Below, piece after piece: positions 1 to 52,900 of a DNA stretch of 52,900 nucleotides. Source of the DNA: Eubacteriales bacterium (GTDB lineage Bacteria; Bacillota; Clostridia; Tissierellales; GPF-1); assembly GCA_030625815.1 (NCBI GenBank), contig DAOUQF010000026.1:1-52900 (forward strand), in the 5' to 3' direction. The position numbers were made by a program, and so were the translations under genes. The notes below the pieces were generated by a model that was not told where the DNA came from, did no database searches, and saw only the letters and a program-made list of their open reading frames with translations. The stretch's first letter is position 1; each line of letters begins with the position of its first letter.

Positions 1-1557
1 CCAGAATCAGAGTTTGCGCAAGACGCAGTCGATACTTTGGTTGCTGCGGCGATCGCGCAAAACACCAGCGCAATTGATGCGGTTTCCGGTGCATCAGAAA
101 CTTCAGCAGGGGTAATCGGAGCACTTTCTACTGCATTGGCAAAAGCGTATGTTGATGGAGCTCCAGTAGCGGAAGCAACAACAGAAACTGAGACTGAAAC
201 AGTAGCGCTAGAAGATGTAACAACTGATGTTGTTATTATCGGTGCTGGCGGTGCAGGCCTTTCTGCAGCGGTTTCTGCAGCGGATGCAGGCATGAATGTT
301 TTGCTTCTTGAAAAAATGCCAATGGTTGGCGGAAACACCAATTATGCAACTGGCGGTTTAAACGCGGCGGGTACGGCACAACAAACTGAAAAAGGCATTG
401 AAGATTCGGTTGAATTGTACACACAAGATACCATGAAGGGCGGCAGGGAGCTAAACAACCCGGATTTGGTTCAAGTATTGACGGAAAACAGCGCAGACAC
501 AGTTGCTTGGTTGACTGAAATGGGTGCTGATTTGACTGATATCGGCCGATTGGGTGGCGCGAGTGTAAACCGTGCGCATCGTCCAACAGGCGGAGCGCCA
601 GTGGGCAATCACTTGGTGCAAACTTTAAAAACTGCGGTTGAAGCGCGTGAAGCGATTTCAATCGAAACAAACAGCACAGTAGTTGCAATTTTGACGGAAA
701 ATGGTGTGGCAACTGGCGTTACCGTTGAAACAGTGGAAGGCACTTACAATGTATTCGCGAAAGCGGTTGTTGTTGCTGCCGGCGGTTTTGGAAACAATCA
801 AGACATTATTGTTCAATACCAGCCAAGCCTTGCAGGATTTGGAACAACCAATCATCCAGGCGCAACTGGCGATGCTGTTGGCCTAGTGGCTCCATTGAAT
901 GTTTCGATGATTGATATGGAATACATCCAAACACATCCAACAGTTGTACCAGAGAAAAACAAGATGATCACGGAAGCGGTACGTGGAAACGGCGCGATCC
1001 TGGTTAACCGAAACGGCGAACGATTTATCAACGAGATTACAACGCGAGATATTGTTTCAGCAGCCGAGTTGGAGCAAGAAGGTCAAACTTCATTCTTGGT
1101 ATTCGATCAAGGCGTGCGTGAATCCCTATCAGCGATTGAGAAATACATCAACGCAGGTTTGGTAACAGAAGTTGCAACGGTAGAAGATCTAGCGGCGGCA
1201 ATTGGTGTTGACGCGGCGACTTTGGCCGGCACAATTGAAACTTACAATGGATATGTAGCAGCTGGTGCCGATCCTGATTTTGATCGACCTGACATGCCAC
1301 GCGATTTGGCAACTGCACCTTACTATTACGTAGAGGTTGGTCCTGCGGTTCACCATACAATGGGTGGAATCGAGATCAACACTGATACGCAAGTAATCAA
1401 CCAAGACGGTGAAGTGGTTGCAGGCTTGTTCGCAGCTGGTGAAGTAACTGGCGGCGTTCACGGTGCAAACCGATTGGGCGGAAATGCACTTTCTGACATT
1501 ACAACATTCGGACGAATTGCCGGCGAATCTGCGGCAGCCTTTGCAATCGCAAAGTAA
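1..1557 (+). CDS. Extracytoplasmic flavin reductase (fumarate-reductase-like), 5' end missing
   Basis: The reading frame is open from base 1, so the N-terminus lies outside the window. The visible part begins in the tail of an FMN-binding domain: DAVSGASETS (bases 76-105) matches the SGA[ST]x[ST] motif that ApbE-type transferases flavinylate, with the acceptor Thr at 100-102. A FAD_binding_2 domain follows: the dinucleotide motif GAGGAGLSAA near base 240, TEAVRGNGAILVN, the conserved proton-donor Arg of this family (TTRD, codon 1045-1047), VHHTMGG, and GANRLGGNALSD near the end. These match Shewanella-type flavocytochrome fumarate reductase without a haem domain. The expected role is reduction of an unsaturated carboxylate outside the membrane. 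It is probably paired with the similar flavoprotein at 3915 and the sensor system between them. The substrate is not certain. Confidence 0.9.
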   Translation, partial: PESEFAQDAVDTLVAAAIAQNTSAIDAVSGASETSAGVIGALSTALAKAYVDGAPVAEATTETETETVALEDVTTDVVIIGAGGAGLSAAVSAADAGMNVLLLEKMPMVGGNTNYATGGLNAAGTAQQTEKGIEDSVELYTQDTMKGGRELNNPDLVQVLTENSADTVAWLTEMGADLTDIGRLGGASVNRAHRPTGGAPVGNHLVQTLKTAVEAREAISIETNSTVVAILTENGVATGVTVETVEGTYNVFAKAVVVAAGGFGNNQDIIVQYQPSLAGFGTTNHPGATGDAVGLVAPLNVSMIDMEYIQTHPTVVPEKNKMITEAVRGNGAILVNRNGERFINEITTRDIVSAAELEQEGQTSFLVFDQGVRESLSAIEKYINAGLVTEVATVEDLAAAIGVDAATLAGTIETYNGYVAAGADPDFDRPDMPRDLATAPYYYVEVGPAVHHTMGGIEINTDTQVINQDGEVVAGLFAAGEVTGGVHGANRLGGNALSDITTFGRIAGESAAAFAIAK

Positions 1558-1577
1558 TCGTCATTCAAACTCTTTAG

Positions 1578-1601
1578 AAAAACGTCCTTCGGGGCGTTTT
1601 T
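1578..1601 (+). terminator. Rho-independent terminator with UUCG tetraloop
   Basis: AAAAACGTCC, loop TTCG, then a matching GG(G)CGTTTTT arm. The closing C(UUCG)G loop is unusually stable, and the U-tract is part of the stem. It ends the first flavoprotein transcript and separates it from the sensor kinase. Confidence 0.85.
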
Positions 1602-1673
1602 CTGCGTTTCAAGAAAAAAGGGCTTTTCTTTTTTGGCAATACTGGATAGGATGAAAGAAAGCGAGGTGAGGCA

Positions 1674-3266
1674 ATGAAATTAAATCAACGGATTATGATC
1701 ATGGTAAGCGGGTTGCTTTTGGTGGTTGTCTTGTTGGTTGGCGGGTTGACTATGAATGAGTGGTTGACTACCCTGCGTGCACAGATGGCAAACGAGGCAT
1801 TGGACATTGCCATCACCGTCGCGGCACATCCGAATATTCAAGCACAGATCACGGCGGAAAATGGATATATCCCCATTCAAAATATTGTGGAACGCATTCG
1901 GCTGAAGACCCGGGTGCAGTATATGTATGTGATCAATCAATCCAATCGATATTTTGCGCATCCGGATCCGGTTTGCTTGAATCAATCGGTGGAAGATGAG
2001 TCCATGATTGAACGGCTGTCGACGGGCGAATCACAAACCGTACAAGCCTCTTGGCCATCGGTTGCCATTGAAGCCTACACCCCCATCTATCAGGATGGAG
2101 AACCAGTCGGCACGGTTGTCGTCGGTTTGCTGAATGGTCGCTTGTACCAGGAAATTCGGCGAAGCATTTATCGTTTTGTTGCTTACTTATTGTTTGCGAT
2201 ATTTTTGGGCATGGTTTTTGCTCATCTGATGGCGAAACAGATCAAGGAAACCATTTTTGGATTGGAGCCGAGCGAAATTGCATTTTTGTTGGGCCAGCAA
2301 AATCTCGTCTTGGAGAATCAGCGGGAAGGGATTGTCGCCTTGGATGAACACGGCAGAATTATTTTGGCCAATGCTTCCGCTCGGAATCTAGTGGATCTCG
2401 GGTCGGACGATATCGGACAAAGCATTTATCGTTATCGCATTCGTGATGGATTTACAGCGGTGTTGAAGTCGAAGGAAGCCCTGGAGGCTCAGGAAATCAA
2501 GATGGGTCAAGGCCGCGTCGTCTTAGCTAGTTTTTATCCCATTCACGATCAAAAAGGAAACTTTTTGGGCGTGATAGCCGGATTTGAAGACTGGAGCGCC
2601 GCGAAACATCGTGCGGAGGAATTGACGGGGATTCGAGAGCTGAATTATGATCTTCGCGCGCAAAACCATGAATTTATGAATAAGCTTCACACCATTATGG
2701 GGCTTTTGCAATTGGATGAAGCCGATGAAGCCATCGCCTATATTTCAGAAATTTCGCAGACGAGGCAAGAGATGCTCGGACGGATTTCCCAGCGGATCAA
2801 GGAACCCTCGGTTGCGGGACTGTTATTGGCGAAATACAACAAAGCATTGGAGAAGAAAATTCGATTCACACTGGATGAATCCTCTTATCTTCAGGAATTG
2901 CCGGAAGAGATGCGGGTGGATGAATTTATTTCGATCGTCGGCAATCTTATAGAGAATGCCTTGGATGAATTGGCGGGACGCGAGGATGGAGAAGTTTACA
3001 TCGGGATCTTCGGATCCGATCTTGGGGTGCATATTGCTGTTGAGGACAATGGGGGAGGAATTTCGATTGCCATGCAGGAAACTCTGTTTACCCGCGGATC
3101 GAGTTCAAAGGGAGCCGATCGCGGATTTGGGCTGTGTACGGTGCAGCGAATTGTTGCAGCTTTTGGGGGAACGATTGAATACGAAGGGATGAATGGAGCA
3201 AGTTTCTCCATTTGGATTCCTATTCGGAAGGAGGATGGGTATGCGGATACTGATCGTAGAGGATGA
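1674..3266 (+). CDS. Sensor histidine kinase, CitA/DcuS type
   Basis: A 530-residue membrane kinase. TM1 spans about residues 7-29, an extracytoplasmic PAS/Cache sensor about 30-160, and TM2 about 163-185. A cytoplasmic PAS follows, then a SpoOB-type dimerisation helix with the phospho-accepting His at about residue 332 (AQNHEFMNKLHTIMGLL), then a HATPase domain with N-box GNLIENALDE, G1 VEDNGGGI and G2 GFGLCTVQ. This order defines the family that senses citrate, fumarate or other di/tricarboxylates. The start has GAGGTGAG eight bases upstream. Its 3' end overlaps the response regulator. Lying between two carboxylate-reductase-like flavoproteins, it probably senses their substrate; that link is inferred. 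Confidence 0.9.
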   Translation: MKLNQRIMIMVSGLLLVVVLLVGGLTMNEWLTTLRAQMANEALDIAITVAAHPNIQAQITAENGYIPIQNIVERIRLKTRVQYMYVINQSNRYFAHPDPVCLNQSVEDESMIERLSTGESQTVQASWPSVAIEAYTPIYQDGEPVGTVVVGLLNGRLYQEIRRSIYRFVAYLLFAIFLGMVFAHLMAKQIKETIFGLEPSEIAFLLGQQNLVLENQREGIVALDEHGRIILANASARNLVDLGSDDIGQSIYRYRIRDGFTAVLKSKEALEAQEIKMGQGRVVLASFYPIHDQKGNFLGVIAGFEDWSAAKHRAEELTGIRELNYDLRAQNHEFMNKLHTIMGLLQLDEADEAIAYISEISQTRQEMLGRISQRIKEPSVAGLLLAKYNKALEKKIRFTLDESSYLQELPEEMRVDEFISIVGNLIENALDELAGREDGEVYIGIFGSDLGVHIAVEDNGGGISIAMQETLFTRGSSSKGADRGFGLCTVQRIVAAFGGTIEYEGMNGASFSIWIPIRKEDGYADTDRRG

Positions 3267-3918
3267 TCCAATGGTACGAGAGATCAATCGAAAATTTGCG
3301 CAGCGGATTGAGGAAATTTCAGAAATCGAGGCTGTATCCAATTTGGAGGCGGCAAAGGAGACTCTGCTGGAGAAAAAATTCCATCTGGTGCTTTTAGATG
3401 TTTATTTTCCGGAAGGGAAGGGAACGGATTTATTGAAATGGATTCGAGATGAGAAAATCGAATGTGAGATCGTATTTATTACGGCTGACAAGAGCGTGGA
3501 AACCGTGGAGCATGCCTTTCGATATGGGACGGTTGATTATCTGATCAAGCCCTTTACCTTTGAGCGATTTGAAGAAGCGATTCGGGCTTCCTTGCGCCGG
3601 ATTCAAGCGATCCCCGAGGCGGGAACCCTGGAACAAGCGCAATTGGATCAATTGTTTCGACGGGAACAGCAACCGGAATTGATGACGGCGCCTATGGAAA
3701 AAGGCTTAAGTCGAAAAACCTATGAGCTCGTTTGGCGGGAGATCGAGAAAATGGATCATCCATTTACACCGGAAGAGATTGGGGCAAGCAGTGGATTAGC
3801 GCGGGTTACGGTGCGCCGCTATCTGGAATATATGGTTCGGGAAGGGATGCTGAAGATGGACTTATCCTATGGAAAGGTGGGTCGCCCGCAGCATCTGTAT
3901 CAGAGGGTGATTCGATGA
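3241..3918 (+). CDS. Response regulator, CitB/DcuR type
   Basis: A 225-residue cytoplasmic regulator with an N-terminal receiver: acidic pair EDD at residues 8-10, phospho-Asp at residue 53 in LLDVYFP, and Lys in YLIKPF. A C-terminal winged HTH of the CitB group follows (TPEEIGASSGLARVTVRRYL). The ATG at 3241 is chosen because GGAAGGAGG ends eight bases before it; an in-frame ATG at 3235 is too close to that site. It overlaps the kinase by 26 bases, and its TGA overlaps the next ATG (ATGA), so kinase, regulator and flavoprotein should be translated together. It is expected to activate the neighbouring reductase genes. Confidence 0.9.
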   Translation: MRILIVEDDPMVREINRKFAQRIEEISEIEAVSNLEAAKETLLEKKFHLVLLDVYFPEGKGTDLLKWIRDEKIECEIVFITADKSVETVEHAFRYGTVDYLIKPFTFERFEEAIRASLRRIQAIPEAGTLEQAQLDQLFRREQQPELMTAPMEKGLSRKTYELVWREIEKMDHPFTPEEIGASSGLARVTVRRYLEYMVREGMLKMDLSYGKVGRPQHLYQRVIR

Positions 3919-5321
3919 GAAAGATCATAGTGGGGATGGCAATTGTCTTTGCCATCTTCGGAGGGATTATGGCGTTTTTGGAGCGCCCTGAGCGAACCGA
4001 TGTGGTTGTGATCGGTGCAGGTGCGAGCGGAATTAGCGCTGCCATTGAGGCGAGACAGGCGGGGCTTTCCGTGGTACTTTTGGAGAAAATGCCTCGAATT
4101 GGCGGCAATAGTCAGCGTGCGACAGGCGGGATGAACGCCGTGAATAGCGCGGTTCAAGAAAATGACGGACTGGGTGACAGTGAGAATCTGTATCTGGCGG
4201 ACACCTTGGCGGCCGGTCATTTTCAAAACGATCGTGTCTTGGCGAAACTATTGGTTGAAAAGAGTGGAGAAGCAATTGATTGGCTGATTGGCTTGGGTGC
4301 GGATTTAACGGATCTTGGCCGCTTAGCGGGACATCGGGTGGATCGAACCCATCGTCCTTCTGGAGGGGCTCCTGTTGGCTCTGAAGTGATTCGAGTGTTG
4401 GGGGAGCAGCTTGTTCAACTGGGGATTCATTTGCGGGTAGAGAACAAGGTGATTCAATTGCTTTATGAGGACAATCGGGTGACTGGGGTCTTGGTACGCA
4501 ATGAGGAAGGCCGCGAATACGAGATTATGGCCGATGCGGTTGTGATTGCTTCCGGCGGTTTTGGGGGAAGTCCAGAACGGTTCGTCTTCTATAATCCGGA
4601 TCTGAAGGGATTTAAGACCACCAATCATGCCGGTGCAACGGGAGACTATATTGATTTGGTTGCAGATCTCCCCATTGAGTTGATTGATATGGAGAAGATT
4701 CAGGCGCATCCCACAGTGGAACCGCATTTCGGAATTCTGATTACCGAGGCGATCCGCGGGAATGGCGGAATATTGATCAATGTGGAGGGGAATCGGTTTA
4801 CCGATGAAATGGCGTTTCGAGATATCTTGAGCGAAGAAATGCGTCAGCAGCCACAGGGCGGGAATTTCCTGATTTTTGATGAATCCATTCGCAATGGATT
4901 GTCCGCGGCAGATGCTTATATTGATATGCATTTAGTGAAGGAAGCCGAGTCCATTGACGAGATGGCTCAGGTTTTGGGAATTGATTCAGCCATCTTGACT
5001 CGAACCATCGAACGCTACAATGGGTTTGTGGCGGGGGGATCCGATGAAGACTATCAGCGCATGGATTTGCCCGTTCAATTGACGGCGCCATTCTATGCCA
5101 TTTTGGTGCAGCCGGGCGTTCACTATTGCATGGGCGGACTGCCGATCAATGAGAATGCGCAAGTATTGGATCGCGACGGCGTTCCGATCCAAGGCTTGTT
5201 TGCCTGTGGAGAAGCCACCGGAGGGATTCATGGAAACAATCGTTTGGGGGGGAACTCGATGACGGATTCGATTGTTTTTGGAAGAATTGCCGGTCAATCG
5301 GTGGCAGGTGTGAAGAAATAA
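3915..5321 (+). CDS. Membrane-anchored fumarate-reductase-like flavoprotein without FMN domain
   Basis: About 468 residues. One N-terminal hydrophobic segment (residues about 4-23, no lipobox Cys) precedes a FAD_binding_2 domain: VIGAGASGISAA, TEAIRGNGGILIN, the conserved Arg in AFRD, and GNNRLGGNSMTD. It lacks the FMN-binding domain seen in the first flavoprotein, so it should take electrons by another route or from a partner. The substrate-site motif is HYCMGG, whereas the first flavoprotein and fumarate reductases have HHTMGG; this suggests altered substrate choice. Translation starts inside the regulator stop codon (ATGA), so the upstream extension is rejected. Confidence 0.85.
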   Translation: MRKIIVGMAIVFAIFGGIMAFLERPERTDVVVIGAGASGISAAIEARQAGLSVVLLEKMPRIGGNSQRATGGMNAVNSAVQENDGLGDSENLYLADTLAAGHFQNDRVLAKLLVEKSGEAIDWLIGLGADLTDLGRLAGHRVDRTHRPSGGAPVGSEVIRVLGEQLVQLGIHLRVENKVIQLLYEDNRVTGVLVRNEEGREYEIMADAVVIASGGFGGSPERFVFYNPDLKGFKTTNHAGATGDYIDLVADLPIELIDMEKIQAHPTVEPHFGILITEAIRGNGGILINVEGNRFTDEMAFRDILSEEMRQQPQGGNFLIFDESIRNGLSAADAYIDMHLVKEAESIDEMAQVLGIDSAILTRTIERYNGFVAGGSDEDYQRMDLPVQLTAPFYAILVQPGVHYCMGGLPINENAQVLDRDGVPIQGLFACGEATGGIHGNNRLGGNSMTDSIVFGRIAGQSVAGVKK

Positions 5322-5357
5322 AAATCGGGTAAAAACTAGGTAGACGGAGGTGTACCT

Positions 5358-6089
5358 ATGAAACGAAGAAAAAATAACTTGCCGATCGTTTTTTACCTAG
5401 GTGTTTTGGCAGTCAATGCCCTTGCGAATATATGGCCCATTAATGGGATTACAACGGGAGAGGTGTCGGATTTGGTTCCTTCCCTTTTCACTCCGGTAGG
5501 AGTTACCTTTGCGATTTGGGTAGTCATCTATTTGCTTTTGGGATATTGGGTGTTGATCCCGGTTTGGCGAGAGGAACGGTTGACGAGAGTTGGCAACGTT
5601 TTTTTTGCTGTGAGTTGCATCGCGAACATGGCCTGGATTTTTCTTTGGCATTATCAGATCTGGTGGGCGACGGAAATTGCCATGCTGGTGATCCTGGTGA
5701 GCTTGATCGGATTGTCTGTGGAAATGGGGCGATCTCGATTTAGCAAGGTGGCGTCAATGACGATTCCGATCAGCGTGTATCTGGGATGGATTTCAGTTAT
5801 GACCATCGCAAACACATCGATTTTCTTGATTGTGCGGGGGTTTACGGGTGGTGATTTGGCAGTGATTTGGACCATGGGCATGATGATTGTCACCCTTCTT
5901 TTGGGGGTGATGGCTCTGCGAGTGAAACGAGATTGGGCATTTGCCTTGGTGATTATCTGGGCGAATTACGGGATCTTTTCGCGCTGGCAAGGGGTTGATC
6001 TCTTGTTATCGGGGACGGCTTTTGCTGCGATGGTTTTGTTGGCGTTGGGCATTCTCTTGAATTTGGTACGAAAAGAATCGTTGGTTTAG
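5358..6089 (+). CDS. TspO/MBR-like integral membrane protein
   Basis: 243 residues, almost wholly hydrophobic, with about seven predicted membrane segments. The FTPVGVTFAIWVVIYLLLG stretch near residue 45 is the hallmark of the long tryptophan-rich sensory (TspO-related) proteins of Firmicutes, and Trp residues recur (WIFLWHYQIWW). CGGAGGTG stands upstream of the ATG. Biochemical function is unknown; canonical TspO binds porphyrins. It lies 36 bases after the flavoprotein on the same strand and may be co-transcribed. Confidence 0.7.
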   Translation: MKRRKNNLPIVFYLGVLAVNALANIWPINGITTGEVSDLVPSLFTPVGVTFAIWVVIYLLLGYWVLIPVWREERLTRVGNVFFAVSCIANMAWIFLWHYQIWWATEIAMLVILVSLIGLSVEMGRSRFSKVASMTIPISVYLGWISVMTIANTSIFLIVRGFTGGDLAVIWTMGMMIVTLLLGVMALRVKRDWAFALVIIWANYGIFSRWQGVDLLLSGTAFAAMVLLALGILLNLVRKESLV

Positions 6090-6098
6090 GAGGTTCGC

Positions 6099-7076
6099 AT
6101 GGTAGAAGCAAAGATAACGCAATATTTACAGCTTTATGAGTCGATGAAGACGACATACAAGTGGAAGATTGGAGACCCTGCGTTGCGCATGATTCCTTTA
6201 TTCTACTTGATGAAGGATCATCCCTTCGACTCACAACGCTATGAATCGTTTTTAAAGGGAATTCAGAATCAAACGGGGATCTTTTCGAATTTTCGTGGAA
6301 CCAATCAATATTTGATTGCCGCGATGATGGATACGGAAGGATATACCGCCGCATCGATTTTGCAATTGATGGAATTGGAGAAGCGGTTGAAGCAGCAAAA
6401 AGTCAGGGGGCCTTATATGCCCTTGGTAGCCGTGTCCCTATTGTCTGAGCCTTTGTTGAGCCCGAGACTGGTCAAGGCGCAGGAGATCTATCAGATGATG
6501 AAGAAGGAGCATAAGTTTCTGACGGGAAGCGATGATTTGCCCATGGCGGTGCTGTTGGCAAAGAATGAGCGGCAACCGGAGCAATTGATTGAGCGGATGG
6601 AAATCTACTATGATCGATTGTCCAAGAAGCGCTATCACAAGGGAAATATGCTGCAGATGATGACGCATATTTTGACGGTTTTGCAGCCGGAGATTCTGCA
6701 AATTTCTCTTGTGGAACGATGCGAGGGATTTCTCGACGAGATGAAACGGCAAAAGGTGAAGTGGAGCGATTATTTTTATCCGCAAATTCCCTTGCTGGTT
6801 TTGAACGAGCAGCCGATTGAAGAGGTGGTGCGCTACCTGAATGAATACACCAAGCAATTGTCCGTGACCAAGGGCTTTAAATGGCAGGGAAGCATGAACA
6901 CCATGCTTGCGGCCATGCTGGTGGTCAGTGATTTTATGAAGAGTGAAGAATACGATGCCTTGCTTAGAACGGGAGTTACCACGGTGATCCAGCAGATCCT
7001 GCAGGCGCAGCAGGCCGCTATGATCGCGGCGATTGGTGCTTCGACAGCGGCTGCAGCCAGCGCGTCATCAAACTAG
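6099..7076 (+). CDS. DUF4003 family protein
   Basis: 325 residues, soluble and helix-rich. It matches DUF4003 of Bacilli and Clostridia: the DDLPMAVLLAK segment near residue 148 followed by YYDRLSKKRYHKGN is characteristic. No catalytic motif is recognisable. The C-terminus ends in an Ala/Ser-rich tail. TTAGGAGG precedes the ATG, nine bases after the membrane protein stop, so it is in the same operon. Function unknown. Confidence 0.75.
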   Translation: MVEAKITQYLQLYESMKTTYKWKIGDPALRMIPLFYLMKDHPFDSQRYESFLKGIQNQTGIFSNFRGTNQYLIAAMMDTEGYTAASILQLMELEKRLKQQKVRGPYMPLVAVSLLSEPLLSPRLVKAQEIYQMMKKEHKFLTGSDDLPMAVLLAKNERQPEQLIERMEIYYDRLSKKRYHKGNMLQMMTHILTVLQPEILQISLVERCEGFLDEMKRQKVKWSDYFYPQIPLLVLNEQPIEEVVRYLNEYTKQLSVTKGFKWQGSMNTMLAAMLVVSDFMKSEEYDALLRTGVTTVIQQILQAQQAAMIAAIGASTAAAASASSN

Positions 7077-7086
7077 GGGGAACGAC

Positions 7087-7440
7087 TTGAAGAAACCATT
7101 GGTACTGATTTATCCAAAGTGCAGCACCTGCAAGAAGTCGATTGGTTGGCTGGAAGATGCGGGAGTCGAAGTGGAGGTTCGCCATATTGTGGAGGAGAAT
7201 CCAACGGCGGAAGAATTGAAAACCTGGTGGGAAGCGAGTGGCTTGCCGCTGAAACGATTCTTTAATACGAGCGGGATGAAGTATCGGGAATTGCATTTGA
7301 AGGATAAATTGCCGATCATGACCGATCAGGAGCAATTGGATTTACTGGCGACGGATGGAATGCTGGTGAAGCGTCCATTGGTTGTCGGAGAGAAGATTCT
7401 TGTGGGATTTAAAGTGAAAGAATGGGAAGAGAACTTTTAA
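7087..7440 (+). CDS. ArsC/Spx-family thioredoxin-fold protein
   Basis: 117 residues from a TTG start at 7087, chosen because AGGGGG ends six bases upstream and the protein then begins MKKPLVLIYPKCSTC, as the family does. The CSTC motif near residue 12 is the redox CxxC of Spx/YffB proteins. GLPLKRFFNTSGMKYREL and MLVKRPLVVG (which has the conserved RP) complete the family signature. It could be an arsenate-reductase-like thiol enzyme or a Spx-type RNA polymerase partner; the sequence does not decide. The start codon follows the DUF4003 stop by ten bases. Confidence 0.85.
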   Translation: MKKPLVLIYPKCSTCKKSIGWLEDAGVEVEVRHIVEENPTAEELKTWWEASGLPLKRFFNTSGMKYRELHLKDKLPIMTDQEQLDLLATDGMLVKRPLVVGEKILVGFKVKEWEENF

Positions 7441-7450
7441 TAAAGGAAAA

Positions 7451-7480
7451 ACGGGAGTGTTGCTGAGGCAACACTCCCGT
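7451..7480. terminator. Bidirectional terminator
   Basis: A perfect 13-bp stem ACGGGAGTGTTGC / GCAACACTCCCGT with loop TGAG. An A-run stands on the left and a T-rich stretch on the right. It lies between the convergent ArsC-like and lipoprotein genes and can stop transcription from both sides. Confidence 0.9.
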
Positions 7481-7488
7481 TCTGTTTA

Positions 7489-8973
7489 TTAGGTTGCAAA
7501 TTTAATCTGGCTGACAGTCCAGAGGGAATCGTCATACGCATATAGGATCAAGAAATCTCCCTCCAAGGGATCTGAGCCATCAGACGGGATGGATAAATGA
7601 ACCTTGATTTCCATTTGGATTGGAGAATGCACCGTTTCTTCCAGGATTTCAAAGGTCTCGATCTGAGATGCGGATGTGACTTTGAAATTTTCTGCCTCCA
7701 AGAAGGGGAGCAGTTCCTTTACCAAGGCGGATTTCATTCGATCTTCCGTTAAGGGAAGGATCTCCAGATAGAAGGATGCTTCAACCGGCGAAATTTCCTC
7801 GCGGCTCACATCGGAGTTCAAGGGAATAAAGTCGGAGAAATAGCTGATTTCGTCCATATTGTCATAATCGCGAAGGGATTCCGTTCCGTCTTCCAGATAG
7901 ATGGTGCGAGATTCCTGGGTTGGAATCGCATAGACCATATGAAGCTGGATTGCCGTGCAGGGATCAAAAATTTTCTGATTCATTTGAAGGGTCATAATTA
8001 CGGGCTCTCTGGGGACATATCGATTCTCATTGATTTGCCCTTCGACACTGACAATCTTTGTTGGAATCACTTCACCTGCATCCGTTACGACTTGAAATCG
8101 ATAATGCTCTTTTTCCAAGGCGAGTCGCGGAACAAAGGCATCGGGTGTGATGGCAAGGGTGATTTCTCCCCCGTTTTCTTCCCAATGCACCGATGTGATC
8201 TTTGCTTCCGTCAGGTGTTTAAAGGGGATCAAGTCCCAAGATTGATTCTCAATGCCGTTGATCTTCTCGAAGAATGCTTGGAATTCAACATCGGTCTCCA
8301 GCGAGGAGGCAAAGGTGAATTCTCTGGCGGCTATGGCCGCGTCGTTGGCAAGATCAATTTCGAATTCCTCGTTTATGGAGCGAATGCGAAATTGAACCGC
8401 AGGGTTTCTAATGTCTGTAAATCGATGAGTGAAATAGACGTACGATTGCGGCGGCAAGATGGTTTGCGGATAGCCGTAATCCAGGGCCAGCGCTTGTTGA
8501 CCATCTGTGGTTTCAAGAATGCTGCTCAGATGCATCGAAGCGTCGCGGTAGGAATAGAGCCACAATTCCGATGGATTTGAGATTCGGTATTCAATCTCCA
8601 GGGTTTCAATTTCCGGGTTGTATTCATAGCTGTAAATGGAAAGCTGCAGATTGATTCGATCGTCCTTTTGCTGATAGATGCTTCTGTCAAAAAGGATCTT
8701 GCGAATGTCAAAATATCCGCCATTGATCGCAGTTAAAAATTGATCGACGATGATGCGTCCCTCGTTTCGCCCGAAGGTTACGCTGGTCGCTTCCGGTTCT
8801 TCGACTGTTTCCTCTTCCGGTTCTGCTGTCTCATCGACAGGCGCTTCCGGTTCGTTTGATGTTTCTTCTTGTGCGGGCTCTTCGGGTTCAACCGGAGTTG
8901 GCGGCGTACAGCCAGTAACAAGTAAGATTAGGATGATCAGTGCGATCATCATTTGTTTTTTCATTCTTTTCAT
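7489..8973 (-). CDS. Lipoprotein of unknown function
   Basis: 494 residues. The signal peptide ends in the lipobox LVTGC (Cys near residue 22), so the protein should be lipid-anchored outside the membrane. An acidic, Pro/Glu-rich linker (residues about 24-65) then separates the anchor from a large beta-rich domain that I do not recognise. AAAGGAG lies six bases before the ATG at 8973. It is followed on the same strand by its own convergent terminator and preceded by the ABC exporter operon, with which any functional link is unproven. Confidence 0.75.
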   Translation of the reverse strand: MKRMKKQMMIALIILILLVTGCTPPTPVEPEEPAQEETSNEPEAPVDETAEPEEETVEEPEATSVTFGRNEGRIIVDQFLTAINGGYFDIRKILFDRSIYQQKDDRINLQLSIYSYEYNPEIETLEIEYRISNPSELWLYSYRDASMHLSSILETTDGQQALALDYGYPQTILPPQSYVYFTHRFTDIRNPAVQFRIRSINEEFEIDLANDAAIAAREFTFASSLETDVEFQAFFEKINGIENQSWDLIPFKHLTEAKITSVHWEENGGEITLAITPDAFVPRLALEKEHYRFQVVTDAGEVIPTKIVSVEGQINENRYVPREPVIMTLQMNQKIFDPCTAIQLHMVYAIPTQESRTIYLEDGTESLRDYDNMDEISYFSDFIPLNSDVSREEISPVEASFYLEILPLTEDRMKSALVKELLPFLEAENFKVTSASQIETFEILEETVHSPIQMEIKVHLSIPSDGSDPLEGDFLILYAYDDSLWTVSQIKFAT

Positions 8974-9038
8974 GGTGTGCTCCTTTTATCGTAATGTCCT
9001 TACTAGTATATTTTATCAAACTTCTCAATACAAGCAAA

Positions 9039-9062
9039 AGAGAACCTGCTTTCAGGTTCTCT
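9039..9062 (-). terminator. Terminator after the ABC permease
   Basis: Ten-bp stem AGAGAACCTG / CAGGTTCTCT with a four-base loop. On the minus strand it runs into TTTTGCTT, directly after the permease stop codon. Confidence 0.75.
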
Positions 9063-9065
9063 CGA

Positions 9066-10706
9066 CTAGGCGCGTTGTTCTTTTTTCAGGAATCGATCGG
9101 TTTCCCAGGCATAGACGGCAATACTCAAACTGAAAAGCAAAAAGATCCAAGAGGCGTGCAGAATCAAATTGACGGCCGCATGCAAAAGACCGATTACCGT
9201 GATTGTTGCCATATTCAAAAAGACCATTCGCAATAATTTGGACCGATTGTCCTGAATCGCGGCGATATCCTCCGAAAACGGGAATTTTGAACCGAATCCG
9301 CGGTGATTCAGGCGGACAAAGAAACAGAGAAGAAAGAAAATTGAGGCAATCTCATCCAAGGCATTCAAGCCATAAATGCCGATAAAAACCAGAGTGGGCA
9401 CGATGAAGACTGGCAATTGATAGCGGACAAAAAAACTTTTCATCAAGCCGCGTTTCATTTGATTCGGACTCTGGATCGGGAGTGCGTTAAAAATCCAAGC
9501 AGCATGGAAGTATTCGCTTTTCATCCCATAAATCCCTAAGGGCAAGATCATAAACCCGGTCATATACAAGGCGTAGTAGAGGGGCATTGCTTGAAGCTGC
9601 TCCAGAGAAGTCCCGCGCATCAGTATCGGCATCATAATCAGTATGGGAAAAATAATCCCTAATGCCAGTTGTGGAATAACGATCAATTGGATCTTTCGTT
9701 CTCTTTTTAGGAGGCGATAGCCCATGAGGAAACCGGCTGACTCTTCCGCGTTGCGGGTAAAGACCTTGGCGATCAGTCGTTGCCTATTCATGGATTTTTC
9801 CAGTTTTTTGCTGTCGAGTTTTTCTTTGTTATCATCAAGTCGAGACAGCATGGAATCGAATCGAGGGGCTAGCACTTTAAGATAGAGCAGAATCATGCCA
9901 ATGGGTAAAATGAATCCAGTCACTTTAAGAAGAATCGGCAAGGTGCCGCTTTCCGTTGTCATCCAGCTGGCATACCATTGGGATGGGAGCAAAAGATGCC
10001 ACCAAGCCGGAGACAAATGCGCGGTTGCGCCCCGGAGCTCAATGCCCTGATTGAAGACTTGATAGCTGAGCATCATAATAATGGTGACGCCTACCTGCAG
10101 ATATTGAATCATATCGCGAAGTTTTTCGCCACTGAACACTCGCAGAAGCCCGGCATAGAGAAAGGCTGTGAATACAACGGTGATCAAGTCCATACCGATA
10201 TAGGCGAGTAGACAGGCGAGAACACCTTGTATGCCGTCATGATATCCTTCCAGGAGAAGCAGTGGAAGACCCAATACCAGAGTCATAAATCCCATATAGA
10301 CAAAAATATGCAATAGCTTTGCCATATGCAGGCTTTTTTGATCAATGGGTTTCGTTTGCAAGATAAATTGCCCCTGTTTGTCCAGAATAATGGCGGAATA
10401 ATCGGTGATCATAATCAAGGCAGCCATTAAAAAGATAAAGAAAAAACCTAGGGATACGCGAACATAGGAATCGGGAATCGAAGAAACGATCAAGGCGGTG
10501 AAGACGCCGGAAATGCCATACATCAAGGCCATCGTTTGAAAGATTCCATGTTCCTTTTTCCCCTTTTTCTTGTTTCCCGTTGATTTTCGTCTTGCGTCAA
10601 GGGTTAATTGAAGATTGAGAACGGCTTTTACTTTGTTCCAATCGCAGCCCATCTTTTCCATGGGAGAGGCAAGAAAATCAAGCCTGTCTACAAATCGATT
10701 GTTCAT
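9066..10706 (-). CDS. ABC exporter permease
   Basis: 546 residues with about ten or more hydrophobic segments (for example near residues 50-75, 130-150, 380-420 and 495-535). A charged cytoplasmic stretch near residue 290 (DDNKEKLDSKKLEKSMNRQ) divides it. The layout resembles ABC-2-like permeases of Clostridia rather than a known named transporter. Its ATG overlaps the end of the ATPase gene by four bases, so the two form one transporter. Substrate unknown. Confidence 0.75.
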   Translation of the reverse strand: MNNRFVDRLDFLASPMEKMGCDWNKVKAVLNLQLTLDARRKSTGNKKKGKKEHGIFQTMALMYGISGVFTALIVSSIPDSYVRVSLGFFFIFLMAALIMITDYSAIILDKQGQFILQTKPIDQKSLHMAKLLHIFVYMGFMTLVLGLPLLLLEGYHDGIQGVLACLLAYIGMDLITVVFTAFLYAGLLRVFSGEKLRDMIQYLQVGVTIIMMLSYQVFNQGIELRGATAHLSPAWWHLLLPSQWYASWMTTESGTLPILLKVTGFILPIGMILLYLKVLAPRFDSMLSRLDDNKEKLDSKKLEKSMNRQRLIAKVFTRNAEESAGFLMGYRLLKRERKIQLIVIPQLALGIIFPILIMMPILMRGTSLEQLQAMPLYYALYMTGFMILPLGIYGMKSEYFHAAWIFNALPIQSPNQMKRGLMKSFFVRYQLPVFIVPTLVFIGIYGLNALDEIASIFFLLCFFVRLNHRGFGSKFPFSEDIAAIQDNRSKLLRMVFLNMATITVIGLLHAAVNLILHASWIFLLFSLSIAVYAWETDRFLKKEQRA

Positions 10707-11491
10707 GCCTCTTCCTCCAAGATGCGGACAAACCGTTCGGCCAATTCCTGATGATCGGTGAATCCGGTCAGGTCATTGAAGAGTCCTTCCAGGGAGGCCT
10801 CGTGATTTTGTTCACTTAACTGTTCGAAACTGCCGTCAGCAACAACCTTTCCATCGGAAAGCAGAATAATGCGATCTGATATCTTTTCAACAACTTCCAT
10901 AATATGAGAAGAGTAAAAAATGGTTTTTCCCTTCTTCGCCAGGGTGGACAGGACCTCTTTAAAGATCATGACACTATTGGCATCCATGCCGTTCAAGGGC
11001 TCATCGAGAATGAGAATATCCGGATTGTGCAGCATGCTGCTGATGATTAAAATTTTCTGTTTCATTCCTTTGGAGAAGGAAGCAATGCGGTTGTGGTAAT
11101 TGCCGTTGATATCAAAGATTTCCATCAGTGCTTTGGCGCGCCGTTCCGTGGTCTCGGGTGATAATTCGTAGAGGGTGCCCAGAAAGTCGAAATACTCCGC
11201 GGGACTTAAGTTCTCATATAGCTCGCCGCCCTCCGGCACATAGCCGATTCGACGTTTGAAGTCTCCTTGATTTGGATCAAGGAGTTCGCCAAACAGAGAA
11301 ATTTCTCCTTCATCAATGGGTAAAAGCCCCAGGATGAGCTTGATGGTCGTGCTTTTTCCGGCGCCGTTTGCTCCGATATAGCCGATGATTTCACCGGGAT
11401 AGACAGAAAAATCAATGCCTCGCAAGACCGGTTTTCCAGGGATGTATGATTTGCGCAAGTCCTTGATGACAAGGACGGGATTTTCATTCAT
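10703..11491 (-). CDS. ABC transporter ATP-binding protein
   Basis: 262 residues from the ATG at 11491. It shows Walker A GANGAGKST (near residue 40), Q-loop YVPEGGELYENLS, signature FSKGMKQK, Walker B ILILDEPLNGMDA and a switch His in YSSHIME. These define the CcmA/NatA-like export subfamily. AAGGAGG ends seven bases before this ATG, which rules out the longer upstream form. It powers the adjacent permease. The transported molecule cannot be read from the sequence; bacteriocin, drug or sodium export are all possible. Confidence 0.9.
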   Translation of the reverse strand: MNENPVLVIKDLRKSYIPGKPVLRGIDFSVYPGEIIGYIGANGAGKSTTIKLILGLLPIDEGEISLFGELLDPNQGDFKRRIGYVPEGGELYENLSPAEYFDFLGTLYELSPETTERRAKALMEIFDINGNYHNRIASFSKGMKQKILIISSMLHNPDILILDEPLNGMDANSVMIFKEVLSTLAKKGKTIFYSSHIMEVVEKISDRIILLSDGKVVADGSFEQLSEQNHEASLEGLFNDLTGFTDHQELAERFVRILEEEA

Positions 11492-11564
11492 TGTTAGTCC
11501 TCCTTTTCCCGTTAAGTATACCATGAGAAATCAGTTGAAATGGGTATTTCAGGGAAATGTAAGA

Positions 11565-11590
11565 ACCCCCTTATCCAAGGATAAGGGGGT
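11565..11590 (-). terminator. Terminator after aminopeptidase
   Basis: ACCCCCTTATCC / GGATAAGGGGGT forms a strong stem just past the aminopeptidase stop codon. On the minus strand it is followed by TTCTTACATTT. Confidence 0.8.
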
Positions 11591-11595
11591 GAGAT

Positions 11596-12816
11596 TTAAG
11601 CCCAGTTGCCATCGATAAAGAGCGGTATCTCCTTGCCTGATTCCGTGGTTCCCACAACGGATAAATCAGCCGATCCGATCATAAAGTCGGAATGAGACAG
11701 GGAGCGATTCAAGCCTGCAGCTGCAAGTTCCTCTTCATTCATCTGATCGCCGTTTTTCAAGCACATGCCGTATGCATTTCCGATGGCCAAATGACAGGAT
11801 GCATTCTCGTCATATAGGGTGTTGTAGAAAATTAGATTGGAGTTGGAAATCGGAGAATCAAAAGGCACCAAGGCAACTTCACCGATAAATTGAGAGCCTT
11901 CGTCTGTTTCGATTAAGGATTTCAATGCCTCCTCGCCGGAGCCAGCTTCATAGCGAACGATTTTTCCGTCTTCAAACCAGATGGAGAAGTCTGTAATCAG
12001 GTTGCCGTGATAGCTCAAGGGCCGCGTTGATTTCACCCATCCATTGACCCCGGTTTTCAGGTTGCTGGTAAAGACCTCTTCCGTCGGCAGATTGGGTACG
12101 AAATCCCGACCCTTTGCGTTGGGGATGGATCCGCCAACCCAGATGTGATCCGCAGGCAATGCAATGGTGAAATCACAGGTTTGCGATTGAAAATGCAAGG
12201 ACTTGAAATTTTTACTGTTTAATAATGTCAGTCGATTTTTCAAGAAGGCGACATGATCTTTCCATGCCTGAACGGGATCATCCTGGTCCACTCGCACAAC
12301 AGAGAAGACCTGCGACCATAATTTATCCATGGCTGTTTCCGGTGCGTCATTGGGGAATACCTTTGAAGCCCACGCTTCTGAAGGGATGGTAAGGAGATTC
12401 CAGCTGCACAGGCCGTTCATGGTATAGTGTCGGTATCCCTTCAACGCAGTCATGGCTGTTCGGTTCCAGGTCTGCATTCTTGCCGGATCGACATCCTTCA
12501 TCAAATCGGGATTTGGTGTAAGGATGGTAAGAAATGCGCCGCCGTTTTTCGCGATGGTTTCCAGACCTTCTGCCCGCCATGCAGGATAGGTTTCAAAGGC
12601 TTCATCGGGTGCCATTTGATAGCGTGTCTTGTTGGTGACCTCATCGTTCCAGAAGACATGAACGTCCTTCGCACCTGCCGCGTAAGCCTCCTCAACGACC
12701 ATGCGGGTAAAAGGAATGGCATTGATTGGAGCGCTGACGACCAATTCCTGACCCGGTTCAACATTGATTCCGACTTGGATGGCAAGCTTTGCGTAATTTC
12801 TTAATTTGTTTTCCAT
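11596..12816 (-). CDS. Aminopeptidase, M29 (AmpS/T) family
   Basis: 406 residues, the usual size for M29 metallo-aminopeptidases, which release N-terminal residues from peptides in the cytoplasm using two metal ions. Family segments are visible: EVALVPFDSPIS with its metal-ligand Glu, NASCHLAIGNAYG with a ligand His, and LSHSDFMIGSADL with His and Asp. The ATG at 12816 is preferred to an upstream in-frame start because AAGGGGG lies before it and the protein then begins MENKLRNYAKLAI as in relatives. It is a single-gene transcript with its own promoter and terminator. Confidence 0.9.
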   Translation of the reverse strand: MENKLRNYAKLAIQVGINVEPGQELVVSAPINAIPFTRMVVEEAYAAGAKDVHVFWNDEVTNKTRYQMAPDEAFETYPAWRAEGLETIAKNGGAFLTILTPNPDLMKDVDPARMQTWNRTAMTALKGYRHYTMNGLCSWNLLTIPSEAWASKVFPNDAPETAMDKLWSQVFSVVRVDQDDPVQAWKDHVAFLKNRLTLLNSKNFKSLHFQSQTCDFTIALPADHIWVGGSIPNAKGRDFVPNLPTEEVFTSNLKTGVNGWVKSTRPLSYHGNLITDFSIWFEDGKIVRYEAGSGEEALKSLIETDEGSQFIGEVALVPFDSPISNSNLIFYNTLYDENASCHLAIGNAYGMCLKNGDQMNEEELAAAGLNRSLSHSDFMIGSADLSVVGTTESGKEIPLFIDGNWA

Positions 12817-12898
12817 GTGAATCCCCCTTGTGTATGTTGTTTGGAATATCATGATCTTTGATTTAATTCATTTTTTGTATGGAGAGTTCCTATTGCTT

Positions 12899-12926
12899 TC
12901 TATAAATCAGTTTATCATATTTTCAA
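12899..12926 (-). promoter_or_regulatory. Probable promoter of the aminopeptidase gene
   Basis: On the minus strand TTGAAA (12926-12921) and TATAGA (12904-12899) are spaced by 16 bases, about 85 bases before the aminopeptidase start. Confidence 0.5.
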
Positions 12927-12964
12927 AAATTGGTGAAAAAATTAAAAAAGATTTCAAAAAAATC

Positions 12965-12994
12965 TTGACACTTTGGAAACAAGTGTCATATAAT
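12965..12994 (+). promoter_or_regulatory. Sigma-A promoter of the aspS-gatCAB operon with palindrome in the spacer
   Basis: TTGACA (12965-12970) and TATAAT (12989-12994) are both consensus, 18 bases apart. The arms TGACACTT (12966-12973) and AAGTGTCA (12981-12988) form a perfect 8-bp inverted repeat lying across the spacer, placed like a repressor operator. The transcript leads into the T-box. Confidence 0.85.
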
Positions 12995-13004
12995 CAAACA
13001 CAAT

Positions 13005-13280
13005 AAACGCAGAGACGGGAAGAGTAACATCATGGAACATGGTAGCGAGTTGGGGGTAGTGGAAGCCTGATGATGAAACGTGATTGTGAAGAACATCCCT
13101 GAGCGGCCAACCGAAATGCAAAAAGTAGGCTTGGACGGACCCAACCCGTTAACAAATTGGACAGTATCGAAAATGAAGATTTTCCGTACTGAGGTGAGTG
13201 GTCGTTTTTAAACGGCAACTAGGGTGGTATCGCGAAGTTAACTCTTCGTCCCTTTTTTGGGGGACGGAGAGTTTTTTTTA
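13005..13280 (+). promoter_or_regulatory. T-box leader, specifier read as AAC (Asn)
   Basis: The T-box motif AGGGTGGTATCGCG is at 13221-13234. It is followed by a terminator with arms at 13240-13252 and 13261-13273 and a T-run to 13279. Stem I closes by GGGA/TCCC. Its loop holds AGTA on the left and GAA-G-AAC-A on the right, placing AAC (13092-13094, asparagine) as the specifier codon. The leader should read uncharged tRNA-Asn and let transcription continue into aspS-gatCAB when Asn-tRNA is short. The UGGU of the T-box would pair with the G73 discriminator of tRNA-Asn only by wobble, a mild oddity. The specifier is by eye, not from a covariance model. Confidence 0.88.
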
Positions 13281-13320
13281 TACCCTCAACACTTCCTCGG
13301 ATGGAACCAAGGAGGAAAAC

Positions 13321-14601
13321 ATGAAGAAAATTTTTATCGAAGATTTACAGAAAATGACAGGTGCGGTTACGGAAATTACAGGCTGGATTCACAAGATTCA
13401 GCGGTTGAAGACGGCGGGATTCTTTCAATTGCGGGATGCCACTGGATTGGTTCAGGTTGTTTGCGAACCGGAAGTGGCTGAAGCGCTTCGCTTGGAAACC
13501 CCGGTTCGGGTTGTGGGGGAAGTTGTCGGGACAGAGCGCCAGGATGCGGGAGTGGAGATTCATCTGCATAAGGTTGTTGCGTTGGCGGAGGTTGCCTACG
13601 ATTTATTGCCTTTTTCAATCAATGGGCGCAAGGTGGATGCGGGATTGGAAAAGCAATTGGATGTACGAACCATGAGTCTTCGCAGACCCAGAACCCGCGA
13701 TGTCTTTCGAATTGAGCAAGAGATCGTTACCGCTTTTCGTGATTTTTTGATCGAACTGCGATTTTCTGAAATTCATACGCCAAAAATTATCGACGCAGCC
13801 ACCGAAGGTGGTTCAGAAGTCTTTACGGTTGATTATTTCGGACAGCGAGCCTTTCTTGCTCAGAGCCCGCAATTCTATAAGCAGATGATGGTTGGGGCAG
13901 GGTTTGAACGTGTATTTGAGGTGGGACATGCCTACCGGGCAGAATTGCATGCCACTCATCGCCACCTGAATGAATATGTGAGTCTGGATGTGGAAATGGG
14001 ATTTTTGCAGGATGAAAAAGATTTGATGGATTTGGAAGAATCCTTATTATTTGCGATCTTCGATCGATTGGAAATGACATGCCAGCCGCAATTGAAGCGG
14101 CTTGAAGCAGCCGTGCCGGAACGCAAAGCCTTTCCTCGAATTACCATGACGGAAGCGAAAGTGCGATTGGAAGCAGAGGGGATTCGAACCGGAGTGACCT
14201 TGAACGGTGCGCAAGAGAAGCGGCTGGGTGAAATTTTGGAAGAAGAGACGGGATCACCGTTCTATTTCCTAACGGAGTATCCCTTGGCGAAACGTCCGGT
14301 GTATACTTATCCGGGAGAAGGCGAAGGGACTTCGAGATCCTTTGATTTGATCTTTAGGGGGATGGAGATTACAACCGGCGGTCAGCGGATCCATGAATAT
14401 CAAGAATTGTTTGATGGCATGGTGGAAGCGAAGATGGATCCGGAATCATTTGGATTTTATCTGGACAGTTTTCGATTTGGCATGCCGCCCCATGGCGGAT
14501 TCGCCATTGGACTGGAGCGTCTGACCATGCAACTATTAAAACTGGAAAATATTCGAGAGGCGACGCTTTTACCGCGTGATTTGCACCGATTAACGCCATG
14601 A
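13321..14601 (+). CDS. aspS: Aspartyl-tRNA synthetase, archaeal type, probably non-discriminating
   Basis: 426 residues, the size of the archaeal/AspS2 form rather than the 590-residue bacterial form. An OB-fold anticodon domain (residues about 1-105) is followed by a class II core: motif 2 FEVGHAYRAELHATHRHLNEY and motif 3 GFAIGLERLTM. Residue 24 is His in GWIHK. Discriminating archaeal enzymes have Trp there, and His is linked to charging of both tRNA-Asp and tRNA-Asn. The GatCAB genes directly downstream and the Asn-type T-box agree: Asp-tRNA-Asn is made here and amidated next. AGGAGG precedes the ATG at 13321. Confidence 0.92.
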   Translation: MKKIFIEDLQKMTGAVTEITGWIHKIQRLKTAGFFQLRDATGLVQVVCEPEVAEALRLETPVRVVGEVVGTERQDAGVEIHLHKVVALAEVAYDLLPFSINGRKVDAGLEKQLDVRTMSLRRPRTRDVFRIEQEIVTAFRDFLIELRFSEIHTPKIIDAATEGGSEVFTVDYFGQRAFLAQSPQFYKQMMVGAGFERVFEVGHAYRAELHATHRHLNEYVSLDVEMGFLQDEKDLMDLEESLLFAIFDRLEMTCQPQLKRLEAAVPERKAFPRITMTEAKVRLEAEGIRTGVTLNGAQEKRLGEILEEETGSPFYFLTEYPLAKRPVYTYPGEGEGTSRSFDLIFRGMEITTGGQRIHEYQELFDGMVEAKMDPESFGFYLDSFRFGMPPHGGFAIGLERLTMQLLKLENIREATLLPRDLHRLTP

Positions 14602-14615
14602 TGGGAGGAAAGAAA

Positions 14616-14873
14616 ATGAGAGAGCAACTTAGGAAAGCAGCGAAATTAGCAAGAATTGCATTGAAAGAGGAAGAAATTCCAGCGATTGAACAGGCCTTTA
14701 CCGGATTGATTGCGCATTTTGAGCGGATTGGTTCCGTAGAAGTCAGCGAGGATCATCCTCGATCTGTTTTGGTGCTTCGCGAAGATGAATTGCGCGAGCA
14801 GGCCTATCAACCGGAATGGGAAGAACGAGAAACCAAAGAGAAAGCTTTGGTGATCCCTCGAGTCATGGATTAG
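14616..14873 (+). CDS. gatC: Asp-tRNA(Asn)/Glu-tRNA(Gln) amidotransferase subunit C
   Basis: 85 residues, the small clamp subunit that holds GatA and GatB together. The family pattern is clear: KLARIALKEEE near the N-terminus, a central FERIGSVEVS, then a short C-terminal region ending VIPRVMD. The ATG at 14616 has GGGAGGA seven bases upstream; the ATG at 14598 overlaps the aspS stop and lacks a site. Order aspS-gatC-gatA-gatB. Confidence 0.9.
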   Translation: MREQLRKAAKLARIALKEEEIPAIEQAFTGLIAHFERIGSVEVSEDHPRSVLVLREDELREQAYQPEWEERETKEKALVIPRVMD

Positions 14874-14882
14874 GAGGCGCAA

Positions 14883-16253
14883 ATGGAATTAGTAGAACGA
14901 TTATTTTCTGAGATACTAAAAAAAGATCGAAGCATTGGAGCCTTTCTTTCCCTAGATATCGAAGGCGCTTTGAAACAAAGAGAGGAAGCGGAACGCTGCG
15001 AGGGTGCTTTGGCGGGAGTTCCTTTGGGAATTAAAGATAATATTGCCGTAAAAGGACAACCCCTCACTTGTGCTTCCAAGATGTTGATGGGACACCGTGC
15101 CAGCTATGATGCGACAGTGATTGAGCGATTGCGAAAATCCGGCGCTTGGTTTGTCGGAAAAACCAATATGGATGAATTTGCCATGGGAGGCTCTACGGAG
15201 AATTCCGCATTTCAGCAAACCAAGAACCCGGTGGATCTCGACTATGTGCCGGGAGGATCATCGGGCGGAAGCGCGGCGGCTGTGGCTGCAGGCATGGTGC
15301 CGGGAGCGCTGGGTTCTGATACGGGCGGATCGATTCGACAGCCGGCAGCCTATTGCGGCATTGTTGGACTGAAACCGACCTATGGACGCGTTTCACGGTA
15401 TGGATTGGTTGCCTTTGCATCCTCCTTTGATCAGATCGGTCCGATGACGCAAACCGTGGAAGAGTGCGAACGTCTTTTTTCGGTCATTGCAGGAGCCGAT
15501 GAAAAGGATCCAACTTGCGACGGGGCGAGCTATCAGATGCAGAAACGGCTAGCGGACTTTTCCATGCTTCGCGTGGGTGTCGTATCGGGGATTGAAAAGA
15601 TGGGGATCGCGCCAAGCATTCTCAAATCCTATCAAAAGTTAGTAGAAGAATTTCAGGATGCCGGTGCGATTGTGGAAGAGATCGATTTTTCCCTGCCGTC
15701 TGAAGCGGTATCTGTTTATTATGTTTTGTCTTCTGCCGAGGCGAGTTCCAACCTGGGACGATTCGATGGAATCCGGTACGGGTTGAAAGGAACGGGCGCT
15801 TCCGTAGAAGAAGAGATGAAATCGAGTCGCTCCGCTGGATTTGGACTGGAAGTGAAGCGTCGCGTCCTGTTTGGCACCCATGTGTTGTCTGCGGGGTATC
15901 AGGATCAGGTTTACAAGAAGGCGCAGCGGTATCGCGCGACCCTTAAGAATAGGATGGAAGAGCTCTTTCACTCCCACGATTTGTTTTTGATGCCGACAAC
16001 GCCTACACCGGCATTTCGATTGGGGGATCACAGCGATGATCCCATGGGGATGTATTTGGAGGATGCCTTTACGGTGCCTGCAAGTTTGACCGGGATTCCC
16101 GCTTTGTCGATTCCCTATGGAAAGAGCGATGCGGGGCTGCCCATTGGGATGCAAGTTATGGCGGCTCACGGGCAGGAAGAGAAGATCTTTGAAGTTGTGA
16201 AAGGTTTGGAAACGAAGAACGGCGTTTTTGGAAGGAGGGACCAGGATGTATGA
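14883..16253 (+). CDS. gatA: Asp-tRNA(Asn)/Glu-tRNA(Gln) amidotransferase subunit A
   Basis: 456 residues, the glutaminase subunit of the amidase-signature family. The catalytic triad can be placed by spacing: Lys51 (GIKDNIAVKG), cis-Ser126 (GGSSGGSAAAV) and nucleophile Ser150 (GSDTGGSIRQPAAY); the 75- and 24-residue intervals equal those of known GatA. It is somewhat shorter than the usual 480-490 residues, mainly at the ends. It frees ammonia from glutamine and passes it to GatB. The start lies nine bases after gatC, with GGAGG just upstream. Confidence 0.95.
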   Translation: MELVERLFSEILKKDRSIGAFLSLDIEGALKQREEAERCEGALAGVPLGIKDNIAVKGQPLTCASKMLMGHRASYDATVIERLRKSGAWFVGKTNMDEFAMGGSTENSAFQQTKNPVDLDYVPGGSSGGSAAAVAAGMVPGALGSDTGGSIRQPAAYCGIVGLKPTYGRVSRYGLVAFASSFDQIGPMTQTVEECERLFSVIAGADEKDPTCDGASYQMQKRLADFSMLRVGVVSGIEKMGIAPSILKSYQKLVEEFQDAGAIVEEIDFSLPSEAVSVYYVLSSAEASSNLGRFDGIRYGLKGTGASVEEEMKSSRSAGFGLEVKRRVLFGTHVLSAGYQDQVYKKAQRYRATLKNRMEELFHSHDLFLMPTTPTPAFRLGDHSDDPMGMYLEDAFTVPASLTGIPALSIPYGKSDAGLPIGMQVMAAHGQEEKIFEVVKGLETKNGVFGRRDQDV

Positions 16254-17670
16254 TATTGTAATTGGACTGGAAATTCACGTTGAGATGAAGACGAAGACCA
16301 AATTGTTTTGCGGATGTTCAACCGAATTCGGTGCAGCACCCAATACCCAGGTATGTCCGGTCTGTCTGGGTTTGCCGGGCACATTGCCGCAAGTCAATAA
16401 AGAGGCCATCTCCCTTGCGATTCGAGCCGGCGGTGTGTTTGGTTCGACGATTCAGCCTATCAGTCAATTTTCTCGAAAGAACTATATGTATCCCGATCTT
16501 CCAAAGGCGTATCAGATTACCCAGTATCAAGAGCCGATCTGCATCGGTGGCGGGATTGAGGTGATGCGGGAAGGCGAACGAGTGATGATTCGTTTGGAGC
16601 GGATCCATATGGAAGAGGATCCCGGAAAATTGATGCATCCGGAGTATGAATTCTTTTCCCTGGCGGATTACAACCGTTCGGGGATTCCGTTGATTGAAAT
16701 TGTGACAAAGCCCGATCTGCGATCGCCGGAAGAAGCGGTGGAGTTCTTGAAGGCGCTTAGAACCCAATTGGAGTTTGCGGGCATTTCGGATTGCCGCATG
16801 GAGCAAGGCTCCCTGCGATGCGATGCCAATATTTCATTGAAAGAACCGGGAACGGAAATCTTGGGCACCCGGGTGGAGATCAAGAACATCAACTCCTTTC
16901 GGGAAGTGCAAAAGGCGCTGGAGAAGGAAGTGAAACGGCAGTCCGATCTTCTGCGCTTTGGGGAAGGTGAAAAAATCGTTCAAGAAACGCGAAAATGGGA
17001 CACGGGAAAAGGAAGAACCATTTCCATGCGATCCAAAGAGGATGCCGAGGATTACCGCTTTTTTGATGATCCCGATCTTCCCGTGATTCAGCTGACCCAG
17101 GGTCAAATTGAAGCGGCGCAGGCGGATCTGCCAACGGAGACGGCGATTCAGCGGCGAGAGCGATTCCAGATGAGCTATGGATTAAGTGAAGAGGAAGCGA
17201 CGAAGCTGACCGAGGATGCCGTATTGGCGCGGCTGATGGATCAAGCCGGGGAAGGCCATTCGGATCCCAGAAAGGTTGCGACCTGGATTTTGACGGAAGG
17301 GCTTTGCTTGTATCGGTCCGGGGAAGGCTTTCGGGTTGACGCGTCGACCTTGCTTGTCTTGTTGGAAACGGTTGAATCCGGAGGTCTGTCTCATTCAGCG
17401 GCCAAACAGGTCTTTGAATCCCTGTGGAAAATCGGCGGAACGGTGGATGATACGATTCAAGTCCTTGGTCTGCAGCAAAACAGCGATCAAGACGAGTTGA
17501 CGGATTTGATCGCGAAGATCGTGGCGGAGAATCCGCAAGCGATCGCTGAGATCAGGGCAGGAAATGGCAAAGCCTTTGGATTCCTGATGGGAGCGGTTAT
17601 GAAGGAAACCAAGGGAACGGCAAATCCTAAAATTGCCAAGGCATTGATAGAAGCGGAATTGAAAAGATGA
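16246..17670 (+). CDS. gatB: Asp-tRNA(Asn)/Glu-tRNA(Gln) amidotransferase subunit B
   Basis: 474 residues from the ATG at 16246, preceded by GGAAGGAGGG and overlapping the gatA stop by eight bases. The N-terminal kinase-like domain has IVIGLEIHVEMKTKTKLFC, CPVCLGLPG, RKNYMYPDLPKAYQITQY and a tRNA-binding C-terminal YqeY-like tail (NPKIAKALIEAELKR). GatB activates the side-chain carboxylate of the mischarged tRNA and amidates it. It is the last gene of the T-box operon; no strong terminator follows before the next promoter. Confidence 0.95.
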   Translation: MYDIVIGLEIHVEMKTKTKLFCGCSTEFGAAPNTQVCPVCLGLPGTLPQVNKEAISLAIRAGGVFGSTIQPISQFSRKNYMYPDLPKAYQITQYQEPICIGGGIEVMREGERVMIRLERIHMEEDPGKLMHPEYEFFSLADYNRSGIPLIEIVTKPDLRSPEEAVEFLKALRTQLEFAGISDCRMEQGSLRCDANISLKEPGTEILGTRVEIKNINSFREVQKALEKEVKRQSDLLRFGEGEKIVQETRKWDTGKGRTISMRSKEDAEDYRFFDDPDLPVIQLTQGQIEAAQADLPTETAIQRRERFQMSYGLSEEEATKLTEDAVLARLMDQAGEGHSDPRKVATWILTEGLCLYRSGEGFRVDASTLLVLLETVESGGLSHSAAKQVFESLWKIGGTVDDTIQVLGLQQNSDQDELTDLIAKIVAENPQAIAEIRAGNGKAFGFLMGAVMKETKGTANPKIAKALIEAELKR

Positions 17671-17687
17671 ATGGAGACTGGGGTCCC

Positions 17688-17716
17688 TTGCGGATCCTCT
17701 TCTTCTATGGTATTCT
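17688..17716 (+). promoter_or_regulatory. Probable promoter of the preQ1 riboswitch transcript
   Basis: TTGCGG (17688-17693) and TATTCT (17711-17716) are spaced by 17 bases, placing the transcript start just at the riboswitch aptamer. Confidence 0.55.
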
Positions 17717-17720
17717 GTAA

Positions 17721-17832
17721 CACAGACAGTTCGCAAGCCTCCTGTCTTTAAACAAAACTACGGCACACAGCAAAGAAAAAGACATCGTAGATGTCCTTGT
17801 TGTGCTGCTCAAATGGGTAGCGCAATTTTTTT
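17721..17832 (+). promoter_or_regulatory. PreQ1-I riboswitch with terminator platform
   Basis: The aptamer P1 is AGACAG (17724-17729) with CTGTCT (17742-17747). The loop begins TTCGCA, and the A-rich tail TTAAACAAAACTACGG closely resembles the type-2 preQ1-I aptamer of Thermoanaerobacter. Downstream, TTGTGCTGCT (17800-17809) pairs with GGTAGCGCAA (17816-17825), followed by seven T: a terminator. GGCACACAGCAA (17763-17774) can pair with the 5' arm of that terminator and act as antiterminator. Ligand binding would trap the tail and favour termination, an OFF switch for the queuosine-precursor transporter. A short GACATC/GATGTC hairpin lies between. Confidence 0.8.
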
Positions 17833-17870
17833 GGTTAAAAATACCATAAGCATGAAAGGGGTGTGGTTTG

Positions 17871-18560
17871 ATGAATGAATTATTATGGCTGGTTATGCTG
17901 GTTGTGAATTTTGGTTTCATTTTGTTTGCCTACCGAAAGTTTGGAAAATTAGGATTATATGCTTGGGTGCCGATCTCCATCATTATTGCCAATGTGCAGG
18001 TGGTGAAGAGTGTGGATTTGTTTGGAGTAGCAGCAACGCTTGGAAATATTGTCTATGCGACAGGATTCCTTGTTACGGATATCTTGTCGGAGAACTATGG
18101 AAAGCGCGACGCGAAGCGTGCGGTTTATCTGGGGTTCTTTGCCTTGATCTCTCTTACGGTTCTGATGCAATTGGCTCTGTATTTCGAGCCGAATGCCTTT
18201 GACTTCGCCCAAGAGTCATTGCTGACGATCTTCGGGATTATGCCGCGGATTTTGTTGGGCAGTTTGGCAGCCTATGCGGCATCGCAACTGCATGACGTTT
18301 GGGCGTACAACAAGTTGAAGCAGAAGTTTCCTTCGAAGGGTCAGCTGTGGTTAAGAAACAACGGATCAACCATGGTGAGCCAGTTGATCGATTCCGTCTT
18401 GTTTACGGCCATTGCCTTCTATGGGGTATTCCCGATGGAAGTGCTGTGGGAGATCTTGATCTCGACCTACCTTTTGAAGTTCGTTGTGGCAGCAGCGGAT
18501 ACGCCGTTCTTGTATATTGCAAGAAAATGGTACGATGAAGGAAAGATACCTGAAGTGTAA
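17871..18560 (+). CDS. Queuosine precursor transporter, YhhQ (Vut_1) family
   Basis: 229 residues with about six membrane segments. Family motifs are NIVYATGFLVTDILSENYGKRDAKRAV near residue 60 and the conserved QLIDSVLFTAIAFYG near residue 165. Relatives import queuine, preQ1 or preQ0 for tRNA modification, which fits the preQ1 riboswitch directly upstream. The ATG at 17871 has GAAAGGGGTG eight bases upstream; the TTG three bases earlier is not needed. It is a monocistronic gene closed by a strong terminator. Confidence 0.9.
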   Translation: MNELLWLVMLVVNFGFILFAYRKFGKLGLYAWVPISIIIANVQVVKSVDLFGVAATLGNIVYATGFLVTDILSENYGKRDAKRAVYLGFFALISLTVLMQLALYFEPNAFDFAQESLLTIFGIMPRILLGSLAAYAASQLHDVWAYNKLKQKFPSKGQLWLRNNGSTMVSQLIDSVLFTAIAFYGVFPMEVLWEILISTYLLKFVVAAADTPFLYIARKWYDEGKIPEV

Positions 18561-18576
18561 TATGAGATAAGCAGAT

Positions 18577-18621
18577 AAAGAACGCGAAAGTGATGAGAAA
18601 TTCATCGTTTTCGCGTTCTTT
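18577..18621 (+). terminator. Terminator after yhhQ-like gene
   Basis: Long stem of AAAGAACGCGAAA and CGATG arms with loop GAAA, closing with TTTCGCGTTCTTT and then GTAATTTTT. The A-run on the left would also allow action on the minus strand. 18622-18775 holds nothing else I can recognise. Confidence 0.85.
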
Positions 18622-18775
18622 GTAATTTTTCGTAAAACCCAAAGAGATGTTCGCGAGTAGAGGGAGTTGTAAAATCAAGACAAGTGTGTATTTGAACTGA
18701 ATAGACCTAGCCATTAGTGAATGGAGCATGAATTACACCATCTTATTTTGTGTTTGAAAGAAACCAGAAAACAGA

Positions 18776-19504
18776 TTACGCGTCAACGGGCCGGATGGAT
18801 CGATTGTGCCGATATTGCGAGGGGGTACAGGATTCATGTTTTCTGAAAATTTTTGTGAAATAGCTTTGTGAGGAAAAATCCATTAAAATTGCGATTTCAG
18901 AAATACTTAAATCAGTAAATTCAAGATAATTTTTTGCTTCAGAGATTCGCTCCTTTTGAATAAAATCAACAATACCTGATCCAACTTCTTCTTTGAACAC
19001 AGTGGAAAGATATTCTTTGGTTTTCTGGGTATGAGCAGCGAGTTTTTGAAGCGAGATCGATTCGGTGATGTGGGCATGGACGTATTGAATGATCTGTGTA
19101 ACGGGCAAACTATACCGCGCGGTTCGCGCAGTTCGTATTAATCGGATGCATTCAACCATCATCTGATACTCAAAAGCGCGTAATTCAGCAAGTTTTCTGG
19201 TGGACTCGATTTTAAGAATAAAAATATCGCTTAGTGAAAATGCATCCTCAGGATCTACATTCATTTCGATTGCAGCACGTGAAAATAAGACACAGGACCC
19301 GAGAAGTGAATTTTTTAGAGAGCGGAGAGGGTCGTCTGCCAAATGTGCTCGTTCGAGAGAATTTATCTGATCGAGAGTATGACGTGCATCCTGATCGAGA
19401 CAGCGTTTTATCTCGCTCAACAATTTTCTTTCCAAATAATAGGAAGGATGTTTGTAGGCAATATGAAGATTCATCAGTTTCTCATAGCGCAACAATCGAT
19501 TCAT
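18776..19504 (-). CDS. AraC-family transcriptional regulator
   Basis: 242 residues. The C-terminal double HTH is typical: LQKLAAHTQKTKEYLSTVFK for the first helix pair, then ISEIAILMDFSSQSYFTKIFRKH and TPSQYR. The N-terminal 140 residues are helical and match no standard sugar-binding cupin; they resemble the effector part of YesN-like regulators (ECIRLIRTARTARYSLPVTQIIQY). AAAGGG precedes the ATG at 19504; the ATG at 19519 has no site. It is divergent from the sugar ABC operon, which it probably controls. Confidence 0.85.
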   Translation of the reverse strand: MNRLLRYEKLMNLHIAYKHPSYYLERKLLSEIKRCLDQDARHTLDQINSLERAHLADDPLRSLKNSLLGSCVLFSRAAIEMNVDPEDAFSLSDIFILKIESTRKLAELRAFEYQMMVECIRLIRTARTARYSLPVTQIIQYVHAHITESISLQKLAAHTQKTKEYLSTVFKEEVGSGIVDFIQKERISEAKNYLEFTDLSISEIAILMDFSSQSYFTKIFRKHESCTPSQYRHNRSIRPVDA

Positions 19505-19539
19505 GGAAAACCCTTTCATTAGTATTGTCGTAATTTTCT

Positions 19540-19558
19540 TAATTATTTACCATAATTA
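19540..19558. promoter_or_regulatory. Palindrome in the AraC / sugar-operon divergent region
   Basis: TAATTAT (19540-19546) and ATAATTA (19552-19558) form a 7-bp inverted repeat midway between the two divergent starts. It is a candidate operator, but it is AT-only and may be chance. Confidence 0.3.
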
Positions 19559-19607
19559 TATCTGGTCTTGCGATACGATGTCAATAAGGAAAAGAGGAGG
19601 TAACGCC

Positions 19608-20819
19608 ATGAAAAAAAGATTATCATTATTTTTGGTATTAATTCTAAGCATTGCTTTACTTACGGGATGTGGTGAGACAACACAAGCTCCAACAGAAAAA
19701 GCAACGGTTAAATTTGCAGTACAGGCAGACAATACAGATGCATTGACTCAAATTATTGATGCTTTTAATGCTGAGAATGACAATTATCAAGTTGAAACTG
19801 TAATCCTCACGAATGATTCTGGAAACATGCATGATTTGTTGGTAAATTCCTTATCAAGTAATTCAGCTGAGTATGATGTCATTTCAATGGATGTTGTATG
19901 GGCAGGTGAATTTGCCGCGGCAGGATATCTGCAGCCATTGGATGCAATGATCAAAGATGCTGGTTGGGCACCGACTGATTTTAATGCTGGGTCGATGGCA
20001 TCGGGAAAATATAAAGGGAAAAATTACGTATTGCCATATTTCCCGGATCTGGGATTCTTGTACTATCGAAGCGATATTGTCGATCAAGGCGATGCGGCTA
20101 AGCTGCAGTCAGGCGATTATACGTGGGAAGATCTGTTAACCATGGCAGAAGGATATGCCGGAGAAGGCGGAACCAAGTATGGGCATGTGTATCAATCCAA
20201 GCAATATGAAGGATTAACATGCAACGTCAATGAATTTACTTCAAACTGGTCGAATATTGAAAATGGATTGGCGATCATGAAGCAATTTGCAGACTCGGCA
20301 GCAACACCGAAAGATATTTTGGTTTATACGGAGGGCGAAACACATAATGCATTTTTGAATGGGGAAAGTGTGTTTGCTCGAAACTGGCCATATATGAATG
20401 GAATGGCGGCAAGTGGAGATTACACGATTGATGAGAGTAAAATTGGACGCGCGCCGTTGCCAAATGGGGGAACCGTAGGCGGATGGATTTTAGGGGTCAA
20501 CACGAAATCAGAGCGCCAAGAAGCAGCGAAAGCATTTATTCAGTTTGTGGCAGGACCGGAGGGACAAAAAATTAATGCAACGGTCGGAAGTTACTTGCCG
20601 GGATTTAATGCTTTGTTAAATGATGATGAAGTGAAGGCTTCAAATGTATTGTTGACAGATCCAGGATTTCAAAACGCGTTGAAAAAAACAATTGCACGTC
20701 CTGTTGCCGAAAATTACTCAGAGGTTTCGGATACTATTCAGATTAATGCGCATGCATATTTATCGGGTAATGGAGATCTGACAGATGCGGTTTCAGCAAT
20801 AGAAGAGGCATTGAAATAA
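19608..20819 (+). CDS. Sugar ABC transporter substrate-binding lipoprotein
   Basis: 403 residues. The signal peptide ends in the lipobox LLTGC (Cys near residue 20). The mature part is a family 1 solute-binding protein of the maltose/trehalose type: YDVISMDVVWAGEFAAAGYLQPLD near residue 85 and the hinge segment GGWILGVNTKSERQEAAKAFIQF near residue 295. AGAGGAGG stands seven bases before the ATG at 19608. It is first in an operon with two permeases and a GH65 phosphorylase, so the ligand is probably an alpha-linked disaccharide. No ATPase gene is present; a shared MsmK-type ATPase is expected elsewhere. Confidence 0.9.
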   Translation: MKKRLSLFLVLILSIALLTGCGETTQAPTEKATVKFAVQADNTDALTQIIDAFNAENDNYQVETVILTNDSGNMHDLLVNSLSSNSAEYDVISMDVVWAGEFAAAGYLQPLDAMIKDAGWAPTDFNAGSMASGKYKGKNYVLPYFPDLGFLYYRSDIVDQGDAAKLQSGDYTWEDLLTMAEGYAGEGGTKYGHVYQSKQYEGLTCNVNEFTSNWSNIENGLAIMKQFADSAATPKDILVYTEGETHNAFLNGESVFARNWPYMNGMAASGDYTIDESKIGRAPLPNGGTVGGWILGVNTKSERQEAAKAFIQFVAGPEGQKINATVGSYLPGFNALLNDDEVKASNVLLTDPGFQNALKKTIARPVAENYSEVSDTIQINAHAYLSGNGDLTDAVSAIEEALK

Positions 20820-20825
20820 TTTGGC

Positions 20826-20846
20826 GGACCGGGCTTTGCCCGGTCC
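20826..20846 (+). terminator. Intercistronic hairpin / attenuator
   Basis: Perfect nine-bp stem GGACCGGGC / GCCCGGTCC with a TTT loop, followed by the weak tract TCTTTC, between the binding-protein and permease genes. Such hairpins commonly raise the yield of binding protein over membrane subunits; complete termination is unlikely because the operon continues. Confidence 0.7.
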
Positions 20847-20867
20847 TCTTTCAAACAAGGAGTATAT

Positions 20868-22109
20868 ATGAAGAAAATTGGGCCGTTTATTGATTTGCAT
20901 TTGGGATATTTTATAGTAATGCCTGCCATTATTTTTATTATGATCTTCTCAATTATTCCCATTGCAGAATCTCTACAATATTCTTTTTTTGATTTCCAAT
21001 TAAATAGTCAGCAAAAATCCGGACTGTATTTTACCGAACATTATAATATGGGTTTGTTCAATGAAACCATCGAATATTTGGAGTACTATCTTGATTCGGA
21101 AAAAACGGTTCAAAGTTCTGCTGAGATTATAGAAAAAATTGAGAACCTAGAGTCGAAATTACCTATTCTTCAAGAGGAGATGCATTCGCTTATTGGAACG
21201 AATGAGAGTATTGTATCATTGGATGTTGCCAAGATCGATTCGATCCGGGAAAAAAATCTTGTTATTATGACTGGATTGGATGACATTTATCAGTTCGGGG
21301 AGAGCTCTCAATTACAAGAAGACATCTATGCCGTTGCATCCGAATTGGAGACTGCACTGATTCCGTCAAATTTTATTGGGTTGGAGAACTTCAAAACAGT
21401 TGTAAAAGATGAAAGAGCCCGTCACTCTCTTGTAGTTACAGTGATTTTCACAGCTGTCTCTGTTGCGTTTGAATTTATCTTAGGGCTTGTTTTGGCCATG
21501 ATTATGAATAAGGCAATGCGGGGCCAGGGATTGATTCGTACATTTTCACTGATACCGTGGGCAATCCCAACATCCGTTGCCGCTTTGATCTGGGCATATT
21601 TATTTAATGGCTCAAATGGAATCGTGGCAGTACTATTGGAAAAGCTGGGCCTGATTGCAGATTCAACTGATTTGCTTTTAACGGGCAGTGGCGCTTTGAG
21701 CGCGATTATTATGGCAGATGTTTGGAAAACAACTCCGTATATGGCACTGCTTTTGCTGGCGGGATTACAGACGATTCCCTTCAATTTATATGAAGCCTCC
21801 GCAATTGATGGCGCAAGCAAATGGAAACAATTTGTTTCTGTGACCCTACCGTTGTTGAAACCATCAATCATGGTTGCCTTGTTGTTTCGAACACTGGATG
21901 CCTTTCGAGTTTTTGATTTGATCTATGTTTTGACAGGCGGGGGACCAGGCGGGCAAACCGAATCAATTTCCATATATGCATACAAAACGATGTTTGCACA
22001 AACACGATTTGGATATGGATCCGCATTGGTTTTGATTATGGCGCTAGTCGTGGGAATCATCTCCTATTTTTACATCCGTTTCTTAGATGTGAAAATGACT
22101 GCTGAATAG
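20868..22109 (+). CDS. Sugar ABC transporter permease 1 with long extracytoplasmic insert
   Basis: 413 residues, over 100 longer than usual for LacF/UgpA-type permeases. TM1 (about 13-35) is followed by a charged helical region of about 120 residues (about 50-170), outside the membrane by topology. The conserved FIGLENFKTVV and five further membrane segments come after it. The EAA loop (YEASAIDGASKWKQFVSVTLPLLKP) near residue 310 docks the ATPase. The insert has heptad-like spacing of Leu/Ile (IIEKIENLESKLPILQEEM), suggesting a coiled coil. Confidence 0.88.
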   Translation: MKKIGPFIDLHLGYFIVMPAIIFIMIFSIIPIAESLQYSFFDFQLNSQQKSGLYFTEHYNMGLFNETIEYLEYYLDSEKTVQSSAEIIEKIENLESKLPILQEEMHSLIGTNESIVSLDVAKIDSIREKNLVIMTGLDDIYQFGESSQLQEDIYAVASELETALIPSNFIGLENFKTVVKDERARHSLVVTVIFTAVSVAFEFILGLVLAMIMNKAMRGQGLIRTFSLIPWAIPTSVAALIWAYLFNGSNGIVAVLLEKLGLIADSTDLLLTGSGALSAIIMADVWKTTPYMALLLLAGLQTIPFNLYEASAIDGASKWKQFVSVTLPLLKPSIMVALLFRTLDAFRVFDLIYVLTGGGPGGQTESISIYAYKTMFAQTRFGYGSALVLIMALVVGIISYFYIRFLDVKMTAE

Positions 22110-22118
22110 GAGGGCAAA

Positions 22119-22940
22119 ATGAAGAAAAAAACAAAAGTACTTGGGATCTTGATGATGATTCTATACTTGTTCATCGTTATTTTTCCCTTCATCTGGGTAT
22201 TCCTTACTTCCATGAAGCCTGAGAGTGAAATTTGGGGTGATGCGGCCCTGCGACTTTTTGCGAATGAAGTAACATTTGAGCATTACCAAGCCCTGTTTAG
22301 AGGGAATATACTAAATGCGTTAAAAAATAGTGTGGTTATTTCAACGATTACAACGGCATACGTCACCATTCTTTCCGCTTTTTGCGCATATGCCATTGCG
22401 AGACTGAAATTTCGTGGTAAAAAAGTTTTGTTGGCTGTTGTTTTGGCCACATCCATGTTTCCGCAAATGATAGTAGTTGGTCCAATTTATAAGGCTTTTG
22501 TTCAATTGGGATGGACAAATTCATATTGGATTACATTGCCGTATTCTATGATTACGCTGCCGGTTTCAATATTTATTCTCGTTACGCATTTTTCAAAGAT
22601 ACCAATAAGTTTGGAAGAATCGGCTATGATCGACGGTGCTTCAAAAATGAAGACGTTTTTGAAAATTATTCTGCCATTGGCATTGCCTGGTATTTTCACA
22701 TCAGCCATCATCACATTTATTGGAGTGTGGAATGAATTTTTACTTTCCTTAACTTTGAATCCGAACGATAGTTGGCATACTGCAACGGTTGCAATTACAT
22801 ATTTGCGCGGTCAATTTCAGATTTTCTGGGGTCAGGTGACTGCAGCAACGATTGTGGTGACAATCCCAACCTTGATCATTGTTCTTTTGTTCCAAAAACA
22901 AATTATCTCTGGACTCACATCTGGAGCAGTAAAAGAGTAG
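22119..22940 (+). CDS. Sugar ABC transporter permease 2
   Basis: 273 residues of the LacG/MalG type with six membrane segments. The EAA loop is EESAMIDGASKMKTFLKIILPLALPG near residue 170, and the C-terminus ends in QKQIISGLTSGAVKE as in the family. GGAGGG precedes the ATG, nine bases after permease 1. With permease 1 it forms the translocation pore for the substrate delivered by the lipoprotein. Confidence 0.92.
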   Translation: MKKKTKVLGILMMILYLFIVIFPFIWVFLTSMKPESEIWGDAALRLFANEVTFEHYQALFRGNILNALKNSVVISTITTAYVTILSAFCAYAIARLKFRGKKVLLAVVLATSMFPQMIVVGPIYKAFVQLGWTNSYWITLPYSMITLPVSIFILVTHFSKIPISLEESAMIDGASKMKTFLKIILPLALPGIFTSAIITFIGVWNEFLLSLTLNPNDSWHTATVAITYLRGQFQIFWGQVTAATIVVTIPTLIIVLLFQKQIISGLTSGAVKE

Positions 22941-22948
22941 GTGATCGT

Positions 22949-25201
22949 ATGTGGAAATATGAAAACAATCAGCTTGATAACCAGTCTTTATTAAAGAGCG
23001 AAAGTATTTTTACACTTGGGAATGGGAATCTGGGTGTCCGTGGTGTTTTCGAAGAAGGATATGCGCTTGGCATGGAATCGATTCGTGGGACCTATGTGAA
23101 CGGATTCTATGATGAAGTCCCCATCGAGTATCCAGAGAATGCGTATGGATTTTCAAGACTACAACAAAAACAACCGAATTTAATGGATGCGCAATGGATT
23201 GTGATTGAGCTGGATGGCGAGCGGGTATCGCTTTTTCAAAATCGTCATTCAAACTATCATCGAATCTTGCATTTTGATCGTGGATTGATGTCGAGAAGCT
23301 TTTCGTATCAAACCGGCCGGGGAAGAACAGCAATCATCTCCATTTTGAAGATGGTTTCTCAAATAGAGAAGGGATTAATTCTTTGGCAAGTGGATGTCGA
23401 TTATCAAGGTGACATTCATATCATTTCTTCTTTGTCCACAACAGTAGTATCATTTGGAAATGCAAATGATCCAAGGGTTTCATCCAAGGAACATAAGATG
23501 CTTCGTGTGAAAGAGGCTGGACAAATCGATAAACTTGATTGGTGTCGCGCACAGACAAATGGTTCAAACCTGGAAGTATGTGCAATTGCGCAGCATGAGC
23601 ACAGTGAGAATCTAAAAGAAATTGCAGAGAGAGGGGACGAGGCGTGCATTCGTCATTTCCACGGTAAAGGCAAGAGTTCGCTTACAAAGTATGTTGTGTA
23701 TGAAGAATCTCGTTCGACAGATGATCCTTTGGGATCGGCACAAAAAGCGATAGAGGAGGCGTGCCGGCATTCTTTTTCTGAACACGCAGCGAAGCAGAAG
23801 CGTTTTTTTGATGAGTTTTGGAATCGCGCCGATATTCAAATTTGGGGCGATAAAGAAACACAATTGGCGATTCGTTTGCATTTGTTTCAATTGCTTCAGT
23901 CGATAGGTCGCAGTACCCATCAGAATATTTCAGCGAAGGGATTATCCGGCGAAGGATATGAGGGTCATTATTTTTGGGATACGGAAATCTACGTGCTGCC
24001 TCTTTTTCAGTTGCTCTCACCCGAGATCGCCAAAAACTTGTTGCTGAATCGATACGGCATGCTGGAAGAGTCGAGAAAACGTGCCAGACAATTGGGTCAC
24101 AAACGGGGAGTGAAATTCCCGTGGCGTACGATTACAGGCAAAGAATGTTCTGCCTATTTCCCAGCAGGTACCGCGCAATATCATATTAATGGGGACATTG
24201 CATACGGATTCATACAAAATTATTTTCATACCCGGGACGAGGAGTTTTTACTTCGTTATGGTTTCGAGGTGCTGGTTGAAACGTCACGGTGTTGGTTGGA
24301 TCTGGGTCATTATGCACATCTTCAATTCTGTATTGATGCGGTAACGGGTCCGGATGAGTATACCGCAATCGTAAACAATAATTTTTACACCAATGCGATG
24401 GCGAAATTTGGGATGTCGTGGACGGTCAAGTTTTGGCGGATGTTGCAGGGGAAATATCCGATAGAGACAGCAGCATTGGCAACGCGGATGTCACTATCAG
24501 AAGAGGAAATCACCGAGATGGAGCAGGCAGCTGCAAGCATGTATTTGCCTCATCATGAAGAGTCGGGGATCGACAAGCAAGATGATCAATTTCTAGATAA
24601 GAAAGTTTGGGATTTTGAAGGGACGTCAGAAGATCAATATCCATTGCTCTTGAATTTTCATCCATTGACGATTTATCGTCATCAAGTATTGAAACAAGCG
24701 GATACAGTACTGGCGCATTATTTGCTGGAGGACTATTCTGATCCAGAAACCATTCGAAAATCCTTTGATTATTATGAAAGAATTACAACCCACGATTCGT
24801 CTTTGTCTTCATGCATTTATGGAATTATGGCATCGAAGGTTGGATATCCCGATAAGGCATATCAGTATTTTACCGACTCGGTTATGATTGATCTTCATAA
24901 TACGCATAATAACACGAAAGATGGATTGCATATGGCAAATTTGGCGGGATCCGTATTGTCTGTGATTACAGGATTTGTTGGGTATCGTTCGAAGGAGGAT
25001 GGCATTCATTTGCATCCGAGAAAGCCAAAAAAATGGGATGGATATCAATTCCGATTTGAATATTGCAGACGAAAGATTCAAGTGACCGTTAGAGATCAAA
25101 TTGAAATTGAATTGATGAGCGGACCGCCGATCGATCTATGGGTTGATGGAACAAAAGTTGAACTGACAAACCAATGCATTCTTCCTTTATTGAAGGAATA
25201 A
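22949..25201 (+). CDS. Glycoside hydrolase family 65 disaccharide phosphorylase
   Basis: 750 residues, typical for GH65 (maltose, trehalose, kojibiose and nigerose phosphorylases). N-terminal super-sandwich begins SIFTLGNGNLGVRG. The (alpha/alpha)6 barrel has GHYFWDTEIYVLPLF and the general-acid Glu at residue 470 in VTGPDEYTAIVNNNFYTN; the end carries a small jelly roll. It should cleave an imported alpha-disaccharide with phosphate to beta-glucose-1-phosphate and a free sugar. Which linkage is used depends on loops I cannot score. No beta-phosphoglucomutase gene, the usual partner, is present; an IS remnant follows instead. The ATG at 22949 is eight bases past the permease stop. Confidence 0.88.
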   Translation: MWKYENNQLDNQSLLKSESIFTLGNGNLGVRGVFEEGYALGMESIRGTYVNGFYDEVPIEYPENAYGFSRLQQKQPNLMDAQWIVIELDGERVSLFQNRHSNYHRILHFDRGLMSRSFSYQTGRGRTAIISILKMVSQIEKGLILWQVDVDYQGDIHIISSLSTTVVSFGNANDPRVSSKEHKMLRVKEAGQIDKLDWCRAQTNGSNLEVCAIAQHEHSENLKEIAERGDEACIRHFHGKGKSSLTKYVVYEESRSTDDPLGSAQKAIEEACRHSFSEHAAKQKRFFDEFWNRADIQIWGDKETQLAIRLHLFQLLQSIGRSTHQNISAKGLSGEGYEGHYFWDTEIYVLPLFQLLSPEIAKNLLLNRYGMLEESRKRARQLGHKRGVKFPWRTITGKECSAYFPAGTAQYHINGDIAYGFIQNYFHTRDEEFLLRYGFEVLVETSRCWLDLGHYAHLQFCIDAVTGPDEYTAIVNNNFYTNAMAKFGMSWTVKFWRMLQGKYPIETAALATRMSLSEEEITEMEQAAASMYLPHHEESGIDKQDDQFLDKKVWDFEGTSEDQYPLLLNFHPLTIYRHQVLKQADTVLAHYLLEDYSDPETIRKSFDYYERITTHDSSLSSCIYGIMASKVGYPDKAYQYFTDSVMIDLHNTHNNTKDGLHMANLAGSVLSVITGFVGYRSKEDGIHLHPRKPKKWDGYQFRFEYCRRKIQVTVRDQIEIELMSGPPIDLWVDGTKVELTNQCILPLLKE

Positions 25202-25226
25202 CAGAATATCTGTTGTTCCTTTTTTT
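25195..25226 (+). terminator. Terminator of the sugar ABC/GH65 operon
   Basis: GGAATAACAGA / TCTGTTGTTCC forms an 11-bp stem (one G-T pair) with a three-base loop, followed by seven T. The GH65 stop codon lies in the stem. Confidence 0.85.
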
Positions 25227-25282
25227 GGTGTCTAAGCAAATTTTTGATTTCAAAAGCCAGAAGTTTTTGAGCATAATTATGA

Positions 25283-25298
25283 AACTGGCTCGTAGAAT
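25283..25298 (+). repeat. Left copy of a 16-base direct repeat around the IS110 remnant
   Basis: GAAACTGGCTCGTAGA here recurs as GAAACCCGCTCGTAGA at 26697-26712, 14 of 16 bases alike and 1414 bases apart, on either side of the transposase remnant. That length suits an IS110-family element. The match is short enough that chance cannot be excluded. Confidence 0.4.
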
Positions 25299-25358
25299 AA
25301 CGGAGTGAATTCTACTGAGAGGGCACGTTCCGCTTCATTTATACCTAGAATCAAAGAC

Positions 25359-25400
25359 AACCACTGAGAACGAAGGGAGATCCCTCGATTTTCAGTGGTT
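25359..25400. repeat. Long hairpin at the truncated start of the transposase
   Basis: AACCACTGAGAA (25359-25370) pairs along its whole length with TTTTCAGTGGTT (25389-25400), with an inner AGGGA/TCCCT stem. It overlaps the first surviving transposase codons, so it may mark the breakpoint where the 5' part was lost. No U-tract follows. The rest of 25227-25394 holds no gene. Confidence 0.55.
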
Positions 25401-26397
25401 TCTGTGATCAATCCATTGGTCATGAAACGATATGCTTCTGCATCCATTAGGAAAGGGAAAACAGATAAATTGGATGCAATGAAGATTGCAAGTTATGGAA
25501 TCATGCATTGGTCGAATTTGCAGAAGTATCGTTTGACGAATGAAATCTACGATGAATTGAAACTCTTATCGAGGCAGTATTTGCAGTATATCGGAATGAA
25601 AGTCAAAGCGAAGAACATGTTTGGCAACTTATTGGATCAGACGATGCCCGGGATCAAAATAATAATTAGCAGCAATGCACATAATCCAAAGAAAAATAAG
25701 CTGAATGCTTTTGTGTACAGGTATTGGCATTATGATAACATCACAAAAATGAGTGAGAAAAGGTTTGTGAGCAGCTATCAGAAATGGGCAAGAAAAGAAG
25801 GATACCATCAAAGCGAAACCAAAGCCAGAGTGATCTATGCATTGGCAGTTGACAGTATCCCAACTCTAGATTCTAAGCATCCATCCAGCAAAATGTTTGT
25901 TTTAGAATCTATAAGAACACTTCGACACATCGACAGCATCCTCACTATGATTTTATCACGGATGAAAGAATTGGCAAAGTCATTGCCGGAGTATGAAGTG
26001 GTGAGTGCAATGAATGGAGTAGGTGAGTGCAATGAATGGAGTAGGTGAAGTGTTGAGCGTGCGTTTGATTGCTGAGATTGGCGATGTGAGGCGATTCCAT
26101 AGCAAGAAGGCGCTGATCGCTTATGCAGGGATAGATGCGCCACCATTTCAGTCTGGGAGCTTTTATGGGAAGAATCGGAGGATTTCAAAACGAGGATCCA
26201 AGGCATTGCGGAAAACGGGATACGAGGTTATGAAATGCATTAAGAGTGCGAAACCAACCGAAGACAATGCAGTATATGAATTTATGATCAAAAAAGAGTT
26301 GGAAGGCAAGCCGAAAAAGGTAGCAAAGATTGCAGGGTTGAATAAGTTTTTGAGAATTTACTATGCGCGTGTTCATGAAGCATATGATTTGAACTAA
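25386..26397 (+). pseudogene. IS110-family transposase, N-terminally truncated and frameshifted
   Basis: The first frame begins around FSVVSVINP and continues KGKTDKLDAMKIASYG, both standard for the DEDD half of IS110 transposases. The second frame (from about 26045) carries the Transposase_20 half: RLIAEIGDVRRFHSKKALIAYAGID and KRGSKALRKTGYE. About 70-90 N-terminal residues, with the first catalytic Asp, are missing; a stop codon lies at 25365-25367. A 22-base tandem duplication at 26001-26044 shifts the frame; removing one copy restores VVSAMNGVGEVLSVRLIAEIG. The protein cannot be active. Confidence 0.9.
26001..26044 (+). repeat. 22-base tandem duplication inside the transposase
   Basis: GTGAGTGCAATGAATGGAGTAG... 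occurs twice head to tail (26001-26022 and 26023-26044), followed by a partial third GTGA. Since 22 is not a multiple of three, it causes the frameshift. The two copies are identical, so the event is recent or slippage-maintained. Confidence 0.95.
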
Positions 26398-26404
26398 ATA
26401 AAAA

Positions 26405-26449
26405 GCATGCCAATAAGGCTTACTTTGGCAGTAAGTCCTATTAGCATGC
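26405..26449. repeat. 45-base imperfect hairpin just after the transposase stop
   Basis: A 19-base arm starting GCATGC (26405-26423) pairs with 26431-26449 ending GCATGC, with only two mismatches and a seven-base loop TTTGGCA. There is no T-run on the plus strand; A-runs on the left would give a U-tract on the minus strand. It may be an IS end structure or part of a guide-type RNA of the element. 26450-26620 shows nothing else. Confidence 0.55.
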
Positions 26450-26620
26450 AATCAATGAATTTGTTAACCATGAAAATCCCACTTGATTTTTCTTAGCAAT
26501 TTTTTTGTTAGATTATTGAAAGAATAGCGCGGGAAACGACGACTGCTTTAAAATGATTGAACGGTGTTGATAAATGCCTATTGAATCCAAATCGATGTGA
26601 GATGATTGGGGATCATGCGG

Positions 26621-26678
26621 TTTTTCACACAATGAGGAATTGCTTTGGATTCTGTGAAAAAGTCACTCTAGTGTGAAA
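26621..26678. promoter_or_regulatory. Candidate upstream activator sites for the LevR-type regulator
   Basis: TTTTTCACA (26621-26629) and TGTGAAAAA (26653-26661) form a 9-bp inverted pair; GTGTGAAA (26671-26678) is a third half-site. They lie about 70-125 bases upstream of the -24/-12 promoter, where enhancer-binding activators of sigma-54 usually bind. Confidence 0.5.
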
Positions 26679-26696
26679 GAAATATTTTTGCTTTGG

Positions 26697-26712
26697 GAAA
26701 CCCGCTCGTAGA
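26697..26712 (+). repeat. Right copy of the 16-base direct repeat around the IS110 remnant
   Basis: GAAACCCGCTCGTAGA; partner of 25283-25298. If it marks the right end of the element, the candidate activator sites at 26621-26678 would lie inside it, which is a tension between the two readings. Confidence 0.35.
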
Positions 26713-26745
26713 GCTAAAGACAGGCATTAAAGAAATGAGATCAAC

Positions 26746-26762
26746 TTGGCATCAATCTTGCA
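26746..26762 (+). promoter_or_regulatory. Sigma-54 promoter of the mannose-family PTS operon
   Basis: TTGGCATCAATCTTGCA has GG at 26748-26749 and GC at 26760-26761, exactly ten bases between, matching TGGCAC-N5-TTGCA at nearly all conserved positions. It lies 37 bases before the EIIA start. The LevR-type activator at 30320 supplies the needed AAA+ domain. Confidence 0.9.
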
Positions 26763-26798
26763 ATAAGAAGTAGCAAAAGAAGAGAGAGGGGGGTTGTT

Positions 26799-27227
26799 AT
26801 GAAAAAAATTGTTGTTGCCACCCACGGACATCTTGCAAATGGAGTAAAGAGTTTGCTTGAAATCTTAGGCGCAAATACGGAACAGGTAGAATGGATTAAT
26901 GCTTACATCGATGGAGAAAGTATTGAAACCAGTATTGAAACCATCTTTCAAGAATTGAACGAGAACGATGAATTGATTGTTTTTACTGATTTATATGGTG
27001 GAAGTGTGAATCAAAAGTTTGTTAAGTATGCAAATCTGGAAAATGTATTTCTGATTGCAGGGTTTAATATTCCAGTAATCTTAGAGATTCTTTATCTGAC
27101 AGAGCCGTTAACGGCAAATCGGATAGAAGCTGTTATTGAGAGTTGTCGTCTTGGTCTAAAGTTAGTTGTGCCGGATCGTATCAAAAATCAGAATGGGACA
27201 CAAACAGAATTGAATTTTTTTGAATAA
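26799..27227 (+). CDS. PTS EIIA, mannose/fructose/sorbose family
   Basis: 142 residues, a free-standing EIIA of the Man family. The phosphorylated His is His9 in VVATHGHLANG, and the second conserved segment is ELIVFTDLYGGSVNQKF. It passes phosphate from HPr to the EIIB encoded next. GAGAGGGGGG precedes the ATG. It is first in an EIIA-EIIB-EIIC-EIID-deacetylase operon driven from the sigma-54 promoter. Confidence 0.93.
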   Translation: MKKIVVATHGHLANGVKSLLEILGANTEQVEWINAYIDGESIETSIETIFQELNENDELIVFTDLYGGSVNQKFVKYANLENVFLIAGFNIPVILEILYLTEPLTANRIEAVIESCRLGLKLVVPDRIKNQNGTQTELNFFE

Positions 27228-27239
27228 AGGGGGAGAAAA

Positions 27240-27734
27240 ATGATTGAGCTATTTCGAATTGACGAGCGATTAATTCATGGACAAGTTGCGATTTCATGGG
27301 CCAAAACACTTAAGATAACACATATTATCTTAATCAATGATGAAATCGTTCACAATGAAATGCAAATATTAACGCTTCAAATGGCGGTTCCGTCCGGTGT
27401 TAAATTTTTGATAAAAGATATCGAAAAAGGGGTTCAATTATTGAAAGACCCACGAATCTGCGACATTCGCCTTATGGTCGTTGTCAGCAATCCACTTGAT
27501 GCTTTGAGAATTGCGAAAGGATGTAAGAATATTTCTGCCATTAATCTAGGCAATTATGGATTGTTCCCATCAAAAGATGGGAAAATCAAAGAAGAATTGG
27601 CCAGTACAATTCGAGTCAATGATGTTGAGCTTCAGGCATTGAGGAATTTGGATCAAATGGGAATTGAGTTAAAGGCTCAACTTACCCCTGATTCAGCAAA
27701 AAAAAATATTAATCAATTAATAAAGGAGGTTTAA
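27240..27734 (+). CDS. PTS EIIB, mannose/fructose/sorbose family
   Basis: 164 residues. The phosphorylated His is His13 in FRIDERLIHGQVAISWAK, the defining motif of the family. It takes phosphate from EIIA and gives it to the sugar during transport. GGGGGAGAAAA precedes the ATG; it lies twelve bases after EIIA. Confidence 0.95.
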   Translation: MIELFRIDERLIHGQVAISWAKTLKITHIILINDEIVHNEMQILTLQMAVPSGVKFLIKDIEKGVQLLKDPRICDIRLMVVVSNPLDALRIAKGCKNISAINLGNYGLFPSKDGKIKEELASTIRVNDVELQALRNLDQMGIELKAQLTPDSAKKNINQLIKEV

Positions 27735-27737
27735 TCG

Positions 27738-28532
27738 ATGTTTATTCAAGCGTTATTAGTAGGACTCGTGTATTATATTTCGTGTTTTTTGTACTTAGGA
27801 TTAGGGGTATTTCATTTTGCTCGTCCAATTATTGTTGGACCACTGGTGGGGCTCGTTCTCGGGGATCTTACAACGGGGGTTATTATGGGTGCAACCTTTG
27901 AATCTGTTTTCCTAGGTGTAATTGCAGTTGGTGGAGTTCGTCCAGCTGATGAAACAATCGGTGCAGTTATCGGAACGGCGATAGCTATTCTAACCTCTGC
28001 AGATACAGGAAGTGCATTGGCAATTGCTGTTCCGGTTGCATTATTGGGTTCGTCATTGCGTCAAGTGTCCAAAGCGGTAATCATACCGTTATTTATCCCA
28101 GTTATGGATAAAGCAGCCGCCAATGGGGATCAATCAGCATTAAAAAAGTGGCATATTATTGCAGCTTTTGTATGGCAACTATTGCCGGCCTCAGCTGTTT
28201 TCTTTGCAATTTTCTTGGGTACAAACAGCATCGGTGTATTTCTCGATAACACACCGGAATTTTTAATCAGAGGGTTTGCCGCATCTGGTAAGATGCTTCC
28301 AGCAGTAGGTTTTGCTTTGTTATTGAATATGCTATTTGATAAAAAAGTATTTCCATTTTTCTTTTTAGGCTTTGTGCTTTTCAGCTATCTTCATTTGCCG
28401 AGTATTGCAATTGCAATTTTAGCAGTCGTCCTAGCACTGACACAGTTTTATCAGAATGAAGAAAAAGGAAGTAAGACAATCGTTGCTGCGGAGAGTCCAG
28501 TAAATGCAGAGGAGGAATTTTTCAATGAGTAA
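27738..28532 (+). CDS. PTS EIIC, mannose/fructose/sorbose family
   Basis: 264 residues, strongly hydrophobic. ARPIIVGPLVGLVLGD and ESVFLGVIAVGGVRPAD are typical of Man-family EIIC. With EIID it forms the channel. AAAGGAGG overlaps the EIIB stop region. Three bases separate it from EIIB, so translation is coupled. Confidence 0.93.
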   Translation: MFIQALLVGLVYYISCFLYLGLGVFHFARPIIVGPLVGLVLGDLTTGVIMGATFESVFLGVIAVGGVRPADETIGAVIGTAIAILTSADTGSALAIAVPVALLGSSLRQVSKAVIIPLFIPVMDKAAANGDQSALKKWHIIAAFVWQLLPASAVFFAIFLGTNSIGVFLDNTPEFLIRGFAASGKMLPAVGFALLLNMLFDKKVFPFFFLGFVLFSYLHLPSIAIAILAVVLALTQFYQNEEKGSKTIVAAESPVNAEEEFFNE

Positions 28533-29346
28533 GAAGATGAAGATAAGTTCTCAAGAGACTAAAATGCTAAAGAAGATGTTTGCAAATTCATGGCTTTTAT
28601 TCTCTTCGTTCAGCATGGCTAAATTTCAGGGATATGGATATGCACAAGCCATGATGCCAGCGATTAATGAATTCTATACGGATGAGGAAGAAAAAAAGAA
28701 CGCTCTGGTACGGGCATCAAATTTCTTTAATTGCACCTATGAGACGGCGCCATTTATTATGGGGTTAAATGCTTCACTGGAAAAGACACGAAGCGAGAAT
28801 CCTGACTTTGATGTCGAAACAATTAATGCCATTAAAACATCTTTGATGGGCCCTCTTTCCGGCATAGGCGATTCAATTTTTTGGGGAGCAATTCGTTTGA
28901 TTGCTGCAAGTATTGGAATTCCCCTTGCTATGAGTGGAAGTATATTAGGACCAATTTTATTCTTGATTGTTTACCATATTCCTTCCATTTTCACACGCTA
29001 TAAACTATTGCAGGTCGGGTATATGGCTGGAGAGCAGTTTATTACAAAAGCACATTCAAGTGGATCCTTTGAGAAGATAACATATTATGCTTCGATGGTC
29101 GGGATGATTATGATTGGAGCGCTTACTGCTCAATTTGTTGGGATTACAACCGCCTTGCAAGTCACAATGGCAAGTGGAGAAAGCTTGATTTTGCAGGATA
29201 TTTTAAACAATATTATGCCTGGATTATTGCCTCTTGGGGTTATGTTTACAATATTTGCATTGATTCGACGGAAAGTGAAAATTACGAATTTGCTCTTGGG
29301 GGTTATCGCAGTGGGGATTGCGGGTGCATTTATTGGATTCTTCTAA
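28525..29346 (+). CDS. PTS EIID, mannose/fructose/sorbose family
   Basis: 273 residues from the ATG at 28525 (GAGGAGG nine bases upstream), overlapping EIIC by eight bases. The NFFNCTYETAPFIMGLNASLEK segment and MGPLSGIGDSIFWG are hallmarks of Man-family EIID. Membrane segments fill the C-terminal half. It completes the transporter. The family moves hexoses, amino sugars and some N-acetylated sugars. Confidence 0.93.
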   Translation: MSKKMKISSQETKMLKKMFANSWLLFSSFSMAKFQGYGYAQAMMPAINEFYTDEEEKKNALVRASNFFNCTYETAPFIMGLNASLEKTRSENPDFDVETINAIKTSLMGPLSGIGDSIFWGAIRLIAASIGIPLAMSGSILGPILFLIVYHIPSIFTRYKLLQVGYMAGEQFITKAHSSGSFEKITYYASMVGMIMIGALTAQFVGITTALQVTMASGESLILQDILNNIMPGLLPLGVMFTIFALIRRKVKITNLLLGVIAVGIAGAFIGFF

Positions 29347-30127
29347 TCATAGCCTTAAACGAATAATCATCACGGCAGATGATTTTGGAATGTCGGAAGC
29401 ATTTAATTATGGAGTGATGAAATCATATCTTGATGGAATTGTTAGCGCGGTGTCGCTTTTGGTCAATATGGAGGCGGCTGAACACGCGATTTCGCTTACG
29501 AGTGAGCATCCTGAATTATTTGTTGGATTGCATGTAAACTTGGTTGTTGGAATGTCTTGTGCGCCTAGAGAACTCATTCCATCCTTGGTGGATGAAGATG
29601 GATGTTTTTACTCATCGCGGCATTATCGAAGCGAAGAAAAAAGCTTTGTAGCATCTGAGATTAGAACCGAGATTATTGCGCAAATTGAGCGATTTCAGGA
29701 CTTGACTGGTGCGTATCCTCAACATATCGATATTCATGCAGTTCATCCTCCAATTCTCCTTAAGACTGTATATGAACTCGCAGCTCAATATGGAAGTCAT
29801 ACATCTATTGTTGACCCGGTTCTTGGTTTACAATCACCGAAAGGCTATTTGCCTGTTAGAAAAGGTGATTATAATAAGGTGATCGGAAGGGGGGTAACCG
29901 TTTCTGATTTTCTGGAAGATGAACTAAAGATTTTTTCGTTTGAATCCAATGACATTGTTGAATTGCATTTTCATCCGGGCTATATCGACCAATATGTCTT
30001 GGATCATTCAAGCTTAACGATTCCCCGATGCAGAGATCTCCATACTCTTTGCCATCAAGAGGTAAAGAAATGGATTTTGGAAAATAATGTGCAATGCGTT
30101 GATTACCGTTGCTTGCTAATCGGATAG
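29333..30127 (+). CDS. ChbG/YdjC-family carbohydrate deacetylase
   Basis: About 264 residues. IIITADDFGMSEAFNYG at the N-terminus carries the metal-binding Asp of the YdjC fold; GLHVNL, HIDIHAVHP and VELHFHPGY supply the conserved His ligands. ChbG removes an acetyl group from phosphorylated chitooligosaccharides. No ATG fits; TTG at 29333 is the best start, overlapping the EIID stop by 14 bases, so translation should depend on EIID. The position suggests that the PTS imports an N-acetylated sugar or disaccharide, which is inferred. TTG 29318 and GTG 29324 are alternatives. Confidence 0.8.
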   Translation: MDSSNHSLKRIIITADDFGMSEAFNYGVMKSYLDGIVSAVSLLVNMEAAEHAISLTSEHPELFVGLHVNLVVGMSCAPRELIPSLVDEDGCFYSSRHYRSEEKSFVASEIRTEIIAQIERFQDLTGAYPQHIDIHAVHPPILLKTVYELAAQYGSHTSIVDPVLGLQSPKGYLPVRKGDYNKVIGRGVTVSDFLEDELKIFSFESNDIVELHFHPGYIDQYVLDHSSLTIPRCRDLHTLCHQEVKKWILENNVQCVDYRCLLIG

Positions 30128-30219
30128 TTTGAGAGGATGAAGAGTACTAGTATCGAATCCTGTTCAGTGGCTTGACTTTACAAAGCAAAGAATTCTTTTA
30201 ACATGATGGAAGAAATATA

Positions 30220-30262
30220 AAAAAGCAAACCGCAGACATTTTTTGTCTGCGGTTTGCTTTTT
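30220..30262. terminator. Bidirectional terminator between the PTS operon and its activator
   Basis: A 19-bp stem, AAAAAGCAAACCGCAGACA against TGTCTGCGGTTTGCTTTTT, with a five-T loop. It serves the PTS operon on plus and the activator gene on minus. Confidence 0.95.
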
Positions 30263-30319
30263 GAGTAGACAATCGAAAAAAAATGTTCGAATTCAAGCAC
30301 GATTTATTCTTTATCGATC

Positions 30320-32947
30320 TTAAACGCTGTTTTCAATTATTTCGTTTATCAAAATGAGTTCAGACTGCGGGATTTCAATTCTGTATTTTTCTTCAATATC
30401 CATAAAAATTTTCTTGCTCATCGAAATGAAATCTATTTGTGATTGATCAAGCTGACAGTCTGATTGTCCATTCGTCTCATGAAGAAGCAAGCGTTCCACC
30501 ATGATCGAAATATGCATTAATAAATTTAAGCGTAAATAATTTTCGAAATTACGATTGGTGTATGTCTCAAGTTTTATGATTGCATCATTAGTTTCTTCAA
30601 TGATAATATCGGGATTTAAGAATTTAAGATGATTTTTTATCCCTTCGACTGAAAATGCTTTTACAATGCTTGCGACAATCTGTTTTAGCTTTGTTTCAGG
30701 CAACAGCATCATTAATGATTCCTTGAATTTGAGGCTCTCTTTTTCGTTGATTATGTTCTTAATATTAATAATGGGTATGGAGTTTGATTGTAAAGAGCTT
30801 GTCGTAATAATAACTTGAGTTCCTTTTAACGAGGCAATATTATTTGATGTGATTATTTGCTTTAATTCTCGATAATCCATCGTGACCAGATCGATATCCT
30901 CTTCCCCTAAAACATCGGAAAATATATTCTTGATTTTTTCAGCAATTCCAATTCCCGAGATACAGGAAATGATGATATTTTTGCGGTGTGTAATCTGTTC
31001 ATAATATTTCACATCTGCTTTATACGAGTGGTCCGTGCTTTCAATGATTTCATAAAAGGGTTTCCTCGATTTGATTTTGAATCCAAAATTGATCGCCATT
31101 AAGGTTGTAAGATTACTGACAATAATCAATTCACCTTCCAAGTGGTTTTTTATCGGCTCATATAATTTTTGGAGTGATCCCATATCAACGAGTAAAACGA
31201 CTCCTTTTTGAGTATCGATTTGTCGCAAGTAAGACGTGATTTTCGAAATGATTTCTTCATGACTACTTTCAATAGGAACGTCAAATGGTTCAAAAACATA
31301 ATCACCGCATAGAGTATTTGAAACTTCCGCAATACTTGTCGCCATTGAATTTCCGTGTGCCACTAGTATTCCTTCTACTCCATTATCTGGGAAATGCAGT
31401 CCATCAAGTACGCGATAGATCAGTGCAAAAAGTGTAGGTTGATGAATGGAAGAATCAATGGTAATATTTTCAATAATCTTTTTCGTGATATTAAATTGCT
31501 TGTTGTTCTTATAGATGATTCGATTTGATAATTCCTTGCTAAAGCTTAAATGGTTATCGATATAAAGCATGTAAACAAAGATTTCTTTCAAATTTCCGAT
31601 CATTTCAGCTAAAATTTTCACACCATAGAGAGTTGATACTAAGCTTGTTACAGTAACCATTTCATGATTAAGGATCTGCTCTTTTATATGGTAGGGCGCT
31701 TTTACTCCGCCGGATGTGTCTGTTTGAAACAAACGATTAAATTCCTGAATTCCAAGAATGATCGAATCCAAGATATCTTCCGGATTGTCTTCAAAAAAAT
31801 CACTGTTCAAATAGCTAGTATGGATTCGTTCTTTATACTCGTGAATGAATTGAACGCTATTCAAATCTGTTTCTTCTTGGTTATTTGTAATTGTAAGGAA
31901 CCCTTGTCTGCCGTGAAAAGTATGGGCGAACTCTCCGATGATGACATTACTGGGCAAATGATTCTCGTTTACATGCAAATCATCTGTCGATTGTTGTGTA
32001 TTGTAGGCGTTGGCAACACTCGTCTGTATGCAATTTCTCAACATCCCGATATTCCCAGATGATTTCACATGAAGTAGCTTATTGATAAGAGTCCAATCTA
32101 TTTGGAGTGATTTTCCAATTTGGTGAGTCTCTTTTCTAAATAAGATTTCAATTAAATCGAGGCGTTCGAAGATGGGTCTATTATTGAAATCAGGCAGTTG
32201 GATACGAATAGGAATTCTGCGATAAAAAGTTGCCAGTAAGCTCTTCTCCAAATCTGCAGTTGTTGCGAATAAAAACCGTGCGTTACCGGTGTCCCATTCT
32301 TCACTTTGTCCAAGCCTTCGGAATTTTCCTTTGTCCATAAAGATAAAAAGCTTTTCTTGATTTTCGTAGGATAAGCGATGTATTTCGTCCAAGAACAAGA
32401 TCCCATTTTGTGCTTTGTGAATAAGTCCTTCCTTTTTTCGGTTCGCACCGGTAAAGGCACCTTCAACATAACCAAATAGAACCGATGACAAAAGTTCGGG
32501 ATTATTAGAATAATCAGCACAATTCAACTCGATAAATGGTGCGCCAGGGTCTAATATGCCTTCTTGAATTGCGTATTGATGAATTAATGATACCAAATAG
32601 CTTTTTCCAACACCTGAGTCTCCATTTATAATAATTGGGATTCCATTGGGGGGATAGGATATTGCCGCTTTGCATTGTTCGATTTGGCTCTTTAAACTTC
32701 CACCGGATCCAATAAACTCATTAAAAACGTGAATTGTACTTTCAATTGGGAGTCGGAAAAGAACCGGTCTTGTTTTTGTTTTTATCAATTTTCCTTCTTT
32801 AACCATTTGATTCAGATAAAAACTGGTTGTATTTATTCTTAACTCCAATTGTGCTGCAATTGCTTCGGTGGAGATGCCACCGTCTAGAGAACTCAATTGC
32901 AATAAGTCGTTGAGCTTGTGATAAATAGCATCCTTCGTTTTCAGCAT
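30320..32947 (-). CDS. LevR/ManR-type sigma-54-dependent PTS regulator
   Basis: 875 residues. An N-terminal HTH (residues about 1-60) is followed by an AAA+ domain with Walker A GDSGVGKS (about 109) and the sigma-54 contact GAFTGA in YVEGAFTGANRKKEG. A first PRD, an EIIA-Man-like domain (GILVAHGNSMATSIAEV), an EIIB-like part (IISCISGIGIAEKI) and a C-terminal PRD-like part (HISIMVERLLLHE) follow. PTS phosphorylation of these domains adjusts activity to sugar flow. It is convergent with the PTS operon whose -24/-12 promoter it should activate. The gene is AT-rich compared with the housekeeping regions. Confidence 0.93.
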   Translation of the reverse strand: MLKTKDAIYHKLNDLLQLSSLDGGISTEAIAAQLELRINTTSFYLNQMVKEGKLIKTKTRPVLFRLPIESTIHVFNEFIGSGGSLKSQIEQCKAAISYPPNGIPIIINGDSGVGKSYLVSLIHQYAIQEGILDPGAPFIELNCADYSNNPELLSSVLFGYVEGAFTGANRKKEGLIHKAQNGILFLDEIHRLSYENQEKLFIFMDKGKFRRLGQSEEWDTGNARFLFATTADLEKSLLATFYRRIPIRIQLPDFNNRPIFERLDLIEILFRKETHQIGKSLQIDWTLINKLLHVKSSGNIGMLRNCIQTSVANAYNTQQSTDDLHVNENHLPSNVIIGEFAHTFHGRQGFLTITNNQEETDLNSVQFIHEYKERIHTSYLNSDFFEDNPEDILDSIILGIQEFNRLFQTDTSGGVKAPYHIKEQILNHEMVTVTSLVSTLYGVKILAEMIGNLKEIFVYMLYIDNHLSFSKELSNRIIYKNNKQFNITKKIIENITIDSSIHQPTLFALIYRVLDGLHFPDNGVEGILVAHGNSMATSIAEVSNTLCGDYVFEPFDVPIESSHEEIISKITSYLRQIDTQKGVVLLVDMGSLQKLYEPIKNHLEGELIIVSNLTTLMAINFGFKIKSRKPFYEIIESTDHSYKADVKYYEQITHRKNIIISCISGIGIAEKIKNIFSDVLGEEDIDLVTMDYRELKQIITSNNIASLKGTQVIITTSSLQSNSIPIINIKNIINEKESLKFKESLMMLLPETKLKQIVASIVKAFSVEGIKNHLKFLNPDIIIEETNDAIIKLETYTNRNFENYLRLNLLMHISIMVERLLLHETNGQSDCQLDQSQIDFISMSKKIFMDIEEKYRIEIPQSELILINEIIENSV

Positions 32948-33382
32948 TATCCATCCATTCTTAAGAATATATTTTTGAAGTTGATTTCATTATATATGAA
33001 ATGCTTACATAATTGAACAATGGATCTTTCTTGCGGATGCGGCTAGTTTTTATACTTGACGGTTATTTGACCTATTGATTTTATCGGTCTTTTCAGATTC
33101 CATAGAAATGTGTCAAATAGAAACCGGTCAATGAGGATAAACAAGAAAAACCATTGGAAAGATTGCATCTAGGCTTGAGAATGAGGGCCTCAGAGTCAAT
33201 ATCACGTATGAGATGATTATGGAATGAATCAGACAACATCAATATGGAGATTTGGAACGATATATAAATATATATTGACTCTGAAGAGTCATCGGTCTGG
33301 CGAAAAATGGAAAGAGATATTCATAGATGTACGGTACAGTTGAACCGGTGATAACAGACGGAAAAAGGATAACACCTTCGTG
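32948..33382. other. 435-base intergenic region without a gene
   Basis: No complete gene is seen. It holds the upstream region of the LevR-type gene and an inverted repeat at 33190-33284. A short stretch near 33160-33270 reads weakly as protein (GKIASRLENEGLRV, then a stop, then IRQHQYGDLERYI), perhaps a relic of a lost gene, which I cannot support. The terminator at 33362 closes it. Confidence 0.5.
33190..33284. repeat. 95-base element with perfect 13-base inverted ends
   Basis: TCAGAGTCAATAT (33190-33202) and ATATTGACTCTGA (33272-33284) are exact inverted repeats with a 69-base interior. It may be a small MITE-like sequence or an RNA stem; the interior has no further strong pairing that I see. 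Confidence 0.5.
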
Positions 33383-33393
33383 TTATCCTTTTT
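33362..33393. terminator. Bidirectional terminator
   Basis: AAAAAGGATAACAC / GTGTTATCCTTTTT with loop CTTC, a 14-bp stem with A- and T-runs on both sides. The stop codon of the GNAT-like gene lies within it. Confidence 0.9.
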
Positions 33394-33664
33394 TTGTTTC
33401 CAAATAGTTGGATGCAACACCATCTTCCTCGAACGTTTCAACGAGAAGAAAACCGGATTTCTGAAGGGCTCTCAAGGAACGCTGATTGGATGCGTATGTG
33501 AAGGCGCCAATTGAATTGATCTGATATCGATGAAAGATGTCATCGAGAAATCGCGGAATGACGGTTGCGGCAATTCTTGGCCCCTGAATCTCTTCATTCT
33601 GGGTTTTCTCCCAGAATATCCTTACATATTCTTTTGTTCGCGCATCTAGGGATATACTCATCAT
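33383..33664 (-). pseudogene. Shortened GNAT acetyltransferase, probably not functional
   Basis: 93 residues. The start ARTKEYVRIFWEKTQNEEIQ is typical of the N-terminus of a GNAT family of about 170-180 residues, and IGAFTYASNQRSLRALQKSGF is its C-terminal acetyl-CoA region. The central strands are missing, so an internal deletion is likely and acetyl-CoA binding doubtful. AGGAGGTG precedes the ATG at 33664. It could still be translated. It is called broken because half of the fold is absent, not because of a visible frameshift. Confidence 0.6.
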
Positions 33665-33765
33665 ATCCACCTCCTAATGATATAATACAATACAAAGGAC
33701 ATGCAGTGCGTACGATCGTTTTTTTGAATTGATTGTAGAGAAAAATTGTGAGAGGCAGTGAATAA

Positions 33766-35712
33766 ATGAGACCTGAAGGAAAAACTTATATTCAGAAGCA
33801 ATTGAAGATGATTGAAGCGGAGCGCGCAGAAGAGATTCGGCGACACTTCGACGAAATGAAACAGCTTTCGGGCTATGAACGAGAAAAGCGAGGGCGAGCC
33901 CTTTGTAAGATGAAATGCCGAAGAGCGGGAAGAAATGCTACGGGTGCTTCTTTGATGCGGTTTATGAAAATAGAATCTAATACGAGTATTGTCGAAACGG
34001 AAATCAAGGTAGGCGACCGTGTCGTCATCAGTCAGGGCAATGTATTGGACAAGCGAAATGCATCGGCCATTGTGGACCAAGTGCGGCGATTTGATTTGAC
34101 CCTTGCCTTTGAAGGAAGACCGAAGCGTTTTTCCAATCACCTGCCCTTGCGGTTGGACTTGTCGGCCAATGAAGTGACCTATCAACGAATGAAGGATGCA
34201 GTTGAATCTTTAAGAAAACCACAGAATGAAGGGATTTTAAAAATTGTGACGGGCACCCGAGCGATGGAACAAATGGGAGAGCCTGTGGAAATTTATCAGC
34301 CAAATTTAAATAGGAGCCAACAAGATGCCGTGAAAAGGGCCATGAAATCCGAGCGATTCTTTTTGATTCAAGGCCCTCCTGGAACAGGAAAATCCAGAAC
34401 GGCTGTCGCATGCATGGAGGAGGGAATCAAGCAAGGCGAGCGGATCTTGATGACGGCTGATTCCAATGCGGCTGTGGATCATCTTCTGGATATGGCATTG
34501 AAACACGGGGTGCCTGGCATTCGCGTGGGAAATCCGATCCGCGTGCATCCGCATCTGATCAAGGAAACCTTGGATTACAAATTGATGCACCATCCCTGGA
34601 GAGCAGAGATAGAACCGCTGATGAAGCAAATGGTGGATTTACAGGAAGAACAAGCAGCCTTACAACGGCCCAATCCCCGCTGGACACGTGGGATGTCCAA
34701 TGAGGAAATCAAGGCCATGGCGAAAACAAATCGAGGCAGCCGTGGCGTATCGGCGGAGCAGATGAAGTCCATGGCAGAGTGGCTGGTCGTGCAGGAAAAA
34801 ATCGAACCGGTCTTCCAATTGGTAAAAACGATTGAAGCGAATATATTGCGGGAGGTATTGGGAAAAGCGGCAGTGATTTTCACCACCAACAGCACAGCGG
34901 GCGCGGCTATTCTATCCAACGAACAATTTGATCTCTGGATTCAGGACGAAGCCACGCAATCGGCGGAAGCTGCATCTCTAATCCCCTTGAGAAAAGCCAA
35001 ACGCTGGATTCTAATCGGCGATCAAAAGCAATTGCCGCCGACCATCTTGAGCGAAGAGGCAAAAAAACTGGGGATGGGGGAATCCCTCTTTGATAGACTG
35101 ATCGGAAGACTTGAGAAAAACAAAGCGCTTTTGGATATTCAGTATCGAATGAATGAGGAATTGATGGCGCTTTGCAATGAGCGCTATTATCAAGGTTGTC
35201 TGAAAGCGGGCGAAAAAAATCGCGATTGGAAGGTTGATGACTTGCCAGAGGTGAAGAATTGGCCGCAAGGCTGGACCGCTATGTTTTTTCCTGTGAAGGG
35301 AAAAGAAGAGAGTCGAAAGGGCGGAACCTCCATTCAGAATCAATCCGAAGCAGAGGCGGTGGAGGTTCTTGTCAAACGAGTCCTGGCGACGGGAGTCAAG
35401 CCGGAAGAGATTGGCGTGATCGCGCCTTATCTGGATCAGGTGAAGATGTTAAAGCGCTTGATCAAGGAACCAAAGGTGGAGATCCATTCAGTGGATGCCT
35501 TCCAAGGCCGTGAAAAAGAGGTTATGATCGTTTCGACCGTCAGGAGCAACGACCAAGGGAATCTGGGATTTTTGACGGACGAACGGCGATTGAATGTGAC
35601 TATGACCCGGGCGAAGCGCGCATTTTTGATGATCGGGGATGCAAATACGCTTAGAACCCATCCGGCTTATGCGGCATTGTTGAGAAAGTTGAAAGTTGGA
35701 TTGCTGGAATAG
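33766..35712 (+). CDS. SF1B DNA/RNA helicase, Upf1/SMUBP2-like
   Basis: 648 residues. N-terminal helical and beta-barrel parts precede the helicase core: LNRSQQDAVKRAM (Q motif region), Walker A GPPGTGKS near residue 205, WIQDEATQSAEA (motif II), GDQKQLPPTI (III), LDIQYRMN (IV), VDAFQGREKEVMIVSTVR (V) and RRLNVTMTRAKRAF (VI). These define Upf1-like superfamily 1B enzymes, which unwind nucleic acids 5' to 3' using ATP. The cellular role of the bacterial form is not known. GAGAGGCAG precedes the ATG. The gene downstream follows after 37 bases on the same strand. Confidence 0.93.
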   Translation: MRPEGKTYIQKQLKMIEAERAEEIRRHFDEMKQLSGYEREKRGRALCKMKCRRAGRNATGASLMRFMKIESNTSIVETEIKVGDRVVISQGNVLDKRNASAIVDQVRRFDLTLAFEGRPKRFSNHLPLRLDLSANEVTYQRMKDAVESLRKPQNEGILKIVTGTRAMEQMGEPVEIYQPNLNRSQQDAVKRAMKSERFFLIQGPPGTGKSRTAVACMEEGIKQGERILMTADSNAAVDHLLDMALKHGVPGIRVGNPIRVHPHLIKETLDYKLMHHPWRAEIEPLMKQMVDLQEEQAALQRPNPRWTRGMSNEEIKAMAKTNRGSRGVSAEQMKSMAEWLVVQEKIEPVFQLVKTIEANILREVLGKAAVIFTTNSTAGAAILSNEQFDLWIQDEATQSAEAASLIPLRKAKRWILIGDQKQLPPTILSEEAKKLGMGESLFDRLIGRLEKNKALLDIQYRMNEELMALCNERYYQGCLKAGEKNRDWKVDDLPEVKNWPQGWTAMFFPVKGKEESRKGGTSIQNQSEAEAVEVLVKRVLATGVKPEEIGVIAPYLDQVKMLKRLIKEPKVEIHSVDAFQGREKEVMIVSTVRSNDQGNLGFLTDERRLNVTMTRAKRAFLMIGDANTLRTHPAYAALLRKLKVGLLE

Positions 35713-35749
35713 CTGATTTTACGGTGAGAGGAATAAGGAGGAATGGTTG

Positions 35750-36973
35750 ATGATCCCAAAAAAGCTTATGCGGAGTGACCGGCCGCCCTATATGGTCGAT
35801 GAAGAACACTATCAGCGGTTTCCGGTACACCGCCAGGCGTTTGTATCAGTGAGTTTTCAAGATACAGGGGAAAAAACGCGGGTGGGGTTTATACCGAAGA
35901 TGCAAAAAGTCCTGGATGAAAAGATCCAGAATCAGGTGCCGGGGTACTCTCAAATTGACAATGCCCTGGATCTGGGTGCGAATGTTTTTGATCGGATGGT
36001 GGGACAGAATGGCGACCCCAATACGGAGCTTCTTCAATGGAATCCGGAATCGGAATCAGAACGGCGCGCCAGCCGAAAGATCGACTTGCCTCCAGAGGAA
36101 CTAACAAAAAGAGTAAAGGAAGCCACAGCGTTGTATGGTGCCGATTTATCGGGCATTGCAAGACTGGATGAACGCTGGATTTATAGCGAGGATCTGGTGA
36201 AGCCATTTGTCTTTACGGATAAAAGCGTCCCAGAAGAGACGGAGGAAGCCTTTCTGATTCCGAAAACCATGAATCGGGCGATTGTCATGGCCTTTGTGAT
36301 GGATGAGGATCTTTTAGCGTGTTCGCCAGGCGTCGCCAGCAATGCTGCGACCTCACTCGGGTATTCGAGAATGGCGATTGCAGCGGCTTCTCTGGCACAA
36401 TACATTCGCGCGTTGGGGTATCAAGCCATTCCGTGCATGAACGATACCGCCCTCAGCATTCCTCTGTCCATTGACGCTGGACTGGGTCAGCTGGGTCGGC
36501 ACGGGCTTTTGATTACACCGGAGTACGGCTCAAATATTCGTCTGGGCAAGGTGATTACCGATTTGCCGCTGATGCCCGATCATCCCATCGACTTTGGGGT
36601 GACGGAGTTTTGCGACAATTGCCTGCTTTGTGCGAAAAGCTGCCCGTCAAATTCCATCAGTGTAGGAGAGCGCAGTTTTGAGAGTAAAGAGAAAACGGGG
36701 AATTCGGGCGTACTGAAATGGCATATTCAAGGCGAAAGCTGTTTGCGGTTTTGGCAGGAAAATGGAACGAGCTGTTCGAATTGTATCATCGCCTGCCCCT
36801 TTACCCACGGATTTGAATGGCTGAATTGTTCGGAATGCGAAACCTGTGAAATCTATAACGGTTCATGCTCTTTGCAGACCAATGCGGAAATGAGAAAAAA
36901 ATATGGTTACCTGGAGGATACCTCATGGGGAAGCCCACCGAAGCGGATCCGACCAAAAAGGAGTGGGCTATAA
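35750..36973 (+). CDS. Reductive-dehalogenase-like corrinoid iron-sulfur protein, cytoplasmic
   Basis: 407 residues. LAQYIRALGYQAIPCMNDTALS and DAGLGQLGRHGLLITPEYGSNIRLGKVITDLPL are the corrinoid-binding core of reductive dehalogenases. CDNCLLCAKSCP is the first 4Fe-4S motif and C-x10-C-x2-C-x3-CP the second (CLRFWQENGTSCSNCIIACP). No Tat signal and no RdhB anchor gene occur, so it is soluble and not of the classical respiratory type. A further C-x2-C-x2-C-x6-C (CSECETCEIYNGSC) follows the second cluster. AAGGAGG is eight bases before the ATG at 35750. The substrate is unknown; dehalogenation is a family inference only. QueG is related but has different motifs. Confidence 0.82.
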   Translation: MIPKKLMRSDRPPYMVDEEHYQRFPVHRQAFVSVSFQDTGEKTRVGFIPKMQKVLDEKIQNQVPGYSQIDNALDLGANVFDRMVGQNGDPNTELLQWNPESESERRASRKIDLPPEELTKRVKEATALYGADLSGIARLDERWIYSEDLVKPFVFTDKSVPEETEEAFLIPKTMNRAIVMAFVMDEDLLACSPGVASNAATSLGYSRMAIAAASLAQYIRALGYQAIPCMNDTALSIPLSIDAGLGQLGRHGLLITPEYGSNIRLGKVITDLPLMPDHPIDFGVTEFCDNCLLCAKSCPSNSISVGERSFESKEKTGNSGVLKWHIQGESCLRFWQENGTSCSNCIIACPFTHGFEWLNCSECETCEIYNGSCSLQTNAEMRKKYGYLEDTSWGSPPKRIRPKRSGL

Positions 36974-37000
36974 GCCCAACGGGTTCGGTTTTAAGGTGCA
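36960..37000 (+). repeat. Left copy of an inverted repeat pair
   Basis: It begins GGAGTGGGCT, includes CAACGGGT and CGGTTTT, and ends AGGTGCA, with its partner inverted at 38600-38638 (about 35 aligned identical bases). It overlaps the last codons and TAA of the RdhA-like gene, and this copy also contains the hairpin GGGCT-ATA-AGCCC. Confidence 0.85.
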
Positions 37001-37047
37001 AAAATCAAAATCACATAGTAAATCACATTAGTTCTACAACAGAAATC

Positions 37048-37084
37048 ACAGCGGAATTCACATTATGGGAATTCCGCTGTTTTT
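37048..37084 (+). terminator. Terminator after the RdhA-like gene
   Basis: ACAGCGGAATTC (37048-37059) pairs with GAATTCCGCTGT (37069-37080), followed by TTTT. Two of the iterons lie in or next to it. Confidence 0.85.
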
Positions 37085-37164
37085 ACGTATTTGTGAGGTT
37101 TTTCATTAAATTCACACCTGTTTTCACAAGCTAAATCGCATAGTAATTCACAACAAAAATTCGA

Positions 37165-37184
37165 CGTTAACTCTAGCGTTAACG
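37165..37184. promoter_or_regulatory. 20-base near-perfect palindrome
   Basis: CGTTAACTCTAGCGTTAACG differs from its own complement at only one symmetric pair (two bases). It is flanked by AATTCACA on the left (37145) and TGTGAATT on the right (37186), giving a larger dyad. It lies downstream of the lipoprotein gene, which reads towards it. Confidence 0.6.
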
Positions 37185-37230
37185 ATGTGAATTAAGGCGA
37201 GAATACGTATGTGAATTCGGGTGTGAATTT

Positions 37231-37875
37231 TCATTCTATCGGCATTAAGTTGATTTCATTCTTTTTGTAATGAGTAAACGTGATAGGTTCTCCGTTAAAC
37301 TCCTCTCGGGTATACTCTCCATCCTCATCAGGAAATACTCGCATCTTTCCTATATTGTATAAGACCCAACGTTCATCTAGCTTTTGGAACCAATAGTTGT
37401 ATAGTTTTGTCATGTTTCTTTCGGGAATTACTCCATCAATTACTTCATCGTTCTCATCAAATATTGTAATACTCTGTCTAACAATGACATATCTGAAGAA
37501 ATCTCGCTCCGGATTCAGGTCGTCATAAACCGGTGAAATATCCGTCACTATCTCGACTCGATTGGCGTCATGGCCGAAAACAAATCTCAGCTTTTCTTGC
37601 CCTGAATAGACCTTCCCGTTAATTTCGACATCAGCAGCTGTCTGATTTGCTGCTTCCATGCGTTCGGCCAATAAGTCTTCCCCAACAATATCTGAAATGG
37701 CTTTTTTGTATTCTTTCACCGAACCCCCAGCAGATAAAGCTTCGCCCGCATCCAAATATTCTTTGGTCCATGCAAGGAAATCCGACGCTTCCTGTTTGAC
37801 AGCTTCCGTTTCCTGACTGCATCCGGTCAATAACAATACAAGTAATACAAAAGATAATAAAAATGTTTTTTTCAT
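37231..37875 (-). CDS. Lipoprotein of unknown function in the repeat-flanked segment
   Basis: 214 residues. The signal peptide ends with lipobox LLTGC (Cys near residue 19), so it should be lipid-anchored outside. The mature domain is mixed alpha/beta and acidic; FRYVIVRQSITIFDENDEVIDG and KLDERWVLYNIGKMRVFPDEDG resemble small extracytoplasmic NTF2-like folds, but I recognise no family. GGGGGCGGCT stands before the ATG. A sampled 60-base line has 18 G/C, against about 30 in the helicase gene. The gene upstream on the same strand also encodes an exported protein. Confidence 0.7.
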   Translation of the reverse strand: MKKTFLLSFVLLVLLLTGCSQETEAVKQEASDFLAWTKEYLDAGEALSAGGSVKEYKKAISDIVGEDLLAERMEAANQTAADVEINGKVYSGQEKLRFVFGHDANRVEIVTDISPVYDDLNPERDFFRYVIVRQSITIFDENDEVIDGVIPERNMTKLYNYWFQKLDERWVLYNIGKMRVFPDEDGEYTREEFNGEPITFTHYKKNEINLMPIE

Positions 37876-37902
37876 AGCCGCCCCCCTATCTTTGACTACA
37901 TC

Positions 37903-38340
37903 TCAATCAACGTTTTTTAACTCAAACGTCTCCACATTCCCATCCATATCAACAGTAATCGTCATCACAGTATACGGTGTTGGAACTCCCGAATTGCGTC
38001 TTTCTATCCGATAGGTTTTTTTCATGATAGTATCATGATATTCTCTTAGGTGACCACTTCCTGGTCCAAGATCATAGAAAATTGATAAATGCTCCACTTT
38101 AGGTGCAGTCTCAACCTCTTGTTCGTATGTGATGATTAATACTCCGTCAACATAGCTATCAAATTCTGTGCGGTCATCAACTTCCGTAAATATCCACTTT
38201 CCTTTAACTCTATACTCGGCACTCCAAGAATCAGATTCTCCGCGATAGACTAAGTTGTGGCGAATAACATCTCGATTCCATGAGTATCCGACAACTGCAA
38301 TTAACGCAACCATAATTACAAGAATAATCCTCTTCTTCAT
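37903..38340 (-). CDS. Small membrane-anchored protein of unknown function
   Basis: 145 residues. One N-terminal hydrophobic segment (residues about 4-20) without a lipobox anchors or exports it. The remainder is beta-rich (SWSAEYRVKGKWIFTEVDD, VLIITYEQEV, MTITVDMDGNVETFEL) and resembles domains of hypothetical Firmicutes surface proteins. CAGGAGGT precedes the ATG. It lies 27 bases before the lipoprotein, so the two are probably one operon. I recognise no function. Confidence 0.7.
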   Translation of the reverse strand: MKKRIILVIMVALIAVVGYSWNRDVIRHNLVYRGESDSWSAEYRVKGKWIFTEVDDRTEFDSYVDGVLIITYEQEVETAPKVEHLSIFYDLGPGSGHLREYHDTIMKKTYRIERRNSGVPTPYTVMTITVDMDGNVETFELKNVD

Positions 38341-38368
38341 ATTTACCTCCTGAGTCTCGTTTAACTAA

Positions 38369-38374
38369 ATTATA
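38369..38374 (-). promoter_or_regulatory. Candidate -10 box for the two-gene operon
   Basis: TATAAT on the minus strand (38374-38369), 29 bases before the start at 38340. It is preceded by TGA rather than a clear extended -10, and no good -35 is visible. Confidence 0.4.
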
Positions 38375-38500
38375 TCACTTCGCGATATTTTAATCATTTT
38401 TTAACAAAAACTCACTATTAATTTAAAAAGTTATAGTGTTTAGTCTTTTCAAATGAAGCATAATGTCTATAGAAGTAAAATTCAAATTAACATGTATATA

Positions 38501-38535
38501 AGAAAAAGGTAACGATTAATTTAATCGCTACCTTT
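38501..38535 (-). terminator. Terminator on the right side of the repeat-flanked segment
   Basis: AAAGGTAACGATT pairs with AATCGCTACCTTT (one mismatch). On the minus strand it ends in TTTTTCT. It should stop the radical SAM/DUF4130 transcript, about 100 bases after that operon ends. 38375-38500 holds nothing else recognisable. Confidence 0.75.
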
Positions 38536-38599
38536 CCGTGAAATAGTATGATAATTTGCATGAATATTCGTGTGTGATTTCAGTTGTGGTTTTGCAATA

Positions 38600-38638
38600 T
38601 GCACCTCAAAACCGGACCCGTTGCTATAAGCCCACTCC
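38600..38638 (-). repeat. Right, inverted copy of the repeat pair
   Basis: Read on the minus strand it begins GGAGTGGGCTTATAGC, includes CAACGGGT and CGGTTTT, and ends AGGTGCA. It starts immediately after the stop of the DUF4130 gene and is followed by CACA-containing A-rich sequence and then a terminator, the same order as on the left side. Confidence 0.85.
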
Positions 38639-38639
38639 C

Positions 38640-39383
38640 TTAACGAAATTGGGGTGAATTGACTTCTATTAGGTCTTTCCAATAGCGTTTTGGCATATAC
38701 TGCGTCTGAAGCCGCGGATTCTTTCTTTCAGGGATGGCGATATGGGTGAAATACCCTCGCCATAATTGTTGGATGGCAAGTTCTTCCCGGGGCAGTGTGA
38801 GGGCGAAATCTCGTTTGAAAGGCACCATGCGCCATTTTACGCCATTACAGAGAATCGCAAGATTTCGCTTGGTGTCATGGATAATCCAGGGTTCTCCATG
38901 GAGTCGATCAAGAAAATGATCCGACAGGAGACCGAGAATGGCGTTGTCCGGTGAAAAAGAGGCGTAGAGGATTCCCTTGATCTCTTGGAATCGGATGAGC
39001 CCCAGGAAGCGAGCCGCTTCCCACTCGACTGCGGCTGCGATGGTTTGGACGGGTTCTACATCGGGGTGGGTGAAAATCGCATCAAAACCACGACCCTTTC
39101 TGAATCCAAAGTTTAAATAAGTGAGCAAGAGGTTTTCCTTATTGGGGTGATCCGACAGAAAGGCACGACCGCATTTATGGGCGACATCCGGAGAGAAGCG
39201 TTCTTCCAGTTCGTGATAGAAGTTGGCCGCACGGATGGGGTCCGTTTCGATTGTGCGTAGGTTTTCTCCCAAACGATATTGGTAAAGGGTTTCTGGAAAA
39301 ATTCCAGAAGCTCTTTTTTCTTGAAAATGGATGGCGGCAGCGGTTAGAAAACCGTCAAATGAGTGATCATATAGATAATCCAT
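38640..39383 (-). CDS. DNA-metabolism protein linked to a radical SAM enzyme (DUF4130/TIGR03915 type)
   Basis: 247 residues from the ATG at 39383, preceded by AGGAGG; the longer upstream form is rejected. It begins MDYLYDHSFDGFLTA as in the family, and AVEWEAARFLGLIRFQ plus WIIHDTKRNLAILCNG are diagnostic. The family is always found beside a radical SAM protein with a helix-hairpin-helix tail and may carry a uracil-DNA-glycosylase-like partner function; the actual reaction is not established. It overlaps the radical SAM gene by 17 bases. Confidence 0.85.
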   Translation of the reverse strand: MDYLYDHSFDGFLTAAAIHFQEKRASGIFPETLYQYRLGENLRTIETDPIRAANFYHELEERFSPDVAHKCGRAFLSDHPNKENLLLTYLNFGFRKGRGFDAIFTHPDVEPVQTIAAAVEWEAARFLGLIRFQEIKGILYASFSPDNAILGLLSDHFLDRLHGEPWIIHDTKRNLAILCNGVKWRMVPFKRDFALTLPREELAIQQLWRGYFTHIAIPERKNPRLQTQYMPKRYWKDLIEVNSPQFR

Positions 39384-40641
39384 GGGTTTGTCCTCCTTTG
39401 GTGTCTGGGAATAGCCGCAATTGATGGCTCCATTCCGGTTGCAAGGCTGTTTTAATTCCTTCTGGGGATAGGGAGCGACCGCCATAGTATTTTCCTTTTA
39501 TGGTAAGAAAGAAACGCGCCCGCTTCCAGACAAGCCGAGTTTTTTTCACTTCCTCGACGGTGAGGGAAGCAAGGCGGCGCTGATTGACAATTCTGGATGC
39601 CGTTCTGTGTCCAATGCCCGGCACACGAATCAGGGTTTCAAAGGGTGCTCGATTGATCTCGACGGGAAAAAGTTCTAGATGGCGAATGGCCCAAATCATT
39701 TTGGGATCGAAATCCGCATCAAAATGAGGCTTGATCTCATCGAGCAATTCCTCGGCTCGAAACCCGTAAAACCGCAAAAGCCAATCCGCTTGATACAGGC
39801 GATGTTCCCGCATCAAGGGAGCGATTCGCGGGGTGGGAACCAAGATTTTTTTTGGATTTCCTACAGGGATGTAGGCGGAGTAAAAAACACGTTTCAATTG
39901 AAAGCGATCATAGAGTTTCTGCGAGGTGCGAATCAATTGATAGTCGGATTCCGGACTGGCGCCGATAATCATTTGGGTGGACTGTCCGGCAGGCACGAAA
40001 GATTGAGCGTTGCGGTATTGTTTGAGGGCATAGCGGTTTTCCGCAATCCCGTGTTGGATTTGCTTCATGGGCTGCAGTAGGGTTTCTAATTGTTTTTGCG
40101 GCGCCAGGCGCTGCAGGGATTCACGGCTGGGAAGCTCAATATTTGCGCTCATGCGATCCGCGAGAAAACCAGCCTGCTGGATCAGCCTCGGATCCGCGCC
40201 GGGAATGGCTTTCACATGGATGTAGCCCTGAAATTGCCATTGATGCCGCAAGAGTTCCAAAGTTTTCACGATTTGTTCCATGGTTTGATTGGGCGAACCC
40301 TCTACAGCGCTGGACAAAAATAGTCCTTCGATATAGTTTCGCCGATAAAAAGCCATGGTTGTCTTGGCAATCTCTTCCGGTGATAGCCGTGCCCGAGGCA
40401 CGTCGTTGGATGCGCGATTGATGCAATAGGCACAGTCATAGACGCAGTGGTTTGTCATCAGGATTTTCAAGAGTGAAATGCAGCGTCCGTCGGCTGCCCA
40501 CGCGTGGCAGATGCCAAAGGAGCGCGCGTTGCCGATCCCGCCCGATCGATTGTTCTTCCGTTCGTTTCCACTGGAGGAGCAACTGACATCGTATTTCGCG
40601 GAGTCGGCAAGAATTTGAAGTCGATCATAGATATCGTACAT
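39367..40641 (-). CDS. Putative DNA modification/repair radical SAM protein
   Basis: 424 residues. The cluster-binding motif is Cys66-x3-Cys70-x2-Cys73 (CVYDCAYC), inside LMTNHCVYDCAYCINR. The middle has the SAM barrel (FLSSAVEGSPNQTMEQIV, YIHVKAIPGAD). Near residue 350, RVPGIGHRTASRIVNQRR is a helix-hairpin-helix that binds DNA. This arrangement defines the radical SAM family found with DUF4130 proteins. The substrate base or lesion is not known. AGGAGGTG precedes the ATG at 40641. Confidence 0.9.
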   Translation of the reverse strand: MYDIYDRLQILADSAKYDVSCSSSGNERKNNRSGGIGNARSFGICHAWAADGRCISLLKILMTNHCVYDCAYCINRASNDVPRARLSPEEIAKTTMAFYRRNYIEGLFLSSAVEGSPNQTMEQIVKTLELLRHQWQFQGYIHVKAIPGADPRLIQQAGFLADRMSANIELPSRESLQRLAPQKQLETLLQPMKQIQHGIAENRYALKQYRNAQSFVPAGQSTQMIIGASPESDYQLIRTSQKLYDRFQLKRVFYSAYIPVGNPKKILVPTPRIAPLMREHRLYQADWLLRFYGFRAEELLDEIKPHFDADFDPKMIWAIRHLELFPVEINRAPFETLIRVPGIGHRTASRIVNQRRLASLTVEEVKKTRLVWKRARFFLTIKGKYYGGRSLSPEGIKTALQPEWSHQLRLFPDTKGGQTHGLSI

Positions 40642-40711
40642 ACGTTCACCTCCTGGGTGTAGTATATCAAAATTTCCTTAGAAGATCAAACGTACGTTCG
40701 GTTGTTGAAAC

Positions 40712-40745
40712 AAAAAAATCCACGAACCGTTTTAGATTCGTGGAT
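40712..40745 (-). terminator. Terminator after asnA
   Basis: ATCCACGAA / TTCGTGGAT, ten-base loop, followed on the minus strand by seven T. Confidence 0.85.
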
Positions 40746-40752
40746 CTGAATT

Positions 40753-41766
40753 TTACAGTAGAAAAACGCCTGCCTTTTCGCAATCTCTAACCATTTCCGC
40801 CGGCCAAAGTGAGGCTTGAACCTCGCCGATATGCGCTTTTTGCAAAAAGAACATGCACATTCTGGATTGTCCGATGCCGCCGCCCATGGTTTGAGGAAGA
40901 TTTCCGGTCAACAATGCCTTATGGAAAGGCAGTTCGGAACGCTCTTCGCAACCGCGCAACGCCAATTGCATTTTCAAGGTTTCCGCATCGACGCGGATTC
41001 CCATGGAAGAAAGCTCAAAGGTTTGTTCCAGTACAGGGTGCCAGAAGAGAATATCGCCATTAAGCGACCAATCGTCGTAATCGGGAGCTCGTCCGTCATG
41101 AGGCTCGCCTGAGGCGAGATTTCCGCCAATCTGCATCACAAAGACAGCCTTGTTTTCTTTGGTGATGGCGTCTTCTCTTTGCTCCGGTGTCAGGTCTGGA
41201 TATCGCGATTCCAAGTCCTGAGACGTGATAAAGAAGATTTCCGCAGGAAGCGTTGGTTTGATTACTGGATACAGGGTATCCACATAATTCTCCGTCATCT
41301 TAAATACGCGGTAGATTTTTTTTACGGTTGCTTTCAGGGTTTCCAGGGTTCGATCCGCCGGGGCAATGATTTTTTCCCAATCCCATTGATCCACATAAAG
41401 AGAGTGTAGGTTATCTAATTCCTCATCTCGTCGAATCGCATTCATATCTGTATATAAGCCTTCGTTCGGCGCAAAGCCATAACGTCCCAGGGTCATGCGT
41501 TTCCATTTTGCCAGGGAGTGCACCACCTCGATCCCGTCGTGGGAAAGATCCGGCACATCAAAAGCGACAGGGCGTTCCACGCCGTTCAAATCATCATTTA
41601 ATCCGCTCTCTGGGAATACGAAAAGCGGAGCGGAAACTCGCTCTAAATTCAGGGCGTTTGCCAATTCTCGTTGAAAATAATCTTTGACCTGCTTGATCGC
41701 TTTTTCGGTTTCACGCAGGGTGAGTTTTGATTCGTAGTTATCTGGTAGGACAAGTCCTCGAAACAT
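40753..41766 (-). CDS. asnA: Aspartate-ammonia ligase
   Basis: 337 residues, matching AsnA (about 330). [21 protein letters not shown] and the class II synthetase-like core are clear: [30 protein letters not shown] and [11 protein letters not shown]. It makes free asparagine from aspartate, ammonia and ATP in the cytoplasm. The ATG at 41766 has AGAGGAAG upstream; the upstream TTG would overlap that site. Since Asn-tRNA is probably made by transamidation here, AsnA would supply free asparagine for other needs. Confidence 0.95.
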
Positions 41767-41804
41767 CTTTATACTTCCTCTCAAACTTTTTTCGATATTG
41801 TAAC

Positions 41805-41833
41805 ATTTTATCGAAAGAATGCCCTCGCGTCAA
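41805..41833 (-). promoter_or_regulatory. Promoter of asnA
   Basis: On the minus strand TTGACG (41833-41828) and TAAAAT (41810-41805), 17 bases apart, about 40 bases before the start codon. A GCCCT/AGGGC inverted repeat overlaps the -35 box and could be an operator. Confidence 0.65.
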
Positions 41834-41860
41834 GGGCAATTGTTTCCATATACATGGAAA

Positions 41861-41882
41861 AGGAATCGATTGCTCGATTCCT
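41861..41882 (-). terminator. Terminator after the first ferritin-like gene
   Basis: AGGAATCGA / TCGATTCCT with loop TTGC, overlapping the stop codon. On the minus strand TTTTCC follows. Confidence 0.7.
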
Positions 41883-42363
41883 AGTACAAGTAGTTTCTGT
41901 GATTCATCCAGCTTGCTCGCACCGTTTGATAGGTGTTTTCCAAGTCTTGCTGGAATTGCCGTTCTTCATCTAAGAGTATTTCATAGATCTGTTTGGCCTG
42001 CGGGTGATGGGTGTAGCGTACCGCATCCAAAAAGTTTCGAACCGATCGGCTTTCAATCTCTCGGCAAAGATCCAAGAGAGAAATGGATTCGTTGAGATCG
42101 GCTTTTTCAATGTCGCGCCAATGTTGCGGTTGCTGAGCCAAGGCTTGGATGTTGAGATTTGGCAAAACATGCAATTCTTGCGTTTCCAATTGTTCATAGA
42201 GGGTGTGTAAGATTTTTGCGTGTACCTGTTTATGTTCAGCCAATTCTTCCAGCGCTCGTTTTACATGTTCATTGTTTTGTGCCTTTGAGGTCATTTGATA
42301 CAATTGATACCCTTCCACTTCGCTTAGAATCGTTTCTCGCAAGCGGTGAAGTTCGCTAATCAT
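41881..42363 (-). CDS. Ferritin-like (rubrerythrin-related) protein 1
   Basis: 160 residues forming a four-helix bundle. The helices carry Glu and His spaced as di-iron ligands: ILSEVEGYQLYQM, EELAEHKQVHAKIL, REIESRSVRNFLD and ILLDEERQFQQDL. There is no rubredoxin-like Cys4 tail. It is similar along its length to the protein at 49088. A role in peroxide or iron handling is plausible. AAAGGAG precedes the ATG. Confidence 0.75.
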   Translation of the reverse strand: MISELHRLRETILSEVEGYQLYQMTSKAQNNEHVKRALEELAEHKQVHAKILHTLYEQLETQELHVLPNLNIQALAQQPQHWRDIEKADLNESISLLDLCREIESRSVRNFLDAVRYTHHPQAKQIYEILLDEERQFQQDLENTYQTVRASWMNHRNYLY

Positions 42364-42419
42364 AGTTTTTCTCCTTTCAAAAGACTTCTTCGGTACTATT
42401 TTACCCGTTGGGTCTGCGC

Positions 42420-43226
42420 TTATTCGAAAAGTCCCAGAGATTCTATAACGGAAGCCACACCATCCGCTTGATTGCTCGGAGCGAGGTGTCGCGCGCTTTT
42501 TTGTACAGGCAATGGGGCTTGTGCCATGGCATAGCTGTTGGGAGAGCCCAGCAGCATTTCGATATCATTATAACTGTCGCCAAAAACGAGGGTTTCTTCG
42601 GGCTTGATTTGAAAGGTTTCCTTTAATACGTCGAAGATATTGGCTTTGGTTACGCCTTTTTTTTGAATGTCAAACCATTGGGTGCCCGTTTGAAACCGTT
42701 CGTGGGTTTGTCCGATGCCGCTAAGCGCTTGAACTTGTTCCGCGTTGAGTCCTTCTCTGCAAAAGAAGGACAGTTTTGAAATGTTCCTCCGGTAGGCGGC
42801 AAGGACTGGCAGACAGGTTGTTTTGGTATGGGCGCGCAGTAATGCGGCGACAAGATCTCCGTTTACCCGTTCTACGTAAGCGTGGTCCGAATCACATGAA
42901 AAGCAGGCAAGATTAGGATATTGCTTCAAAACGTGTTCAGCTTCAAGAAACAACGCATGCATTTCATCGTCGGTAAAAATGGATTTCTGGAAAATCTCGC
43001 TGCGGTCACCTGCTTCGATCCAGGTACCGTTATTGCAGCAATAAATGGCATTTTGGATATACGGGCTGATCACGCGATGAATCCCCGGGTAAAATCGGCC
43101 GCTGGCGGCAACAAAGAGAAGTCCTTTTTCTTCTATTTTTTTCAGTGTGGACTTTGTACGGGTTGAAAGGGTGCCGTGATTGTTTAAAAGGGTTCCGTCA
43201 AAATCAGTAATGATCGCTTTAATCAT
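42420..43226 (-). CDS. HAD-superfamily phosphatase, Cof type
   Basis: 268 residues. Motif I is IITDFDGTLL (nucleophile Asp8, acid Asp10), motif II AASGR, and motif IV GDSYNDIEML; a type IIB cap lies between. Cof-type enzymes dephosphorylate sugar phosphates or cofactors. AAGGAGTG stands before the ATG at 43226; a GTG nine bases earlier overlaps it. The gene is divergent from the PTS operon and may handle its phosphorylated sugar, which is only suggested by position. Confidence 0.88.
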   Translation of the reverse strand: MIKAIITDFDGTLLNNHGTLSTRTKSTLKKIEEKGLLFVAASGRFYPGIHRVISPYIQNAIYCCNNGTWIEAGDRSEIFQKSIFTDDEMHALFLEAEHVLKQYPNLACFSCDSDHAYVERVNGDLVAALLRAHTKTTCLPVLAAYRRNISKLSFFCREGLNAEQVQALSGIGQTHERFQTGTQWFDIQKKGVTKANIFDVLKETFQIKPEETLVFGDSYNDIEMLLGSPNSYAMAQAPLPVQKSARHLAPSNQADGVASVIESLGLFE

Positions 43227-43437
43227 GTCTATCACTCCTTTCCTGCTATTATACGAAAATTTTCTTGAAAAATCGCTGATTTCACGACTCGTTTCTTTCC
43301 GTTGCGAAATGGAATTTTTGCATGATTACCAGGGAATCCCTGATTTCTGCGGGTTCTGGCTAATCGTTCATTTTTTCCGTTTGAAATCGGAAGGGAAAAT
43401 GGATAGAATGTAGTCGATAAGCGGGTTAAAATAATCT

Positions 43438-43451
43438 TGAAAGCGTTACCA
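43438..43451 (+). promoter_or_regulatory. cre-like catabolite control site
   Basis: TGAAAGCGTTACCA fits the CcpA consensus TGWAARCGYTWNCA at every defined position. It lies 65 bases upstream of the PTS regulator start, just after an AT-rich TAAAAT, so bound CcpA would block the operon. The rest of 43236-43515 is non-coding and shows nothing else firm. Confidence 0.7.
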
Positions 43452-43515
43452 AGGAGATTGTGAAAGATTGAATCAATTATTTTTTCCGTTGGACGGTTTC
43501 TGTAAGGGGTGAAAA

Positions 43516-45639
43516 ATGGAATTAAATGAACGTAGTTTGGAGATCCTGATTGAGTTGAATCAGAGCGATGGATTTTTAACGACGAACGAGCTTGCCGAAC
43601 GATTCAAGGTAAGCAATCGCACGATTCGAAATGATGTCAAGGAGATCGAAAGCCATTTGAAGGCAAAGGGATTCGAGGCGTTATTGGTGAAGAATCGGGC
43701 AAAGGGAATGTGCCTGGAACAGTCGGATGACTTGGAGCGGCATCTTCGGGAATTGACGGCACATAAAGATCTGCAGAATTATTACTATTCAAAGCGGGAA
43801 CGGGTTCTGTTGATGGCATTAAAGCTCCTTGAACAAAGCGAACCCATTACCCTGGGATGGTTTTCAGATTTCTTTGGGGTTTCTCGGAACACCTTGCTGA
43901 AAGAACTCGATGAGCTGGAAGCGGAATTTCACAACAACAGTCTTCGTTTGATCCGCAAACCCAAGGTTGGGTTATATGTGGAAGGCGAGGAATTGAAGAG
44001 ACGAAATATGTTGCTATCCTTAATTGGGAACACCCTGACATCCAGTGAATTGTTTGACTACGTCAATGAGAAGGTGTCAATAAACAAGAGTCATTCCTAC
44101 CAATATGATGTTTTATTTTGTGATCTCGATCTCGATTATCTCAATAAAGTCATTCGGGAAGCAGAAATCCAATTGGAGCGACAGTTTACGGATATCGCTT
44201 ATGGCAATCTATTGACCCATATCGCATTGATGATCAAAAGACTTCAATTAAAGAAGGAAATTCATCTGCCCCCACTCGAGGTGGAAGGAATTCATTTGAC
44301 TCAAGAATATTTGGTTGCGGAACGATTGACGGCAGTTTTGGAAGAAAAGTTTGGGATTGAGATTCCAGAGGATGAACGCCGATACATTACCTTTCATCTG
44401 CTCAGTTCTCATGTGATGACAAGCGAGGTGGAAGATGATGATTTGCTTTATGTTGTCGAGGAGATGCTGGATGCTTTGGAAGCAAGTTATCAGGTTGAAT
44501 TTGGACCGGATCGGCATGTAATCGCTCAGAACTTGATGGTGCATTTACGGCCAAGTGTATATCGCATTCGATTTGGACTTCGGCTTGTCAATCCACTATA
44601 TGAGAGTATTGTAAAGAATTATCCGGATCTCTTCGAGCAGACTCGTGTCATTGCCACCCGCTATGCGGAGTATGTGGGGATGCCGATTGATGATCATGAG
44701 ATTTCCTATATTACCCTGCATTTTGGCGCTGCATTGGAGCGTGCGAAAACGAAGCAACGGAAACCGACACGGGTTGTGGTGGTTTGCGGCACGGGCATCG
44801 GGACTGCGAGCATGCTGGCTTCGCAATTGAATCAGCATTTTCAGTTGGAGATCACACAGATGATCTCGGCAAGACAAGTGCCTATGCTTAGGCAGGACAC
44901 CTACGACTATGTCGTTTCAACGGTGGAAATTCCAGAATGGCAGAAAAACGACTATCTGCGCGTGCGAGCGATCTTATTGCCTGATGAGATTGAACGCCTT
45001 TCGAAATTCTTCACTTCAAAGGGAGTGAAAAAGAAAGCGCAAGAAATAAAACAGGTGCAACGGATTCTCGAAACGGTTGAAAAATTCGCGACAATCCATG
45101 ACCGTCAAAAGCTGGAAGTGGAATTGTTATATACCCTAAAGAGAAAGAAACAGAAATATGATCGAGCAGCAAAGGAGAAAGAGATTATGTTAAAGGATTT
45201 GTTGGACCGCAAGACCGTCCAAATTAATGTGGAGTGTAAAGATTGGAAGGACGCTGTTCAGCAGGGTGCCTGCGTGTTAGAGGAAAAGGGAAGTATCACA
45301 GCGGAGTATGTGGAAGCGATCTTTGAAAACTTCAAAAAGATGGGTCCCTACATGGTGGTTGCGCCGGGAATCGTTTTATCCCACGCGCGTCCGGAGGATG
45401 GAGTCAATGCGCTTTGCATGAGCTTGATCACCTTGAAGGATCCGGTGGAGTTTGGAAGCGAATTGAATGATCCGGTGAAACTGGTCGTCACCTTTGCGGC
45501 GGTGGACAATAAAACACATTTGACGGCGTTGTCGCAATTGATGAATCTGTTTATGGACACAGAGGATCTAAAGCGGATTATGGCATCTTCGAACAAAGAA
45601 GAAGTACTGGCGATTATTGGAAAACATTCAGAAAAATAG
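43516..45639 (+). CDS. PRD-containing transcriptional regulator with fused EIIB and EIIA domains
   Basis: 707 residues, LicR/MtlR-like. HTH (TTNELAERFKVSNRTIRNDVKEIE) at residues about 20-45, a second HTH-like part, two PRDs (ITFHLLSSHV; ITLHFGAALERA), an EIIB-Gat-like domain with Cys in VVVCGTGIGTASM (about 425), and a C-terminal EIIA-fructose-type domain with the phospho-His in LSHARPEDGVNALCMSL (about 625). The downstream operon has EIIB and EIIC but no separate EIIA, so this domain may also feed the transporter. It has a GAAAA-poor ribosome site (AAGGGGTG). Confidence 0.9.
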   Translation: MELNERSLEILIELNQSDGFLTTNELAERFKVSNRTIRNDVKEIESHLKAKGFEALLVKNRAKGMCLEQSDDLERHLRELTAHKDLQNYYYSKRERVLLMALKLLEQSEPITLGWFSDFFGVSRNTLLKELDELEAEFHNNSLRLIRKPKVGLYVEGEELKRRNMLLSLIGNTLTSSELFDYVNEKVSINKSHSYQYDVLFCDLDLDYLNKVIREAEIQLERQFTDIAYGNLLTHIALMIKRLQLKKEIHLPPLEVEGIHLTQEYLVAERLTAVLEEKFGIEIPEDERRYITFHLLSSHVMTSEVEDDDLLYVVEEMLDALEASYQVEFGPDRHVIAQNLMVHLRPSVYRIRFGLRLVNPLYESIVKNYPDLFEQTRVIATRYAEYVGMPIDDHEISYITLHFGAALERAKTKQRKPTRVVVVCGTGIGTASMLASQLNQHFQLEITQMISARQVPMLRQDTYDYVVSTVEIPEWQKNDYLRVRAILLPDEIERLSKFFTSKGVKKKAQEIKQVQRILETVEKFATIHDRQKLEVELLYTLKRKKQKYDRAAKEKEIMLKDLLDRKTVQINVECKDWKDAVQQGACVLEEKGSITAEYVEAIFENFKKMGPYMVVAPGIVLSHARPEDGVNALCMSLITLKDPVEFGSELNDPVKLVVTFAAVDNKTHLTALSQLMNLFMDTEDLKRIMASSNKEEVLAIIGKHSEK

Positions 45640-45650
45640 GAGGAAATAAG

Positions 45651-45932
45651 ATGAAAATTTTAGTATGTTGCGGTTCAGGTTTGGGAAGCAGTTTCATGAT
45701 GGAGATTAATATCAAAAACGTTTTGAAGGAATTGGGCATGACGGATATCGAGGTGTCTCACTCAGATCTTTCAAGTGCAACAAGGGACAGTGCCGATGTT
45801 TTTGTAGCCACTCGAGATATCGCACCGGAAGTCGCGAAATTGGGAGAAACCATTTCCTTGAATAATATGATCGACAAAAAGGAATTAACGGAAAAATTGA
45901 CAGCAATGCTCCAAGAAAAAGGGTTGTTATAA
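45651..45932 (+). CDS. PTS EIIB, ascorbate (Ula/Sga) type
   Basis: 93 residues, the size of UlaB/SgaB. The phospho-Cys lies in ILVCCGSGLGSSFMM (residue 7 by family alignment). The rest follows the lactose/ascorbate EIIB fold (DVFVATRDIAPEVAKLG). It carries phosphate to the sugar at the EIIC next door. AGGAGG precedes the ATG, and it lies eleven bases after the regulator. Confidence 0.92.
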   Translation: MKILVCCGSGLGSSFMMEINIKNVLKELGMTDIEVSHSDLSSATRDSADVFVATRDIAPEVAKLGETISLNNMIDKKELTEKLTAMLQEKGLL

Positions 45933-45945
45933 GCGGTAACGCTTA
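45930..45945 (+). other. Intercistronic hairpin with GUAA tetraloop
   Basis: TAAGCG / CGCTTA with GTAA loop, no U-tract, between EIIB and EIIC. Read on the other strand it contains AAGCGTTACC, the same core as the cre-like site at 43438, so it may bind protein instead. Confidence 0.45.
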
Positions 45946-45971
45946 AATATTATACATAATAGGAGGATACA

Positions 45972-47237
45972 ATGGCATTTTTGGATTTTTTAGTAGACAT
46001 TTTAAGTGTTCCTGCATTACTCGTTGGCGCGATCGCGCTGGTAGGTTTGCTGGCACAAAAGAAACCGACAACGGACATTATCAAAGGAACCATTAAAACG
46101 ATTCTCGGTTTTGTTGTATTGGGCGGCGGCGCCGGCATCTTGGTTGGTGCGTTAAGCAGCTTTGGCGTGATGTTTGAAGTAGGCTTTGGTGTACAGGGCG
46201 TTGTGCCGAACAACGAGGCGATTGTTGCAATGGCTTTGGGTGAGTACGGAACAGCAACAGCCTTGATCATGGCGTTTGGTATGGTTGCGAACATTTTAAT
46301 TGCTCGCTTCACGCCATTGAAGTATATTTTCTTAACGGGTCATCATACCTTGTATATGGCTTGTATGATTGCCATTATCTTAATGGTTGGTGGGTTGGAA
46401 GGTTTTGCGCTGATCGCTGTAGGATCAATCGTTTTGGGATTTGTAATGGCTTTCTTCCCGGCGATTGCACAACCGACCATGAGAAAGATTACCGGTACTG
46501 ACGACGTGGCATTCGGTCACTTCGGCACTTTGGGTTATGTTTTGTCAGCTTGGGTTGGCAAACTAGTCGGCAAGGGATCTGGTTCGACAGAAGAGATCAA
46601 CTTCCCGAAAGGGTTAGGATTCTTGCGAGACAACTCGGTTGCGATTTCTTTGACCATGGGTATTTTCTACATTATCGTTGCGATTGCCAGCGGCGGGGAA
46701 TATGTGGAAGCAAACTTGTCCGGCGGACAAAACTATATCTTGTTTGCTATCATGCAAGGCATCACATTTGCCGGTGGTGTATATATCATCCTTCAGGGTG
46801 TTCGTTTGATCTTGGCGGAAATCGTTCCTGCGTTTAAAGGAATTGCGGATTCATTTGTTCCAAATGCGAAACCGGCATTGGATTGTCCTGTTGTATTCCC
46901 ATATGCGCCAAACGCGGTATTGATTGGCTTCTTGTCATCATTCCTTGGCGGTATTGTGGGCATGTTCATCTTGATGGGCATGGACGCAGTTGTTATTCTT
47001 CCAGGCGTTGTACCTCATTTCTTCTGTGGCGCGACAGCTGGTGTATTTGGTAATGCAATGGGCGGCAAGCGTGGCGCATTCTGGGGCGCATTTGCACACG
47101 GTTTGTTAATTACATTCCTGCCGGTATTGTTGATGCCGTTGATGGGTGATCTTGGTTTTGCCAATACAACATTCTCGGACGCAGATTTCTGTGGCGTCGG
47201 TATTATCCTGGGTGGCATCGTAAAACTATTTGTATAG
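45972..47237 (+). CDS. PTS EIIC, ascorbate (UlaA) type
   Basis: 421 residues with about eleven membrane segments. VGLLAQKKPTTDIIKGTIKT near residue 25 and FGHFGTLGYVLSAWVGKLVG near residue 180 are characteristic of UlaA/SgaT. Substrate need not be ascorbate: similar transporters sit beside sugar-phosphate enzymes. AGGAGG precedes the ATG. The gene is followed by the split transketolase. Confidence 0.9.
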   Translation: MAFLDFLVDILSVPALLVGAIALVGLLAQKKPTTDIIKGTIKTILGFVVLGGGAGILVGALSSFGVMFEVGFGVQGVVPNNEAIVAMALGEYGTATALIMAFGMVANILIARFTPLKYIFLTGHHTLYMACMIAIILMVGGLEGFALIAVGSIVLGFVMAFFPAIAQPTMRKITGTDDVAFGHFGTLGYVLSAWVGKLVGKGSGSTEEINFPKGLGFLRDNSVAISLTMGIFYIIVAIASGGEYVEANLSGGQNYILFAIMQGITFAGGVYIILQGVRLILAEIVPAFKGIADSFVPNAKPALDCPVVFPYAPNAVLIGFLSSFLGGIVGMFILMGMDAVVILPGVVPHFFCGATAGVFGNAMGGKRGAFWGAFAHGLLITFLPVLLMPLMGDLGFANTTFSDADFCGVGIILGGIVKLFV

Positions 47238-47245
47238 AATTGTTG

Positions 47246-47265
47246 AGCGGGCGGAAACGCCCGCT
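47246..47265 (+). other. Intercistronic hairpin with GAAA tetraloop
   Basis: AGCGGGCG / CGCCCGCT around GAAA, with no T-run after it, between EIIC and transketolase. It could stabilise the upstream mRNA or reduce read-through. Confidence 0.6.
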
Positions 47266-47291
47266 TGTATTATGAATGAGGGGGAAAAGCA

Positions 47292-48122
47292 ATGACAGAA
47301 AACAAGAACCAAAATTTGAAAGAGCTTGCTACGGACCTGCGGGTTCTTTCGGTGGAAACACAAAATCTGATTGGGTCGGGCCATCTGGGCGGTTCATATT
47401 CAGCAGCGGAATTATTCGTCTATCTTTATCATGAGGAGATGAACATCTCACAGGAGAACGTTAAGGATCCGAATCGAGATTATTTTATTTTGAGCAAGGG
47501 CCATGCTTCTTTGGGGTACTATTCGGTATTGGCGCAAAAAGGATTTTTCCCTCGTGAAGAAATGAAAACCTATCGGCAATTGAACTCGCGTCTTCAAGGA
47601 CATACGGAAATTGACACGGTTCCTGGAATCGAGTCATCGACTGGATCGTTGGGACAAGGATTTTCCTACGCCATTGGCTTGGCGATGGGCTTGAAGAAAC
47701 AAAATCTGGCGGGAACAGTTTATGTGATGTTGGGCGACGGGGAATGTCAAGAGGGTCAAATTTGGGAAGCGATTATGCTGCAAAGCCATTTGAAACTCGA
47801 CAACCTTGTACCGATTCTGGACAACAACCGCATTCAATTGGACAACTTTGCTGAAGAGGTTGTGGGCGATGTGAAATGGAACGCGATCCTATCCTCTTTC
47901 GGATATGACGTACGAGAGTTTGACGGCCATGATTTCGAGGCCATTGAAGGCGCCTTTGCAAACCGACCGATGGAACAACCGGTTTTCTTGCTGGCAAATA
48001 CCGTAAAAGGAAAAGGCGTCAGCTTTATGGAAGATGTTGTGGCGTGGCATTCAAAAAAGTGTGATGAAGATGAGTTTGTTCAAGCGATGGAAGAATTGAA
48101 AGGGGGCGTTCAACATGCGTAA
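47292..48122 (+). CDS. Transketolase, N-terminal (TPP-binding) subunit
   Basis: 276 residues. The thiamine diphosphate motif runs from GDGECQEGQIW to DNNRIQLDN, and SKGHASLGYYSVLAQKG and SSTGSLGQGFSYAIGLAMG contribute to the active site. This is the N-terminal half of transketolase as a separate chain, the form common in Clostridia. GGGGG lies before the ATG. It works with the C-terminal subunit encoded next. Confidence 0.93.
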   Translation: MTENKNQNLKELATDLRVLSVETQNLIGSGHLGGSYSAAELFVYLYHEEMNISQENVKDPNRDYFILSKGHASLGYYSVLAQKGFFPREEMKTYRQLNSRLQGHTEIDTVPGIESSTGSLGQGFSYAIGLAMGLKKQNLAGTVYVMLGDGECQEGQIWEAIMLQSHLKLDNLVPILDNNRIQLDNFAEEVVGDVKWNAILSSFGYDVREFDGHDFEAIEGAFANRPMEQPVFLLANTVKGKGVSFMEDVVAWHSKKCDEDEFVQAMEELKGGVQHA

Positions 48123-49044
48123 GGCAACCATGGCACCACGTGATATGTACGGGAAAACAATTGTTGAACTCGGCAAGAAGAACGAGAAAATTTTTGCGAT
48201 GAGCGCCGACTTGGCGGCGGCAACAAAACTGACAGCATTCTCAGAGGAGATTCCGGAGCGGTATTTGAATCCAGGAATCGCCGAGCAGAACATGGTCGGA
48301 ATTGCCGCGGGATTAGCGCGAACGGGTATGATTCCATTTATCAGCACATTCTGTTGTTTTGCCCCAGGCCGAACTTATGATCAGATCCGACAATCTATCG
48401 CGTATAACCATTTGAATGTGAAGATCGTTTCGACGCATCCGGGATTGGCTATTGGCATGGATGGCGCGGTGCATCAAGCCCTTGAGGATATTGCCTTGAT
48501 TCGAACCATCCCGGAGATTGTTGTGGTTGCGCCTTCCGATGAGGTTGCAACGAAAAAAGCGATTGAATGGGCAGCGGATTACGACGGTGCGGTTTATGTC
48601 CGCGTGGGACGCAAGGAGTGCGATATCCATTTCCAGGAAGACTGGGAATGGGAGCTGGGAAAATCATATACCTTGAAGAAAGGGAATGACGTTACCCTGA
48701 TCGCTCATGGTTCCATGGTGCCGTATATGATGAAAGCGGCCGAGGAGTTGGAACGGGAAGGGATCGCCGCGCGTGTGATAGACATGCCGTTTATCAAGCC
48801 GATGGACACAGAAGCCCTTGTCAAAGCGTCAAAGGAAACAAAGGGGATTGTAGTTGCAGAGGATCATTCGATTTATGGCGGGCTTTACAGCGCGATCTCG
48901 GAGCAGCTTGCAATGCATGCGCCATGCAAGATTTTACCGGTGGCGGTTCAGGATACCTTTGGGGAATCTGCAAAGCCTGATGAATTGTATGAAAAGTATG
49001 GATTGAGCGTAGCGAATATACTTGCTCAAGTAAAATCACTATAA
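48115..49044 (+). CDS. Transketolase, C-terminal subunit
   Basis: 309 residues, overlapping the N-terminal subunit gene by eight bases. AEQNMVGIAAGLARTGMIPF near residue 60 holds the catalytic Glu that protonates the cofactor; THPGLAIGMDGAVHQALEDIALIR is the second conserved part, and the C-terminal domain has VAEDHSIYGGLYSAI. The two chains together move two-carbon units between sugar phosphates. Position in a PTS operon means that the imported sugar phosphate probably enters the pentose phosphate route. Confidence 0.93.
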   Translation: MRKATMAPRDMYGKTIVELGKKNEKIFAMSADLAAATKLTAFSEEIPERYLNPGIAEQNMVGIAAGLARTGMIPFISTFCCFAPGRTYDQIRQSIAYNHLNVKIVSTHPGLAIGMDGAVHQALEDIALIRTIPEIVVVAPSDEVATKKAIEWAADYDGAVYVRVGRKECDIHFQEDWEWELGKSYTLKKGNDVTLIAHGSMVPYMMKAAEELEREGIAARVIDMPFIKPMDTEALVKASKETKGIVVAEDHSIYGGLYSAISEQLAMHAPCKILPVAVQDTFGESAKPDELYEKYGLSVANILAQVKSL

Positions 49045-49051
49045 AAAAATG

Positions 49052-49078
49052 GCAGGAATCGAAATTTTCGATTCCTGC
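49052..49078. terminator. Bidirectional terminator
   Basis: GCAGGAATCG / CGATTCCTGC with a seven-base loop; seven A on the left and seven T on the right. It serves the transketolase operon on plus and the ferritin-like gene on minus. Confidence 0.9.
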
Positions 49079-49087
49079 TTTTTTTGT

Positions 49088-49579
49088 TTAAAACGGCGCA
49101 AAACTTTGCTTATTCCACCACTCTTCGCGATGCTTGTTGTATTCGGATTGGAATTGTTCCAAGTGGGTTTTCTCCCACGCAATCAAGATCTCATAAAGTT
49201 TCCTTGCTTCTGGAAGTTCGGTTTCCTCAAAGGCATTTTGATAAAATTTGATTGATGCCTTTTCCATTTCCATTCCGATGCTGAAGATGGTTATCGCAAG
49301 GCTTAAGTGTGCGCTGTTATTGATTTCACTGAAGCGATAAATCCCTGGTGAGGGAATATCGTTGAGGAAAGCCAATTTGAAATCATCGCCTTGTTTTTTA
49401 ATTTGGTTGAAGAGTTCTTTTAAGTAAGTTGAGTGTTTAAACTCTTCATCTGCCAATGCCAAAAGCGCGTTTTTGCTTTCAGCCGATTTTGTTTGATTTG
49501 CAGCCATCTTATAAAACTCGTATCCTTCGATTTCATTGAGGATGGCTTGTTTGATTAATGTTAATTCCCGTTCTTTCAT
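49088..49579 (-). CDS. Ferritin-like (rubrerythrin-related) protein 2
   Basis: 163 residues, paralogous to the protein at 41881 (ILNEIEGYEFYKMA against ILSEVEGYQLYQM). Di-iron ligands are suggested by EIEGYEFY, LADEEFKHSTYL, GMEMEKASIKFY and ILIAWEKTHLEQF. There is no rubredoxin tail. The ATG at 49579 is preceded by GGGTGAAAGG. It is a single gene between a terminator and the putP gene. Confidence 0.75.
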   Translation of the reverse strand: MKERELTLIKQAILNEIEGYEFYKMAANQTKSAESKNALLALADEEFKHSTYLKELFNQIKKQGDDFKLAFLNDIPSPGIYRFSEINNSAHLSLAITIFSIGMEMEKASIKFYQNAFEETELPEARKLYEILIAWEKTHLEQFQSEYNKHREEWWNKQSFAPF

Positions 49580-49633
49580 CCTTTCACCCCAATCTGTAAG
49601 ATTCTATCTTACAGATACCCGAGGCGGATTTTC

Positions 49634-51118
49634 TTATTCATGGAGTTTATCAATTTCTTTGAATTCCATTTCCAGATTGACAGCGTTCTTTTGATCCAGA
49701 GAACTGACAATGAAAATTGCTAGGGAAGCGAGCAGGAAGGCTGGCAACAATTCGTAGAGATCAAACCAGCCGCCAGAGAGATTTCTCCAGATCAATACCA
49801 TGGCGCCACCGACTATCATACCGGCCAAGGCACCGTTCCCTGTCATCTTCTTCCAGTAGACTGAGATCAACACGACTGGTCCGAAGCTTGCGCCGAAGCC
49901 TGCCCAGGCGTAAGCGACCAGGTCCAAGACGGAGTTCTCAGGATTCCATGCCAAGAGATAGGCAAAAAACGCGACTGCGATTACGGTGCCGCGACTCAGC
50001 CATACATAGGTCTTCTCTGAGTATTCTTTTTTAGAAAAAACCTTTAATAGGTCTTCAATCAAAGCGGAGCTCGTTACGAGCAATTGGCTGTCCGCAGTGG
50101 ACATAATTGCCGCCAAAATTGCTGCCAAGAGGATTCCGGCAATGATTGTCGGGAAGGTCCTTTCCACCATTTGAATAAAGATGGTTTCGCTGGAGCCTAC
50201 CAATGTGCCGCCAAGATAAACCAGACCGATCATGCCGATCAATACGGCAGCAATCAGGGAAAAGACAACCCAGGTCATGGCAACTCTTCGCGCATTCTTC
50301 AATTCACCGATTTTTTCAATGGCCATAAACCGGGTCAGAATATGGGGTTGTCCAAAGTAGCCGAGGCCCCATGCCAAAAGGCTTGCTATGGCTAGGCCGC
50401 CAAGGGGCGCGCCGTTCATATCGGTAAAGGCATTTAAAAGCTCCATATTGATCGCTTTCAATTCTGTTATTGTAACTCCGACGCCGCCGACTTTTCCTAC
50501 ACAAACAATCGGAACGATAATCAGGGCCAAGAACATCAAGATCCCTTGGAAGAAGTCTGTCCAACAGACGGCCATAAAACCGCCAAGGAAGGTGTATCCA
50601 ATGATGACCAGGGTGCCGATGGTTAATGAAACCGCATAAGACATGCCGAAAACCGAGCTGAAAAGTTTTCCGCCGGCAACTAGGCCGGATGCCGTGTAGA
50701 TCAGGAAGAAAATGAGGATTACCACGGCGGAAATAATTCGAAGCCGCGCCGAGGTTTCCTTGAATCGGTTCTGAAAATAGGAAGAAAGGGTGATGGCGTT
50801 GCCCATCTTTTCCGTTAGAATCCGCAGCCGTGTAGCGACAAATCTCCAGTTCGCCCAAGTGCCCACCAAGAGGCCTAGGGCAATCCATACGGCTTCCATG
50901 CCTGCCGTATATGCATAACCGGGAAGACCCATCAAAAGCCAGCCGCTCATGTCAGAGGCTTGGGAACTGAGGGCAGTCACCCAGTAGTTGAGTTTTCGAT
51001 CGCCGATGATGTAGTCGGATAGTTTTTCGGTACGTCGGTAATAGAGCCAGCCGATGCCGAGCATCATTAAAATGTAAAAGAAAAAGATGGTTAAAATTCC
51101 TGCTTGTCTCGTAGTCAT
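49634..51118 (-). CDS. putP: Sodium/proline symporter
   Basis: 494 residues with about thirteen membrane segments, SSS family. The N-terminal ALSSQASDMSGWLLMGLPG near residue 45 and the MSTADSQLLVTSSALIEDL segment near residue 330 are typical of PutP and carry sodium- and substrate-site residues. It imports proline with sodium. The ATG at 51118 with AGAGGAG upstream is chosen; the longer ORF start would run through that site. A T-box leader with a proline-like specifier lies directly upstream, which supports proline as the substrate. Confidence 0.9.
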   Translation of the reverse strand: MTTRQAGILTIFFFYILMMLGIGWLYYRRTEKLSDYIIGDRKLNYWVTALSSQASDMSGWLLMGLPGYAYTAGMEAVWIALGLLVGTWANWRFVATRLRILTEKMGNAITLSSYFQNRFKETSARLRIISAVVILIFFLIYTASGLVAGGKLFSSVFGMSYAVSLTIGTLVIIGYTFLGGFMAVCWTDFFQGILMFLALIIVPIVCVGKVGGVGVTITELKAINMELLNAFTDMNGAPLGGLAIASLLAWGLGYFGQPHILTRFMAIEKIGELKNARRVAMTWVVFSLIAAVLIGMIGLVYLGGTLVGSSETIFIQMVERTFPTIIAGILLAAILAAIMSTADSQLLVTSSALIEDLLKVFSKKEYSEKTYVWLSRGTVIAVAFFAYLLAWNPENSVLDLVAYAWAGFGASFGPVVLISVYWKKMTGNGALAGMIVGGAMVLIWRNLSGGWFDLYELLPAFLLASLAIFIVSSLDQKNAVNLEMEFKEIDKLHE

Positions 51119-51132
51119 TGTATTTCTCCTCT

Positions 51133-51425
51133 CAATTAAAAAAAACCTCCATCCCAAACATAGGGACGAAGGTTACTCCGCGGTACCACCCAAATTGAAA
51201 GAAGTTCATCTTTCCTCTTGATCAATCAGTACGGAGCTTTTGCTCGATACTGTCCGGTTTGATAACGGTCCGGTTCCGATTTTCCTTTCGGAAACATACT
51301 CGGGGTTAGGTTCCACAGGGTTCTCACGAAAAACTTTCAGCCTTGGTTTCTCTCTCTAAAGTGAAAAGCGATCTGTGTACTGGCACCCTTCATCGTTTGG
51401 TTGGGATGAATTTCATTCATTGTAA
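51133..51425 (-). promoter_or_regulatory. T-box leader of putP, specifier read as CCU (Pro)
   Basis: On the minus strand the T-box motif GGGTGGTACCGCGG lies at 51191-51178. It is followed by the terminator AACCTTCGTCCC / GGGATGGAGGTT and eight T (51174-51138). The Stem I loop contains AGTA on the left and GAA-C-CCT-G on the right, the same pattern as in the aspS leader, giving CCU (51319-51317, proline). UGGU in the T-box fits the A73 discriminator of tRNA-Pro. Shortage of charged tRNA-Pro should raise proline import. The specifier is read by eye. Confidence 0.88.
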
Positions 51426-51447
51426 TAGATAGAAATACATTCGTCAA
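51419..51447 (-). promoter_or_regulatory. Promoter of the putP T-box transcript
   Basis: On the minus strand TTGACG (51447-51442) and TACAAT (51424-51419) are spaced by 17 bases, directly after the Crp-like gene. Confidence 0.75.
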
Positions 51448-51473
51448 GGGGTGGAAAACCAATTGTTTCGAAA

Positions 51474-52154
51474 TTACTCGAAAAAGATCGCTTCCAATTG
51501 CTCTAGATTCAGGATCTTAAAGCTGTTTTTTTCGTAATCGATCAGTCCCTCTTCTTTCATTTTCGCCAATTCGCGGGATAGCGACGGGCGAGGTGTTCCC
51601 AGACGTTCAGCCATTTGTTTGCGGGATAAGGGGAGCTGAAACATCATGGTCTCTTGTTTATTATAGATCTCTAAAATAAAATCAACGATTCGTTGCCGTA
51701 AAGTATGGTAGGACAGGCTTTTCACCCGTTGATTCAGTATTAAAATTTTATGAGAAAGTATTTTTACGAAATTTTCCATCAGTAGCGGAAACTCCTGATT
51801 GAGCAGTATGATCTCTTCTTTTTTCAGGAAATACACCTCTAACTCAGTTTGAGCGATAAGCGTAGCGGGAAAGGTTTTGCGGTCTGAAAAGACGATCACC
51901 TCTCCAAACAATTCTCCTTCGCGAAGATGGTTGATGGTTATATATTTTCCGGAGGGGTATGTTTTCTGTGCGTTGATTACACCGGAAATTACGAGGCCGA
52001 TATGGGTGCAGGGGGTTTCTTCATTTGCAACAATCTGCCCTTTTTTAAATTGTTCACGGTTGGCGTGAGCCTTCAAGAGGAAGTGTTCCAGTTCGCTTTC
52101 GGTGAATCCTCGAAAAAGTTCGGAGTGCAGGATAATCGATTGCCATTTTTCCAA
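51474..52154 (-). CDS. Crp/Fnr-family regulator, HcpR-like
   Basis: 226 residues. The cyclic-nucleotide-binding-like beta-barrel contains GLVISGVINAQKTYPSGKYI and LREGELFGEV. The C-terminal HTH is LSRKQMAERLGTPRPSLSRELAKMKEEG. The four Cys of FNR are absent, so it does not carry a FNR-type cluster; the ligand is unknown. It is divergent from an iron-sulfur protein of the kind controlled by HcpR (nitrosative stress, hybrid-cluster protein). TTG is the start, with AGGAGG five bases before it. Confidence 0.85.
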   Translation of the reverse strand: MEKWQSIILHSELFRGFTESELEHFLLKAHANREQFKKGQIVANEETPCTHIGLVISGVINAQKTYPSGKYITINHLREGELFGEVIVFSDRKTFPATLIAQTELEVYFLKKEEIILLNQEFPLLMENFVKILSHKILILNQRVKSLSYHTLRQRIVDFILEIYNKQETMMFQLPLSRKQMAERLGTPRPSLSRELAKMKEEGLIDYEKNSFKILNLEQLEAIFFE

Positions 52155-52168
52155 AGTTGCCTCCTTTG

Positions 52169-52182
52169 GTAACGTAGGTTAC
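52169..52182. promoter_or_regulatory. Palindromic operator for the Crp/Fnr regulator
   Basis: GTAAC-GTAG-GTTAC has Crp/Fnr-type geometry (five-base arms, four-base gap). A -10 box TATGAT at 52205-52210 puts the transcript start near 52217, so the site centre is about -41.5, the position for class II activation. It also lies close to the regulator's own start, so autoregulation is possible. Confidence 0.65.
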
Positions 52183-52250
52183 GGGTTTTTTACCCGAAAT
52201 TGAGTATGATAAGCATATCACAAAAGGATGATTGAAAAGGAGAAGAATAA

Positions 52251-52900
52251 ATGGAGCGATATAAAAGAAAGATTATTACGATTCATGAAGATAAATGCAA
52301 CGGATGCGGACTTTGTGTGACTGCATGTCACGAGGGCGCGATTCAGATGGTGGATGGCAAAGCAAGATTGATTTCGGATCAGTATTGCGATGGCTTGGGC
52401 GATTGCCTGCCGGCATGTCCCATGGATGCCATTGAGATGATTGAACGGGATGCGGAAGCCTATAACGAAGAATTGGTCATGGCAAAAATGGCTGAGAAAA
52501 AGGCGGTAGAACCGGCAACCTGTGAAGGATTTGCAGACGCGATGCCGAGTATTCCATGCGGCTGTCCGGGTTCAGCGGCGCAATCGATTCAAAGGGAAGA
52601 GCCGAAGGCGCAAGCGGTACCTCAAATGCAGGAGACTGATTTTCCAACCGTGCCGTCGCAATTGAAGCAATGGCCAGTGGAACTGGAATTGGTTAATCCA
52701 TATGCGGATTATTTCCAGGGTGCCGATCTTTTGATCGCAGCCGATTGTACGGCATATGCCTATGGGAACTTTCATGCTGAGTTTATCAAAGGCCGTGTAA
52801 CGGTAATAGGATGCCCAAAGCTGGATAACATAGCGGCTCACACTCAGAAGTTGACAGAGATTGTGAAGGCAAATGCCTTGAAGAGCATTACGGTTGTCAG
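52251..52900 (+). CDS. Ferredoxin-domain iron-sulfur protein, 3' end missing
   Basis: About 216 residues are visible, open to the window end. The N-terminal part binds two 4Fe-4S clusters: CNGCGLCVTACHE (Cys16, 19, 22, 26) and YCDGLGDCLPACPMDAI (C-x5-C-x3-CP). A variable linker with CGCPG (about residue 104) follows, then a domain beginning LIAADCTAYAYGNFH and VTVIGCPKLDN, with Cys residues conserved in clostridial relatives. This family commonly lies beside hcp and a Crp-like regulator. The ATG at 52251 has AAGGAG nine bases upstream. It is an electron carrier or a redox relay, inferred only. Confidence 0.88.
   Translation, partial: MERYKRKIITIHEDKCNGCGLCVTACHEGAIQMVDGKARLISDQYCDGLGDCLPACPMDAIEMIERDAEAYNEELVMAKMAEKKAVEPATCEGFADAMPSIPCGCPGSAAQSIQREEPKAQAVPQMQETDFPTVPSQLKQWPVELELVNPYADYFQGADLLIAADCTAYAYGNFHAEFIKGRVTVIGCPKLDNIAAHTQKLTEIVKANALKSITVV

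Follow-up and report, generated by a model that had tools for sequence, protein, structure and literature searches.

A cargo-carrying, transposase-less relative of the dfrG transposon Tn7491 at a split terminator hairpin

In the 52.9-kb window (the whole stretch of DNA analysed here), two copies of a 39–41-base sequence, at 36960–37000 and inverted at 38600–38638, enclose two genes between convergent neighbours. Are these copies the ends of a mobile element, and how would such an element have come to this site? The initial annotation had suggested an undescribed non-autonomous cassette moved in trans or, alternatively, a family of 3′-end repeats with a shared function. We read the segment as a non-autonomous, cargo-carrying Tn7491-like transposon inserted at a terminator dyad, with a probability of about 0.9. 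The features of the locus are as follows.

35747..36973, plus strand: left flanking gene, reductive dehalogenase/QueG-like Fe-S protein; stop codon kept, within the target hairpin
36960..36976, plus strand: left half of the target terminator hairpin and left duplication CTATAAGCC (36968-36976)
36977..37000, plus strand: left terminal inverted repeat CAACGGGTTCGGTTTTAAGGTGCA
37011..37226, plus strand: TCACA/TGTGA box array, phased at 12 bp
37048..37080, plus strand: inward-reading terminator-like hairpin, left end
37231..37875, minus strand: passenger gene 1, lipoprotein of 214 aa that shares 82% identity across 198 aa with the passenger lipoprotein of C20, a related element in the same genome
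37903..38340, minus strand: passenger gene 2, 145-aa product that looks exported; homologous proteins occur in both other genomes of the genus
38503..38537, minus strand: inward-reading terminator-like hairpin, right end
38600..38623, minus strand: right terminal inverted repeat CAACGGGTCCGGTTTTGAGGTGCA (sequence as on the minus strand)
38624..38638, plus strand: right duplication CTATAAGCC (38624-38632) and right half of the split hairpin
38640..39485, minus strand: right flanking gene, TIGR03915/DUF4130 putative DNA repair protein, convergent with the left gene

The annotated repeat proved to be composite. Its inner 24 bases (CAACGGGTYCGGTTTTRAGGTGCA) are terminal inverted repeats, identical between left and right at 22/24 positions. 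The outer part (36960–36976 and 38624–38638) is target DNA outside the element: a 9-bp target duplication and the two separated arms of a terminator hairpin. The element itself spans 36977–38623 (1647 bp). As annotated, the outer repeat ends abut or overlap gene stops: the left stop codon (36971–36973) lies within the repeat, and 38640 is the end of the right gene. Gene-end repeats can pass for element ends; here only the inner part is transposon. A scan of the window for inverted 24-mer pairs (at least 21/24 identity, spacing 0.5–4 kb) yielded no second pair, its three further rows being shifted views of the same one. Both ends can be aligned with the Tn7491-like family end consensus YAA[C/G]NNGTTCRGTTTTGRRGTRCAAA, and depart from a 20-base family pattern by one mismatch on the left and two on the right.

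We compared the locus with the other two genomes of its genus. A clean empty site was present in one of them (G001, a sister species), where an unbroken hairpin, GGAGTGGGCTATAAGCCCGCTCC, which includes one G-T pair, stands between the same two genes. CTATAAGCC occurs there as a single copy, against the two copies that flank the window element. At the occupied site both hairpin arms are retained, both flanking coding regions are intact, and the centre of the duplication is offset by 1 bp from the hairpin dyad.

The repeat also recurs in its own genome, where matching ends surround a transposase gene in the 3.65-kb C20 element. This element consists of a small ORF, an approximately 650-aa transposase gene with one in-frame stop and antisense cargo; it is bordered by a 9-bp duplication and splits another hairpin (AGAAGGCGAT, compared with GGAGTGGGCT at the window site). 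The ends of the two elements are 83% identical over the left 260 bases and 73% over the right 122, a divergence too large for one to have been copied recently from the other. The C20 relative, the empty site and the duplication support the cassette reading of the initial annotation. Its movement in trans is what we infer, since the single transposase copy found in this assembly bears the stop and an intact one was looked for without success. As no transposase is encoded between 36977 and 38623, again as annotated, the element is filed only as a non-autonomous Tn7491-like derivative.

The remaining observations on the interior were also confirmed. The segment is AT-rich, with a G+C content of 34–44% in intervals inside it and mostly 48–53% outside. 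The CACA-rich sequence corresponds to TCACA/TGTGA boxes, of which the first 280 bases contain 11 (shuffle mean 1.06); four box pairs are at lag 12, where shuffling gives a mean of 0.0025. This array may provide binding sites for transposition proteins. A lag of 12 gave the highest count of repeated boxes or 5-mers among lags 6–24 in all nine left ends tested (9/9). T-tracted, inward-reading hairpins were detected at both element ends by a hairpin scan; a stricter terminator scanner listed neither of them and reported two terminator-like sites elsewhere. Across the family, an inward terminator-like hairpin was present within 12/18 ends versus 9/190 control windows. Both passenger products look exported, the 214-aa lipoprotein by its LTGC motif and the 145-aa protein by a hydrophobic N-terminus. 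Both cargo genes are related to host chromosomal genes, and PADLOC and PHROGs returned weak matches at most for their products. The sole Rfam match, mir-982, scored far under the gathering score and was rejected.

How novel is the element? Not wholly undescribed: where the two align, the C20 transposase shares 40% identity with that of Tn7491, the registered and clinically important dfrG (trimethoprim-resistance) transposon first seen inside Tn6198, for which the description 'insertion element protein' is used. The likeness extends to terminal repeats that fit one alignable consensus (TAAGTAGTTCAGTTTTGGAGTACAAAA in Tn7491), the 9-bp duplication, the 12-bp lag in the left end, insertion in terminator loops and, through the C20 relative, the order of small ORF, transposase and antisense cargo. 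The window element differs by its lack of transposase genes and its other cargo. Mobile insertion cassettes, IS ends flanking passenger genes without a transposase, share this architecture; the best-known examples come from other IS families, whose ends differ, and the label is structural only.

Tn7491 and the other collected family loci encode a homologous transposase and resemble one another in their ends and layout. Among viral contigs one relative was found, its ends and site being the same as those of the phage dfrG element. The transposase search matched 6/100 relatives, of which only G026 was convincing besides the source genome (pieces with stops), and the remaining four were weak (E 2e-4 to 1e-3, within frames of 1167–1200 codons). 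One exact end pattern searched against 398 genomes of the phylum matched in the source genome only, and the left end of an insert in G002, compared with three genomes, gave a good match only to G002 itself.

We examined target choice in 16 non-redundant insertions, two of which (L047 and L052) share one terminator and are not fully independent. Dropped before this count were L029 (the L042 site, its left junction longer by one base), L048 (the L049 duplication), L053 (left end missing), L055 (mismatching flanks), L056 (right flank shared with L054 for the first 7 bases only), the single-ended loci L012, L031, L033, L035 and L038, for which right ends were not found, and L041 (no ends). Exact 9–10 bp duplications were present at 15/16 insertions. 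A first test, which asked whether the midpoint of a folded 49-mer fell in a hairpin loop enclosed by at least 5 pairs, did not discriminate (15/16 versus 2932/6059 controls) and was replaced by stem-centred tests. A stem score of at least 8 was found at the insertion centre in 10/16 cases versus 20/4800 control positions, these not being restricted to intergenic DNA. The duplication centre lay at most 1.5 bp from a dyad in 9/16 versus 11/2400 local controls taken 6–80 bp away, and in eight of the 16 it coincided exactly with the dyad. An A-tract on the left together with a T-tract on the right accompanied 12/16 sites versus 552/6059 controls. Six of the 16 sites lacked a strong stem at the centre: the Bhargavaea insertion is at the foot of a hairpin, and those of Oceanobacillus, Peribacillus, a staphylococcal phage, pK195 and Lactococcus have weak or unclear stems. 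The Jeotgalibacillus insertion passed the looser test only. One plasmid terminator carries an insertion at the same centre in each of two plasmids (L047 and L052), the two facing opposite ways.

Could this preference come from selection alone, with insertion anywhere and survival between genes, where convergent gaps hold terminators? Both genes are intact at the window insertion, PMC10763498 places a second Tn7491 copy between convergent genes in one strain, and selection against genic insertion could enrich terminators relative to controls not limited to intergenic DNA. However, it does not readily explain centring at the level of single bases, nor a terminator struck at one centre both ways, for which inversion in place is possible. 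We consider selection alone unlikely. On balance, and with clear reservations, we favour structure-guided targeting of the terminator dyad across the family, the dfrG transposon included, with the element's own terminators substituted and insertions that would be transcriptionally silent.

Under structure-guided targeting, the inverted-repeat structure would be read, either as dsDNA symmetry or as an extruded cruciform, by the transposase, possibly together with its small partner protein. The partner, perhaps ribbon-helix-helix-like, would be bound to the 12-bp iterons, and insertion with a 9-bp stagger would take place at the dyad centre. At the window locus, the transposase that cut the terminator dyad between the convergent genes, with a 9-bp stagger, was probably supplied in trans. 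The insertion broke the hairpin in two, made a second copy of its centre CTATAAGCC and left both coding regions intact, and it brought inward terminator-like hairpins of the element itself to lie beside both genes. Termination was thus probably kept, and the element-borne terminators would compensate for the split hairpin. Such a 'terminator-for-terminator swap' would allow neutral spread of cargo, and non-autonomous cassettes such as this one may ride the same system. If true, transposons carrying cargo or resistance genes would follow a simple landing rule, the terminator centre, with little harm to neighbours, which would help to explain the reach of Tn7491 into many plasmids and predict its hot spots. 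The words 'terminator' and 'hairpin' occur 0 times in the main text of the Tn7491 naming paper, and our literature search found no statement of such a rule for this transposon.

Replacement of a recognised cruciform, as by IS1272 and its kin, is a much less likely reading. PMC4923244 and PMC5678879 describe IS1272/TnSha1 (IS1182 family) as targeting inverted repeats, with partial deletion of the stem-loop and no duplication; for TnSha1, which carries a cargo gene, 5/7 sequenced targets were terminators confirmed by RNA-seq. Inverted repeats and terminators are targets of both kinds, but the window site is duplicated and kept with both arms, and most family sites are duplicated. In Pfam, an intact family transposase matched a Zn-ribbon model alone, and weakly. 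Targeting by the Tn7491-like family would, if true, be a second way, distinct from stem-loop replacement, for a transposase to recognise the symmetry of DNA instead of its sequence.

The repeats could instead be a bidirectional terminator or regulatory family rather than transposon ends, located as they are at gene ends, with hairpin arms included and terminator-like hairpins adjoining. This has very little in its favour once the sites are compared: conservation starts at CAACGGG while the sites differ outside, duplications and a linked transposase gene accompany the ends, and the empty site holds a single CTATAAGCC. Nor was the shared function proposed for 3′-end repeats supported, the gene-end part being the hairpin that was hit, which differs between insertions. 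That the segment is a cassette of integron type, which an integrase would move through attC-like ends, is hardly credible: GCCCAAC/GTTGGGC resembles an attC core by eye, but the ends are inverted and not direct, duplications are present and the linked gene encodes a Zn-ribbon/HTH transposase-like protein.

An internal Zn-ribbon/HTH stretch of the family transposase weakly resembles IS1 (NF033558): the Priestia protein scored 33.5 bits (E 3.7e-8) and the second piece of the C20 protein 21.1 bits, both under the cut-off of 100. IS1 also makes 9-bp duplications; the present family differs from it in the approximately 650-aa protein, separate small ORF, cargo and structured target. A PDB sequence search gave no match for the transposase, and its AlphaFold2 model (six relatives) was too poor for use (pLDDT 40.6), which leaves the catalytic class unproven. 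For the small ORF, the best PDB sequence match (E 0.024) was to a protein taken as unrelated. Its model is helical (pLDDT 61.9), and Foldseek returned 16 matches, all insignificant (best E 2.4). Seven of these 16 were CopG or TacA1 chains, which we take to be ribbon-helix-helix proteins, a lead that the small ORF product may be ribbon-helix-helix-like.

The initial annotation had pointed to a 39-41-base sequence lying inverted on either side of an AT-rich, two-gene segment that encodes exported proteins and lacks a transposase. Both copies were recovered at their annotated positions (36960-37000 and 38600-38638), with 22 of their inner 24 bases identical, and no other inverted 24-mer pair (at least 21/24 identical, 0.5-4 kb apart) was found in the whole 52.9-kb window. 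Composition and gene content agreed as well: G+C was 34-44% in windows within the segment against mostly 48-53% outside, and no transposase gene was found between the two copies. The segment carries the following features:

Minus strand: gene for a 214-aa lipoprotein
Minus strand: gene for a 145-aa exported-looking protein
37048-37080: terminator-like hairpin, left end
38503-38537: terminator-like hairpin, right end

The repeat is not confined to this place. Searching the same genome with the left copy returned a second inverted pair (C20:71592 and C20:75246) and, at C44:140416, one diverged end standing alone. These matches start at base 17-18 of the annotated repeat, and the outer bases at C20 are a different sequence, AGAAGGCGAT, inverted on both sides there too. 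The window element therefore extends from CAACGGG (36977) to CCCGTTG (38623). Only the inner part of the repeat belongs to the element; its outer bases are target DNA. The same nine bases are present on each flank (CTATAAGCC at the window, GATTGTATC at C20). Joining the window flanks gives a perfect hairpin, GGAGTGGGCT-ATA-AGCCCACTCC, and joining those of C20 gives another, AGAAGGCGAT-TGT-ATCGCCTTCT, followed by a T run.

An empty site exists in a close relative. In G001, a genome of the same genus, these two convergent genes enclose the hairpin unbroken, GGAGTGGGCTATAAGCCCGCTCC (one G-T pair), with only a few extra bases between the matches. In G002, a third genome of the genus, from a sister species, the same genes surround a different 1.3-kb insert in the same terminator loop (L044, 170-1497), which carries a GNAT acetyltransferase gene and whose left end had no other good match in the three genomes. 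Diverged CTATAAG and CTGTAAG flank this insert, one per side. Both outcomes that the initial annotation named as refuting, a repeat restricted to this locus and a lack of empty sites in relatives, are contradicted by these results.

The C20 element (3653 bp) encodes an 84-aa protein, a transposase-like frame overlapping the 84-aa gene, and an antisense lipoprotein 82% identical to that of the window over 198 aa. The transposase-like frame (L011, 5223-7196) has 658 codons when its single in-frame TAG and the terminal stop are counted; it is the only family transposase copy found in this genome, and unbroken frames are present in relatives from other genera. It had no Pfam match above cut-off, and an internal stretch resembled the IS1 Zn-ribbon/HTH far below the family cut-off. 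With its second piece as tblastn query, 114 plasmid records were matched, all below 60% identity and 97 of them covering at least 80% of the query, together with 2 phage records. The best-ranked plasmid matches, about 40% identical, came mostly from Enterococcus and in some cases from Staphylococcus, Listeria or Lactococcus, and a handful of remote matches lay at 22-28%. In all 12 fetched regions of the 40% class, dfrG was annotated beside the transposase. Under its registered name, Tn7491, this dfrG transposon has the terminal repeat TAAGTAGTTCAGTTTTGGAGTACAAAA and makes a 9-bp duplication (PMC10763498). Tn7491 makes the family an already known one, to which the window element belongs as a non-autonomous member carrying different cargo. 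A copy of the dfrG transposon lies within a staphylococcal phage, adjoining the major tail protein gene, and the identical site recurs in a viral contig (L029, L042).

Eleven further family loci were found in the species genome collection, ten of them with at least one family end:

First six: Cellulosilyticum, Priestia, Anoxybacillus, Bhargavaea, Atopostipes, Oceanobacillus
Other five: Chryseomicrobium, Rossellomorea, Peribacillus, Jeotgalibacillus, Bacillus (fragment)

A small ORF precedes the transposase in 6 of 8 loci compared, in C20 and in Tn7491. The cargo behind the transposase is variable and often antisense (dfrG; a MarR regulator with an oxidoreductase; a beta-lactamase-family serine hydrolase; a histidine phosphatase-like protein). 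The Cellulosilyticum copy has hydrolases alongside, and its right end was not found.

We rebuilt 16 non-redundant empty sites from the fetched loci. Exact duplications were present at 15 (9 bp at 13, 10 bp at 2), and the sixteenth showed an 8-bp duplication with two unmatched bases. A stem scoring at least 8, with its centre no more than 3 bp from the midpoint of the duplication, was found at 10/16 insertions against 20/4800 control positions from the same loci, the controls not being limited to intergenic DNA. With a 1.5-bp tolerance and controls 6-80 bp away, likewise not limited to intergenic DNA, the values were 9/16 and 11/2400. The dyad coincided exactly with the duplication centre in 8 of the 9 passing sites and was 1 bp off in the window. 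Loop length varied from 3 to 13 bases yet the duplication remained at 9-10, so what is recognised seems to be the centre of symmetry and not the edges of the loop. In two Enterococcus plasmids (L047, L052) the insertions fall in an almost identical terminator next to an SOS-peptidase gene, at the same centre and in opposite orientations; an inversion in place could also have produced this. The stem was weak, absent or displaced at six sites (Bhargavaea, Oceanobacillus, Peribacillus, phage, pK195 and Lactococcus); the preference for terminator dyads is therefore strong, not absolute.

Terminator hairpins are known targets of IS1272/TnSha1, which delete part of the hairpin and leave no duplication (PMC4923244 and PMC5678879). 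The IS1272 authors drew a loop-duplicating insertion as one possible pathway (PMC5678879). In the literature searched, mostly papers free of subscription, we found no statement of terminator targeting by the Tn7491 family. The word 'terminator' is absent from the main text of the dfrG papers examined, a set outside which the original Tn6198 paper falls, and one paper instead credits IS257 and IS256 with mobilising dfrG.

Behind the observed ends, duplication, empty site, linked family and target statistics would most likely lie a family transposase acting in trans on the paired ends of the cassette, and insertion into the terminator shared by the two convergent genes, at the centre of its dyad, presumably through reading of structure at the target. 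The coding regions of the host genes are kept, and these genes probably gained element-borne terminators in compensation for the split one.

Inward-reading terminator-like hairpins occurred within 220 bp inside 12/18 ends against 9/190 control windows; a stricter consensus terminator scanner listed neither window end hairpin. The window left end holds 11 TCACA/TGTGA boxes (shuffle mean 1.06), including 4 pairs spaced exactly 12 bp apart (shuffle mean 0.0025), and that of C20 holds 12 boxes (1.18) with 7 such pairs (0.0035). In seven other left ends (L029, L031-L034, L039 and L040), repeated 5-mers peaked at lag 12 among lags 6-24, here without shuffle control; in L040 lag 12 led by a small margin and the peak was weak. 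Box sequence varies among members and the 12-bp spacing is constant, which suggests coevolution with a putative binding protein. The small ORF product, for which a helical model with insignificant fold matches was obtained, is a candidate.

Homologues of the window lipoprotein occur outside elements in all three genus genomes (52-58% identity), and those of the 145-aa protein in G001 and G002 (34-47%), one such pair being adjacent in G001. The four regions examined showed no family end, and from these results together the cargo looks captured from host genes. Gene clusters of cargo-related lipoproteins and small exported proteins differ among the genus genomes:

L072, 4438-5840: cargo-related cluster
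L073, 4973-8939: cargo-related cluster

At L012 5417-7394, on C44, the diverged single end adjoins genes for a HipA-like kinase and its partner. The kinase is a good match to the candidate defence model PDC-M03A; for the partner, the match to PDC-M03B is weak (E 0.0015).
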